Assembly: GCA_029706075.1 (NCBI GenBank)
Contig: JAINUG010000397.1
Location: 371,001 to 435,000 of the forward strand
Direction of reading: 5' to 3'
Source of the DNA: Aldrovandia affinis
Taxonomy: Eukaryota > Chordata > Actinopteri > Notacanthiformes > Halosauridae
DNA length: 64,000 nucleotides
Notes under the pieces: model-generated
What the model saw: only the letters and a program-made list of their open reading frames with translations
What the model was told of the DNA's origin: nothing
Database searches by the model: none
In this document: positions 1 to 64,000 of the stretch, in pieces
Numbering within the stretch: the stretch's first letter is position 1
Layout: the number at the start of each line of letters is the position of its first letter
Translations under genes and position numbers: made by a program

Positions 1-2337
1 AAAAACATTTATGATGAGAAAGATTTTAATTATTTAATATTTAATTATTTTATGGCTTATATTTCTTGTAGAAGTTGATAGATAGCACTTGGGGACATGG
101 CAAACGTGCCTACTGAAAATGAAGTGGTCAAAATGCATAAAATTCCTTTGAGATCCATATTTTTGTGTTTTTATGGTAAAGAATGAAAGTTGAACCCGCA
201 CACTGTGTGTAAAAAGAGGGAATATCCCAAAACAAGGCGAAGGCTCGATGTACAATTCAAAAGTCTTTTAATCCATAAAAATTAAACAGAGGATTTAAGA
301 GACAAAAAAGACAGACGTTTCGGTCAAATGACCATCATCAGATTTATGGTAAAGAAGACCTAGGAAGGACCCACCTATGTTTTTATATGTTTTATAGCCA
401 TAGACTATGATACATTATTCGCCTGATTGATAATTGACAATATTGTTGATTGTTGACACTATTTATCAGCAGAAGTAAGAAGTAATTAAATATTTGACAT
501 TCAATTATTTACGTTGACATTTCACTTTTTATTTAATGAATTCATATTGGCACATTATTATTATTATTATTATTATTTCCCCCATAAACCATGTTATCCC
601 CCCTACGACATGGAATCGTTTTGAGTTTAACAATACCAGAATTATTCTTTTCACTTCATGGAAAGAATGGTGTTTCTGTTCTGACAGGATTAGGTCACTC
701 TGTGCTACTTGATAGTAGCTCACTTCCAGTTATGAGTGATAGTATATGCAGGGGAATGTCTCAATATTCCAAAGGGGTTTCAAACAGTAAGGCACTGGAA
801 AGCACCGCGCCCCAGAATACAGGGGACTGTGCCAACCCAAAAGTCCATCAACAAAATCAAAAACACCTCATAAAAATACTGAAAAGAAAGACATGGTTAG
901 AAGTAAAGGGCGATAGATACCTACACTCTGCTCCCAGATTCTTATCAGAGCTGGTGTCTGAGACCAAAACCGAAAGACGGTCTCGTGTGAAACTGACACG
1001 AAACAGAAATGAAAGAAAAAGGGCACAGGTACGGTCTGCATGTCGCTATTCAAATGAGAGCGAGGCGGCAGTCAGAAATCTCGCTGTGACTCATTCGTGG
1101 GACACGATATGCAGGATCTAGATCCCGTAAACCCGACCCTCTTTCTTGTGTGAATGTGCTCCGCGCATTTTGACTATAGGGGTTTGCCCGTCACTAACGA
1201 AGCCAAGAGTTGCCCTTTGTCAACGTTAGAGAGATTGCATGGCGAGTGCAATCAGAGGGTTAGGAGTATCCACAGGTCTTGGGGGGGAGGGAGAGGTTGG
1301 GGTAGCAGGGCCTGGGGATGGAGGCAATGCAGTTCTGGGCCTGTTCTTTGGAAGAAAATGTCTCACTCGACCATTGTATAATCCTAAAGATGCTCTTTCT
1401 GTGATTGGGCCCCATAACACGACTGATTTTGTTTTGATATTTAAGGGTCAATTCTCTATGACAAACCCACAGGAAAATAATTTTCTCTTTTCTGACAGCT
1501 TTCATCCCCTACATATCGAGAAATAACTCCCAATAGGATGTCTTTTGCACATTCGCAGAAATTCTCAAAAATAACTCTTAGTTTTTAAGCTTTTGTTACC
1601 CCTGTTTTGGAGAGACCACAACAAAAAGATAAATGAAAGAAATATGCTGATTCTATAGAGATCTTGTACACAACAAAAGAAGGTAAATGTTGACTTGTTT
1701 CTGTTGTGAACTGTTCAAGATTCATGGACAAGACTGAAGGAGTTAGGGTTGTTAAAGACACTTTCTGCTGGTAGTATTTGACAGGATGAAGACTAAAACT
1801 CATTTACCTTTCTATTACGGCATTTGAGGTTGTAAAATATGGTGTTAGCCGAGTAAATTATCTGCGAAATTGTCTACGATGGTGAAAATGGTCTGCAGTT
1901 AAGTTTGACTAGCTCGTTTCAGGTCACACCTTGGAGAGGCATGTTGATGTAACGTGTGAAAGAAGGGGAGAATGGAGTCGGTCTAGTCATGTTCAAACAG
2001 AGGCCTCCACTCGCAGTTCCCTCATGACGCCACATTTAATATGAATAAACCAAACCATGAGATATGTAAATATTATACAGCGTCCTAAAAGTCATGACAC
2101 GACACCTTAGTTATAGCTCCCAACAATATCCACTTTTACAGTACAGGTTTACTGTAGATCTTCTACGACATTTGATTGCGGTGGCAGTATTAGACTCTAG
2201 ACATCAGTTGAGAATCATTTGTGTCTAGTTTCCAGAAACAAAAGTACCTTCTGCTGTCCCTGGATAAAACTGATGAAATGGCATTCTGCTCATGTAAATT
2301 TAACTATGGTTCATAAAGACATCCATTTTAAGCATTT

Positions 2338-2408
2338 ATTTTAGCCATGTACCATAATGGCATCTATTTTAACCAGGTATTTTAGCCATGTACCATAATG
2401 GCATCTTC
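2338..2408. repeat. Short direct duplication (about 30 bp, two copies)
   Basis: The segment 'tattttagccatgtaccata' and its following bases occur twice, at about 2338-2367 and 2379-2408, separated by about 11 bp. This is a simple local duplication with no coding meaning. Confidence 0.8.
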
Positions 2409-2584
2409 AAGTGTTTGGCTCCCAGTAGCAGCTCGCATCAGGTTTGGCGTTCGCTCTACATGGGAGTAAAGGACTATTTGTGTTGTTTTTCTCTGTATCC
2501 CACAATTTTCCAGGAGTTCATCTCGACCGCCTTTTAAGGGGTCAGGGAATAATTTTCCAGTCTCCCACATTGGCTCCAATGGTT

Positions 2585-2695
2585 TTCTGTTTTTTTATTC
2601 CCTCTGGAAAATGCCAATTGTGAAGCGCTGTGTGACAACCTGTTTGTAAATGGCGCTATACAAAAATAAAGATTGATTGATTGATTGATTGATTG
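2585..2695 (+). mobile_element. 3' tail of a non-LTR retrotransposon
   Basis: The stretch runs through 'gtgaagcgctgtgtgacaac' and 'ggcgctatacaaaaataaag' and ends in a (GATT)n run at 2671-2695. This combination is a common LINE 3' end in fish genomes. No coding part is visible upstream. The family is not resolved. Confidence 0.6.
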
Positions 2696-2889
2696 AGTAA
2701 AGGCAACGGCTCCTCCCTACCTCCAGGCTATAGTCAAACCATGCTCCCCAGCTCAGTCACTCTGTTCTGCACCTCACACCTCCCCAACACGGATGGCATA
2801 GGAACCTTATCCCATCCCCTTTAAAATGAATCTTTCTCCTTTTCCCACAGTAGATCTGTGTGTGCTTCTAGCAGCTGTTTTTGTGAAGA

Positions 2890-2985
2890 AGTCACACCGG
2901 TGTCACATGCGCTCGCCCCACTTAGCGGAGTGCACTTTCTGGATAAAAGTGTCTGCTAAATGACATAATTGTAATTGTTAACCTT
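2890..2985 (+). mobile_element. SINE/LINE 3' tail fragment
   Basis: Contains the tail motif 'ctggataaaagtgtctgcta' followed by 'aatgacataattgtaattg'. The same tail ends the complete SINEs at 48919 and 53207. Only the 3' part is preserved. Confidence 0.6.
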
Positions 2986-4871
2986 TATGGGCATATGAAA
3001 AACATGCTCTCTTCCGCCACACACTTCAGTTTTAGTACTCAATGTTAGAATGCCACTCTTCCTGCTGAAACCTTGGCTCCCTGAGACATTATTTCCGAAT
3101 AAAGGCTGCCACCTAGTGGTTATGTGTGAATCACATTTAAATGTCCAGTGCTGAATGGATAGGAGATCGGGGTTTACATAAATCCATGTGTCCTCTGTCC
3201 TGTTTTTTTGTTGTTGTTTTTTTGTTTGACGATGCCATGGTCATTTTTACATTAATTTATGTCCTCTGTGTCTTTATCTCATGGTCCACAATGATAAACA
3301 TGTTTTGGAGGTGTACTGATGCACAATGCATGATGTAAAGGAGCAATGTGCTTGTTAATAGAGGAAAGCAACACTGTCTAATAAATATCAAGCTACATGT
3401 AATGTATAATGCAAAATAAAGATTGCTAAAAATAAATATATATCCAGTGCTAGAGACCATATAAAACCATATGGTCAAATTACACAGGATCAGTGCATTT
3501 TCAGTTAAAATCAGATATGATGTATTTTTTAATGATCACGTTCCCTCCATGTTGTGCTGAGCTTGAGAGTGCTTTGAGAGAATCAGAAGTTACTCAGCAA
3601 ATTCCAAAGCAGGCAAGTCTTGCATTCTGTCAAGGGTGACACTGGCTGCTTTTCAGAACAAAACAACCTTAGGATACATTATTCTAATTTGTGTTCCTGC
3701 CTGGTTCCACAATTTTGCTGAGTGGAGTTTTATTTATAGTGAAACCTCAATATAAATATGATCAATATAAATATTCCGCTTGTGCTCTGTGCCGCCCCAC
3801 AACGCTGGACGTTGCCATTGTTTCAATTTCAGCGTCAGCGTCCGATTGCATTGAAAAGCAACGGTTTTACTTTTTTTTCAGTCCTACGTAGAATATTTAC
3901 TGTGATATGTCTGTATTCAGCCATTAGGGGTCACCAGAGAGTAAAGGCAGCCAAGAAACGGCAACTCTGGCTAATCAAATGAAAATCAGACCTTGGTAAC
4001 AGCACTGATCAAATCAAGTATATCTGTTCCTCTGTATGTCATCAGAAAATTTTACCTCACCCAAGTACCTTCCCTGAAACCCAAGCTGACACTATCATAA
4101 AACGATCTGCCCTTATCTACTGTTGAGCTGAAATGACAACACATTTAACCTGGAACAGGTTGAACCAGTATATCCACTTTCACTAATTGGACAGTTACTG
4201 AAAACCTGGACATAAAGTACTTTCTGCCTGCTAGGCACCGTCGCCAAAACAGCACAATGCCATTTCATGGTCATTGTAAATAGAGAATGTAAATAGAGAA
4301 CTTTCGGCACAAGATGGGAATTAAAAAAGGGAATTATTCAAATATATTTATATTGATATAATACTTGGATTTATTACATGCATCACATCCTGTTCTTTTC
4401 AACTTCTTCCTCTCCAACTAGAAAGCTTTCCAAGAAAACAACTGGCAGACGTACGGAATGTACACACATGAATCACTCTGGATATATGACAAGTGCTGAA
4501 CACACCCTACGTTTTGCCCGTCCCTTGAGAAAGGAAAGCAATAAAAATGTCAAGCTTCCCATCAGTCCTCCTTGAATGGAGGCGGTTTTGAAAGTTTCCC
4601 AGGCAAAATGGCCAACACAAACAAAACAGTGTTTTGGGGGGTTTAGGAGCGTTTCATATTTTTCTGGGGGTAAATATTTTTCTGGCCCTTGCCTTTAGAG
4701 TCACTCCCTTCTTCCCATTCTTTAATAAGCAATATTCAAACATTTAATGATGGTTTGTCCTGAGAAATGACATTGTTCTTCATACTTCAGTTAAATAAAG
4801 TATATATTGTAGTATATGCTACAGATATTAGATGACTGCAAAAATGACAAACGTACTTAAGTTTTGAATAA

Positions 4872-6285
4872 TTTATTGCATAAAAATACATCACACATTT
4901 CACACTAGACCTCTGTTCAGTATAATAGCAACACATAAGTTAATGTATTGCAAATATATGTATTCTATGCAGTATGACAGGAATACGTGTGAATATGAGT
5001 CGCATATGAATTTTTTGGTCATTTAGAATATTCTATCTATGGCTTTTCCAAATGCACATTAAGGCACATTTCTGTCAGAGTTCATCAATAACAGCAGATA
5101 TCCTGAGTTACTCACCAAACATTCAGCTGTTGATATGTCTGCTGCTTACACAGGACAGGCTTGCTGCATTCCTAACAGTGATCATCTACATCCTTACTGC
5201 ATTTATAATACTTAATGGACTATTGATCCTTTAATCAATATATACTTTTCCCCTTTGTTGTGTTTTGTTGTTGAATATTGTAACAGCACAGAGACTACTT
5301 GATCTCATATCAACAAAAAACAGTATTTTATTAAAGTAGTTATATATCTATGAAAGATTGAGAGAGCGGGCGCGCAAAGAGAGAGAGAGGGAAAAAGAAA
5401 AGAGAGAGATGAATTATTGTTTTCTCTGCTGTCCAGTTTACATTCATCTTTTGAATGATGTGTAGTCTGATTTCTCTAATACACTTATTCTTATGCACCG
5501 GGCATTTATGAATTATTCAGGCATAACCTCAGGGAGAAAACGCATAAAGCATATTAAAGATCCATTAGGTTTAGTGTAAAGCATTTCATTTCACGATTGA
5601 GGCTTAAAAAACAAAGTCTTACATCATACTATAAGAAAAAAAAAGAAAAGGAGATTAAGACACAATCCTCATTTCAATGCTATTCCATTTGCATTTTTTT
5701 CTTTAAAATAATACTCTTAAAACCATGAAGTTCTCTCCATGTCAGTTGCCAATGCAGGGTAAGCTGATAAAACTTCTCCATTCCGGTTCATAGTCAGCCA
5801 GTGGATGAACATTGAGAAGAGTCGGGATTACATGAAACCCTGATGGTGTATGTAGGAGGAGTAATGGATGTTAAGAGCACTTTGGAGGAAGAGATACCCA
5901 GCAGCCCAGTGTAATGCAGGGGGTGGGGAGGCGGGGTTGGGAAGGAGAAACGAATCAACACTTCAGAAAGCAGAATATGGATAAGCCATCTTTTCACACA
6001 TTTCCATTTTCACCTTGGTCTTCTGAGATACTGAAAGTCTTGAATATTTGAGTCTATATTCAAGACTCAAATCAGCAAACCGAGTGTGAACCATGATAAT
6101 AAACACTTGGATAGCACGAATGGGGGGGGGGGTGGGGATGCCGGGCAATGTAGGAGAGCATGCTGGGTAACGTAGGAGATCAGGAACAGTTAGAACCATG
6201 AGCGGACTCAGCTGTGTGAGGGTGGGTCTGTCCGTGGCAGGGGCTGTGGCTGAGCACATCAGACGTGTGCGTGAGTCTGTGGCCA
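4872..6285 (-). other. perp: Probable perp 3' UTR
   Basis: This is the sequence 3' of the perp stop codon (minus strand). It is free of recognisable transposons and ends at a minus-strand AATAAA (plus strand TTTATT, 4872-4877). That would give a 3' UTR of about 1.4 kb, similar to my recollection of the mammalian gene. It includes a purine run (GA-rich, 5363-5409). The end point is inferred from the polyadenylation hexamer alone, and other TTTATT motifs exist. Confidence 0.4.
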
Positions 6286-6497
6286 CTAGGCGGAGCTGTA
6301 GAAGTACTTGGTCTTGGCCAGGCCCAGCATCTCGTCCTCGTACCGGGGAAGGCAGCAGAAGAGCACCACACAGCCCATCATCAGCACGGTGGCGCCCCAG
6401 CCGAAGCCGTAGGCCCAGGTGTAGTCGTAGTGACCCTCGAAGATGAGGTCGTAGAACTTGACGGGGTAGATGATCAGAGCGATGACCTGCAGGATCA
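6286..6497 (-). CDS. perp: perp coding exon 3 and stop
   Basis: Acceptor TTGCAG precedes [15 protein letters not shown]. The exon encodes the end of the third membrane segment, the fourth segment and the cytoplasmic tail, ending YFYSSA and TAG (6288-6286). Confidence 0.95.
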
Positions 6498-9400
6498 CTG
6501 CAACGACAGGAGAGAGTGTCATCTGCGAGCACGGTTTGGGGGAAGCCCACACACTGCGAGCGGAGGCGTTTTGGGGTTCTGTCGGCTGCTCAAAATGACA
6601 GCACCACGGGGTGATAAGACCCCTCCACTTCACGCCGGGTTGCGTGTCACTGTCATGCTGTCCTTTTCAACGACCGACTTGTCTGCAGTACATTACCCCT
6701 CACTTATTGTGATGTATTTACTTAAATGTCCGGCACACAGCCCAAATGGGACTTACAGTGGGAATAACCTGCACAGCCCAGGTCCAATGTCATTTCAAAC
6801 AAAGGCAGCCCTCGCTTCCTAGTGCATTTCTACAGTGAAGAAATATATAGTATATATACATATATAGTATATATATATACTCAATATAACTACATACAAA
6901 CTGTGTATTTAGCTGATTCAGCCTCTTAATAGAAGAATGCCATGGACTAAAATGCACCAGTGGAGGGCAAAACTTTCACAGAAGGTGAGTGGGTGAGCAG
7001 TATGCGGAGTATAATGATAGTAATTCTTGCAACTCCACGGGACTTAGATATGACCCGTGATCTCGCTATCTCTGCCAGCTGTCTGGGCGTAGCGTCAAGG
7101 TGACTCAGCCAGGAGCACTGCTTTCTCCCAGTTCCCATGGCAACATCATACCAGAGCTGCACTGCTTTCCCAGACACGCAAATAACCGCCGCCGCCCCCC
7201 CAGTCCCCCCCCCTCCTCCTCAGCGCACACACAAACCTGAGGCGCCTCTCCGCAGACCAGTTTGTATGTTGCCAGGCAACACTGCTGCTTTGGGGGAGAG
7301 AAAATGCAAACCCACAGGATGCGACTAAAGAAGAACTGCTCAAGATTCTGGAGTACGCCATTCTGATAGAGACCCGAAAAGGCTCAGGATTCTGTGGGGT
7401 GTCGTCTGCATCACACAGGCACACACAGCACACAGCCGCATCGTTAACAGGACCCCACTTATAGAGTCAGCGTCACAAGTCAATGGGCCGGGCCTCCCGG
7501 GTGGTCTAGTGGTTACAACGTTCGACGCTGGCCACTGCGACCGGGGTTCGATTCCACCGGCCGTGCCAGTCGGCTCTGGCCGGGAGTGCCACCAGGGAGT
7601 GGCAGTTGGCTGTCCGGGGGGAGGGAAGCCGACATTAAGTTCGCTGCACACAGGAGTGGCTCTGTAGTACCGGAGTTATGGTCAACAGCTTGGTGAGCGC
7701 CGTCTCGGAGGAGACGATACTTCGCCCGTGTCACTGCCGGTCACAGGGCCATGGCAACAAACTCATAATATGAGAGGGGGACTGACATGAAAAATAGAGG
7801 GTGTAATTGGCTACTAAATTGTGAGAAAATGCGATAAAATCTGAAACAAATCCTTTACAAAGTCAATGGGCCGATTTAGTCAGAGAGCAGAGGGAAAACT
7901 GTGAGCGAGCAGCAATGAGGGCAGGGAGGGGAGGTCTCACCGGCGATCAGGAGCAGGCCCCCGATGATGGGCAACAGGGTGGTGTTCACCGTGCGGCACA
8001 GAGCAACGCAGGAGACGATGAATGCCACGATGAGGATGATGAGACCAATGATCATCAGTGCTGCCACAGCCTGGGCCCAAGCTACACACACACACACACA
8101 CACACACAGAAGGGGAGAGAGAGAGAGAGAGATAAACACCAGAGCAGGAGGCACATTCCACAGAACAGGGTTTTCCTGTCCGTCTTAACAGACATGCTTG
8201 GCAGTTCCAGTGAGAATCAATACATATTGACTGTTTTCGCGATACTAACGAAAAGGAAAATATGCATGCGCGTATATTGTGGTGAAGGCGGTGAAAAACA
8301 CTTGTTCGTCAGTTGCAGCGCTAGCCATAGCGGGTACATGTACCTACATGTACTGCACGCAGTGATTTACACTCGTTCGGCAACTGCAGCGCTCGCGGGG
8401 ACGTATGTACATGTGCAGTAAACTACACTCGGTTGCCAGCACTAGCGGGTACACAATAACAATACAAAATAAAACACACACACATGCCGTAAGGTCGGTA
8501 GTTGGGCTGATTTTCCAGGAGGGTTGGTATGTATGTCTGCTAGCCCCCACAACCCCCCAATTCAACCCTACCCAGACCCACCTCACCCCCCACCAGAAAC
8601 AAAATATTGGACACACACAAGACTGACCGTGTTGACAGATTTATAGCGCTTGCCAGAACATAGACACATACCAGAACATAGCATCGCTTTACAAAATTAG
8701 GACCATTCACAAGGCCAAACAAATCATACATGACTCAACCCACCCACTAAACAACCTACCCGCTACCCTCTGGCCAAAGGTTCAAAACTCCCCTCTGTAA
8801 AACAAACCGGGCACGCAAATCATTCATCCCAACTAGCACCAGCTTTTTAAACAAGGACTTCAAAACATAATGACCTCACTTTACACGTCATGTCTTATAT
8901 GTTCATGTCATGTATTTATGTTGTATGTGTATGTTGTGTTAGATTGTATGTGTATGCCAACGCCTGCCTGTATTATTGCAAAACAAATTTCCCTCTGGGA
9001 TAATAAAGTATTCTATAATAAAGTAGCTTTCAAGCTCTCGCCGTGCTAGTGAAAATGAAAAAAAACTGTTAGCAATATACCGTTTTAATGCTTGGTAGAG
9101 CAGTGCACAGTTTAAGTATACAGCTACCTGTGCACCTGGCCCCAAAAACAAGATGAATACGGAACTTTGTCACGAGAAGGTCACGAGCTGCTATTGCAAC
9201 AAACTTCACCTAGAAATGAAAAGCAGCGGTTTGAATATTTCAACCTTCCTGTCGCATTCACCTGACTTCAACTTAGGTTGGGTCCACATACAACCACATT
9301 TTAACTGAAGCCTCATATTTGCATAGCTGAAAGTGATACCCGCGCACTTTGACCTCAAATGTCGCCAGCCCTGCTAACTGAAAACGTCTGTGTGGCAGAC

Positions 9401-12400
9401 AGCATGGCATGAGCTACGGAGACCCCAAACAACGGATGGATAGAAGGCAGTGGCTCTGGCCAGTTCTAGGCAAGCATTCTTCCCAGCCTTGCTGTCACAC
9501 TTCTCATTTGTAATAATTCACTTGTGGTTCTCGCGACATATCAGTGAGTGCGCCATCTTCATGGCATGGAACTGGAACTACAAAACATTCAAGAGACTTT
9601 TAGCCAGCTTGGTACATGAGATGGACAGTTGATAAATGAAATAATGTCAAAACTGTAAATAAATCCTGACCGGTTGTTCAGTCATGAGGTGAAAGCCTAC
9701 TAAATATCACGGTTTGGGGCCAGGAAACTGGGCTATCACAGTAATATGAATGCTGGGGAATGTCGCTCCATTGTCTCCACACAGCACACGCCTTGTATTC
9801 AGTCTTTGGGCTCGGATCGCCTGGGCCCCTTGAACGCGCGGTCGTGTCGGTGCAGGACGCAGTCTCTTGACACCGGAGCGGCAGGCCAGACGATCTGCTG
9901 TTTCAAAAGTGTGTGTGGGAGCGCAGCGTCCAAAAGCAGACACACAGAAGATGAATAAATAACTCTAATGAACCCTTCCTCCCACATTGGTTCTATTTAA
10001 ACCCCCTGAGAGCTATTTTCGGCCCTTCATTTATGCGTCTCCAATACCAACGTAAAAATATGAAATACATGGTGGTGTTACCCTATTGTGCTGTGTAGCA
10101 CTGATCTCTGACAGTTTGAATGCTGCAGTTTAATAAAAAATGTATTATTAATTTTATTATTACTCGTTCCAGGTGACTCAGTCGCTGTACTCCCGTCTTC
10201 TCTGCTCCCTAGGTATGACAGGCTCTGGTTAATAACAGACGTTTCCAGCACTATATGCTATATTACAGTACAGAACAGCCATTGCGGCAGTATTGTTTTG
10301 GTTTCAATGGTAGGGAGACTGTACATTCAATGTTAAGAATATGGAGCTGCATATTACATTTACATTTAAAGCATTTAGCAGACGCTCTTATCCAGAGCGA
10401 CTTACGCACTTTACATTTCTTTACATACAATCCATTTATACAGCTGGATATTTTACTGAAGCAATTCAGGTTAAGCACCTTTGCTCAAGGGCACAACGGC
10501 AGTGCCCCACCTGGGAATCGAACGAGCAACCTCTGAGTTACAAGCCCAGCTCCCCTAACCATTACACTACACTGCCGTATATCTGGTTGGTGTATAGAGT
10601 CTGTGGTTTGAGCAATGTGGATCTGCAGAGTGGCCATTTCCCACAGGTCTCTAAAGCCAGCTGGAAGCCCCGGCAATCAGACATCCACCAGCTGGCACAC
10701 CCACAGAGCTGTGCTCTGAACATTCCAACATCTGCCTCTGTCAAGCAAACATTCATCAAAAATACTCATGTCGAAAAAAAAAATATATATATTTTCCTAC
10801 AAATGCCAGATTGCAAATTTTCTTGACAGGTCTTAGATAAGGCTCTTCAGGTTAATGTAAATGTAATGTAATGTAATGTAAAAAAGAAAGAACACTAACC
10901 TTTTCTTTCCCAGTGTTACAGGTATGATACGCAGACGCCTGCAATGATGTCAGATTCTTCACTGATCTTGTGCGCTAACTATGATTGTTCTTACCTTGTA
11001 TTAATGCACATCTTGTAAGTCGCTCTGGATGCTAAATGCTTAAAATGTAAATGTAAATGTAAATGGTCTGTCAATTCTTCAGGTTAAAACGCTAATAAAA
11101 AAGTCAAAGAAACTTAAAAAAAAAAATGCATTGCTGGATGTCTTGACTGTGAGATGCTAATAAACATAATCAAATGGAAAAATACATTTTGCTTTAGAAA
11201 GATCCTGTGAGATTTCTAGGTAGTTTGAAAATCTGTGTGTGATATGGCACATGCATGCGTGTGCAGGTAGTGGCCAAACAGGTGGAAACACTCAGGTAAA
11301 TGAGGGACACAAAATATATTGAAAGCAGGTGTTTCCACACAAGTGTTCTCCTGACTTAATTTAGCGATTAACATCCCAGTATCAGTGCTCAGGGTCACAT
11401 ACAAGAACACTGGGCATGGCTGGTTGCCTAGAATTATGGCTAGAAGATGAGATCTCAATGACTGAGATTGTTGGGGCATGCTTGGCAGGAGCTTCAGCGA
11501 TGAAGGCAGCTCAACTTGCTGATGTTTCATAACATTGCATTACATTACATTACAGATCTTATCCAGAGCGACTTACAGTTTTTTACAATCCATTTATACA
11601 GCTGGATATTAACTTAAGCAATTCAGGTTAAGTACCTTGCTCAAGGATACAACGGCAGTGTCCCACCTGGGGATTGAACCTGCAACCTTAACGTTACAAG
11701 CCCAGTTCCCTAACCATTATACCACACTGCCGCCTGCTGAAAATGCCGTTTCACGAGGAACAGTGTCTGAGGTGATGTCGACACGGAACTCTGAGGGGAA
11801 ACACATAGTCAACAAAGGGCAACAGTGGCCGGAAGCGCATGCTCCTGGATCGTGATGTCCGCGGTGCATTCATTTCGAGGGGCGAGCCTAAACAGGTGAG
11901 CAACTCTAAAACAACTGACTGCAAATTTCAATCTGGGAAGTGAGTGAAGAGAGTTTCATTAAGGGTCCGTCGGGAACTCTACAGGGCAGGTGTATCGTAT
12001 TGGCGTCTCCACCTTTTTAGCAAAGGAGGGCAACTAAACTGATACCTGGTATGAAAGGTAAAAGACTTAGGGGGGATTTGATTGAGGTTTTTAAATTCCT
12101 AAAAGGGATTAACAAAGTGAACTACCTGGAACAGCTTGCCAGGTCGGGTAGTAGAGGCAGAAACACTTGGGCTCTTCAAGTCCAGGCTAGATGCAGTACT
12201 AGATACTCTACTAGATTAGGACATGAGGAGCCTAGATGGGCTGAACGGCCCACTCTCGTCATTATGTATTCTTATGTTCTTATGTACTACCTGTACTTGC
12301 AGTAGGACTCTGCCCAAACCCCAGGGCCATGGCTCATGATGGCTGAGCTCTGTGGACGCACGATGCGCACACAGTGAACTGCTCGGTCATGCCTTCCCTT

Positions 12401-15400
12401 TGGTTCAACTTGCCGACTGAGCATCGCTTCATTGAATTCCTCACACTACTGTTCAGATAAAATGAACACTACCATCCCGAACTAGCCTCACTGAAAGCTG
12501 ATCCACAGTAACACTGAACATGGCCCATCTTCTTGGTATGTCCTTTCTGTCCCTTCCAGGTGTCACAGGCACTGCCTAGGCCTCTGACATGGTTTGCAAC
12601 ATTTGCAAACGTAAAACATTTTAATTGATCACCATCACGGCTACCATGTTTTTATCTAAATAAAATGCAGCTGCTTTGCTCCATTCAAAACAGTACACTG
12701 ACATTTTCTCCATTTACTTCTTCAGATCCAGTGTCATAGTAATATGGATGACATGATCGTTCTCTTGTTCAATCACGCATAACGCACCAACACACGTAGA
12801 CCTGGCAACTAGTGACAAGAGCTAGCCTTTTGTTCTTATTTTGGGATGGAAAAAACATTTAGTGGGCACGAGCACAGCTCATTTAATAAAGCACATTTGC
12901 CTGTATCTATTTTGTACAGGGACAATTCTTACAATAAAGAATTTTAAAAAAAAACCTATCAGTACCAATAATGTTAAATGTTAAAACATAAAGAAATAGC
13001 TTTGAAATAGCTATTAGCGCACGCATGGTGGTTAAGCATTTCTCTGCGCCTTCTGTTGTTTTCCATCCAAATAGTCCTCGACGCAGGTACACAGCTACAT
13101 GGCAGTGATCTGTTCTGTGACTCCGCTGTACTGGGATACCTTTGTGAAGCTACGAAGCTGCATAAGCCATCTTTATGTCCTTCAACACAGCATTGTTCTT
13201 ATGTTCTTAAGAGGAAGGACCCATTCAGCTAGGATTACTACACAACAGACAACAAAGCTGCTGGCCTGATGTGACGTTCTATAGAAACTCATTTGTGAAG
13301 AATCTGAATTGACCTATCCTTTGAATTTATCCCATGAACTATACAATGTATTGTTTTAATATGAGATACTTATTTGGCCAACTGAAGCAAATTGAATAGA
13401 TGGGTGTACATCTATTTTCCTGCATGGTTTGGAAGGTCTGGCATTTTAATTTCCGGATTTGACCAACTTGCAACAGGGCGCTTGGAGGCTAAGTATAGCA
13501 GTGATCACATTCCCAACAGCATGAGGAATCTAGACAAGAGCTACATACTCTAGAGCCACAAAGCCCAACACACAGTGAATAGAAAGTGAGTCAGTCCCAA
13601 AAAGAATATTGCACACCAAGGTCCCCTGACAATTTCCTGAAACTTTATCATCTATGCATTAATATAATGAACAATAATCATCAGCCACATAAATCTGTCT
13701 TTTTAATGATTTAATCTTTATTTATTTTTTTTTTTTTTGTTTCTGATTTTAGCCCATTTTCTCCCAATTTAGTAGCCCATTACACCCTCTATTTTTCATG
13801 TCAATCCCTCCCTCGTATTGTGAGTTCACTGCTGTGGCCTTTTAACTGGCAGTGACACGGGCGAAGTATCGTCTCCTCCGAGACGGGACTCGCCAAGCTG
13901 TCGACCGTAACTCCGGTGCTCCAGAGCCACTCCTGTACGCAGCAAACTTCATGTTGGCTTCCCCCCCCCCCTCCCCCTCCCTGGGGCGGACAGCCAATTG
14001 CCGCCCCCTGGTGGCACTCCGGCCAGAGCCGACTCTGGCGCAGCCGGTGGAATCGAACCACGGTCACAGTGGCCAGCGTTGAACACTATAACCACTAGAC
14101 CACCCAGGAGGCCCCCTTTTGAATAATTTTATGGCTGGGTGTACAAGGCTTCTGTAATGGTCCTGAAGCTGAACCATAACCATTACCTTCAGTATTATAA
14201 AAAGGGATCAGAGGGGATTTTTAAATATAATATTTAGAGTCTGACCAGTATTGTACAAAGCACTTCCTTGCGCGTTGGTTTAGTATGTGCTGCCATTTGT
14301 ATCTGTGGCTCAGTTCCAGCGTCTACAGGATACATGCGTTTCTCTCACCACTTCACGCAGAGAATAGCCACAAACACTAGCTCAGTGTCATCCACATAAA
14401 ACACTGTGGGAAAGTAGGTCAGGAGATTGTATAACCTTCTGTAATATTATTTTTCCATTACAGTTTCCTGAGCCTGGCTGATCAAAGGACCACTCCTTTA
14501 CTTTTTTTCTGTTTTTAATTCTTGTCAGGTATTTCTCAGGGACTCTTGTCCACAAGTAGATGGCAAAATATGATCAGCAAAGATGTGGGTGACAGCTCCA
14601 GACATGACTCAGTGCCTGGCTGGAAGTTCCACTTGCCAATTGGCCAGTTGCAAGACTGCTTTAGAAGCCGTGTTTGTGGGAAAAGTGTCTCTTGTGACGA
14701 AAGACACATAAAACCAGACATTCAAATCTGTTCCACCTGCATCACGGGTGAGCCATTTGGCTGCCCTGGGCAGGAAACTGATGTGTAATCCTATAAACTC
14801 ACCTGTATGACTTCAACAAGTGGCAATGAGTCACAACTTAATGAACAGGGAGCCAGAAAAGTTTGCTTCCTCGAAAAAGGCACCTAGGTTTAAATGAGCC
14901 ATGTTCACGCTCAGAGCAATGGCCTCTGGATCCAGAATTATGGGTTCAAGTCTGCTGGCTGCTGTTCTCATATATAAGGTGCTTTATTTCAACAGTGCTA
15001 TCAGACAACGCAAAGCCCAAATGCACGATTATTGGTCAGTTCGTCCAGCGCACTGACAAAATCTCACTCTAGTTGTGTCCATGCTTTAGTAGTGAAGTGT
15101 ACTTCATTTTGTCTACATACTGTATGATTGAACCATTCATCCACACACCTGCAAATGTATGGATTGCTACACTAAAGGCTGAGATAACGTGGCAGCGAAA
15201 ACGATGCATTTTGCTATAATTTTCCTGTCATGATAACATCACTCAAATTATCTGATTTTTTTTGTGCCTCAAACTTAGGGTGAGCCCCATGTTCTGGCTG
15301 GGTGGGGTTTTCTGATGATTTCATTCCTTTGCTACGAATCAGCCACCTCCGGCCTTCGATGTGTGCTTGCTGATACACGTTGTGCGGTTGCTCACGGGCC

Positions 15401-18400
15401 TCTGCACACCTTTTGTTCTGTTCAATGAGGCCTTGTGAGATCCTCCAGGTCTCATTTCCCTATACAGATGCGCAGGCGGCCACACTGACAATCATGGACG
15501 TCCACAACGAGTCAAGTGCAATAGTGGAACATGTATGCAAAAATCAACCAATACACAGCAACGGGGTTTGCCATTCATGGCCATGTGTCGTGTTATTTTG
15601 CTAGCATAGTTGACGGAGAAACTGAATAGTTTTTTTTTCTTCTTCCAAACCCCCGTCCAACATATTTTTAAGGGAGTCCAGCCAAGTGGCTTGTCTGTGT
15701 TTAAATCTACCCATGCTTTCTATGTCACATCTAGTGTTGTATAACAACAGACAGGTATCCTTGTTTTACCTAACACAGGTATGGTCTGTTGTGCTACAGG
15801 CGCACAGTGGAGTACAGGATGCCACAGTGACTGTACTGAACCTGGCATACAAGTGTCCGGAAACACCAAAGGCATATGCCCGCATCCCCTTCACCGATTT
15901 GATGCTGCACGGATCATGCCGCAACCATTTTACAGGAGTTTCATTCTGACATTCAATATCCAATGCTGGGGCGGTGCTCGTACTGTCAAAAACCAAAGAC
16001 AGGCCTCTCGCGTGGTCTAGTGGTTACAACATTCGACGCTGGCCACGGCAACCGGGGTTCGACTCCCCGTCACGCCAGAGTCGGCTCTGGCCGGGAGTGC
16101 CACCGGGGGCGGCAATTGGCTGTCCGCCCCAGGGAGGGGGGACGGAAGCCGACAGGATGTTCGCTGCGCACAGGAGTGGCTCTGGGGTGCCGGAGTTATG
16201 GTCGACGGCTTGGCGAGTGCCATCTCGAAAGAGACGATGCTTCGCCTTCGACACCGCCGGTCAGAGGGCTACGGCAGCGAACTCATAGTACGAGGGGGGG
16301 ATTGACATGAAAATAGTGGGTGTAATTGGATACGAAATTGGGAGAAAATGGGAGAAATATCAGAAACAAAATTTCCTTTAAAAACCAAACACAACCCGAA
16401 AAAATAACACGCACTGATGGGTGTGCAAAATCACACACACGCCCTTCCCAAACATCACACAGCCCTCTAAACATGACATACGCTCTCTGGCAAAGACCAT
16501 CACTGCTGGCCTATCACACCTCCTACACACTGACTGCAATATCCTTCTGCTGCCATGAGCTCCCCCGCCTGAAAACAAGCAGAGCTACAAACTCATGTAT
16601 CCCGGTCAGCATAAAACTACTGAACTCATCGTAAGACAATGTGATTAACTGATTGTAGCACGGTATGCGGTATGTGTTACCATATGTGTAGTAGTATTGT
16701 TGATGTGTGATCATCCGTTCTTGTTCAGGTCCTTGTTGTTTTTTCACTTTGCACTACCACTTCTTGACAAATTCCCTCTCAAATACATGCCCATTCTATA
16801 AAGTTCCATTCCATTCTGTGTTCATTAATACTCATAATTAAAAGATCTAAGGCACTATCTGACACAGCATGACCACCAGATAATAATATGAAATATGAAT
16901 AAAATTGCTGGCATCTGGATGATCAAATGCTGCCTTCATTATTGTATCAAAAGAATTGTACGTGCAAAAAATTGCAGACAAAAGCTAGAAACAATCACAT
17001 TTAAAAACTTTATTCCTATAATATTGCATGAACAAAGCATACAGTATTATAGGCATACATATTAATTAATATAACTAATGTGATGGTTTTAATAGAGATA
17101 GGTCAATGACTTTTTACTAAGGTAAACACTGCGAGCCCAGATGTTGTACGTTGTTCTTAACTATTGATACGCAAATTTAGACAAGAGTTACATTTGCTTG
17201 AAACTTTCACAAAAACGCTACAGCTAAATGGTTGCGGACATTAACGTTACGAAACCACTGCACCTGGTCACAACGCCTGTTCCCTGCACTTTGGTCACTA
17301 CACAAGGTTGCAAATCACAATGAGTAGAAATGGAAAAAGTCAAACTTGCTTACTCAAAGTTTAAGCAGGATAAACTCCATTGCTGTAATCCGCCACTGGC
17401 TAAAGTGTCTACTAAGCAAATGCATTCTAATAAGATACGCATGTAGACCTGTATCCCGTTTCAAAAGGATGGAGAAACTACGCTCGAAGACATGAGCAGG
17501 GGATTACCGCCTTTGTGTAGTCTTCAAAAGAATATCTTTCGATAAGTAAAAAATGTTCAAGTTTGAAAGCAAAAGTTTCAATCTTACATTCAGGTGGGTG
17601 AATGTAGAGACGAGTTAGCAGGCCGTAACCGCGAGACACAGGAGGCTGAGTTATACCAGTCCAGTAACACATGGAGATATTACATTTCACAAGAACAGAT
17701 CGACTCTCCACTGGAAACTGAACATCTTTTAGCGTCCTGCACAACTCTGAAATATTAATGGAAATGAAATATGCACCAGTGAGGCTGGGCGCTGGGTGAA
17801 TGTTAACATCATGGCACAGGATATGTTCTGGCTCTGAGTGTATTCATGACCACAGCGCACGGTGCACGGTATCTGATCAGTCTTTGACCCATCGGGGGGT
17901 CTGCAGCGAGCCTCGTTTCTGGTTGTGCAACTGCACTCTTTCACTTGTACATTAAGAGAAATTAATTAATTAATTAATCTTAAAAAATGGCATATAAACG
18001 TCGTAACCTTGTCAAAAAATTAAGAGAAACTACAGCGCTCTATTAAAAAATGATACGTACGTAACGATTCATGGAAATGAATGCTTTCCACAGCCAAATC
18101 ATATCGGTGAATGGGAACACGGTAGGCTAAACCAGAGTCGCTTCCAATTTATCAGGAGCTGTTTTATATGACATTGGCTTGTGATTATTCAAATGACTGG
18201 CAATGAACATATGTTTTTTTTAAACAGATGCAAAACTGCTTGAGCACTTTCAATGTTTGAAGGCTGGTGCAGAATTTATAAGTTCCATTTACACCTGCCA
18301 TCTTAGACGAAGCCTTTCCACTGCTTTTTCATTGACAAAAACTACCAGCATATTGTGATGTACAAAATGTCGCTGTAATGAGCACTACTGACTCCTGGGA

Positions 18401-20443
18401 ATAGCACTACAGACTCTTGGTAATAGTCACTAATGAGTTAGCACTACGGACTCCTTGTAATAGTCACTGATGAGATATCACTACGGACTCCTGGCAATAG
18501 TCACTAATGTGATAGCACTCCTAACTACTGATAATAGTCACTAATGAGTTAAGACAACTGAATCCTGGAAATAGTTCTTAATGAGATGGTACTACTGATT
18601 CCTGACAATAGTTATTAATGAGGCAGCAGTCCTGACTCCTAGTAATAGCTATGACTCTATTATGACTCTATGGTGAGCGCTCTTTCAGACTCAGCCACCC
18701 TACAGTGGGCAGTCTGGTTTGTAGAGGTTGATGGTTCTTCATTTACAGTCACTGACAGCAACTTGATTCCCATCATCAAGCAGCAACACTGCATTGCATT
18801 TGATGGCAGTAACCAGAGGAAAAGTAGCGTCAATCTACAGTAAATGTACACTTTCTTTTTCCAAAAGATGCTAAATTACTTCTTATACTAATTAGTACTA
18901 ATACTACTTTGGCAGTATAGAACTCCATTACTTCTTTAATTATTCTATCGATTAAGTCTAATCAGAGAAGAGGTATGAATTATAAAAACCTTTTTTTATA
19001 CTTATATATATATATAATATAATTTTGATAATAAGAACATTTTGTGCACATGAACATTGTAAAAACATTTTAATCGGTCTTTTCATTTGCACAGTTCAAT
19101 CAAATGTCATTGTTAAGCCTGTTTGCCCTTTAAAAACCCTTGGCAGATATTAAGTAATAACAGTATAACAATCGTTTTATTCATTCATAATAATAGCAGT
19201 TGTGATACTAAAAAATTTTTTAAAAGTGAATGAATAAAAGGATTGTTATACTGTTATTAGCTACTTAATATCTGCCAAAGGTTTTTCAAAGCAAACAAGC
19301 CATTTACCTGCCAAAGCTACTTTATAATAATAAAAAAGTAGCTTTGGCAGGTAGTTAATGGGTAATGCCTTAATATTCCACCTGAAAGGAGGTAAAGGAA
19401 TGTGTAAATTACATGCACTGTGCATTACCATATTTAAAATAAAAATACGCTTAATAGAACCCATAACAACTCGGTTAACGTTGGAATTGCAATATGAGAG
19501 TAACAAATGAAAAACTAGATGAGTTTTATGCAAATGTTTTCGTAAATAGGTAACATATGTAATGCTAAAATGAGCCCTTTGTATGGTTTACGTAATTCGT
19601 TAAACCTAGAGTGTGAGCAAAAAGTAGCCTCTTGATTAATGGAAGTAGAGAATGTTATTTTACTTGGCGAAACGCCCTGAACACGGTCGTGTTGTGGACA
19701 GCCACCACGTTTCGCCTTGACAAGAGAAAATGTTCTGTAATTGAAGTAGCACTAGGCAGTGAACTAAATTTCTAACTGAGGAGTGGCGCTGACGTTGTTT
19801 CTAATTTTCTTTTTTACTGATTGCCTTCACTAATTTTATTTTTAAAAATGTAGCGAAAATATATGTATTTAGGTCAAATGCGTTTTAATTCCAATTTAGA
19901 TTTAAACTATGCAAGCAGAAGTATTCCAGACTCTGCTACGGAGATTGTACCAACATTTTAATTGTTCTATGACGAATAATTCCCCAGCTGAATGCTAAAT
20001 GATACCACACGAACAAAGTATTTGTCGCTGTAAACATTTTATAATTGCGTGAATCAATCTGCTCCAAGCGACAAACGTCATGACTTTACTAGAACAAGGT
20101 AGACTACATGTCCTTCCATTCGCATTGAGCGCGTCCACAGACAGAATACAGTTCAAGATCACACTGTGAATCGTTATCATTATCATTATAATTGCGGTTG
20201 CCGACATCGTTACTGTTGACGGCTCTTGTTGTACTTACGCAGTTCCATGAGAGACTTGCACTCCCAGTCTTTATTTCGGCCTCGGCAGTGCTTCCACATA
20301 CTCGCATAGTGGGACCTGGCGTCTTCGTCCTCAACCCAGCCAGAGGTGGCTGCGATAGCAATTATGTCAAATATAATGGCAAAAAGCAAAATAAGGGGTG
20401 CTATCCACCTGCATCGGTGGTATGCAATGCCACAGCGAAACAT
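6286..20443 (-). CDS. perp: PERP, p53 apoptosis effector related to PMP22 (complete, 3 coding exons)
   Basis: Joined exons 20443-20239, 8081-7941 and 6497-6286 (minus strand) give 558 nt, or 185 residues plus TAG; human PERP has 193. The start [13 protein letters not shown] matches the family N-terminus, so I prefer it to an in-frame ATG 16 codons upstream; its context has a purine at -3. Four hydrophobic segments lie near residues 14-35, 72-97, 104-130 and 145-165. The first outer loop keeps W50, C53 and C62, in the pattern of the PMP22/claudin W-C-C signature. Near the end YPVKF, WAYGFGW and [14 protein letters not shown] are typical of PERP, and the tail ends YFYSSA. Both introns interrupt codons after the first base with consensus GT-AG sites. 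In mammals PERP sits in the plasma membrane and desmosomes, is induced by p53 and p63, and supports epithelial adhesion and apoptosis; function here is inferred from homology. Its neighbour arfgef3 lies head to head, as in human. Confidence 0.95.
7491..7859 (+). mobile_element. tRNA-Glu-like SINE, copy 1 (perp intron 2)
   Basis: A tRNA-like head ('ggtggtctagtggttacaac' as A box, 'ggggttcgattcc' as B box) is followed by a body rich in CCGG/GGGAGGG and a 3' part ending '...aaatctgaaacaaatccttt'. The element is flanked by a 14-bp target duplication AAGTCAATGGGCCG at 7477-7490 and 7860-7873. Four more copies lie in the window. The head resembles tRNA-Glu. Confidence 0.88.
7941..8081 (-). CDS. perp: perp coding exon 2
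   Basis: 141 nt encoding the second membrane segment and part of the third. The acceptor lies after a TG-repeat polypyrimidine substitute (TGTGTGTGTAG), which is the minus-strand side of the CA/GA microsatellite at 8083-8140. The donor is GTGAG (7940-7936). Phase is 1 at both ends. Confidence 0.93.
8083..8140. repeat. CA then GA microsatellite at perp exon 2 acceptor
   Basis: (CA)n at about 8085-8108 is followed by a GA-rich run. On the perp strand this forms the TG/TC tract directly before the exon 2 acceptor, so it serves in place of a normal polypyrimidine tract. Confidence 0.8.
8640..9025 (+). mobile_element. LINE 3' end fragment
   Basis: Conceptual translation around 8700-8830 resembles the end of a reverse-transcriptase ORF ([24 protein letters not shown], with stops). 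A 3' UTR follows, ending 'tttccctctgggataataaa' and 'gtattctataataaag'. This is a typical 5'-truncated non-LTR insertion. Confidence 0.55.
10358..10577 (-). mobile_element. Core-type SINE with TGTAA tail, copy 1
   Basis: Read on the minus strand it has the tRNA-like head 'ggcagtgtagtgtaatggtt', then 'ctcagaggttgctcgttcga', then the body with 'cagctgtataaatggattgt' and the tail 'cgctctggataagagcgtct'. It is nearly full length and matches the plus-strand copies at 48919 and 53207. Confidence 0.82.
10905..11070 (+). mobile_element. LINE-derived 3' tail
   Basis: Shares its order of motifs ('tttcccagtgttacaggta', 'cttgtgcgctaactatgatt', 'cttgtaagtcgctctggat', then repeated TGTAAA) with the L2-like tails at 27395-27565 and 31715-31890. 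It also shares the final tail with the core SINEs, which suggests the SINEs borrow this LINE's 3' end. Confidence 0.6.
11536..11731 (-). mobile_element. Core-type SINE with TGTAA tail, copy 2
   Basis: Same family as the copy at 10358, in the same orientation and 1 kb away. The tail is partly deleted ('ttacattacattacagatct'). The head ends at 'ccacactgccgcc'. Confidence 0.8.
12010..12300 (+). mobile_element. Non-LTR retrotransposon 3' end (CR1/Rex-like)
   Basis: Contains 'gggatttgattgaggttttt', 'agtagaggcagaaacacttg' and 'gatgggctgaacggcccact', then an octamer-like end 'cttatgttcttatg'. This order is typical of fish CR1/Rex-type 3' regions. It is 5' truncated with no intact coding. Family name is from memory. 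Confidence 0.55.
13735..14116 (-). mobile_element. tRNA-Glu-like SINE, copy 2 (perp intron 1)
   Basis: Full-length minus-strand copy of the SINE at 7491. The head ends at the '...cactagaccacccaggaggc' end. A T-rich run at 13725-13740 on the plus strand corresponds to its A-rich 3' end. Confidence 0.85.
15998..16379 (+). mobile_element. tRNA-Glu-like SINE, copy 3 (perp intron 1)
   Basis: Full-length copy. It is flanked by the 10-bp duplication AAAAACCAAA (15988-15997 and 16380-16389). Confidence 0.85.
16390..16640 (+). mobile_element. Possible LINE remnant
   Basis: Directly after the SINE, the translation contains LTRD-type and 'YPG..KTTELI' patches that recall a LINE ORF end, with several stops. 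I can support this only weakly from composition and context. Confidence 0.25.
18376..18655. repeat. Degenerate minisatellite of about 44 bp
   Basis: About six diverged units of the form 'cactacggactcctggtaat' plus 'agtcactaatgagttag'. Units differ by many substitutions, so the array looks old, unlike the young arrays in arfgef3. Confidence 0.75.
19117..19300. repeat. Long inverted repeat (about 70-bp arms)
   Basis: The left arm (about 19117-19187) contains 'cttggcagatattaagtaat' and 'aacagtataacaatc'. The right arm (about 19227-19300) carries the reverse complement, 'gattgttatactgttatt' and 'acttaatatctgccaaag'. The loop is about 40 bp. It could be a hairpin-type MITE or a fold-back element; no terminal TSD is obvious. 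Confidence 0.8.
19306..19352. repeat. Second short hairpin
   Basis: 'acctgccaaagctact' (19306-19321) pairs with 'agtagctttggcaggt' (19337-19352), 16 perfect base pairs around a 15-nt AT-rich loop, 6 bp after the larger hairpin. Both hairpins share the CTGCCAAAG word. Confidence 0.85.
20239..20443 (-). CDS. perp: perp coding exon 1
   Basis: Holds the start codon (20443-20441), the first membrane segment and most of the first extracellular loop with W50, C53 and C62. It ends ...KSLMEL plus one base, before donor GTAAGT (20238-20233). Confidence 0.95.
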
Positions 20444-23258
20444 TTTCAGCGCAGGGACAAGTTGCAGGTAACTACGGCTCGCGAGGCACACGAACGTCTA
20501 ACGTCGTTGACCACCGACCACCAGCGACAGAAGATAGTGTGGGAAGTGAGAACGCCCTGCCCGATTTCACAACGCAAACCTGTTCAGAGAACCTGTAGGG
20601 CTGGGTGATTCTGGGTTTGGCTTACGGCTTTCCTCAACCAACCCACAGCCCGTGCGAAGCGAGGATCACATTACACACCGGGTAGTGTAACCATTTCCAT
20701 GCCGATAGAACAGCAAAACAGAACGTTTGAAAATGCAGGTATGAAATGAAACAAGATTTAAACTACTCCTTGAATGAACCAATTACAGGACAATGACAGG
20801 CTATGTGGTTTATGCTAACAGCAACTTTGAAAAAAACAACAACCACTGAAACTTTTGGAACTAATTGGTCACCAGCCGCCACATCCAATTCCATAACAAT
20901 TTATTCAAAAAAGATCTCAATATTCACCAGTGTGAGTTGTGACACTTGGGTCACGTGTTTCTCATACCGCAAGGAACATCTTTGCAGTATAAATATATGC
21001 GGCGCATCACATAGGATTTTCCTCCATTTTGGATAAAAACAACAACGACATCCATTGATCAAATTGATATGTTGATTTTCACTATTTTTTGTCTGAACAT
21101 TTGTGATATTTATAAAGTTATGTTTCTGCGTCAATGAATACGGTTGCCATAAACCAATACAATACACCATAAACCAATCCAACAGTTATACATAGTATGG
21201 AAAGTAAGCACATGCCGTAAACTTTGGGCCAACTGGCATGCAGTGTTTTCACATAGAAACACGTCTCCGAATTTTATGGTGATATGCTAACAAAAATGGC
21301 TGCAAATATGTTAAACGTTGTGGAAAACGGTTCTGAACAACTGGTTGGAATGGCTTGAAAATGTTTAAACAATATCTTTACACAAGCCTTTTCCAAAGTA
21401 ATTATTTAAAACGTACTATGGTAAACAATTTGCCTTTGCGCCAGTCACTTTCCAGGTTTAATGTATGGTTGAAATAACTGAAATTGGTCAAATTTTATCA
21501 ATACTTATTTTATGTTATTACTGGTATGTTATTACAGTTACATATGCTGTTACTCAATAGTACAGTACAGACCCACAAGTGGCATCCCACCAAATTTGGT
21601 GTAATTTGATCACATTGAATGTCAACAATATTGGATTTCAGAGTACGTATGTTTTTTACTTTGTTCAAAGATGTTTTTATGTTCAGAAGTGTGATGTAGA
21701 ATAATGAAACGTGGTGCATGTTTCACATGGTTCTAGTCACAAAGTCTCAGAGGGGTAGCAGTTAATCCGAGGGTCGTACCTACACGTTTTATTGTTATTT
21801 ATATTGTTGTTATTTTATATTATTTTATTTGATCCTCTCACTCACGGTTGATAGTAAGCACACACTTTATCACAATAAAGAAATGGGCGTGCCATCTTAC
21901 TTTTTCATGTTTCATCAACCGTGAGCGAAAAGACGACACAAAATTATATATTTTTTATATATATATAACAAAATGATCTTATTGGTATTGTTTTGAATTG
22001 TCTAGGTTAACGACCATCAAATCAACTGATATCCCTCTAAAACTCGGCGTTACACTAAATAAATTGTGTGTTAGCGTCACCTGGTGTTTATGTTAGAACA
22101 ATGCAGCTCAAAAAAGCTTGTGAACATTTCCCCCTCAATTCTTATCAGTTCCGTGTTCAAATTAAGAGCATAGCGTAAACACGACACATACACAATGCAC
22201 ACCACACCGTCTGGTTAAAGACCCACAGGTGATCATGCCAAAGCGCTCCGATTTAGTCGGCTATATTACAAACTATCGCGCGCAGGGGTTACTATAACAG
22301 TTATGTGGCAGTTTGAAAGACGGTATTCTATTGTAGCTACTTTGGCGTTAATACGTGTTCTTTCTTTTCTTAAAACAATAAACTAATGGGACTGTTTGAG
22401 GATGTTTCGGATTGTTATTTGAAATTATTGCCAGTATTTACAAATCAGGCTAAACGTTTTTAGATTGTGATCCAATTGATCACACGAATAACAATAGGCT
22501 ACTCTACCGCTAACGACTGATAATTACCCATCCAAGTAGGATCAAGCGTTTCCATGCTTATTGCCTAAACTCTGGCATACGACTCGCGTACAGACAGCTA
22601 CAGCAAAGTCTGCGTGGTGTTTTCCGGGAAAGTGAGAAAGAATATCCCGGATGGAGTACAGTCGTTTGAGAATAGAGCCGGTAATTGATGAATTGTTTGT
22701 ATGGCATTATCCAAGAGAACATTGCTTTGATTACAATGCATGTAGTGCATGTAGATGAAACTACTATTTCAATATAAACAACACCGGAATTACGTTGTTC
22801 CGAAGAATTGATAGGAAAACACCTTCCTACAGACCTTGCACCTGCGCCTTAACTCGTGGCTTTCGAGTCATGGTCGTAAATCTCCTCCATTCCGCAAAAA
22901 CAGGAACTCCGCGGCCACGATTTGCAGGTTACACATTTCTCAGGGCAATTCGAGGAAATGGCCCATCGTATTGTACGGACAAGAATTAGCCTAGCTGGAT
23001 GATATATATAATTTGGTTTTAATGACATCTTCGAAACAATCCGGCACCGTTCGCATGCATTCAGATGTCATAGCCCATAAATTTGATTGATTTTAAACAT
23101 CGATGATAGACGCTTCCAACACTGTTTACGGAATTGACGTGTTGCCTTACATCACTGGCCTCGCAGTGAATCATCGCTAGAACACGGATGCTGCGCGCAT
23201 AGATGTGCCATCGCATTTTTTTTTCAAAATACGAGGTTCTCAAACGTTGCTTTTGAAG
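20444..23258. promoter_or_regulatory. Divergent 5' intergenic region between perp and arfgef3
   Basis: The two start codons face away from each other across 2.8 kb. The segment must contain both 5' UTRs and promoters. I see no obvious TATA box placed for either gene, and no CpG-rich core longer than a few hundred bases. A 12-bp inverted repeat ('ctcacggttgat' near 21840, 'atcaaccgtgag' near 21915) lies within it. No transposon is recognised. Transcription starts cannot be placed from sequence alone. Confidence 0.6.
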
Positions 23259-23343
23259 ATGGAAGAAATATTACGAAAGCTCCAGAAAGACGCGTCTGGG
23301 AATAAGCATAAAGGTTTAAGGGATGCCTGCACCTTAGCTCGCG
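23259..23343 (+). CDS. arfgef3: arfgef3 exon 1 (start)
   Basis: The ATG is in strong context (A at -3, G at +4) and begins [14 protein letters not shown], nearly identical to the mammalian start. The donor is GTGAGT and the exon ends one base into a codon. Confidence 0.93.
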
Positions 23344-26300
23344 GTGAGTACTGCGTGTCACACCTGTCGTCATAAGTCTAGATGGTACAGTATGTCGTCT
23401 TGGCTTTAAAAATAGTATTTGCAATTTCTGATTATTTAATATTGATCATATTGACATCGGTGTGTGTTACACCAGTGTAGTAAATACGTATATTTATCGG
23501 AAGGCCTGGACGCTACGTCTTTATACGCACGCACACTCGGTCTTTCACTGGATTGGGTAATTACTTTTTTTCCAGAATAAAAAGCTTTTCGCATCATATT
23601 TGACATGCGTTGTACTGAGGCCGGAGTGGTAGCTAGGCACGTAGAACATTTTTCCAAATTAGCCCACATTTTGAAATCATCAGGAGATTATCTTCCTATA
23701 TTCACTTATTCGTGAATGACGATAATCTACTGAATTAAAATGATTAAACTTGAACCGTATACCCCGATATCTTAACTAATGAATCACTATACTGTCAGTA
23801 TACAGTGTAGCCTGCTATACAGAAAGTTTATCTGATGTATTATGGCATAGTGCACTGTAATTAATTGTATTGTATTTATTCAGGCCGAGAAAGAAAGAGG
23901 CAGTTTTCCCTGCTTGTAAAAATATCTTAACATTTGTAACACTTCCGCAATTACTTTGAACTGATATGAACTGAAAGCGTTCAAAGTGGTCATAGGTATC
24001 CAGAGCATGCTTGCACACTCCCCTGTTATGAACATTTCTCTTGGTATTCATTAAACAGCACATTTTGGCTATAGATTTATACATGCCAGAGGATGGGGTT
24101 ATTTTCGGTGGATTTTCAATCCGCATCACATTTGAACAAAAGTTTCTGTCGCTGCCTTTTTGTAAATAATACATTTTATACCTGGGGTTATTTTTATTAT
24201 TATTATTATGTTTTTTTATTTTTTATTAAATGTTTATTTTTAAGACGTTTTCTTTCAAATGTCTTATGTTCTTGAAGCATTTTTCCATTGTAGATCATGG
24301 AAATAAATGTCGATTCTCAGACAGTTGATAAAGAGTGAATATAATTTCAGATTTAGCCATGTTACAATTTTTTTTACCTACAATCAAAAGGACATCTGCA
24401 AATTCAGTAACGATGACCTTTATAAAATTATTTAATTTAGGATGAGTCTAGTTTACGCTGACGGTAATGTAATTGAGAAAGCAGAACATTTTCGGGGTAG
24501 AAATTTAATCTTTGGTTTGGTTTTTAATAAGGTTTAAAAAAATTTTTTTTACAGCTGGGTAAATATAAGCACGTACCATATTTATCCTACTTGTTCTCTT
24601 GGCCTTAAAACATTCTTTAGTGCAGGTGTCCTTTACTGACTCAAGGAGGGGCTCAGTGTGTACTCCAGGAACACAGAACACAAGTAAAGGTCTAGGGTTT
24701 GTAAGGTTCTCCCTCTCTGCCTTCCAATGAGTCACCGTGACTACATTTGCTCTGTGCTGTGCTGACCTCTTCTCTGTGGCCTTTGTAAAGCTAGCAGACG
24801 GAGCTGAAAAGAGCTATGCATTGTTCCTCTGACCAGTTCATTAGCATACTGTGCTGCCACTTGGCACTCAAAGAAAAACAATGTATTGGTTTCCATTTTT
24901 CAGAAGGCATTGGAGGCACATCCTGTGAAGATTGTGCCTCCGACGTATACCTGTGTCGTATGAAGTGAATTATGAGGCAAAGCGGTCTCGGAGATTAGAC
25001 GGATGAGTGGTTGATGAGTGTTTGAGTGGTTCTTTCTCTCTTGTGTGCTGTTTGCCCTATTTCCATTATAATTTATTTTTCTGTCAGGTCATAAAAGGGC
25101 ACAAATGTATTATTATAAGTGCCCTTTATTATAAGAAGCTCTTCTACCACAGCATGTACAACCAGAAGCCTGTTTTGTCCTTTGTTTTGAATCCAATAAA
25201 TGTAGAACCATGGTCCTATCAAACATAGCATTGGCTTTAAATCACATTTTTGTTATTATCCATTGCTTATTTAGAATGAAAACTAGCCTCTAGAATGTAT
25301 GGTTACACTGGCAAAAGGAATAAGGAGTATCACTTATGTATCAATATACTGTATTTTCACATTGGTGCAAATAATATTATTCTGGGGATATTTGGTCCAT
25401 ACATTATACACAGTGTGTGTAATGGTGATGTAGTTGTGGTAATGGGTGTATCACACAGAGTGAGAGGTAACCAATATTGTATCTATGATATTTCCCCCTG
25501 AATTTATGCAAAAATACTGTATTTCTGACTGTGACTCTGGTATTGTGGGCTCCCTCTCTAACCACGCACGGCTTGTATGCTGAAGTGCGAAGTTGTCATT
25601 GATGGTGCAGAGCAATGCCGTTGTCCTTGCTGCCGTGGCCTCTGCTCACAGCGAAGGCGCTGGCATCCTCGTTCGTGTGGATTTATAGAGTGACACGATT
25701 GTACAATGCTGGCAAGCAGCTTGCGTCACTTCTGTGGCTGCACGGTAACAGGACAGCAGGTATGCTGATACAGGACGAATGCTATTCTTTGCTGCAGCCC
25801 AGAGCACCGAGGCAAATCCAGACAAGGGCAAAACCACGTTGGTCCACAGGGTTCAGTGATGTGATGTTAAATGCTGATAGGAGCTGTTTTTTTTATCTAG
25901 CAAACAGACCTGAATTGAAGATGCCAGCACATTTTAAAAATACACCTGCAGGAATTTTCAACAATATTTGCTACTGACCAAAAGGTACAGTCATATGAAA
26001 GAAGAACTTTGTTCTCGATATTGGTGAAAATGGATCTTTCTTTTAAAATTGCCATTAATCTACAGGAATTGTACTGGTGCCTAAAGGGTTAAAGTATTTA
26101 AAAGTTATTATTTGACCCAGGTCAGGTGGCAAAGTGGTAAATAACCCTCTAATACGGCATAGCAATTTGAGCAGTCCAAGTTTATCATAAGTAGGTTATT
26201 GCACTACCAACAGGTGGTTTCCATGCAGTGCACTAACCTGATTGTAGCAAAACCTGGACTGGCTCAGTATGCGGTGCAGAAGCGTTATTTCCGTCCCTGC

Positions 26301-29300
26301 ACGGGCCTAAAACAGTTGGGATGTTATACTGGGTAAGCGATGGTGTGCCTGGCACCCACATGCTGCCTGCTGTAGTAAGTGAGACATCGGCTCTGTAGGG
26401 TGTAAAATAGTCACTGGCTCTCCTGTAGTACTGTGTGTGGCCTGTATGGTGTAAAATAGTCACAGGCTCTCCTGTAGTACTGTGTAGACTGCAGTGTGGA
26501 ACACAGTCAGTGGGTCCCAAGTGTGTGTTAGAGGGTGCAGTGCTGCTTGTGTGGGTGTGGGTGACACAGCACTCCATCAAGAGGCACAAGTTGTGATTCC
26601 AAATCAGGGGGAAAAGGGGAAAACGTGAAAAAATGCATTACAATACCTGAATGTAAATCTGAGTCAGTAGAGTGGAGTAGAATATAATGACTTTATTGTC
26701 CATCCAGAAGTGGAAATGTGTCTTTGGCTTCAGCTCATACATTGACTTTGAAAAGAAACAATTCATACGTACTGTGCATGCATACTTTGCATAACATGTA
26801 CGACTTTAGTGTCCTAATGAAATTGAGCAACCGTTGCTTAATTTAATCAGGGTGCCTTAACTGTGTAATGAAGTTATATATAATCTGGATCTAAAACTTT
26901 ACTGGATTGCCATCATTACTTATGAGTGTTGGGGCATGTCAACCTACCATAATACAGCTCCAGTCCTTTTGCTCAGAATCCAGTGACTTTTTTGTTCCTC
27001 ACCCAAGAGGCCACACAGCTTGTGGTCCAGGCTTTGGTTATCTCATGTCTGGACTACTGTAACGCCTTGCTGGCAGGCCTACCGCCCTGTGCCTTCAAGC
27101 CACTGCAGCTAGTCCAGAATGCCGCCACGTGTCTGATTTTCAACTAGCCCAAGTTCACGCATGTCACTCCACTACTCACCACACTTCACTGGCTCAAAAC
27201 ATTTCACTGGCTCCCTATAGCAGCACGTTTCGTGTTTAAATCCCTGGTGCTGGCATACCAGGCCGCAAGGGGAACCTCCTACCTCCAGACACTCGTTTAC
27301 ACCCCAGCTAAGACCCTCCGCTCTGCCTTCTCCGGCCAACTGGCCATGACCACTGTATACACATGCAATAAATTATTTTTTTAAGTACTAACCTTTCTCT
27401 CCCAGTTTTATAGGTACAGTGCGCAGCTGTCTACGGTTATGTCTGTTGTATTGTTACTGTACTGAGCTCTTGCGCTAGCTGTGATTGTTCTTGCCACTTT
27501 TAAATGCACTCACTGATAGGAGCGTCTGCTATATGCCAAAAATGTAAATGTTAATGTTCTCATTGTTTGTAATCCTGCAGAAACCCTTGATGCCCAAAAT
27601 GGATCTGTCAAGATTCTACCAACTCAACTCAGGTAAGAAGATAGACACTCTGTATATTGTGTGTGTGTGTGTTGGTGTGTGTTTGAGAGACTGTCTCTTA
27701 AACCTGTGCACTGTACATACAATGATTTCTTCACCATTTGAATCTCTATTCAGTCTATTTTATAGTCTGCTTTTTTAAAATGGGAAATTCTGTTGGGTGT
27801 GTGTAGAATGCTGGATGGTTTTGGCAGTAAGATGGATGGGTTTGTGAAGTGCTGCAGTAAGCGGGATGGGTAACTTGTGAAGTGCTGGATGGTTTTGGCA
27901 GTAAGCGGGATGGGTAAGTTGTGGTTTCACGTGCAGCCTCCCACCACCACCACCACCACCACCCACACACGCTGACAAATGCACACAAGCAAGCCTCACT
28001 GCCTCACTGCTCTCTGAAAACCCTACTGTGAAGAAAGAAAAGCACAACTCTGCCCTCATGTCCGCCATCTGCTCATGGGTGTTCTATAGGGAGGTGTCGT
28101 AACATGCAATGGAAATGGATACATGAAAAGGTGAGCCATGACTATGCTGAGGTTCTGAAGGTGTCCTGAGAGTGCTTTTACCGCTAGAGTGCAGGTAGCT
28201 CACTTCATTTAGAAGGCACGGGGTGCTGATGGGTCCGTTACCTTTCTGCTGATTTAGCGAGAATACACATCCACACCGCTGTATCTCAACCCCTTCTCCT
28301 GTTCTGCTGTTGCCACTGCAAATACAGTGCGACTGTGCAGCACCAAAACTGAATAGGAGCAGGTGCCAAAAACCCTTCAACGGGGTAGATGGCACCCCCT
28401 AGTGCTGAGTCAGGGTAATTTGCTTGTCAACAACACTGTTCTACTAAAATATGCACCATATCTACGGCCCGTGCTTTGGCTCCGCTATGCCAACACCCTG
28501 AGAACAATCAGGATGTAAAACTCGAGAGAGTAAGGCAGGAAAGAATCTGGTTGAAAACAGAGGAACAGGACGATCCTGCAGTTCTAATGCACCTGACTTT
28601 AGCTGTTATGCGTGGCTGTCTGAGACAGGCAGATGTTTACGCCTCTGCAAAGCATTGCTGTTTGGAAAGGCACAGAATGGATGTTTTTAATTGTTCATCC
28701 TGTTTACTGCCCTGTTCCATCAAACATAATATCTGTAGTTTGAGGAACAGCCATAGGCACAGGTCCGGATAATAATAGTCACTAAGTCACGTGAGTAATG
28801 ATGCAGGACAAGCTACAGGTAGACAGTGTCTGATTTATTAAAGTGATCATACAGGGTGCATAATACAGTACATAGCTGAAGTTATATGATTTTATACAGC
28901 TGCTTGCCTTCGAAGACGTTGTGCCACTGTTGTTGTTACTAAGTGTTCTTGCCACGATTCCACCGTTCGGTTCTCTAAAAAGCTACTTAAAGAAGCCAGA
29001 TGTTTGACATCTTTATGTTAATGCTACGGAAGGAAATGCTGACGTAGTACTTCAACCAAATTATGAACCACTGTGATGATTTACCGTGCGCCAGCTATCC
29101 CCGGTGGATGGAAAGAAACATTTTCAGACATAATTGGTTGAGGTTCCTATCGTTCTTTTAATAGGAGCAATACGTCTTCTTATTGAAATCCCCCTTCTCG
29201 GCAGGCATGCTCAGAATGACAGGTTTGCCCTCTGGCAAAACAAGGTGCTCATTACCTGCATGCGGGTCAGTGAGGAATCAGGCTGTGATCTCATCTGAGT

Positions 29301-32300
29301 ATTCCAGCAGCCCTGGAGGTCTGGGCCCAGAGACTGATTAAAGTGAGGCTGCAGCCATTTCAGTATCTCACTTCAGTACGTGCCAGTTTCGCTCGCAAGT
29401 CAAATGCCTTCGTGTTGAAAATAAAGCCGTCTCCATGTACAATTTAATCTTGGTCTGTTTACCAATCATCATTGTGACAGGTACCGTGCTTCTGCGGGCA
29501 ATCGTGCTCCATTAAGTTGCATTACATAACGCATGTAGTCCACTGCATGTAGTCCAGAGGAATCTCTTGCTTGTCCTGGTCATGTTGTGCTTTTCATTTT
29601 GAAATGTCTTGTGGTAGCGGGGACTCTAATAATATAAGAAAGAGTTGCTTCTACGAAGCCGAGTAAGCTTTCACATATGCTGTATATCAGTTTTCAACAA
29701 TTTTATGCTGTGTACAGGAGCAAATCAATTCAATATGGCTTTCAATCGGTATGGTTTACCACTGAGGGGTGTCTTCTAAATGTTATCAGTGTGGCACTGA
29801 ATTAATGTATAGTAGAATGGAATGATAGAAATACTTCTGTGTCATTTGATAATGACAGTGATAAAGAAGTATATTAATTGGTATGCTTTTTTCCTGAGTT
29901 TGTGTGGTGGCTTGACGTAGAACGAACAGCTTAACCTCTGTCTGAATGGAGCGGAGGCAGTTCTGGCAGTTTTTGGAGGGCTGGACTTCTGAGATTCAGA
30001 TGATAGCTACGATATCTCCATAATGATTTCTACTGACTTTCAGTGTGCCAGCGAGTTCATGTTACACATTAGCTTTGATTTTACTATAGAGAACTATCAA
30101 AGTCCCATTCTCAGTATTCTCGGTGTGTGATAAAACGTTTCGCTATTATTAAGTCATTTATTTATGATAATTTTCTACATTTTCTGTTTAATTGCTTTCA
30201 GTTGTGAAGCCAAATTGGAAAGACAGAGCACTTCATATTTGTTTGATGTCTTCTTGTTTGACATAACGAGACTTGATGAGACACCCAGTTCAGAAAAATT
30301 AATTATAGTCAATTATGTTGGATGATTATTTTAGTTTTACTTGCTGTCCATGTTCCTCTGTGGGCCTCTTTCACTCGGATTCCTCACAGAGAACTCTGTC
30401 CCCTTGAGTTCCTTTCTCAACCATTTCATTTGAAGACCAAGCACTTAACTGCTTTGCTCTTTGATCTCTGACTGGATGCAACGAAGCAGGCCAAATCATT
30501 CAGGCATGGAACTGTGTATCTTTGAGGGCACAAATTCTGGATTCAGTGATAATGAAAGACTTAAATTAAGCTTTATCGACTCATAAGGCAGTCTGTGTGT
30601 AGGGTGCGCAGGCCTTGTATAAATTCGACCGGGTCAATACAACCTAATTACATTTACATTTTACATTGACATTTTAAGCATTTAGCAGACGCTCTGGATA
30701 AGACATACAAGATGTGCATAAATACATGGTAGGAACAATCATAGTTCGCGCAAGAGATCAGTGCAGTAATACAGCGATAGACATTATTGCAGGCAGCTGC
30801 GTAGCATACCTGTAACAACAGGGAAGAGACGAGACCGCGAGGAGCGGCTGCCAGGTGCCCGGAGGGATGGGGCAGTCAGTTTGCCAGAGGAGGCGAAGTG
30901 GAGGGGTCTGGCTGGGGTGTAGGGAGTGATGAGTGACTGGAGGTATGGGGGAGCATATGGGGGAATTTCTTTGGACCAACATCTGTCTCTTTCTTTCATA
31001 TGCATTCAGCACTGTAGCTATCTTACAAGCAAATTCACACATTTCCTCCCTTCAGCACTGCCAGTCATGGCTTACATTTAGATGACATTTCATTAGCTTA
31101 AATTCCCTTAATCAACTCAAAACGCTTTTTAAAAATAAAACACCTCTTATTGTTTTTCATTATCTGGTTTTATGACATTAATATGATACTGTAACCCACC
31201 ATAAGTTTGTGGGTTTTCAGATCAGCTGCAAACTCTGTTTCTTTACCTTGGCTCTATGCCATCTTGCTGTCAGTGCCCAATTCAGTCTCATTCTGCTCAG
31301 TAAACATGAATGTTTAGGGGTACTCTGGTACTTTGATATTCTTTTTGGTGTACTTGTGTGGAAGAGGACGGTTCACAAAAATGTGTCGATTTTACTCTGA
31401 TTTGCTCAGTCCAGGAAGGAATCACTCATACGGGCCAAATTCAATTATTGGAAAAAGCCATGAAATCAGAATGTGAGAATGTTGTTGGGTTGTGTCTGAC
31501 TGAATTGGCAATTTAATCTAAAATCCATACATTAAGACAATTCCAGAAATGAATGTATAAAGCATGTGTATATAAATATGACAGCATAAATGACTTGACC
31601 GCAAACATTGGTTTAACAGAATTTGTACATGCCCTATTGTGAAGTGTGTGTTTTAATCCGGTGGTTTGTGAAAAAGAAGGGGAGGTTGTCTAATGTAATA
31701 AATGCTCAAACTCCAAGTGTGTTACAAGTATGGTGTGCAGCTGCAAACAATGATCTCTATCACTGTATTACTACACTGATCTCTTGCGCGAGCAATGATT
31801 GATCTTACCATGTATATGCACATCTTGTAAGTCGCTCTGGATAAGAGCGTCTGCTAAATGTCAAAAATGTAAAAATGTAAAATGTATCTGCAGTAGCATT
31901 GTGTATTGTTAACATCTGCTGTGTACATGTCTTTGCAGAGAGAGATGCTTACTTCCTCTTAGACTGGCTCTGGAGTCCAAGAACACCAAACTGGCCCAGA
32001 CTGCTCTCACAGGAATGCAGGTAAGGTTACCAACACCGGCCCAGGTGCATTCTGGGATATGCCCGCATGTTATCAGTGAAGTTTTTGCATTTCAACGTGC
32101 CTTTATACTCGTGTCACAATACAGATGTTTGCATACGATACCAATACAGTCATACTCTGAATTTGTTTTCCTGTAATTTGGGAACATGTGTCTGTTTCCT
32201 CATGTTCTTGATGTATGCATATCTTGTGCATTTGTTTCTCTGTCTCCATTGCTTCTGAAACCCCCCTCTTTAACGGCGGCCTGTGCAGAAGATTCTGTGC

Positions 32301-35300
32301 GAGGCCCGGTTCATCACCTCGGAGAAGGAGGCTCCAGAGAAGCAGCTGCTGAGTCAGGTGCTGGAGGCGGTCCGAGTGACTCCAACCCTGCATGAGGACC
32401 TGCAGGTGGAGGTGATGAAGGTGAGACACGGCGCAGATTCCGCCAAAGATGATGGACATGTGCCAAGATGGAAATGTTAGCTTGCAAGTCAGTGGAGAAT
32501 GCTATAGTCAGACTGTAGTCGGTCGGAGAACCTAATGGACATGCCTTGAGATCGAACAATCTTAATATATGAATATTCGAGATTCATGCGGATGTGAAAC
32601 AAAACAAATGATATTGGGAGTTAGCCTGAAAATGATATCTAGCTAGCCAGTCTATTTGTTGCTTGTGTCCAGTATGTATACAGTATGTGTCAGCATGAAC
32701 GAATTCATTAAGTTCGGCAAGGTAACTTCTCAGACAAACGTCGAACCTACGTACTTCGTGAGTACTGCTTCCTCTGCATAGTTTTGTAGTTCTCACGGAC
32801 AGGAAATCTACGAACTGCCACTCTTCGCACAGACTGTTCCTCTCCGGTTCAGCTGATTGGTTTATTTCACCCAAAGCCAGTATCTGCACAATGCTGCCCA
32901 CTGGATGGCCTTTTCTGCAAGGCTACATCCTGGCACTGTGGACCAGTGGAATGCAGTCGAGCAGAAGTGTGATCAGTGAAAAGGGCCGTGATTGTCCAGC
33001 ATGTCGACACGGCGCTTTAAAATCCTGTCGGTTCTGCCCTGATTAATTGCCCTTCAGATCAATTGCAATGGATGAACTTCATTGACCTTTTTGTTGTGGT
33101 CTTGGTTCATTGTGATGTCCTAATTCAGTACGAGCGATACGGTGAGTTAATCTGGCTTTTTACCCACTCTGTGTACACCTCTGTCCCGCATCTCAGCCGG
33201 GTTTGACATGTATAAAGGATTTAGCATCGTTGTCAGTAGACCTGATATTCAGTAGCCTTTTAACATTAGGCAGGTCCATCGCCATGGAGTCTGGGCAAGC
33301 TCCAGCTCTGGGCACGGTGCCAGACAGGGGCTGTTTATGGCGTCTCTCTGGGCACGGTGCCAGTCAGAGCCTGTTTATGCCATCTCTCTGGGCACAGTAT
33401 CAGTCAGAGGCTGTTTATGCCATCTCTCTCTCTCTCTCTATGCCAGGAATCAGGTAGCAGCTGTGCAAGGCTGGGCCCGGTGCCGCCGATCCACAGGGCT
33501 GCCAGTAAAACAGGCCCCCCGGCAATGCGGCCAATCACCCACAATGAAATGTTTCACTGAGCTACTTGCCACACACAGAGGCCCCTGAATCACTGACCTC
33601 TCTGCTGAATGCAGAACCGACTGCTCTCCGTCTGGGTGTGAAGCTCCAGTGTGTAGTGAGATTCACAGTGTTGGACCGGTGACCAGTGGGACGTGCTGGC
33701 TACATTGCTTTTCTTATGCAATGTTTGATTATATTGCGTGTGCCATCAAAAATGTGCCATGCCAATGATCCAAATTCAAAAGACGCCATTGGTGATGATG
33801 TCACCAGCAAGAAAATTAAGACAGAGAAGAAGCAGGAGGAAGAAGCACAAAATAACCCACATTTTGGTCCCTTCCCCTCCTGTCTCCAGTCTGTTACCTC
33901 AACCCTTTGTGTTATGAGTAGACTTACTCCCAGTGTGACTGTATCTCTGGGCCCTGTTACTCCCAGTGTGACTGGCTCCTGAGCCCTGTTACCCCCAGTG
34001 TGACTGGCCCCTGGGTCCTGTTACCCCCAGTGTGACTGTATCTCTGGGCCCTGTTAGCCCCAGTGTGACTATCTCTGGGCCCTGTTACCCCCAGTGTGAC
34101 TATCTCTGGGCCCTGTTACCCCAGTGTGGCTGTATCTCTGAGCCCTGTTACCCCCAGTGTGACTGTATCTCTGGGCCCTGTTACTCCCACTGTGACTGTA
34201 TCTCTGAGCCCTGTTACTCCCACTGTGACTGTATCTCTGGGCCCTGTTACCCCCAGTGTGACTGTATCTCTGGGCCCTGTTACCCCCAGTGTGACTGTAT
34301 CTCTGGACCCTGTTACTCCCACTGTGACTGTATCTCTGAGCTCTGTTACTCCCAGTGTGACTGTATCTCTGAGCCCTGTTACCCCCAGTGTGACTGTATC
34401 TCTGGGCCCTGTTACCCCCAGTGTGACTGGCCCCTGAGCCCTGTTACTCCCAGTGTGGCTGTATCTCTGAGCCCTGTTACCCCCAATGTGACTGTATCTC
34501 TGGGCCCTGTTACCCCCAGCCTCACCGGCTTCTGTCCCCACAGGTGCTGCTGTGCATCACGTACTCCCCCACCTTCCAGATCAGCGGGGACTCGATCCTG
34601 AGGATCGCTGAGGTAAGGGCCGTCTGAACGGATCGATGGAGTTCCCTGCCCTCACCCAATGCCAACGATGACAACCATGCACTGGAAGCATGGAAGTCTC
34701 TGTCTTATCCATGGCTCACAGTGTTGATTTGTTGTGGATCAATAAAGTTACTACAGACGAGTGTTATCTGAGATATGGATAAATGTGGTCGCTGTCAGGT
34801 GCATCGATTAAGGATTAAGCTGTTCATTTCAGAGGCGACGGAGTTACGCGTTGCTTTTCTTTGCCTCTTTGCGTGTTTTCGTCGTCTGGTTACACATTAA
34901 CACCTCATAAAACCATTTAACTGCAGTAATGGATATGGTCCCATTAGGATCCTTGGTCTGTTGTGCAGAAAAGTCAGACGCTCGCCGTAACTTAGCAGCA
35001 CCTCGTAAATAACGGAGAATTATGCAGCTCAGGCTCTTAAACACCCCCTAAAACACAGACACTGGAGAGGAAGGGCAGTCTCTGCAGGCTATCTGTAGCT
35101 ACCATACACCCTTTATTCTTGTGTGTGTGTGTGTGTGTGTGTGTGTCTGTGTGTCTGTGTGTGTGTGTGTGTGTGTCTGTGTGTCTGTGTGTGTGTGTGT
35201 GTGTATCTGTGTGTTTGTGTGTGTTTGTGTGTATCTGTGTGTCTGTGTGTTTGTGTGTGTGTGTCTATGTGTCTGTGTGTGTGTGTGTCTTTATGTCTAT

Positions 35301-35312
35301 GTGTCTGTGTGT

Positions 35313-35359
<47 letters not shown>

Positions 35360-38300
35360 TATGTGTCTATGTGTCTATGTGTGTGTGTGTGTATCTGTGT
35401 GTTTTTGAGTGTGTGCATATTCACAGTGTTGGAATCGTACGCTGATGTGCTCTGACTCTCTGGATTCGGGCCCTCTGGCACGTTAGTCAGACGCATGGGG
35501 CAGCAGACGTCTCTGACGTCTAGACTCCGGTCCAGTCCCTGACTAATCCCTCTTTTCACCTCGATTCTAAGACTCACACTAGGTGCTCCCGTCATGGCTT
35601 TGATTCCGTCTCCATGGAGACCTTCACTCACGGTAATCGGTGCCACGTCGAAATGCCTCTTCCGTCACTTCAGGGGAAAGGACGTGCGTGTGACTGAATG
35701 GAGGCTCTGAGTGGAAAATTCTAGCCATCAGTTTGCAAAGTGTGACGCACTGTTATTTCCGCCTGTGATTAGGAACCGCAGCGATACCGAGGCGCCAATG
35801 CGTGAATTATCTCCTTACTGAGCAGCTCTGGCGCATCATCCACGTCTCTCACACGTGGAACTGCTCCATGATCATATGGCCTCATTCCATTATTACCCAG
35901 GAATTCGACGGCGGCTATTCCATCGAACAGCAGAGAATGCTTGTGGAATTGGAGTTTGACTGTTTTTGATGTCATTTTTTTCAAATGGGGGCTGGAGTGC
36001 AGCAGGTTTTATTGCTCTGTGTATAAATCCTGCTTCTGAAGAGTGGGTAGAGAACATTCTGGGATTGTTCCTCTTCGTAAATGCCCTTCTCCCATGATGG
36101 GACACCTGACAGATGCATTGAGATGGATACCATGTTATTGGCTGATGTAAAGGAAACAAATAACCCACCTTGTTGACGCACCTTTTTTCATAAACGAAGA
36201 ACGTGAATTGGCACGGCGTGGGCTGGCGTGACCCCCCTCGAATCATCCGATCAATTGGGCGTTCTTAAGAGCGTAATTGCAGCGGAAAGAGAACAGACAC
36301 CATGTGCTGTTTTATGCAGTCCAAAAATTGGATGAAGGTGCGTTCTGACGTTGGCAGCAAGGAAAGCGTAACAGAGCACAAAATACAGTTAAGTTTTAAC
36401 TGGCCTTTTCGTAACCAAAAATGCAAGACCCAATCAGAGCACAGCTGTGACTTGAACCACGAGACCCCCCCTGACAATTTTATCATCTCATCTCATCTTC
36501 AGCCGCTTATTCCTGGTCAGGGTCGCGGGGGGGCTGGAGCCTATCCCAGCATGCATTGGGGCGAGAGGCAGGAATACACCCTGGACAGGTCGCCAATCCA
36601 TCGCAGGGCACTACATACACCATTCACTCACACACTCATACCTACAGGGCAATTTAGACTCTCCAATTAGCCTAACGTGCATGTCTTTGGACTGTGGGAG
36701 GAAACCGGAGTACCCGGAGGAAACCCACGCGTACACGGGGAGAACATGCAAACTCCACACAGAAAGGCCCCCGGCCTGGATTCGAACCCGGGACCTTGTT
36801 GCTGTGAGGTGACAGTGCTATCCACTGCACCACCGTGCCGCCACAATTTTATCATCAGCAAGTTAATTAGCAGCGGGAACTGGAGTCTTATTTTAAGCAG
36901 GAAATTACACCTGGGTGATACGATGCTGAATATGAAAAAGGAGATGTGTTTTTTTCTTACCATTCTGGTTTCCTCTGTTAATGGGGAGAGCTGACACCAG
37001 CATCTGTCAGGAGCTCCCCAGCGGGCAGCTGTATACCGCTGAAGGACCCTCTGTTCCCCGGCTATGCCTTTATCTGTATTATACCTGGGTGTGCTCTCCT
37101 CCTCCTCCATCCTTCTGTCATGTTTCTCTCTGTGGCTGAATGTGTGCGGAGGAGCAGTGGACGGGGGTGACAGGACTCTTAAAGATTTATATTTATTAAA
37201 AGCTTTATATGGAAGATTTATATTACAATAGAAAATATTTGTTTAATTTTTTTGTGTGTCTGTTACTTTACCAGTCAACACGATGGATTTGGAAATCATT
37301 TACATTTACATTTTAGGCATTTATCAGTTTATAAATATCCAGAGCGACTTACACAGTTTCACATTTCTATACATACAATCCATTTATACAGCTGGATATT
37401 TTACTGAAGCAATTTAGGTTAAGTACCTTGCTCAAGGGTTCAACGGCAGTGCCCCCACCTGGGAATCGAACCAGCAACCTCTGAGTTACAAGCCCAGTTC
37501 CCTAACCATTACACTACACTGCTGCCATCATGGAATCATGGCATGTATAATTCACAGCCAAATCTATAATGCCTTTTTTCAGATTTATATGAATTGTTCA
37601 TCAGTCCCTCTGAAATCTCTGCCGCCCAAGCAATGTTGTATCGATGAACCGTTTTAAGGACAGCCATATTTGAATTTGTCCCAAAATGTTAACTTGGTCA
37701 ACATTAAGTTTCACCAATGCACTCATGTATTCCTTCAGTTTTGCATGGCGTGTAACAGCATAATCCAGGTTTTTTACATTGTAAAATTAGTTTTGTCCAT
37801 GTTCCACTGCATCCGATGCAGAACAGGAAATTAAAGCGCCTGTGAGCCAGTCTGCCATGGTCAACTGCTATTATCTAGCTAATGCTAGGTAGCAATGTTT
37901 GTAAGCTAAATAAAGGGGAAAATGTGACTAAACTAGCTACCTAGCAATTTGTTTGCTAACATTTGCAAGCATCAGCAGTTTAGCTCACTGGATTTACGTC
38001 ATAATATATTTTGTCATTTCTCAACAATTTCAACGTCAGGATCAGTATAGCTTTGTTCAACAAAGCTGTCCTTGAATAAAAATCTTTTTAGGTGACCTGA
38101 CAAAAAGAAAAAATGAGGAAGGATTGAAATATTTTTGGAAATGCTTACAATACATGTCTGCTGTTAACGTTACTCATAATCTTGGTCAAATACCAAAGTC
38201 ACCAGGGCCTCCCAGGTGGTCTAGCAGTTACAACGTTTGACACTGGCCACTGAGCCGGCTCTGGCCGGGAGTGCCACTAGGGGTGGCAATTGGCTGTCCA

Positions 38301-41300
38301 CCCCAGGGAGGGGGGAGGGAAGCCGACATGAGTTTGCTGCGTACAGGAGTGGCTCTGGAGTACCGGAGTAACGGTTGATGACTTGGCTAGTGCCATCTCG
38401 GAGGAGACGATACTTTGCCTTTGTCACTGCCAGTCACAGGGCTACGGCAGCAAACTCACAATACGAGGGGGGGATTGACATGAAAAACTAGAGGTGTGTA
38501 GTTGGTAATGTGTGTAATTGGCTACTAAATTGGGACAAAAAGGGATAAAATCTGAAACAAATCCTTTAAAAAAAAGAATAAATTAAATACCAAAGTCATC
38601 TCACTGTCACACTGATGTCTCTGCATCAACCATGTAACATCAGAAAGGGAGGGGACTTTGGGACATGCTTTCACATGTTTATATTTATCATTATTTAATG
38701 GCATTTTGCCTACCCAGAGCAGCCTCCACTGGTCCTAACTCTCATTCATGTTTATGCGTATGTTGTGTGTGTGTTCTCTCCAGGTGTGCATCGAGACGTA
38801 CGTGTGCAGCTGTCACCAGCGCAGCATTAACACGGCAGTGCGTGCCACACTCAGCCAGATGCTGGGAGACCTCACTCTGCAGCTACGACACAGACAGGAG
38901 AGCGCGGTGAGCCTATTACTGCCCCTCTGCTACAGCACCAGCCAATCACTGCCCCTCTGGTACAGCACCAGCCAATCACTGCCCCTCTGCTACAGCACCA
39001 GCCAATCACTGCCCCTCTGGTACAGCACCAGCCAATCACTGCCCCTCTGGTACAGCACCAGCCAATCACTGCCCCTCTGCTACAGCACCAGCCAATCACT
39101 GCCCCTCTGCTACAGCACTGGCCAATCACTGCCCCTCTGCTGCAGCACCAGCCAATCACTGCCCCTCTGCTACAGCACCAGCCAATTATTATAAGACAGC
39201 CAATCACTGCCCCTCTGGTAGCCAATATTCTTACAGCACCAGCCAATCACTGATTTACAGCAGATTTTTAAGACAGCTATTATAATAATCTTGCACTGAT
39301 TTGTAGACTTTTTATATTAAGTACAGCTGTGCTGTGATCAGCAGTAGCTGGATAGTTAAGATCAGCTGTGTCCTCAGTTTGAGAACCATTGGCAAAAAGA
39401 GTTAAATCCCAATTGAGGCTCTGTGTTTGGAGTATGTCAGCTGTATGTTATTAAGCATTTAGGTCAGTGAAGTATGAACAATGGCTTAATTATCAGAATG
39501 TCCGAAGGTGGTTGACTGATTACAGGCCTTCCACTGGTATTTCTTTACATGTGTTCTTTACGTGTTGATAATGGTAGTTAATGGCTGTTTGTCTCATTTG
39601 TACTTTAAATGTGTTTATATCATCAGTAAACAGTAAGACAGACATTTTTAATTCCTTAACTGTGAATTTAGGGAAGACAGGCGTTGTAAAGTACATCCTG
39701 TTTTTGGTTTCTGCAGGCCCTGGACGAAGAGGAAGGAACAATATCTATACTCCAGCGCAAAGGTATTTTATTATTCTGGTATGTGAGTCTGTCAGACACA
39801 TCTGGGATCTTCGTCATGTGAAAGCACCCCTCCAATTGGGGCTCTCCTTCATTGGAAAGCACCCCTCCAATCAGGGCTCTCCTTCAAAGCACCCTCCAAT
39901 CAGGGGCTTCATTCCTTCATTGAAAGCACCCCTCCAATGGAATTGAAAGCACCCCTCCAATCGGGCTCTCCTTCAGCTTCATTGGAAAGCACCCTCCAAT
40001 CGGGGCTCTCCTTCATTGGAAAGCACCCCTCCAATCAGGGCTCTCCTTCATTGGAAAGCACCCCTCCAATCAGGGCTCTCCTTCATTGGAAAGCACCCCT
40101 CCAATCAGGGCTCTCCTTCATTGGAAAGCACCCCTCCAATCGGGGCTCTCCTTCACGTGAAAGTACCCCTCCAATCGGGGCTCTCCTTCACGTGAAAGTA
40201 CCCCTCCAATCGGGGCTCTCCTTCATTGGAAAGCACCCCTCCAATCAGGGCTCTCCTTCATTGGAAAGCACCCCTCCAATCCGGGCTCTCCTTCATGTGA
40301 AAGCACCCCTCCAATCGGGGCTCTCCTTCATTGGAAAGCACCCCTCCAATCAGGGCTCTCCTTCATTGGAAAGCACCCCTCCAATCAGGGCTCTCCTTCA
40401 TTGGAAAGCACCCCTCCAATCGGGGCTCTCCTTCACGTGAACGTACCCCTCCAATCGGGGCTCTCCTTCACGTGAAAGCGCCCCTCCAATCAGGGCTCTC
40501 CTTCACGTGAAAGTACCCCTCCAATCAGGGCTCTCCTTCATTGAAAGTATCCCTCCATTGACAGTAATGGCTGTCTTTATGGAGCAATAAGTTCTTGGTG
40601 GGAAAGCATGCGAATCACTTCCTGGAAGGCCGGGTGATGTGTGCCCCGTCCCCATGCATTGTCCCTGTCAGTTAACCTCCGCCCCGGGAAAGAGGTGGAG
40701 GACAGGGAGGAGCTGGGGTGGGGGGATGAGGAGAGGGGAGGGGGTATTTGTCTAGCTTCTTTAATTACAGTAGTCGTTTTCCTCCACCCGCCGCTGGTCT
40801 CTGCCCGCCGCGAATGGCCACGCGATCCTCTCAGATGTCTCCCCCACCAGCGAGGCCCTGAGCGAGGACATCGTCATGGTGCTCACCGTCTTCTGTGAGA
40901 AGCTGGAGGGAGTGGCCAGGTGAGAGAACCAGTAGCTATGATTGGGTGATTCAGTTAATCTTAACCTCTATTAAAGAAATAAAAAAACAAGACAACTGTG
41001 TTTTAAGTGAGAGATAATGGTAAAAGGTGAAAACGACGGGGAATTCACACAAGCACCTCGGCCATTATCTTGACCTATACACTGACTAGTCTTCCAACAG
41101 ACAATGCTTTCATACATGCTACGGTACTGTAATTATGTTGGCCTACTTTAAACAATGTACTCACAACTGGGCAGGCTGCTGAGGAGTCAGTCAATCTGTC
41201 TCCTTAAACCAACAACCAAATAGATTGATTTCAGAGGAATCCTAATTCTTGAAAACAATTAGGTAGGTATTTAGTTGCTGTATGCATTTAAAATGGACAA

Positions 41301-44300
41301 TTATGTGTCCTGTTACTTTCTAGTAATGAATGCTCTGTAGCAACTAAATACTTACCTAATTGTTTTCTAGAGTCTTGCACTCCTCTGAAAATAATCTAAT
41401 TATAATACAAGCAAAAGCAGTAAAAGTCTTAAAGGGGAATGTTCCCAGATTTCTATAATTAGATAGATTTGTTTCCTCGGTCTCATTGCCTCTCCAGTAT
41501 TCAGAACCGCAAAGTAGCACCAAACACTGCTTACATAGTTCAGAGCAGGAAGTCCTGCCTGCTCCCATTTGTATGCATGGGCTATTCTCACTTCCCCTAT
41601 AGAATTGTTGCAATACAATGCATTAAAAATTCAATTGGCACCTTGATGGCTTATTATTTTCTGACACTTATCGGTTGTAAATCAGGAAATCTATACATTG
41701 TCCTGTGTCCCATTGTCCTGTGTCCCTTTAAGGACTAAAATCTGATCATCCAGAAGCTTAAAGTAAAATTATTTCACAGCTATCACACCACATCAAAATA
41801 GACTCCTCTGAAGCAGAGTTTAGGGCGTTAGACTCAACTTGACCAAGTCAGTTAAAAATGAAAGTCAGATTACTGTGACTGTTGGGGTTCTGAGTGAGCT
41901 CATGTTTTGCTTTATTAGGCTGGAGAATGTTCTGTAATCCCTGTCCATGTAGTATTTAGAATGAAACTGAGTCTGCTGGAAGGGAAACATAATCAAGATC
42001 ACAGATCCAAACCTCCCAGTTTCCTGACACCAGGGTGCTTGTTCTGAGCATTAGAACATCTCCTACACTGGAGATCACAGTACTAATATGAGCAATATCA
42101 TGATGTCATTTTGTGCTATGATGTATGATTAAAGGCCAATCCAAAGTAACATTTTCACACAATACAAGGTTCATAATACAATACAAGGTCTGTTTAGTGA
42201 GGAGAGAGTAGCCCTGTTTAGTGAGGAGAGAGTAGCCCTGTTTAGTGAGGAGAAAGTAGGCCTGTTTAGTGAGGAGAGAGCAGCCCTGTTTAGTGAGGAG
42301 AGAGTAGCCCTGTTTAGTGAGGAGAGAGCAGCCCTGTTTAGTGAGGAGAGAGTAGCCCTGTTTAGTGAGGAGAGAGCAGCCCTGTTTAGTGAGGAGAGAG
42401 TAGCCCTGTTTAGTGAGGAGAGAGTAGCCTGTTTAGTGAGGAGAGAGCAGCCCTGTTTAGTGAGGAGAGAGTAGCCTGTTTAGTGAGGAGAGAGTAGCCC
42501 TGTTTAGTGAGGAGAGAGTAGGCCTGTTTAGTGAGGAGAGAGTAGCCCTGTTTAGTGAGGAGAGAGTAGCCCTGTTTAGTGAGGAGAGAGTAGCCCTGTT
42601 TAGTAAGGAGAGAGCAGCCCTGTTTAGTGAGGAGAGAGCAGCCCTGTTTAGTGAGGAGAGAGTAGCCCTGTTTAGTGAGGAGAGAGTAGCCCTGTTTAGT
42701 GAGGAGAGAGTAGCCCTGTGTAGTGAGGAGAGAGCAGCCCTGTTTAGTGAGGAGAGAGTAGCCCTGTTTAGTGAGGAGAGAGTAGCCCTGTTCAGTGAGG
42801 AGAGAGTAGCCCTGTTTAGTGAGGAGAGAGTAGCCCTGTTTAGTGAGGAGAGAGTAGCCCTGTGTAGTGAGGAGAGAGCAGCCCTGTTTAGTGAGGAGAG
42901 AGTAGCCCTGTTTAGTGAGGAGAGAGTAGCCCTGTTCAGTGAGGAGAGAGTAGCCCTGTTTAGTGAGGAGAGAGTAGCCCTGTTTAGTGAGGAGAGAGTA
43001 GCCCTGTTTAGTGAGGAGAGAGTAGCCCTGTTTAGTGAGGAGAGAGTAGCCCTGTTTAGTGAGGAGAGAGTAGCCCTGTTTAGTGAGGAGAAAGTAGCCC
43101 TGTTTAGTGAGGAGAGAGTAGCCCTGTTCAGTGAGGAGAGAGTAGCCCTGTTTAGTGAGGAGAGAGTAGCCCTGTTTAGTGAGGAGAGAGTAGCCCTGTT
43201 CAGTGAGGAGAGAGTAGCCCTGTTCAGTGAGGAGAGAGTAGCCCTGTTTAGTGAGGAGAGAGTAGCCCTGTGTAGTGAGGAGAGAGTAGCCCTGTTCAGT
43301 GAGGAGAGAGTAGCCCTGTTTAGTGAGGAGAGAGTAGCCCTGTTTAGTGAGGAGAGAGTAGCCCTGTTCAGTGAGGAGAGAGTAGCCCTGTTCAGTGAGG
43401 AGAGAGTAGCCCTGTTTAGTGAGGAGAGAGTAGCCCTGTTTAGTGAGGAGAGAGTAGCCCTGTTCAGTGAGGAGAGAGTAGCCCTGTTCAGTGAGGAGAG
43501 AGTAGCCCTGTTTAGTGAGGAGAGAGTAGCCCCTGTGTAGTGAGGAGAGAGTAGCCCTGTTCAGTGAGGAGAGAGTAGCCCTGTTTAGTGAGGAGAGAGT
43601 AGCCCTGTTCAGTGAGGAGAGAGTAGCCCTGTTCAGTGAGGAGAGAGTAGGCTGATCTCTGTTTCCCCACAGTGAGAACCAGCTGCTCCAGCTACTCTAT
43701 CTGGAGTGCATCCTGTCCATGCTCAGCAGCTGCCCTCCCACAATGCACTTCAACAGAGGCTTCACCGATCTTATATGGTGAGCCCTGCCTCTGTTTTTTT
43801 CCATTCTTCTCTATCCACGAAAGTTTAAAATGTAGCAGTGCAGCTGGTCCAGCTATGGTGCCTCATCTGTAATTCAGCCACAGAGAGTATCTTTAATCAT
43901 TTCAAACCATCCTGACACTAAACCTGCCATTGTATGGACAATCATAAAGTCCTATAAAGCATAAGAAGTTTATTATAAAGCCCCCCTGCTCTGTCTCCAC
44001 CCCCTGCCCTGACTCCACCCCCCTGCTCTGTCTCCACCCCTGCCCTGTCTCCACCCCCTGCTCTGACTCCACCTCCCCCCCTGCCCTGTCTCCACCTCCC
44101 CCTGCTCTGACTCCACCCCCCTGCTCTGACTCCACCCCCTGCCCTGTCTCCACCTCCCCTGCCCTGACTCCACCCCCCTGCCCTGTCTCCACCTCCCCTG
44201 CTCTGTCTCCACCTCCTGCCCTGTGTCCTGGCAGGAAGCAGCTGTGCCCGTCGCTGGTCGTGATCATGGGTAACCCCATGAACGACAAAACCATCCCCTC

Positions 44301-47300
44301 TGCGTCAGCCCACGGGGCGGGGTGTTCCCAGGACGCGGCCCCCCCCTCGGCGGGCGTGTCAGACCAGGGCCGGGGCTCAGGCTGCTCCTCCAGCGCCCCC
44401 ACCCTGATCGCGCCGGTGGCCCGCACCATCTGCTACGTGGCCGCGGAGCTGGTGAGGCTGGTGGGCCGCGTGGAGTCCATGAAGCCCGTCCTGCAGTCGC
44501 TCTACCACCGCATCCTGCTGTATCCTCCCCCGCAGCATCGCGTGGAGCCCGTCAGAACCATGAAGGAGGTGAGGGCCCTGACCCCCTCGCAAACCACCGC
44601 TTCAGAACCGTACCATTGCAGTACTCTCGCTAGGACACAAAATAAAGGGAATATATTCAGTAAATATACTTTAAAAAAACATACTTTCTGATTTTCTCCC
44701 ATTTTCTCCCAATTTAGTAGCCAATTAGACTCGCTGTTTTTTTACGTCAATCTCCCCCTAGTAATGTGAGTTTGCTGCCGTAGTCCTGCGACCGGTAGTG
44801 ACGAAGGCGAAGTAATGTCTCCTCCGAGATGGTACTCACCAGGCCGTCGACTGCAACCCGGTACTACAGGGCCACTCTTATGCGCAGCAAACGTCCTGTC
44901 GGCTTCCCTCCCCCCTCCCTGGGGGCGGACAGCCAATCGCCGGCCCCTGGTGGCACTCCCGGCCAGAGCTAACACTGGCGGGACGGGAAATCAAACCCCG
45001 GTCTCAGTGGCCAGTGTCGAACGTTGTAACCCCTGGACCACGCGGGAGGCCCCAGTAAATATACTGTGGCGTCCCCAAGGGTTGGGCGACACTCACTGAC
45101 CGTTCAGAGGGCGTAGGCACGTGTAAAAACACTGAGGAGGCAGTAATATCAGCAGAAGTTATGATTTATTAAACAAACGAACACAAAACGCAGGGTGGGG
45201 TCTTTTGGGGAATACAAACACAAAGTCCACAAGGCTTGTCTCTTTGTCGTTGTCCGTTCCCAATCCGCAATCCAGGTCCAAGTTCCGTTTGTCCAGTCCG
45301 TAATCCAATTTCCAGTAATCCAATCCAACAAAAAACAATTCCCCAACACTCTTTCAAAAAACTCTCTCCAAAAATACTCTTTGTAAATCCTGGCTGGTCA
45401 ACCGACTTCCACAGGTATTTACTCACCAAATCCGCACAGCAACTCCTTTCACCACTCGTTCCGACTCCTCTCCCAGAACAATGGGCAACCGCCCTTTAAA
45501 TAGGCCTTTGAAATGGCTTTCAGCTGTTCTCTATCTCCATTACCTGACTTGGTTCAGGTGTTACTGTGGCATGCTGGGAAATGTAGTGAAAAATGGCTGC
45601 CATGTGTTGTAGGCCAGGCAGCCATTTCCTAGTGCAGCCCATCCGGCTGCCACACACCCTCCTCCTCAGCTCTGACCTCGGGAGGGCCGAGCGGCCTATG
45701 TCCAGCGGCCACCAGGAGGGTCCCCTCTCCAGGTCCACTCAGGAAGTGTCCCCCTGGGTCAAACGTCCAGAATCCCCAGTCTCCGGTTGCCTGAAAAAAT
45801 GTCTGGCAGACATTAATGAGGGACGCAAGTGGCTCACCTTTTCTGCCCCAAAATGGCCACCAGTGGGTACAGGCTCTGGGCTCCACGGACGGAGCGGTCA
45901 CCGCTCCGGTTCTGGTCTTCACCAGCCCCCATGGCTCCTCCGGTATCCGTTACGCCATTCCGAATCCAGTGTCCAGGCTTCAGCCTTTTCCTCCACCTCC
46001 CTTTTCCTTTCAGGGGGTCAGGTAGGGCAACTGGGGAAAACATTCTCTTCACCACACGGTTAATTCTCCCTTTTTCTTTCCTTGTCCTTCTGGCATCTCT
46101 GCTCCACCCAGGCTTCCCATGGTCACTCCGTCTACCCATCTGCCTGTTCCGTTTTCCTTTCCTCTTCAGTGGAGAACCTCTAATCTTCACTTTTCTTTTA
46201 CATTTTTCCAATTTTAGTGAGGGGGATGGACTCACCTTTTCAGGAGATGGTTGGGTGTTCAAACCGGCCTCGGCCATAATTATGAGGCCTTCCTCCATAC
46301 TATGGTCCCCCATAGCTCCTCCTGGCTCCCTGGAAGGTCCGGCAGGCTGAGTGGGACTGAGGACCATTGTCCCCACTCCACTGTCTGGTCATCATGTCCT
46401 CCCAGCTCCGCTGGCTGCGGGACCTCCACCTGCGTGCTAGCGTCTTGGGTGACAGGAACACACTGTACACAGTCCCGCTCTTCACTCACCCCTTTCAGGT
46501 GGGCCTGTAGGTCCAGCACAGCCTCGGCTTGGACCTTCAGTACTTCGCGAAAGGATTTCTCTGTGGCCCGCTGCTGGGCTTCCATCTCCGCCATCTTCCC
46601 CTGAAGCTGTGCGGTCTGCTCCAGCTGCAGCTTCTGGACCTGCTCCTGGTGCTCCAGCGCACTCTTCTCCGCCGTCTCCTTCGCCTCTTGGAGTCTGACC
46701 TCCCCCGTCTGCTGTAGGCTCTCCAGCTCCCGAGTGCGGGCCTTCTCGTCACGGAGCTGTGACCGGATCTCCTCCTCGGTGCGGTTCTTGTCCTCGTGCA
46801 GGCCGCGCAGCTCCTTCTCGTAGCGCGCCCCCACGCCCAGCACCTCCTTCTCGTGCTGCAGCCGCGCGTCGCTCAGCTCCTCCTTGTGCCGTGATTTCTC
46901 CTGCGCCACGTCCATGGCCAGCTCGTCCAGCATGGCCTTGCGCTTGTCCGCCGTCTTCCTGGTCTCCTCCAGCGCCTGCTGGAGTTTGTCCTTCTCCTGG
47001 CCCCGTTCAGTCAGCTGCTCCAGGAGCCGGCTGTTGGCGCGGTTCACCTCCTGCAGCTGGGAGCTGACGTCATCTCTCTGGGCCAGGAACTTCTCCTGCT
47101 CGGTCTGTAGCTCCTGGTTCTGGGCCTTTACCTGCTCCACGCTCTTCTCCAGCTGGGCCAGCTGCTCCCGCAGGGCGTTGGCCTCGACCTGGTGCGTATC
47201 CCTGCTCTCCTGCTCCACTCGGCACCGGAGTTGCTCCGCCTCGGACGCATGGTTCTCCGCTGCTTTCCTTAGCTCTGCCTCCTTCTGGGCGAGCCTGGTC

Positions 47301-50300
47301 TGGGCATCCCCCAAGGCCCGGGCATACTCATCTGCGGCCTGGTCCTGGGACTCCTGCCTGTCCAGAAAATGTCGCTGCTCATCCTCACGCATCTTTGTCA
47401 GGTTTCTCACCTGTTCTTTGAGCGCCCGGTTGTGGGACTCTACACGCCTCACTTCATCGCCCTGGGATGCCTTCTCCTTTTTCATCTCCCCAGACATGAT
47501 TCTCATCACTTCCAGGGAGTCCATGTGGTGCTCCTCTTGCAACTGCATCACGGCCAGCAGGTGGCGCTCCTCTGAGGTGCTCACCTCCAATTTTGCCTTG
47601 CACAGCTCAAGCTGGGCACTCTGCTTCAGCTCTTGGACCTCACGGAGGGTGACACGCCATCGGTCCTCCACCATGGCTGCCCGTCTCTTCAGTCTCTGCA
47701 TCTCTCCCATCGTGGAGTCTGTTGCACAAACCAAACAAAACCCCTGCTGCACTACCTCCTCTTGCCTATCTGGGCTGCCCTCTGCCCGCATCCTCCACCA
47801 TATGTGGCGTCCCCAAGGGTTGGGCGACACTCACTGACCGTTCAGAGGGCGTAGGCACGTGTAAAAACACTGAGGAGGCAGTAATATCAGCAGAAGTTAT
47901 GATTTATTAAACAAACGAACACAAAACGCAGGGTGGGGTCTTTTGGGGAATACAAACACAAAGTCCACAAGGCTTGTCTCTTTGTCGTTGTCCGTTCCCA
48001 ATCCGCAATCCAGGTCCAAGTTCCGTTTGTCCAGTCCGTAATCCAATTTCCAGTAATCCAATCCAACAAAAAACAAACAATTCCCCAACACTCTTTCAAA
48101 ACTCTCTCCAAAAATACTCTTTGTAAATCCTGGCTGGTCAACCGACTTCCACAGGTATTTACTCACCAAATCCGCACAGCAACTCCTTTCACCACTCGTT
48201 CCGACTCCTCTCCCAGAACAATGGGCAACCGCCCTTTAAATAGGCCTTTGAAATGGCTTTCAGCTGTTCTCTATCTCCATTACCTGACTTGGTTCAGGTG
48301 TTACTGTGGCATGCTGGGAAATGTAGTGAAAAATGGCTGCCATGTGTTGTAGGCCAGGCAGCCATTTCCTAGTGCAGCCCATCCGGCTGCCACAATACTT
48401 TTGTATATACTATGGTACTGAGACCTGGCTTGGTTGTCAATGTATAACCAAATCTGCCAGCCACCGTGTGCAAGAGACCAACGTGGCTAAGCATGTCTCC
48501 TCAACAGCTGCGGTCCTGTCTGCTGTCAGGGCCCAATTACTGCACCGACCAGCCGGAACCACTCTGTGGGACTGAGCAACGTTTGTGAGGTTTACCATAC
48601 TCCTGCTTTTCATTGCAGATTCTGGGCAGTCCAGAGCGCCTGTTCGACCTGGCCGGGCCGTGTGTCACCGAACCCGAGTCCAGGAAGCGTTCCTTCTCCA
48701 AGAGGAAATCCCATCTGGACCTGCTGAAACTGTGAGCGATCGCCAGTCGCAGCGTAAACTGCAGCCGTGTTACAAGAGAAGATATGCAATTCGTTTTTTT
48801 CCCCCCTCACACAGGTGCCCTGACATGAAGGATTCAATTATACCTACTGCCATTTTATGCTTCCGGTCTGGTAGAAATGTGTCGGTCCTCACGATCCATA
48901 CGAGTTGAGGTTGAGTTGAGGGCGGCAGTGTAGTATAATGGTTAGGGAACTGGACTTGTAACTCAGAAGTCTCTGGTTCAATTCCCAGGTAGAGCACTGC
49001 CATTGTACCCTTGAGCAAGGTACTTAACCTGAATTGCTTCAGTAAAAATATCCAGCTATATAAATAGATTGTATGTAAAGAAATGTAAACTGTGTAAGTC
49101 ACTCTGGATAAGAGCGTCTGCTAAATGCCTAAAATGTAAAAATGTAAATGTAGGCGAGGCGGTGCCTGAGCGTGTGCGCGTGTCTCTCTGTGCCGCAGAG
49201 TGATGGACGGGATGACGGAGGCCTGCGTGAAGGGCGGGATCGAGGCCTGCTTCTCGTCGGTGTCGTGCGTGTGCGCGCTGCTGGGCTCGCTGGACGAGCT
49301 GAGCCAGGGCCGCGGCCTGCAGCCGGAGCAGGCCCGCCTGCTGCTGCGCAGGCTGGACGAGCTGCGCGACGGGCCCGAGTCCGCGCGCGAGTCCATGGAG
49401 GTGAACGAGGCCGACTTCCGCTGGCAGCGCCGCATCCTCTCCTCCGAGCACGCCCCGTGGGACCCGAGCGCCGAGCGCAGCCCCGACATCAGCATCAGCG
49501 TCACCACGGACACGGGCCAGACCACGCTGGAGGGGGAGCTGGGCCAGACCACGCCGGAGGAGCAGGGGGAGGAGCCGCGCTTGGCCTCGCCCTCGTCCTG
49601 CGGCCCGGGAGCCGCGGCGGCCCCGCCCCCCGCGGGTAGAGGGGCGGGGCCGGAGGGCGGCGGCCAGCCTGACGTGGTGCAGCGCGGTCACGCCCTGGTG
49701 TACCCCGACATCACCAACTTCCTGTCGGTGGAGTCGCGGGCGCGATCCCACGGCTCGCGCTACAGCGAGAGCAACTTCAGCGTGGACGAGCAGGACCTGT
49801 CCCGCACCGAGTTCGACTCCTGCGACCAGTACTCCATGGCAGCGGAGAAGGACTCGGGCCGCTCGGACGTGTCGGACATGGGCTCGGACAACTGCTCGCT
49901 GGCGGACGAGGAGCAGACCCCCCGCGACTGCGCCGGGCAGCGCTCCCTGCGCACCGCCGCGCTGTCGCTCAAACTGCTGAAGAACCAGGAGGCGGACCAG
50001 CAGAGCGCGCGGCTGTTCGTCCAGGCGCTGGTCGGCCTCCTGCCCCGACTCCTGGGGCTCCCCAGCTGCACGGACGTGGACACCTCCCTCCAGACCTTCT
50101 CCTCCACCTTCTGCTCCGGCCTGCAGGCAGGTAAGGCCCCTTTAAACAAACTCCTCCACCTTCTGCTCTGGTCCGCAGGCAGGTAAGGCCCCTTTAAACA
50201 AACTCCTCCACCTTCTGCTCCAGCTTGCAGGCAGGTAAGGCCCCTTTAAACAAACTCCTCCACCTTCTGCTCCGGCCTGCACGCTGGTAAGATCCCTTTA

Positions 50301-52469
50301 AACAAAGTCCTCCACCTTCTGCTCCAGCCTGCAGGCAGGTAAGATCCCTTTAAACAAACTCCTCCACCTTCTGCTCCGGCCTGCAGGCAGGTAAGATCCC
50401 TTTAAACAAACTCCTCCACCTTCTGCTCTGGTCCGCAGGCAGGTAAGATCCCTTTAAACAAACTCCTCCACCTTCTGCTCTGGTCTGCAGGCAGGTAAGA
50501 TCCCTTTAAACAAACTCCTCCACCTTCTGCTCTGGCCTGCACGCTGGTAAGATCCCTTTAAACAAACTCCTCCACCTTCTGCTCCAGCCTGCAGGCAGGT
50601 AAGATCCCTTTAAACAAACTCCTCCACCTTCTGCTCCGGCCTGCAGGCAGGTAAGATCCCTTTAAACAAACTCCTCCACCTTCTATTCCGGCCTGCACGC
50701 TGGTAAGATCCCTTTAAACAAACTCCTCCACCTTCTGCTCCAGCCTGCAGGCAGGTAAATGCAGTCAAAGCTGATTCAGTAAAATCTTTAGCGGTGGCTG
50801 CTCCTCACTGGAAACTGAATTTGAGGTGTTGTTGTTAATAATGAGCTGTGCGAGGACAGCAGCGTGGATAATAGGAAACCCAGAGAAGGTGGTTGGCACT
50901 AATCATATGGAACTTGGTACCAGTCTAGCAGGTGTGTACCCACGGAATTGCATTTCTTTACCTGTGCAGGTGGCGTCCACTCGCCAGGGTTCGAGGGCAT
51001 TGGGAACCTGAGCTGCCAGGCCCTGATGAACGCAGACGGCTTGTACCTGGTGTCTTACTATGCCCTGCTGCTCAACCTCAAGCTCTGCTGCTGTGACTAC
51101 TACCGCAGGAAACCTGCCCCAGTGCTGGTCAGCCTGGTACGCACTACGCACCCATGACATACACACATATATACGCACTGACATGTGCGCACATACACAC
51201 TGACATACACACATATATACGCACTGACATGCACATACACACTGACATACACACATACAGTATATACACACTGACATGTGCACACATACACACTGACATA
51301 CACACATATATACGCACAGACATGCGCAAATGCACGCTGACATACACACATATATACGCACTGACATGCGCACATGTGCGACATGCACTCTGACAAATGC
51401 ACACACGCACACTGCCAGGCGCACACAAAGCATGCTTGCACCGCCCCTGTGTTAAAGCCAGCGGCTTTATTATCTGACCATAGTCAATGCGGTGTGTTAA
51501 AGAGGTGGTCAATCCCTTTAACATAGCCCTGTGGTTCTGTGTGGCTCAGTAGGTAGAGCGTGGCGCTGACAACGCTTAGGTTGTGCGTTTGATTCCCATT
51601 GGGACCACATATACTGAAATTACAGCATTACAGCATTCACTGCAGTAAGTCGCTTTGGATAAAAGCATCTGCTAAAAGGAAATGGAATATGTATTTCATT
51701 TTCTGTACAAGGAACTGAGCTTGCCAGCATTAAGTCTTGAAAACTGTAATGCATTTAAGAGGTCAGTACATTTCAGTTGCTGAAGTTGTACTCTCATCAA
51801 CATGTCCCGTCTACCACTGAAAGCAAAGGGAAGCACGCCTGAATACTGAATGTAGCAGCGCTTTGTCATTCTCACATTTGGTGGGTTGATTTACCAGATC
51901 CAGGGAACATCACAATCTTTTTCCGTCCGCTGTATGTCACTATCTTCACTCTCGTTTTTATTATGCCAAACCTGCTGGATTAATCTGGATTGAACTGGAT
52001 TAATCTGGTGAGCTGCTTTTGGCCATGTCCTTTAGGATATCGAATATCACAGGAAACGGAAAGATGCAGTCACCTCCGCTGTGTCTGAAGCATCGCTAAT
52101 GGTAACTAAGCTGTGCTCAGGGTAGCGTGCGGTAGCCTTGAGCCTTTTAATCCCATGGAACATAAAAGAGCTGTTTTCCACAGGTTTATATGTGCTATGT
52201 TTAAAGGGTGTGGGGGAAAAGGGTGACAGGCTTTTCCACGGACTGTGTCAGATAGAATCGGAGCCATGTTGGAAGGATGTGATGGTAGTGCAGGAGATAC
52301 AGAGAGAGTCACATACACAAAGACACAGGCAGGCTTAATGAATGGATGTGCTTCCAGTTTCAGTTACTGCATATGCTTTTGTAAGAACATACACACACAT
52401 ACACATACACACACACAAGTGCACACACACTCTTACCCACACACACATACACAAGTGCACACACACACT

Positions 52470-52503
<34 letters not shown>

Positions 52504-52507
52504 CACC

Positions 52508-52546
<39 letters not shown>

Positions 52547-55500
52547 GCGCACACAAACACTCTCACATACCCCACACACACACACACACACACACAAGTG
52601 CACACACACACACACACACACCCACCCACCCACCCACACACACAAGCGCACACACACACTCACCCACCCACCCACACACACACATACACACACACACACA
52701 CAAGCACACACACACTCTTACCCACACACACACTCACCACACACACACACTCACCCACACACACACACACACACTCACCCCCACCCACACACACACACAC
52801 ACACACTGCCCTCCCCTCCTGTGGTCCAGCATCTCTGTCTGTGTGCCCCCCTCCCCTCCACAGAAGGATTTTGTGCGTCAGATCCAGAGCAGTGGGGTGC
52901 TGGTGGTGCTGTCTCAGACCTGGATCGAGGAGCTGTACCACCAGGTTCTGGAGAGGAATCTCCTGGGCGAGGGTGGATACTGGGGCTCCCCTGAGGAGCA
53001 CTCCCTACCCCTCATCACCATGCTCACCGGTAAGGCAGGAAGCCCAGTCTGTCCGCACTGGGAAGTCACTGCGGTTAGAGCACATATCCACATTTGCAAT
53101 TACACATTTATATTCACAGTAACATTCGCATGTAGGCATCTAGTGGACGCTGTTATCCATAGCGGCTTACAAGTAAGTCCTTCCAGGGCAGTGCTCTTCT
53201 AAAGGCAGGGCGGCAGTGTTAGCATAATGGTTAAGGAACTGGGCTTGTAACGCAAAGGTTGCAGGTTCGATCCCAGGTGGGGCACTGCCGTTGTACCCTT
53301 GAGCAAGGTACTTACCCTGGATTGCTTCAGTAAAATATCCAGCTGTATAAATAGATTATATCTAAAGAAATGTCACACTGATGTAACATAAGTCGCTCTG
53401 GATAAAGGCGTCTGCTAAATGCCTGTAATGTAATGTAATGTACTGTAATGTGCTGGTGCAACTAGGCATCAAGGCAGCTTGTTACACATTAAAAGGAAGC
53501 ATATTTGGGGTGCGCTTTGAGGTCAGGTGATTAAATCTGTTATTGCAGGTGTGTGAGCATTTTACACACAATCACCGAAAGACAAAATGAGTGCTAACCA
53601 CGCTAACTATCCATATTACTCCCGAATGAACCAAACATACGAGAGCAGGGTGCCTAGCTAAGTTAGGCTGTTGTTTATAATGGCTCTTGGTGGGTGAACC
53701 TGTATTGTATGTAATGCCCCAGATAGCTAACTACAGTAGAAAGCAATACATTAGCTACATTTCTAAACACACATATTGATCAGACGCCAGACCTCTATGC
53801 TCCCTCTGTAACATTAAACTGCCATGAATCTCCAAACTCCTGTTGGTCTCTGCTGGCCTGTCTTCGTGATACTCAGCGGTAATGTTCAAGGAGCGGGAGT
53901 GTGTGGAGCGGCGATACAGCACACAGCAGGACAGGGTCCCTGCCTTACCACAGAGCCATACCTGTCTCTCTCCCTTTCCCGCGCAGATATCGACGGGCTG
54001 GGCAGCAGTGCCATCGGGGGGCAGCTGATCCACCTGGCCTCGGCCCAGTCCCCGCTCTCCTGCGACAGGATCGGCAACGACACCGTCATGGCAGGTAGCG
54101 CACGACCGCTGACCGTCCCGTCACCGCGCACCCTTCATTACCGCCGAGAGCTAACGCGTTGTGTTACCGCGGTAACTGCTACCCCTGTAGACACGTTGCT
54201 GTTCATGCCCTCATTTATCCTCACGGAGACAAAGAGACAGATGGACAGGTAGACCTATACAGGTAGACGAGTTCCTCTCTGGCCAATGAGATTCCACCAC
54301 TGAGCAGCCAGGGGTTGAGATAATCAGCTGGAGGCACATTAGAGTCGGATGAGTGCCAACACCACACTCCTCACTCATCTTACTTATCTGGGCCCTGATT
54401 GGTCTGCTTCCAGGTATGGTCTTTTATCTGGGTCCTGATTGGTCTGGTTCCAGGCAAAGTGTTTTATCTGGGGGGGCGGTCTAATGCACCACACTTTGGC
54501 CAGTCCGGTGTGGTGTGTGCTGCCTGTCAGGGATGCGGTTAAAAAACCTGCGTCTCTACCAGACTGGCCCTGGTCATCAGCCCCGATTGGAGGCGGCATT
54601 TGGCTGTCTGCCTCCGGGGGAAGGGGGAGGGTAAGCCGGCACGAGTTTATCGAGGGGCAGGCAAAGGCGTCCGTGGTAGAGTTCCGTCTCGGAAGAGGCG
54701 GATCTGTTGGCCTGGAAAGAGTGTCTCGACCTGGATGATGGGCGGCGGACTCATGGGGGAGGGTGAATTGAGATAAATCAACAAAATTGGGACGAAAAAA
54801 AACTGGAAAAATTCTAAATACATTTTTAGAAAAGTGTTTTATCTGGGCCCCCGATTGGTCTGGTTCCAGGCATGGTGTTTGCACGCTACATCCTGACTGG
54901 CTGCTGGAAGAACCTGATTGACACGCTGTCCACCCCATTGACGGGGCGCATGGCAGGCAGCTCCAAGGGCCTGGCCTTCATCCTGGGGGCGGAGGGGGTG
55001 AAGGAGCAGAACCAGCGAGAGCGCGACACCATCTGCCTCAGCCTGGACGGTCTGAGGAAGGCGGCCGGCCTCAGCTGCGCGCTCGGTAATGACGCTGCGC
55101 GCTACCGCCGCGGTAGACGGGGGATGCCTGTGGTTCTCTGTGGCTCAGTTGGTAGAGCACGGCGTTGGCAACGCTTAGGTTGTGGGTTATAATAAATAAA
55201 CGCCATTTAGCAGACGCTTTTATCCAAAGCGACTTACAGTAGTGAATGCATACATTTTTCAGCATATGTGGTCCCTGTGGGGATTGAACCCACAACCTAA
55301 GCGTTTCCAACGCCACGCTCTACCTACTGAGCCACACAGAACCAAGGGTTCAATCCCCACTGGGGTCACATATACTGAAAATGTATGCATTCACTACTGT
55401 AAGTCGCTTTGGATAAAAGCGTCTGCTAAATGGCATATATTATGCCTCAGAATTGCATTATGGAAAGGAGGAAGAGCACAGAGATCTGTGTCATAAATTA

Positions 55501-58500
55501 TGACAACCAGATAGTTATTTTGGGCAGTGAATGGAATGTGATTGCCTATATATGGCCAAAACTTTAAGGACAGAACAGAATGCAGGATGTGGGTCTGTAA
55601 AAGACTATATACAGTATATGCGTATTGATTGGACAAAAATGAAGTGTTGGAATTCAATTGTCGGAAGTCAATTGGCATTGTGTGACTCTGTGTTCTTCGG
55701 TGTGACTGTGTGTGACTCTGTGTTCTTCAGGTGTGACTCTGTGTGACTTTCTGTGACTCAATGTCCCCCAGGTTTGATTTTGTGTGACTGTGTGTAACTC
55801 AGTTCTCTCGGTGTAACTTTGTGTGCTCTGTGACTCTGTATTCTCCAGGTGTGACTCTCTATGTCTCTATGTTCCCCAGGTGTGATCCTGTGTGACTGTG
55901 TGACTCTCTGAGACTCTGTCCCCCAGGTGTGATCCTGTGTGACTGTGTGTGACTCTGTGTCCCCCAGGTGTGACCTTGTGTGACTGTGTGTGACTCTGTG
56001 TCCCCCAGGTGTGATCCTGTGTGACTGTGTGTGACTTGTTTCCCCAGGTGTGACTCTCTATGTCCCCATCTCCAGGTGTGACCCTGTGTGACTGTGTGTG
56101 ACTCTGTCCCCCAGGTGTGATCCTGTGTGGCTGTGTGTGACTCTCTGAGACCCTGTCCTCCAGGTGTGACCCTGTGTGACTCTGTCCCCCAGGTGTTGCA
56201 GCTAATTGTGCCTCGGCGCTGGCTCAGATGGCTGCCGCCTCCTGTGTGCAGGAGGATAAGGAGGAGAAGGAGGTGGAGACCGGCGACGCCATCGCACAAG
56301 GTACGGTCCTCCTGTGCAGCCCAGGCAGTGACATGTGTGAGCGTTTACGTGCAGGTAAACACCAGTGTTCAGTAGCTGCAGTGCAGTGTTACACAGTTTG
56401 GCAGCAGCCTCACTGCTGACGGGGTCGATGCTGTGCTGATGGAGACTCTGTGCTGTGCTGATGGAGACTCTGTGTTTGTGCTGTGCTGATGGAGACTATG
56501 CTGTGTTTGTGCTGATGGAGACCCTGTGCTGTGTTTGTGCTGATGGAGACTGCTGTGCTGTGCTGTGCTGATGGAGACTGTGTTTGTGCTGTGCTGATGG
56601 AGACTCTGTGCTGTGTTTGTGCTGCTCTGATGGAGACTCTGTGTTTGTGCTGTGCTGATGGAGACTGTGCTGTGCTGTGCTGATGGAGACTCTGTGCTGT
56701 GCTGTGCTGATGGAGACTGTGCTGTGCTGTGCTGATGGAGACTGTGTGCTGTGCTGTGCTGATGGAGACCCTGCTGTGTTTGTGCTGATGGAGACTCTGT
56801 GCTGTGTTTGTGCTGTGCTGATGGAGACTCTGTGTTTGTGCTGATGGAGACTCTGTGTTTGTGCTGTGCTGATGGAGACTCTGTGCTGTGCTGTTCTGAT
56901 GGAGACTTTGTGCTGTGCTGATGGAGACTGTGTTTGTGCTGTGCTGATGGAGACTCTGTGCTGTGTTTGTGCTGATGGAGACTGTGCTGTGTTTGTGCTG
57001 ATGGAGACTGTGCTGTGCTGTGCTGATGGAGACTCTGTGCTGTGCTGTGCTGATGGAGACTCTGTGCTGTGTTTGTGCTGATGGAGACTCTGTGCTGTGT
57101 TTGTGCAGTGAAACAGCGGGTAGAGCAGAAGCTGGAGCAGATGGGGCGCCTGCAGGGGGTGCGTTTGCACACGGCCCACGTGCTCTGTATGGATGCTATC
57201 CTCAACGTGGGGCTGGAGATGGGCAGCCACAACCAGGACTGCTGGCCCCACGTCTTCAGGTATGCCAGAGAGCTGTGCCGGGACACTTTCATCCTGTCAA
57301 TGTGCTGTCCCTCCTGCATGCTGGGAGTCAGTGAACAAGGGAGCAAGCGAGTAAGAAAGGCTGGACGTAGCAAAGCAGTCACAGGCTCGAAAAAAAAGTT
57401 ATTGTAGGGTGAGTGAGTATGTTCTTGTTTGGTTATTACAGGTGAGTGAGTATGTTTGTGTTTAGTTATTGCAGGGTGAGTGAGTATGTTCTTGTTTGGT
57501 CACGGTCCACAGGGTGAGTGAGTATGTTCTTGTTTGGTCACGGTCCACAGGGTGAGTGAGTATGTTCTTGTTTGGTCATGTTCTTGGTCCACAGGGTGAG
57601 TGAGTATGTTCAGCGGTGAGTGAGTATGTTTGTGTTTAGTCCCTGGAGCACACCCACTTCAGCACGGTCCACAGGGTGAGTGAGTATGTTTGGCAGGCTC
57701 CCAGCCCCTGGCCATCACGCAAGCTCAGCAGGCGGTGGACCTGGGCCTGGAGTTGAGCACAGACTGCAGCCCGGAGCGCGAGCTGGGCCTCAGCCACCCC
57801 GTCATCCAGCCCCTCTCCATCCCCGAGCTGCTGAAGGAGACCGGGCGGGGCAAGACCTTCCACCTGCGGGGCGGGAGCCTGATGGGCGGGACGGGCGCGG
57901 CCAAAGCCGTCTGCACCCTCTCCACTCAGGCCGACAGGTACGGTGTGCACCCTCTACAAGATCCATCCAGGAACTGTTTCTACCCTCTCAGTGTAACGGA
58001 GTTGGTCCTGCCCGCAGCGGGTTTCGAACCAAGGATCTCGACGCGGCAAGAGAGCGATTTAGCCCGCTGAGCTAAAGACTCAAGTCCCCAACTTTGGGAA
58101 TGAATCGCACTCTTATCGACGTCACATTCTGTAGCGGACGCTCACGTACCAGAGCACACCCTCTACATTCTCCCCCTCGAAACTCCTGCAGCAGCAACCA
58201 CGGTAGCATCCGAGTCATGGCACCAATGTAACGGAGTTGGTCCTGCCTGCAGCGGGTTTCGAACCGAGGATCTCGACGCGACAAGAGAGCGTTTTAGCCC
58301 GCTGAGCTAAAGACTCAAGTCCCCAACTCTGGGAACTAATCACACTCTTATCGACGTCATATTCTGTAGGGGATGCTGACGTACCAGAGCACAGCCCCGC
58401 TACATCAGCAAAGTGTCCACTTTCAGTGGGTTAATAAACAGAAGAATTTGTCCTAAACTCACCATACTGGTCATTTGCACCGTGATTACATTTGTGATGT

Positions 58501-61500
58501 TTTTGCATTTGTGATTAAAAAGTGGTTGGTGCTTCCAGGTTAACAATTCCCATACTTCCAGAAATGATACCTTCAACTGAAGTGACTTGAAATCACACGA
58601 AATTGCTGACACCACCGTTAACTCTAGATTTATGGTCTCAGATTACGAGATTGTGAGTACACATATTTCATTAGGCCGTCTGCGCACTATGACTTCAGAA
58701 TGTGTCTTCAGAGTATGTGCAAGGGCTCTGCCTTTCTCTGCATTTGGCACCTTTCCACAAGGGCATCCCAGCCATGATATCTCACTGCATTCTGCAGAAA
58801 AAAAATCCATAATGTGCCACACAGCTGGAGTCCATTAAACTACTTACAAAGGAGACACATACAGGCGTGAATTTAATTTCACAGAGCCTGACAGCCATGT
58901 CAAAGTTTTCATAAATATCTTACAGATCCTGCACAATTTTAAAAGCTGTTGTGTGAGTATGAGAAATTGCACAAAGCCTTTTATTGGGAATTTTTTTTTT
59001 GAATTTTTTTTTTTTTAGAATGGAATTTTTAGAATTTCATTTAAATTAATAAATTTTTTGAATTAAAATTTTACATTTGAATTTAGATTTGAATTTCAAC
59101 AAGAAATTCATGTAACAATTTAGACTGCTGTCGGGACGGATGATGACCCCCTGTGTGAGCCAGTAGTGCGTGTGCCAGTAGAGTGCTGTGTTTGCACTGG
59201 CTGAACGCGTGAGTGATTTTGTCTTCAGGCTGTTTGAAGATGCAGCCAGCAAGCTGAACCTGGTGGGGCTGGTGGGCTTCCTGCACCAGCTGAGGAAGGC
59301 CTCCCAATCGCAGCTGTTTGACTCTGTGACTGAGACAGGAGACTACTCTTTAGCCATGCCAGGTACCTCGCTTACTGTTCGCACGCGAAGGTGAAACGTT
59401 GATTTTAGTTGTGCTTTTCGATGTCATATTGCCAAGAACTTTCCAAATAGCATGTTTCATGGAAATAAGCCCCCAGTACAGTTGTTTATTTTGAGGTGTT
59501 TTCCCATTATTATTTTAAACACACATTAAATGTAAATGAGGTAAACATCCTGCTTTTAATTAAAAATGCTAATTTTTACTCATTAAAACTTTTTTCAGAA
59601 CTAAAGCATGAGTATTGAATAGCAAGCCTGCATTACTGTGGTTTCAAAATTGCTAGGTCTTTCAAGGGAGTGGTACTCCCTTTATTACTGTGGTTTCTTA
59701 ATCTAGCTTCTACCCCTGTCTCTCTGCTTTGTAAGCAGTAGTTCTCTATGACTCTCAGAGCCGTATAGGCAGGAGAGTAATTCTCTTGACTAGTGCCATG
59801 TGAAATTCCTCGGTTTTCTCATTAACCTGCAGTTCCACTGTTCAACAGCAAGAGGGTGATGGATGACTTTCTGAAGCCATACATTGACATTCTGCAAGGC
59901 TTATTTCTTAATTACATTCATTTAGCATGTTAACCACATTTTAGCTCTCGCAAACAATATATGGGCAGACAATTTCCCAAAGATTGACAAACTTTGCTAT
60001 TTGGAACATCTTAAACACGCAACTACCCAGACAGATAGTTCTTAAACCAGTGAAACTGCCACCTGAGCCATGTAAAATGCCTTATCTGGAAAATAAGAGT
60101 GGCACTTGTGTAATTTCTTTACTTGAATTCTGGAACAGTTCCAGAAATGGCCAATTATGTCCCAAACTAACAGGAATGGTGAAGTGATATTTCGTTTTCA
60201 CACAGCCACAACAGTCCACGACAGGAGATACAGCTAATTATCTGACAATTATTAAATTCAATAACAAAACATCAAATATTGTGTCCCCTTAGCTCAATTT
60301 TAAATTGATGCTATTAAGAAAACTTTAATTCTTGATATTTTGCCCTTAGGCTATACATTAAATGTTGCTTTCAATTGTTTTTATAAGTTAGTGCAGTTTA
60401 AAAATATCCGCCCACTCATTTACACATTTTAGTTTATTTAATGCTCCACAACAGGAATGATATATCCTACAGAAGGGTCAGGAGACATGTTTTTACATTT
60501 GAAGACATCCAAATCAATCAGCATGCTTACATGTGGGTGTGTATCGCTCCACCGGCTGACTAGCCTACTGCATTGCAACACACACCTTATTTGTGATAAT
60601 TTAATGATTATGTGAGATTGTAACATGTTGATTGGTTAACAAGTAGATTCAGAAACTCATCCAGTGACCTCTTGGTGTTGGAGGATGGAACTGCAGGTTA
60701 CTGACAGAACCAAAATTGTACATGGCCTTATCTATGACTCTCCGAGCCCTATAGGCAGGAGAGTAGTTATCTATGACTCTCCGAGCCCTATAGGCAGGAC
60801 AGTAGTTCTCTGAGACCCTCAGGCGTAATCATACAGGACCTGTTCTTCCCCTCACACTTTATGCCAAATCTGCTTTTGTAAAGGAACTGTTATCAAAATG
60901 GCTACTCACTTCTTGTTAAAGGGGAGGCCAAGTCCACGCAGGGCCGGCGCAGCGCCTTGCATCTCTTCCGGCTGGGAGAGGCCATGCTGCGCATTGTGAG
61001 GAACAAGACCCGCCCCCTTCTGCACATGATGAGGGCCTGGAGTGTGGTAGCACCTCACCTGGTGGAGGTAGGGAGCAGCAAGCCTTGCACCATGTATTAG
61101 CGGTGCATTTTGCGACAGTAGGGGGCACTGTATCACTGATAAACATGAGACCTCAGCTTCTCCATTCATCCCCACTGTCACATGAGACAAACATGCCATG
61201 ATATTTAACCTCGCCTTAGAAAGAATAGTATAAGTCAATTGTATGCAACTGCTCTAAACCTGGTATACGCAAAGCAAACCTGGCGAGGAAACTTAATGTC
61301 CAGAGCATGGCTTCAGTTGAGGTTTAAGGTGGGACTGAATAAATATGACCTGATATTGCCGGGCTCCAGGAGTGAAGCCCCTCTACAGCTTACAGTTAAT
61401 GCTGATCTCTCCATTCACATTAAATGCCCTCCTTGTTCCTACCTCTGTTGTCCCAAGGCTGCATGCCACAAAGAGCGGCATGTGTCACAGAAGGCCGTGT

Positions 61501-64000
61501 CCTTCATCCATGACGTTCTGACCGAGGTGCTGACCAGCTGGGCGGAGCTGCCACACTTCCACTTCAACGAGGCCCTGTTCCGGCCGTTTGAACACATCAT
61601 GCAGCTGGAGCTCTGTGATGAAGATGTGCAGGATCAGGTGAGACCCTGTCCTTAACACATTGTTAACAGATAAGGCCCTGTCCTTAGTACCTTGCTAACA
61701 GGTACAGCCCCATCCTTAGCATGTAGCTAACAGGTACAGCCCTATCCTTAGCACGTAGCTAACAGATAAGGCCCTGTCCTTAGCATGTAACTAACAGGTA
61801 AGGCCTTGTCCCTAGCACATTGTTAACAGGTACAGGCCTGCCCTTAGCACCCAGCTAACAGGTACAGCCCTATCCTTAGCATGTAGCTAACAGGTACAGC
61901 CCTGTCCTTTGCATGTAGCTAACAGATAAGGCCCTGTCCTTAGCATGTAGCTAACAGGTACAGCCCCATCCTTAGCATGTAGCTAACAGGTACAGCCCTA
62001 TCCTTAGCACATTGTTAACAGGTGAGGCCCTGTCCATAGTACCTAGCTAACAGGTACAGCCCCGTCCTTAGCATGTAGCTAACAGGTACAGCCCCGTCCT
62101 TAGCATGTAGCTAACAGGTACAGCCCTATCCTTAGCACGTAGCTAACAGGTACAGCCCTGTCCTTTGCATGTAGCTAACAGATAAGGCCCTGTCCTTAGC
62201 ATGTAGCTAACAGGTACAGCCCTATCCTTACTACCTAGCTAACAGGTACAGCCCTGTCCTTTGCATGTAGCTAACAGGTGAGGCCCTGTCCTTAGCACAT
62301 TGTTAACAGGTGAGGCCCTGCCCTTAGTACCTAGCTAACAGGTACAGCCCCGTCCTTAGCATGTAGCTAACAGGTACAGCCCTATCCTTAGCACGTAGCT
62401 AACAGATAAGGCCCTGTCCTTAGCATGTAGCTAACAGGTAAGGCCCTGTCCTTTGCATGTAGCTAACAAGTAAGGCCCTGTCCTTTGCATGTAGCTAACA
62501 GGTACAGCCCCGTCCTTAGCACGTAGCTAACAGATAAGGCCCTGTCCTTAGCTTGTAGCTAACAAGTAAGGCCCTGTCCTTTGTATGTAGCTAACAGGTG
62601 AGGCCCTGTCCTTAGCACATTGTTAACAGGTGAGGCCCTGCCCTTAACACATTGTTAACAGGTGAGGCCCTGCCCTTAGCATGTAGCTAACAGGTACAGC
62701 CCCGTCCTTACTACCTAGCTAACAGGTATGGCCCTGTCTTTAGCACATAGCTGATTATGCGACCACACTCCCAGGTCTTCGCCGCTGCCTCCTAATGACT
62801 CCCCATCCACAGGTCATCACCTCTATAGGGGAGCTGGTGGAGATGTGCTCCCCTCAGATCCAGTCCGGGTGGAGGCCCCTTTTCAGTGCCCTGAGGACCG
62901 TGCATGGGAACAAGACCGACATCAAGGATTACCTAGTGGGAGAGTACTCAATGGGTGAGTCATGGCTGGATCTCGGGCAGTTCCCTCCGCATTCGTTTAT
63001 AGGATTGGACTGTCCTGTCCAATATACTGAAATAGTGTGCAAAGCACATTCTACTGTACTGTAGCTACTGTACATTGCGTTTTAAAATCACAAGAGCTGC
63101 TATAATTGATAAAGATTTACACTTGAATTCCTATAAAAATGGCCACTTAGGACACGTGTGTAAATGGCCGTTGTATAGCCTCTAGATGGATCAAAGCGCT
63201 CTTTCTTCAACTGTTAGCTTCTGATGAATGTTCACATTTCCTTGTGCTTGCTCAGTCCCACAACTCTTTCTAGAAGATACAATCAGAATGGACATTAGTA
63301 TATGGATTCTGTGTTGGACAGCTGGTGTTGTGTATCTGTGTCTGCTTGCTCAGTAATTCTGTGACCGTCTCTTGTTCTTCCGCCCTCACGGCTGCAGGAA
63401 AGTCTCAAGCTCCTGTGTTCGATGTCTTCGAAGCTTTCATCAACACAGACAACATTCAGGTGTTTGCCAATGCAGCCACTGATTACATCATGTGCCTTAT
63501 GAAGTTTGTAAAGGGTTTAGGTAAGTTATTGTAAGTTATCCTGTGTCCTTCAGCTGCAGCCTGAATCTATATCTTCTGCATATTGTCAGCTGTGTTTATG
63601 GTGCAGTGCTCTGCTGATTGCAAGCTTGAGTAAGGCTGTCTCTCCCTTGACCCCAGGAGAAGTGGACTACAAGGAGATTGGGGATTGTGTCCATGGGACG
63701 GGATATAGCTCCACAGACCTGTGCCTTCCTGCCCTGGACTATCTAAGGAAGTGTTCACAGGTGGGAGGAACTGACCTGCTGAAATGTGGGGTGGAGGAGG
63801 GGGTGGGCTGTGAGGGGGCATTCTGGGGGCTGCTTGTAGTCTGTCTTGAGCATCATTCTCCCCTGCATAGAAAGGTAGGATCTAAACAGAAAGGTGGAGG
63901 CCTTGCAATGTTTGCGAATTTAAAGTTAAGACTGTGCAACCGCTCTGTCCGCAGCTGCTTACCAAAATCTACAAGATGCCTTCCAAGCCCGTGTTCCTGG
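23259..64000 (+). CDS. arfgef3: ARFGEF3/BIG3, brefeldin A-inhibited GEF family member 3 (5' two-thirds; runs off window)
   Basis: About 26 confident exons (listed one by one) encode roughly residues 1-1,400; the human protein has 2,177. The order and phases are consistent throughout except at exon 8 (acceptor not canonical) and exon 19 (disrupted by a tandem array). The start [14 protein letters not shown] and blocks such as [70 protein letters not shown] and [20 protein letters not shown] identify the gene. The middle (exons 12-14) is a degenerate Sec7 domain: the FRLPGE glutamic-finger motif of active Arf-GEFs is replaced by FCSGLQAGG, while [19 protein letters not shown] holds the place of the LNTDLH segment. 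In mammals BIG3 is reported to lack GEF activity and to act as a scaffold on secretory granules and for prohibitin-2. Introns carry many tandem arrays and a 3.3-kb LTR element in antisense. Function is inferred by homology. Confidence 0.95.
26390..26490. repeat. Two-copy tandem duplication
   Basis: 'gtgtaaaatagtcactggct' with 'ctcctgtagtactgtgt' is repeated once, with a period of about 60 bp. Confidence 0.8.
26985..27565 (+). mobile_element. L2-like LINE 3' end
   Basis: Translation around 27040-27330 reads as the C-terminus of an L2-type reverse-transcriptase protein: [62 protein letters not shown], with stops and a short duplication. A tail with 'ctatatgccaaaaatgtaaa' follows. It is 5' truncated and inactive. 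Confidence 0.8.
27581..27632 (+). CDS. arfgef3: arfgef3 exon 2
   Basis: 52 nt between CCTGCAG and GTAAGA, completing E and encoding [16 protein letters not shown] plus part of R. It matches the human block in length and phase (ETL...VKI.P..LR). The phases (1 in, 2 out) fit both neighbours. Confidence 0.85.
30650..31010 (-). mobile_element. L2-like LINE 3' end, antisense
   Basis: The minus strand translates as [19 protein letters not shown], then [20 protein letters not shown] and RLFPVVTG, the usual end of fish L2 proteins. The tail 'agagcgtctgctaaatgctt' follows (reverse complement near 30675-30700). Confidence 0.8.
31715..31890 (+). mobile_element. L2-like LINE 3' tail
   Basis: Carries 'ctcttgcgcgagcaatgatt', 'cacatcttgtaagtcgctct' and 'ggataagagcgtctgctaaa', ending in TGTAAAA repeats. 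It ends about 50 bp before exon 3. Confidence 0.7.
31939..32020 (+). CDS. arfgef3: arfgef3 exon 3
   Basis: 82 nt encoding [20 protein letters not shown] then TALTGMQ, close to the human REKCLLPLQLALESKN block. The acceptor is a run of AG dinucleotides (TTGCAG|AGAGAG), and I chose the one that keeps the frame. The donor is GTAAGG. Confidence 0.93.
32289..32420 (+). CDS. arfgef3: arfgef3 exon 4
   Basis: 44 codons in phase 0 at both ends, from [18 protein letters not shown] to [11 protein letters not shown]. Acceptor TGTGCAG, donor GTGAGA. Confidence 0.95.
33290..33430. repeat. Three-copy tandem repeat of about 47 bp
   Basis: 'tctctgggcacggtgccag' followed by 'ggctgtttatg' occurs three times with substitutions. 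It lies in intron 4. Confidence 0.75.
33930..34530. repeat. 33-bp minisatellite (intron 4, upstream of exon 5)
   Basis: About 18 units of 'gtgactgtatctctgggccc' plus 'tgttacccccagt'. Because 33 is divisible by 3, two frames stay open (an 11-residue period), but this is not coding. Each unit holds an acceptor-like TTACCCCCAG|TGTG. The array stops a few bases before the true exon 5 acceptor (34543). Confidence 0.9.
34544..34612 (+). CDS. arfgef3: arfgef3 exon 5
   Basis: 23 codons, [20 protein letters not shown] then IAE, in phase 0. Acceptor CCCCACAG, donor GTAAGG. Confidence 0.95.
35119..35410. repeat. TG microsatellite with TCTGTG interruptions
   Basis: About 290 bp of (TG)n broken by regular TGTCTGTG and TATG units. 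It is open in several frames purely because of its composition, and could form Z-DNA. Confidence 0.9.
36480..36842. mobile_element. Composite fish interspersed repeat
   Basis: Contains 'ggtcgccaatccatcgcagg', 'tgcatgtctttggactgtgg', 'gaggaaaccggagtacccgg' and 'acacagaaaggcccc', ending '...tgcaccaccgtgccgcc'. This block is widespread in teleost genomes; I do not recall its family with certainty. Confidence 0.75.
37299..37526 (-). mobile_element. Core-type SINE with TGTAA tail, copy 3
   Basis: Near full-length antisense copy of the family at 48919. The head is at 'ccattacactacactgctgc' and the tail at 'ttacatttacattttaggca'. Confidence 0.82.
38202..38584 (+). mobile_element. tRNA-Glu-like SINE, copy 4 (intron 5)
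   Basis: Full-length copy flanked by the 14-bp duplication AAATACCAAAGTCA (38188-38201 and 38585-38598). A stretch in the head region is deleted compared with the other copies. Confidence 0.87.
38784..38906 (+). CDS. arfgef3: arfgef3 exon 6 (prohibitin-2-binding segment)
   Basis: 41 codons, [20 protein letters not shown] to RHRQESA. By my exon chain residues 165-177 read [13 protein letters not shown], so Q165, D169 and Q173, reported to contact prohibitin-2 in human BIG3, are all present at the same numbers. Acceptor CTCTCCAG, donor GTGAGC. Confidence 0.95.
38916..39246. repeat. 30-bp CCAAT-containing array (intron 6)
   Basis: About ten units of 'cactgcccctctggtacagc' plus 'accagccaat', starting 10 bp after the exon 6 donor. 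Most units contain AGCCAATCA, a full match to the NF-Y box consensus. The last units are degenerate. Confidence 0.9.
39717..39762 (+). CDS. arfgef3: arfgef3 exon 7
   Basis: 46 nt, [15 protein letters not shown] plus one base. Acceptor TTCTGCAG is good; donor GTATTT is weak. A stronger donor GTGAGT lies 20 nt downstream (39783). This segment varies between species and has no clear human counterpart that I recall. Confidence 0.65.
39822..40556. repeat. 35-bp array with CCAAT and CACGTG variants (intron 7)
   Basis: About 20 units of 'cattggaaagcacccctcca' plus 'atcagggctctcctt'. Two flavours alternate: CATTGGAAAGCACC and CACGTGAAAGTACC. The first carries an inverted CCAAT (ATTGG) as well as CCAATC; the second creates a CACGTG E-box palindrome. 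Confidence 0.9.
40811..40919 (+). CDS. arfgef3: arfgef3 exon 8 (5' edge uncertain)
   Basis: Encodes [20 protein letters not shown] then [15 protein letters not shown], aligned to the human SVLTVLCEKL block; donor GTGAGA. The phase after exon 7 requires a start near 40811, but the preceding dinucleotide there is CG, not AG. The nearest canonical acceptor in the right frame is TTACAGTAG at 40773, which needs phase 0 and so fits only if exon 7 is skipped or uses its downstream donor (39783). Confidence 0.65.
41222..41398. repeat. Inverted repeat, about 58-bp arms
   Basis: The left arm includes 'gaaaacaattaggtaggtat' and 'ttagttgct'; the right arm includes 'agcaactaaatacttaccta' and 'attgttttc'. 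The loop is about 58 bp. Arms pair over most of their length with a few mismatches. It may be a small MITE or fold-back element. Confidence 0.8.
42190..43650. repeat. 24-bp minisatellite, about 60 copies (intron 8)
   Basis: Unit 'gtagccctgtttagtgagga' plus GAGA, highly uniform, with common variants GCAG/GTAG and TTTAG/TTCAG and rare 23- or 25-bp units. It ends about 20 bp before the exon 9 acceptor. Each unit's TTCAG|TGAGGA resembles the true junction CACAG|TGAGAA. Confidence 0.95.
43673..43777 (+). CDS. arfgef3: arfgef3 exon 9
   Basis: Completes S and encodes [20 protein letters not shown] to FTDLI plus two bases of W. Acceptor TTTCCCCACAG, donor GTGAGC. Confidence 0.95.
43978..44225. repeat. 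Pyrimidine-rich tandem repeat (intron 9)
   Basis: About 13 units of 'ccctgccctgtctccacc' with CTGACTCCACC variants, running directly into the exon 10 acceptor. It gives the intron an unusually long polypyrimidine tract of about 240 nt. The antisense strand is open (GWRQGRG-type), an artefact of composition. Confidence 0.88.
44235..44568 (+). CDS. arfgef3: arfgef3 exon 10
   Basis: Encodes (W)[57 protein letters not shown] and [17 protein letters not shown], ending TMKE. It is highly similar to the human segment. Donor GTGAGG, phase 0. Confidence 0.96.
44673..45052 (-). mobile_element. tRNA-Glu-like SINE, copy 5 (intron 10)
   Basis: Full-length antisense copy. Its 15-bp target duplication CAGTAAATATACTTT is intact on the left (44658-44672). 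On the right it is split: CAGTAAATATAC at 45053-45064, then the LTR element, then the rest after 48398. The SINE therefore came first. Confidence 0.9.
45065..45654 (-). repeat. 3' LTR of the coiled-coil element
   Basis: On the minus strand it contains a TATA-like TATTTAAA (45495-45502), about 150 bp in, and AATAAA (45165-45170) about 100 bp before the end, in the right order for an LTR promoter and polyadenylation signal. Confidence 0.9.
45655..45667 (-). other. Polypurine tract of the LTR element
   Basis: The minus strand reads GAGGAGGAGGGTG directly before the 3' LTR start TGTGGC, the expected site for plus-strand priming. Confidence 0.75.
45834..46376 (-). CDS. Second, basic frame of the LTR element (uncertain)
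   Basis: An open frame of 180 codons, K/R-rich in its middle ([13 protein letters not shown] and nearby), that overlaps the end of the coiled-coil frame by 97 nt in the -1 frame. No zinc knuckle or enzyme motif is visible. It could be a nucleic-acid-binding tail reached by frameshifting, or chance openness. Confidence 0.3.
   Translation of the reverse strand: MGTMVLSPTQPAGPSREPGGAMGDHSMEEGLIIMAEAGLNTQPSPEKVSPSPSLKLEKCKRKVKIRGSPLKRKGKRNRQMGRRSDHGKPGWSRDARRTRKEKGRINRVVKRMFSPVALPDPLKGKGRWRKRLKPGHWIRNGVTDTGGAMGAGEDQNRSGDRSVRGAQSLYPLVAILGQKR
46280..47710 (-). CDS. Coiled-coil protein of the LTR element (476 aa)
   Basis: The frame is open from 47830 inside the 5' LTR. I take the first methionine after the primer-binding site that opens the helical part ([13 protein letters not shown], 47710). 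Nearly the entire protein is heptad-rich, charged coiled coil ([53 protein letters not shown]). A non-helical tail holds [18 protein letters not shown] and ends at a stop at 46282-46280. It sits where gag would be but has no CCHC box or capsid motif that I recognise. It may be a divergent gag-like protein or a captured host coiled-coil sequence; I cannot assign a donor gene. The long intact frame argues for recent selection or recent insertion. Confidence 0.7.
   Translation of the reverse strand: MGEMQRLKRRAAMVEDRWRVTLREVQELKQSAQLELCKAKLEVSTSEERHLLAVMQLQEEHHMDSLEVMRIMSGEMKKEKASQGDEVRRVESHNRALKEQVRNLTKMREDEQRHFLDRQESQDQAADEYARALGDAQTRLAQKEAELRKAAENHASEAEQLRCRVEQESRDTHQVEANALREQLAQLEKSVEQVKAQNQELQTEQEKFLAQRDDVSSQLQEVNRANSRLLEQLTERGQEKDKLQQALEETRKTADKRKAMLDELAMDVAQEKSRHKEELSDARLQHEKEVLGVGARYEKELRGLHEDKNRTEEEIRSQLRDEKARTRELESLQQTGEVRLQEAKETAEKSALEHQEQVQKLQLEQTAQLQGKMAEMEAQQRATEKSFREVLKVQAEAVLDLQAHLKGVSEERDCVQCVPVTQDASTQVEVPQPAELGGHDDQTVEWGQWSSVPLSLPDLPGSQEELWGTIVWRKAS
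47781..47800 (-). other. Primer-binding site of the LTR element
   Basis: The minus strand reads TGGTGGAGGATGCGGGCA two bases after the 5' LTR. It begins with TGG, the complement of the tRNA CCA end. I could not match it to a specific tRNA from memory. Confidence 0.7.
47803..48394 (-). repeat. 5' LTR of the coiled-coil element
   Basis: 592 bp, matching the 3' LTR except for a 4-bp insertion, a 2-bp deletion and few if any substitutions. It carries the same TATA-like and AATAAA signals. Confidence 0.9.
48619..48731 (+). CDS. arfgef3: arfgef3 exon 11
   Basis: Encodes [20 protein letters not shown] then [17 protein letters not shown] plus two bases, matching the human block. Acceptor CATTGCAG, donor GTGAGC. 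Confidence 0.95.
48919..49152 (+). mobile_element. Core-type SINE with TGTAA tail, copy 4 (intron 11)
   Basis: Full length: head 'ggcggcagtgtagtataatg', B-box-like 'ggttcaattcc', body 'ttgagcaaggtacttaacct', tail 'gtcactctggataagagcgt' and TGTAAA repeats. It ends 46 bp before the exon 12 acceptor. Confidence 0.88.
49199..50130 (+). CDS. arfgef3: arfgef3 exon 12 (largest; start of Sec7 region)
   Basis: 932 nt. Encodes (L)[103 protein letters not shown] and [20 protein letters not shown], ending FCSGLQA plus one base. A GC-rich alanine/proline/glycine insertion (about 49560-49665) replaces a less conserved human linker. The first of 13 tandem donor copies (GTAAGG at 50131) is the one whose phase fits exon 13. 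Confidence 0.95.
50131..50760. repeat. 52-bp array of exon 12 splice-donor copies (intron 12)
   Basis: Twelve further copies of the exon 12 end plus donor, with exactly 52-bp spacing (donors at 50131, 50183, 50235 ... 50755). A unit reads 'ctcctccaccttctgctccg' then 'gcctgcaggcag|gtaagatccctttaaacaaa'. Three copies have GCACGCTG|GTAAGA. Each unit also contains a pyrimidine tract ending TGCAG, so it carries both donor-like and acceptor-like sites. Confidence 0.95.
50970..51136 (+). CDS. arfgef3: arfgef3 exon 13 (Sec7 core, degenerate)
   Basis: Encodes [40 protein letters not shown] and [14 protein letters not shown]. It corresponds to the loop and helix around the glutamic finger and LNTDLH motif of active Sec7 domains, neither of which is conserved. 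Acceptor CTGTGCAG, donor GTACGC. Confidence 0.93.
51143..51400. repeat. CA-rich minisatellite after exon 13
   Basis: Units built from ACATACACACTGACATACACACATATATACGC-like pieces (period about 40 bp), beginning within 10 bp of the exon 13 donor. Confidence 0.85.
51532..51680 (+). mobile_element. Short tRNA-headed SINE, family C (intron 13)
   Basis: The head 'tgtggctcagtaggtagagc' and B box 'gtttgattcccattggg' are followed by a short body and the tail 'gtcgctttggataaaagcat'. It shares the tail with the core SINEs but has a different tRNA head. Confidence 0.85.
52388..52806. repeat. CA microsatellite complex before exon 14
   Basis: About 420 bp of (CA)n with CCCACC and AAGTGC interruptions, ending about 58 bp before exon 14. 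It opens all three plus-strand frames by composition only. Confidence 0.92.
52864..53029 (+). CDS. arfgef3: arfgef3 exon 14
   Basis: Encodes [40 protein letters not shown] and [15 protein letters not shown] plus one base. Acceptor CCTCCACAG, donor GTAAGG. Confidence 0.96.
53207..53443 (+). mobile_element. Core-type SINE with TGTAA tail, copy 5 (intron 14)
   Basis: Full length, with an intact B-box-like GGTTCGATCCC and a 3' end of perfect TGTAA repeats (TGTAATGTAATGTAA). It is the best-preserved copy for defining the family. Confidence 0.88.
53987..54094 (+). CDS. arfgef3: arfgef3 exon 15
   Basis: Encodes (D)[18 protein letters not shown] then [17 protein letters not shown] plus one base. 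Acceptor CGCGCAG, donor GTAGCG. The human counterpart begins [14 protein letters not shown]. Confidence 0.95.
54384..54472. repeat. Two decoy copies of the exon 16 acceptor (40-bp unit)
   Basis: 'ttatctgggccctgattggt' then CTGCTTCCAG|GTATGG (AG at 54413) and CTGGTTCCAG|GCAAAG (AG at 54453) precede the true junction CTGGTTCCAG|GCATGG at 54869. A SINE later split copies two and three. Confidence 0.88.
54473..54830 (+). mobile_element. Diverged tRNA-headed SINE (intron 15)
   Basis: The insertion is flanked by a 17-bp duplication AAAGTGTTTTATCTGGG (54456-54472 and 54831-54847). Its middle and 3' end resemble the tRNA-Glu-like family ('gcggcatttggctgtctgcc', 'gggaagggggagggtaagcc', 'aaaattgggacgaaaa'), but the head is different. 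It is a separate subfamily. Confidence 0.8.
54870..55085 (+). CDS. arfgef3: arfgef3 exon 16
   Basis: Encodes (G)[58 protein letters not shown] and [13 protein letters not shown] plus one base. It is almost identical to the human block. Donor GTAATG. Confidence 0.96.
55132..55437. mobile_element. Family-C SINE with a second copy nested in opposite orientation
   Basis: A plus-strand copy begins at 55132 ('tggctcagttggtagagcac') and is interrupted at 55188. An antisense copy of the same family (55189-55345) follows. The first copy then resumes at 'gggttcaatccccactgg', flanked by a GGGTT duplication. The two halves can fold into a long hairpin. Confidence 0.87.
55672..56192. repeat. Array of exon 17 acceptor-like units (intron 16)
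   Basis: About ten units of the form GACTCTGTGTCCCCCAGGTG with TGATCCTGTGTGACTGTG, lengths varying around 40 bp. Each holds CCCAG|GTGTGA, a close copy of the true exon 17 junction CCCCCAG|GTGTTG at 56192/56193. The array runs into the exon. Confidence 0.92.
56193..56300 (+). CDS. arfgef3: arfgef3 exon 17
   Basis: Encodes (G)[35 protein letters not shown] plus one base. Acceptor CCCCCAG, donor GTACGG. Confidence 0.95.
56428..57103. repeat. GATGGAGACT minisatellite (intron 17)
   Basis: Over 25 units of 'gctgatggagactctgtgct' with GTGTTTGT spacers of variable length, ending at the exon 18 acceptor. The unit's TTTGTGCTGATGGAGAC resembles the true junction TTTGTGCAG|TGAAAC. The antisense strand is open ([12 protein letters not shown] repeats) through composition only. 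Confidence 0.9.
57109..57259 (+). CDS. arfgef3: arfgef3 exon 18
   Basis: Encodes (V)[39 protein letters not shown] and [10 protein letters not shown] plus two bases of R. Acceptor TTTGTGCAG, donor GTATGC. Confidence 0.95.
57396..57690. repeat. Array of exon 19 acceptor plus exon-start copies (intron 18)
   Basis: Eight copies of GGTGAGTGAGTATGTT, most preceded by GGTCCACAG or ATTACAG. The word reads R|VSEYV in the phase left by exon 18 and matches human VCEYV at this point, so each unit is the acceptor plus the first 16 nt of the exon. The same word is also a consensus donor (GGTGAGT). Confidence 0.88.
57640..57666 (+). CDS. arfgef3: Remnant of arfgef3 exon 19
   Basis: SLEHTHFST, matching human TLEHNHFSD, stands between two VSEYV copies. 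It follows a stop (TAG) in the VSEYV frame and is out of frame with the next block (GSQPLAIT). I cannot build a GT-AG path that includes it. The exon is either truly disrupted or mis-assembled. Confidence 0.35.
57697..57937 (+). CDS. arfgef3: arfgef3 exon 20
   Basis: Encodes (G)[50 protein letters not shown] and CTLSTQAD plus two bases of R. The acceptor TTTGGCAG requires one base from the previous exon, which exon 18 does not supply (phase 2), so an exon between is needed. Donor GTACGG. Confidence 0.85.
57992..58167 (-). repeat. TRIM 3' LTR (minus orientation)
   Basis: 176 bp, differing from the other LTR at roughly a dozen positions, so the insertion is moderately old. It contains A box 58063-58074 and B box 58020-58030 on the minus strand. 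Confidence 0.88.
58168..58178 (-). other. TRIM polypurine tract
   Basis: The minus strand reads GAGGGGGAGAA directly before the 3' LTR. Confidence 0.75.
58208..58225 (-). other. TRIM primer-binding site (tRNA-His type)
   Basis: TGGTGCCATGACTCGGAT lies one base after the 5' LTR. Its complement matches the vertebrate tRNA-His 3' end (ATCCGAGTCACGGCACCA, from memory) at 17 of 18 positions. Confidence 0.75.
58227..58404 (-). repeat. TRIM 5' LTR with pol III-like promoter
   Basis: 178 bp. On the minus strand, A box TAGCTCAGCGGG (58298-58309) and B box GGTTCGAAACC (58255-58265) are spaced as in a tRNA gene. There is a CRE-like TGACGTC further 5' but no TATA box or AATAAA. Confidence 0.88.
59229..59362 (+). 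CDS. arfgef3: arfgef3 exon 21
   Basis: Encodes (R)[39 protein letters not shown] and SLAMP plus one base. Acceptor GTCTTCAG, donor GTACCT. Confidence 0.96.
59363..60921 (+). other. arfgef3: arfgef3 intron 21
   Basis: 1.56 kb, AT-rich. A 38-bp unit 'ctatgactctccgagcccta' plus 'taggcaggagagtagtt' occurs once near 59745 and twice in tandem at about 60731-60806. No other repeat or exon is seen. Confidence 0.75.
60922..61067 (+). CDS. arfgef3: arfgef3 exon 22
   Basis: Encodes (G)[38 protein letters not shown] and [10 protein letters not shown]. The acceptor TTGTTAAAG has a poor pyrimidine tract. Donor GTAGGG. Confidence 0.95.
61458..61637 (+). CDS. arfgef3: arfgef3 exon 23
   Basis: 60 codons, [40 protein letters not shown] and [25 protein letters not shown] (61491-61505) fits the RVxF-type PP1-docking pattern reported for human BIG3. 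Acceptor TCCCAAG, donor GTGAGA, which seeds the following array. Confidence 0.96.
61638..62757. repeat. 32-bp array of exon 23 donor-like units (intron 23)
   Basis: About 35 units of 'gccctgtccttagcatgtag' plus 'ctaacaggtaca', starting at the exon 23 donor itself (CAG|GTGAGACCCTGTCCTTA). Many units contain AACAG|GTGAGG, AACAG|GTAAGG or AACAG|GTACAG. Confidence 0.93.
62813..62954 (+). CDS. arfgef3: arfgef3 exon 24
   Basis: Encodes [40 protein letters not shown] and LVGEYSM plus one base. Acceptor CATCCACAG, donor GTGAGT. Confidence 0.96.
63398..63520 (+). CDS. arfgef3: arfgef3 exon 25
   Basis: Encodes (G)[39 protein letters not shown] and L plus one base. Acceptor GGCTGCAG, donor GTAAGT. Confidence 0.96.
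63657..63760 (+). CDS. arfgef3: arfgef3 exon 26
   Basis: Encodes (G)[34 protein letters not shown]. Acceptor GACCCCAG, donor GTGGGA. Confidence 0.95.
63955..64000 (+). CDS. arfgef3: arfgef3 exon 27 (cut by window end)
   Basis: Begins [15 protein letters not shown] after acceptor GTCCGCAG, matching human LLAKIYKMPLKPIFL. It continues beyond the window, as does the remaining third of the gene. Confidence 0.92.
   Translation, partial: MLTKIYKMPSKPVFL

Follow-up and report, generated by a model that had tools for sequence, protein, structure and literature searches.

A Helenus-type TRIM of Aldrovandia affinis and its hybrids with a candidate Ty3/Gypsy helper family

In 2024, Kojima named Helenus, TRIMs that carry tRNA-like sequence in their LTRs and are found in fungi, animals and one plant (PMC10886601, cited here in part). 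The hosts listed there include coelacanth, sterlet, paddlefish, zebrafish and other Cypriniformes, a catfish and the milkfish. In the cited parts of that report, animal Helenus has 4-bp target site duplications (TSDs), tRNA-His is among the vertebrate primers, and the A and B boxes are kept across lineages; a zebrafish family comprises 5,575 LTRs and 2,618 interiors and forms tandem arrays. A Gypsy helper was deduced for animal Helenus from similarity of the primer-binding site (PBS). Among the papers listed by our literature searches for a Helenus helper or chimaera, this is the one that deals with Helenus.

Two other described systems are relevant. The plant TRIM Cassandra also has a pol III-type promoter in its LTR and forms tandem arrays; the promoter is that of 5S rRNA, its LTRs carry terminators, and its partners are called unknown (parts of PMC7215508 and, for the terminators, PMC10886601). 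The template-switch complex LTR elements of Triticeae are TSD-flanked fusions of near-identical elements joined at R and have been attributed to two RNAs packaged together (Sabot and Schulman 2007, PMC1950507, cited in part).

Here we describe an element in a stretch of 64,000 nucleotides of Aldrovandia affinis (the window) that, like fish Helenus such as LTR-11_DR of zebrafish, is shorter than 1 kb, non-coding, and equipped with tRNA-like A and B boxes in the LTR, a PBS and a polypurine tract (PPT); the 4-bp TSDs, tRNA-His primer and tandem arrays of its family recur in Helenus, which in zebrafish numbers thousands of LTRs. The first-pass annotation of the window knew of no vertebrate TRIM with a tRNA promoter in its LTR, but Helenus occurs in several fishes (PMC10886601). 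What the present analysis adds to published Helenus is a candidate helper seen through physical hybrids with a Ty3/Gypsy family, where the published Gypsy helper rests on PBS similarity.

The window element and its family

The element lies on the minus strand at 57992-58404 of the window and is 413 bp long: a 178-bp LTR, a 59-bp interior and a 176-bp LTR, the direct repeats being 92% identical over 173 nt at a spacing of 235 bp. Its features are as follows.

57988..57991, no strand: left TSD, TCAG (read from the sequence; exact 4-bp TSDs in 19/27 family copies)
57992..58167, minus: 3' LTR, 176 bp, TG...CA (repeat comparison)
58020..58030, minus: B box of the 3' LTR (scan with a box consensus)
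58062..58074, minus: A box of the 3' LTR (scan with a box consensus)
58168..58178, minus: PPT GAGGGGGAGAA, adjoining the 3' LTR (read from the sequence)
58168..58226, minus: interior, 59 bp; 81 bp in 21/30 measurable copies (sequence and family loci)
58208..58225, minus: PBS TGGTGCCATGACTCGGAT, tRNA-His type, 17/18 (sequence against tRNA-His; junction found 661 times at up to 3 mismatches)
58227..58404, minus: 5' LTR, 178 bp, TG...CA (repeat comparison)
58255..58265, minus: B box of the 5' LTR (scan and LTR alignment)
58297..58309, minus: A box of the 5' LTR (scan and LTR alignment)
58405..58408, no strand: right TSD, TCAG (read from the sequence)

The PBS was compared with the 3' end of vertebrate tRNA-His. 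The A box TAGCTCAGCGGGC and B box GGTTCGAAACC, whose starts are 44 bp apart, fit the Helenus patterns TRGCY...YGG and GGTTC, PBS and PPT lie between the two LTRs, and the whole is non-coding. Repeat comparison and the sequence thus bear out the layout read in the first-pass annotation (two LTRs with TG...CA ends, a 17/18 PBS, a PPT, TCAG duplications, A and B boxes), to which the strand, left out there, is now added as minus. The length of 59 bp given there for the interior was right but is that of a shortened form, 22 bp below the 81 bp of most measurable copies. On the plus strand, an open, exon-like stretch at about 57690-57940 (frame 2) ends about 50 bp before the element; if it is an exon, the element would sit antisense in the next intron.

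The family was counted with short patterns at up to three mismatches, by which diverged copies are missed. The LTR/PBS junction occurs 661 times in the 1.22-Gb genome (336 forward, 325 reverse) and the 26-nt LTR end 2,489 times (1,310 forward, 1,179 reverse), and reversed-pattern controls for both searches gave 0 matches. LTR ends are more than twice as numerous as PBS junctions, which suggests many solo or broken LTRs, although the ratio is rough, as the patterns differ. Among the first 100 of the 661 matches, many junctions reach a PBS match of 18/18 through a G. A similarity search for copies of the window element scored the 40 best candidates. Counts of TSDs, LTRs and interiors come from 70 loci (L001-L070), mostly picked for likeness to the window copy or its PBS junction; leaving out loci without both ends and duplicates gave 27 elements for TSDs, 59 LTRs for conservation, 25 copies for LTR distance and 23 for terminators. 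The count of interior lengths (n = 30) keeps two duplicates, the window copy and L004 each being counted twice.

All 27 distinct copies with both outer ends have TG/CA termini. A 4-bp TSD is exact in 19/27 and within one mismatch in 25/27, as expected of animal Helenus, and a 5-bp TSD is found in 0/27; cross-paired flanks, used as a control, agreed in 9/702 cases. LTR-LTR distances across 25 copies run from 0 to 0.159 (median 0.071), with four copies at 0 and the window copy at 0.078; therefore, some copies are young and the window copy is old. Many copies with target duplications of 4-5 bp had been predicted in the first-pass annotation. At L007, L030 and L033, tandem arrays have LTRs in common. 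One further copy (L031, TSD CATG) has LTRs whose ends differ (CACCGTCACA and GACCGGTTACA) and is perhaps a mosaic of subfamilies.

The family is thus dispersed, its LTRs begin with TG and end with CA, it has a PBS of the His type, a PPT and TSDs of 4 bp, and in some copies the two LTRs do not differ. These are hallmarks of reverse transcription and integrase action as in LTR elements, not of LINE machinery. Short, non-coding tRNA-derived SINEs likewise possess internal A and B boxes and an RNA that may end in flanking DNA, but have a LINE-type tail where this family has LTRs, a PBS, a PPT and 4-bp TSDs. That the window element is nothing more than a tandem duplication, or else two SINEs joined as a dimer, deserves practically no credence: some copies do form arrays that share LTRs, but hundreds of dispersed junctions, TG/CA ends in every delimited copy and 4-bp TSDs refute a duplication without other copies, and the LTR ends, PBS and PPT rule out a SINE dimer. 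By its structure, the window element belongs with the Helenus-type TRIMs, a kind already published, and it is an old copy of its family.

The tRNA-like boxes and the RNA end

Scanning the whole window with box consensuses yielded 14 A/B-box pairs, two of which share their B box with another pair, and both LTRs are among them; 40 Markov simulations of the window gave a mean of 0.75 pairs and a maximum of 4. Such pairs are thus enriched in the window, yet are not special to the element. Others lie on both strands (e.g. 7502/7545, 16013/16056, 37516/37472, 53220/53264 and 55334/55290), and one coincides with an ARAGORN tRNA-Ser match at 55268-55342; they are probably heads of tRNA-derived SINEs.

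An Rfam search of the element, made because the first-pass annotation proposed folding the LTR as tRNA, found no tRNA at E <= 1 and two chance lncRNA matches far below cut-off; ARAGORN (bacterial setting) likewise reported no tRNA there. Because neither program found a tRNA, this part of the LTR is best described as tRNA-like promoter sequence rather than as a tRNA gene. Nor did Rfam match 5S rRNA at E <= 1 within the element, which separates it from Cassandra, whose LTR promoter is of the 5S type (PMC7215508, in part). Structure, copies and TSDs uphold the first-pass description of a TRIM with tRNA-like promoter sequence in its LTR.

Across 59 LTR copies, conservation of the A box is 0.890 against 0.922 for the rest of the LTR, a score equalled or exceeded by 144/167 windows; the B box, at 0.952, is slightly above the rest, and 19/168 windows equal or exceed it. 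Box conservation was dropped as a proof of promoter function, since the A box does not surpass the remainder of the LTR. Since copies decay freely once inserted, conservation among them is a weak test of promoter selection either way. The family may be transcribed by pol III, a reading that A-box conservation does not support.

The transcribed strand lacks TTTT in 22/23 full copies, and AATAAA and ATTAAA are absent from all 23; a run of four T is present in 2/59 LTRs. Absence of such a run over about 420 bp is not improbable in itself. Together, the missing terminators and polyadenylation motifs suggest that Helenus RNA probably ends in flanking DNA. Pol III would begin shortly before the A box in the 5' LTR, read through the 3' LTR and stop at a T-run in the flank. 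Strong-stop DNA made from the 5' LTR could then pair with the 3' LTR that the read-through RNA contains, the flanking tail being lost; with this transfer, no internal terminator would be needed. The first-pass annotation had held that a complete pol III transcript would require an unusually placed terminator and R region; on the present reading, the RNA probably ends in the flank, and the first strand transfer could use the 3' LTR within it.

Alternatively, the boxes could be passengers, with the element transcribed by pol II from the initial portion of its LTR, or by read-through from neighbouring genes, and pol III taking no part. We regard this as a tentative possibility. It accords with the lack of special A-box conservation among copies, with the absence of a tRNA fold in Rfam and with the degeneration of the boxes in the hybrids described below; it fits less well with the tRNA-like spacing of both boxes in both LTRs, with the want of AATAAA or ATTAAA in any full copy, and with the retention of the boxes across lineages in published Helenus families (PMC10886601, in part). 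On the favoured reading, pol III read-through, the scarce internal terminators suggest that a 3' end like that of SINEs goes together with strand transfer of the LTR type; Cassandra differs in that its LTRs have terminators.

The LTR-A family and its hybrids with Helenus

We searched for a helper among exact His-type PBS sites with no Helenus LTR end in front, using one exclusion pattern, by which other families were possibly missed. Thirteen sites resulted, five of which are preceded by one common sequence, LTR-A. It is about 364 bp long, starts with TGTAACATTG, ends with GGTCACA and contains AATAAA in its copy on contig C335. LTR-A is dispersed (the best 40 of 136 candidates were scored as matches). 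Twelve loci were cut out: eight have no adjoining PPT or PBS and look solo, seven of these with exact 4-bp TSDs (TCTG, TAAG, TTAA, CTAA, CTTG, CTGG, CAGA) and one, L088, with one mismatch, and other LTR-A copies have a PPT AGGGGGGTGAA before them or a PBS TTGGTGCCGTTCGACT after them.

Pfam analysis of seven single-copy helper ORF pieces identified RVT_1 in three (8.9e-32, 2.3e-32 and 8.6e-35) and RT_RNaseH or RT_RNaseH_2 in two (RT_RNaseH at 1.2e-28). A 3' piece, cut at the locus edge, gave rve and rve_3 at 29.7 and 24.4 bits, below the Pfam cut-offs of 32.6 and 26.5, and three pieces from the gag position matched no Pfam family. In PDB, the reverse transcriptase piece has Ty3 Gag-Pol as its second-best match, and on such sequence evidence LTR-A is assigned to Ty3/Gypsy.

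The helper PBS TTGGTGCCGTTCGACT agrees with tRNA-His for about the first 10 nt and is then shifted by 2 nt, so that of the autonomous partner foreseen in the first-pass annotation, with a shared tRNA-His primer site, a candidate has been found whose primer site fits in part. The helper PBS pattern has 51 matches, 27 with TGG and 24 with TGA; 18 of the TGA sites lie 169-174 nt from a TGG site and represent a second PBS-like motif, TGATGCCGTTCGAC, in the helper leader (for example at G000:C113:6770348 and 6770521). In front of the 27 TGG sites stands an LTR of LTR-A type in 25 (18 from fetched sequence, 7 by adjacency to scored LTR-A matches; at L112 and L125, the match covers the last 74 and 37 nt) and a Helenus LTR in two. 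Beyond the PBS, the helper leader and the Helenus interior show no significant likeness, 210/2000 shuffles being as good, and homology between them was rejected. An oppositely oriented Helenus copy occupies L070:1125-1694, 36 bp past a helper 3' LTR.

Three of the exact His-type sites were discarded as helpers: L075, L077 and L078 contain no LTR-A, leader or Helenus LTR sequence and no gag-pol within 1.5 kb on each side. A repeat of about 670 bp is present at both L077 and L078 (G000:C1347:1215767 and 1240311), which are separated by 24.5 kb; each copy has an exact His-type PBS-like site, and open stretches downstream at L077 look LINE-like by eye. At L075, a stretch with AATAAA at about 1460-1600 runs into an exact His-type PBS, perhaps another LTR family seen at one locus.

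A junction of LTR-A with the Helenus PBS occurs at six loci in the genome assembly, against 0 for the control. In the composites, LTR-A runs directly into the PBS, interior and LTR of Helenus. The six loci, by contig, are these.

C557: composite of LTR-A, PBS, Helenus interior and Helenus LTR; TSD TGTA
C1947: composite of the same order; TSD TAAG
C1470: composite of the same order; TSD CTGG
C902: composite of the same order, followed directly by the helper leader and, where gag is expected, an ORF
C335, 7639388-7647241: hybrid element, 7,854 bp, Helenus LTRs at both outer ends; CAGA on both sides
C1829: hybrid, truncated

For the 3' end at C902, the guessed site, L100, held neither LTR-A nor a Helenus LTR. 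The 5' part of the C335 element consists of a Helenus LTR, helper PBS and leader, reverse transcriptase and RNase H, a partial integrase match and a PPT, with about 2 kb in mid-element unread; its 3' part consists of LTR-A, Helenus PBS and interior, a Helenus LTR, a partial second Helenus interior and a final Helenus LTR. Likeness among the seven Helenus LTRs of the hybrids is 91-98%. By motif scan, the 5' LTR at C335 lacks an A box, and none of the seven has a canonical B box. Ordinary Helenus copies with 4-bp TSDs belong to the same subfamily (L025, L030, L033, L037). Hybrids are rare, because 25/27 helper PBS sites have an LTR of LTR-A type in front, and they probably stem from one or a few events. 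The compact composites could also be what LTR-LTR recombination leaves behind, namely solo composite LTRs. Even then, the TSDs show integration of units that end in a Helenus LTR, and the helper integrase thus probably accepts Helenus ends.

Routes to the hybrids

The hybrids are most simply read as products of co-packaging followed by a template switch at the PBS. With tRNA-His as primer, Helenus RNA would be copied through LTR and interior back to its own PBS, where reverse transcriptase could switch to the PBS of a co-packaged LTR-A RNA at their shared start, TTGGTGCCG. Copying on through the helper U5-R, followed by the usual first transfer, would place a composite LTR at both ends, so that one switch would be enough. 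The C335 form would have lost its outer LTR-A by an early transfer within the Helenus LTR and by plus-strand priming at the Helenus PPT. The Triticeae complexes, similarly explained and TSD-flanked, join near-identical elements at R (PMC1950507, in part); the present hybrids unite a TRIM with a Gypsy element, and do so at the PBS.

A route through DNA is doubtful, though it has points in its favour. A one-LTR Helenus circle, or ectopic crossing-over between genomic copies, might have joined Helenus to a helper copy at the short PBS match, later reverse transcription spreading the composite LTR; this first step would require no co-packaging. The common stretch at the PBS start amounts to 9-10 nt, Helenus does form tandem arrays (L007, L030, L033), and the Helenus parts of the hybrids are as alike as expected from a single event. 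The join lies, however, exactly at the PBS, a natural point of pausing and transfer, and the 4-bp TSDs of three composites and of the C335 hybrid mark them as having integrated as units.

We consider it unlikely that Helenus is copied mainly by some other Gypsy family whose PBS fits tRNA-His in full, the LTR-A hybrids being rare accidents. Such a family would account for the helper PBS fitting tRNA-His over about 10 nt only; L075 and L077/L078 do have exact His-type sites behind other sequence, and a single exclusion pattern would miss most other LTR ends. Yet none of the 13 sites joins another family to Helenus, and these three loci share no LTR-A, leader or Helenus LTR sequence and show no gag-pol within 1.5 kb on each side.

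The joint explanation that we favour, and judge likely, is therefore a Helenus-type TRIM whose RNA, read through by pol III, is packaged and copied by the Ty3/Gypsy LTR-A family, with a template switch giving rise to the hybrids; packaging and copying by LTR-A are inferred from the arrangement of these sequences. We lean somewhat towards the fuller proposition that LTR-A is the helper of this Helenus and that hybrids in which Helenus LTRs bound a coding element have transposed, the LTR of a pol III-type TRIM having served as that of a coding element. If this is true, the hybrids would be fossils of template switching at a PBS common to both, and would for the first time tie a TRIM with a pol III promoter physically to its helper. 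The TSD-bearing composites name a concrete helper family in one genome, by which co-packaging becomes testable.
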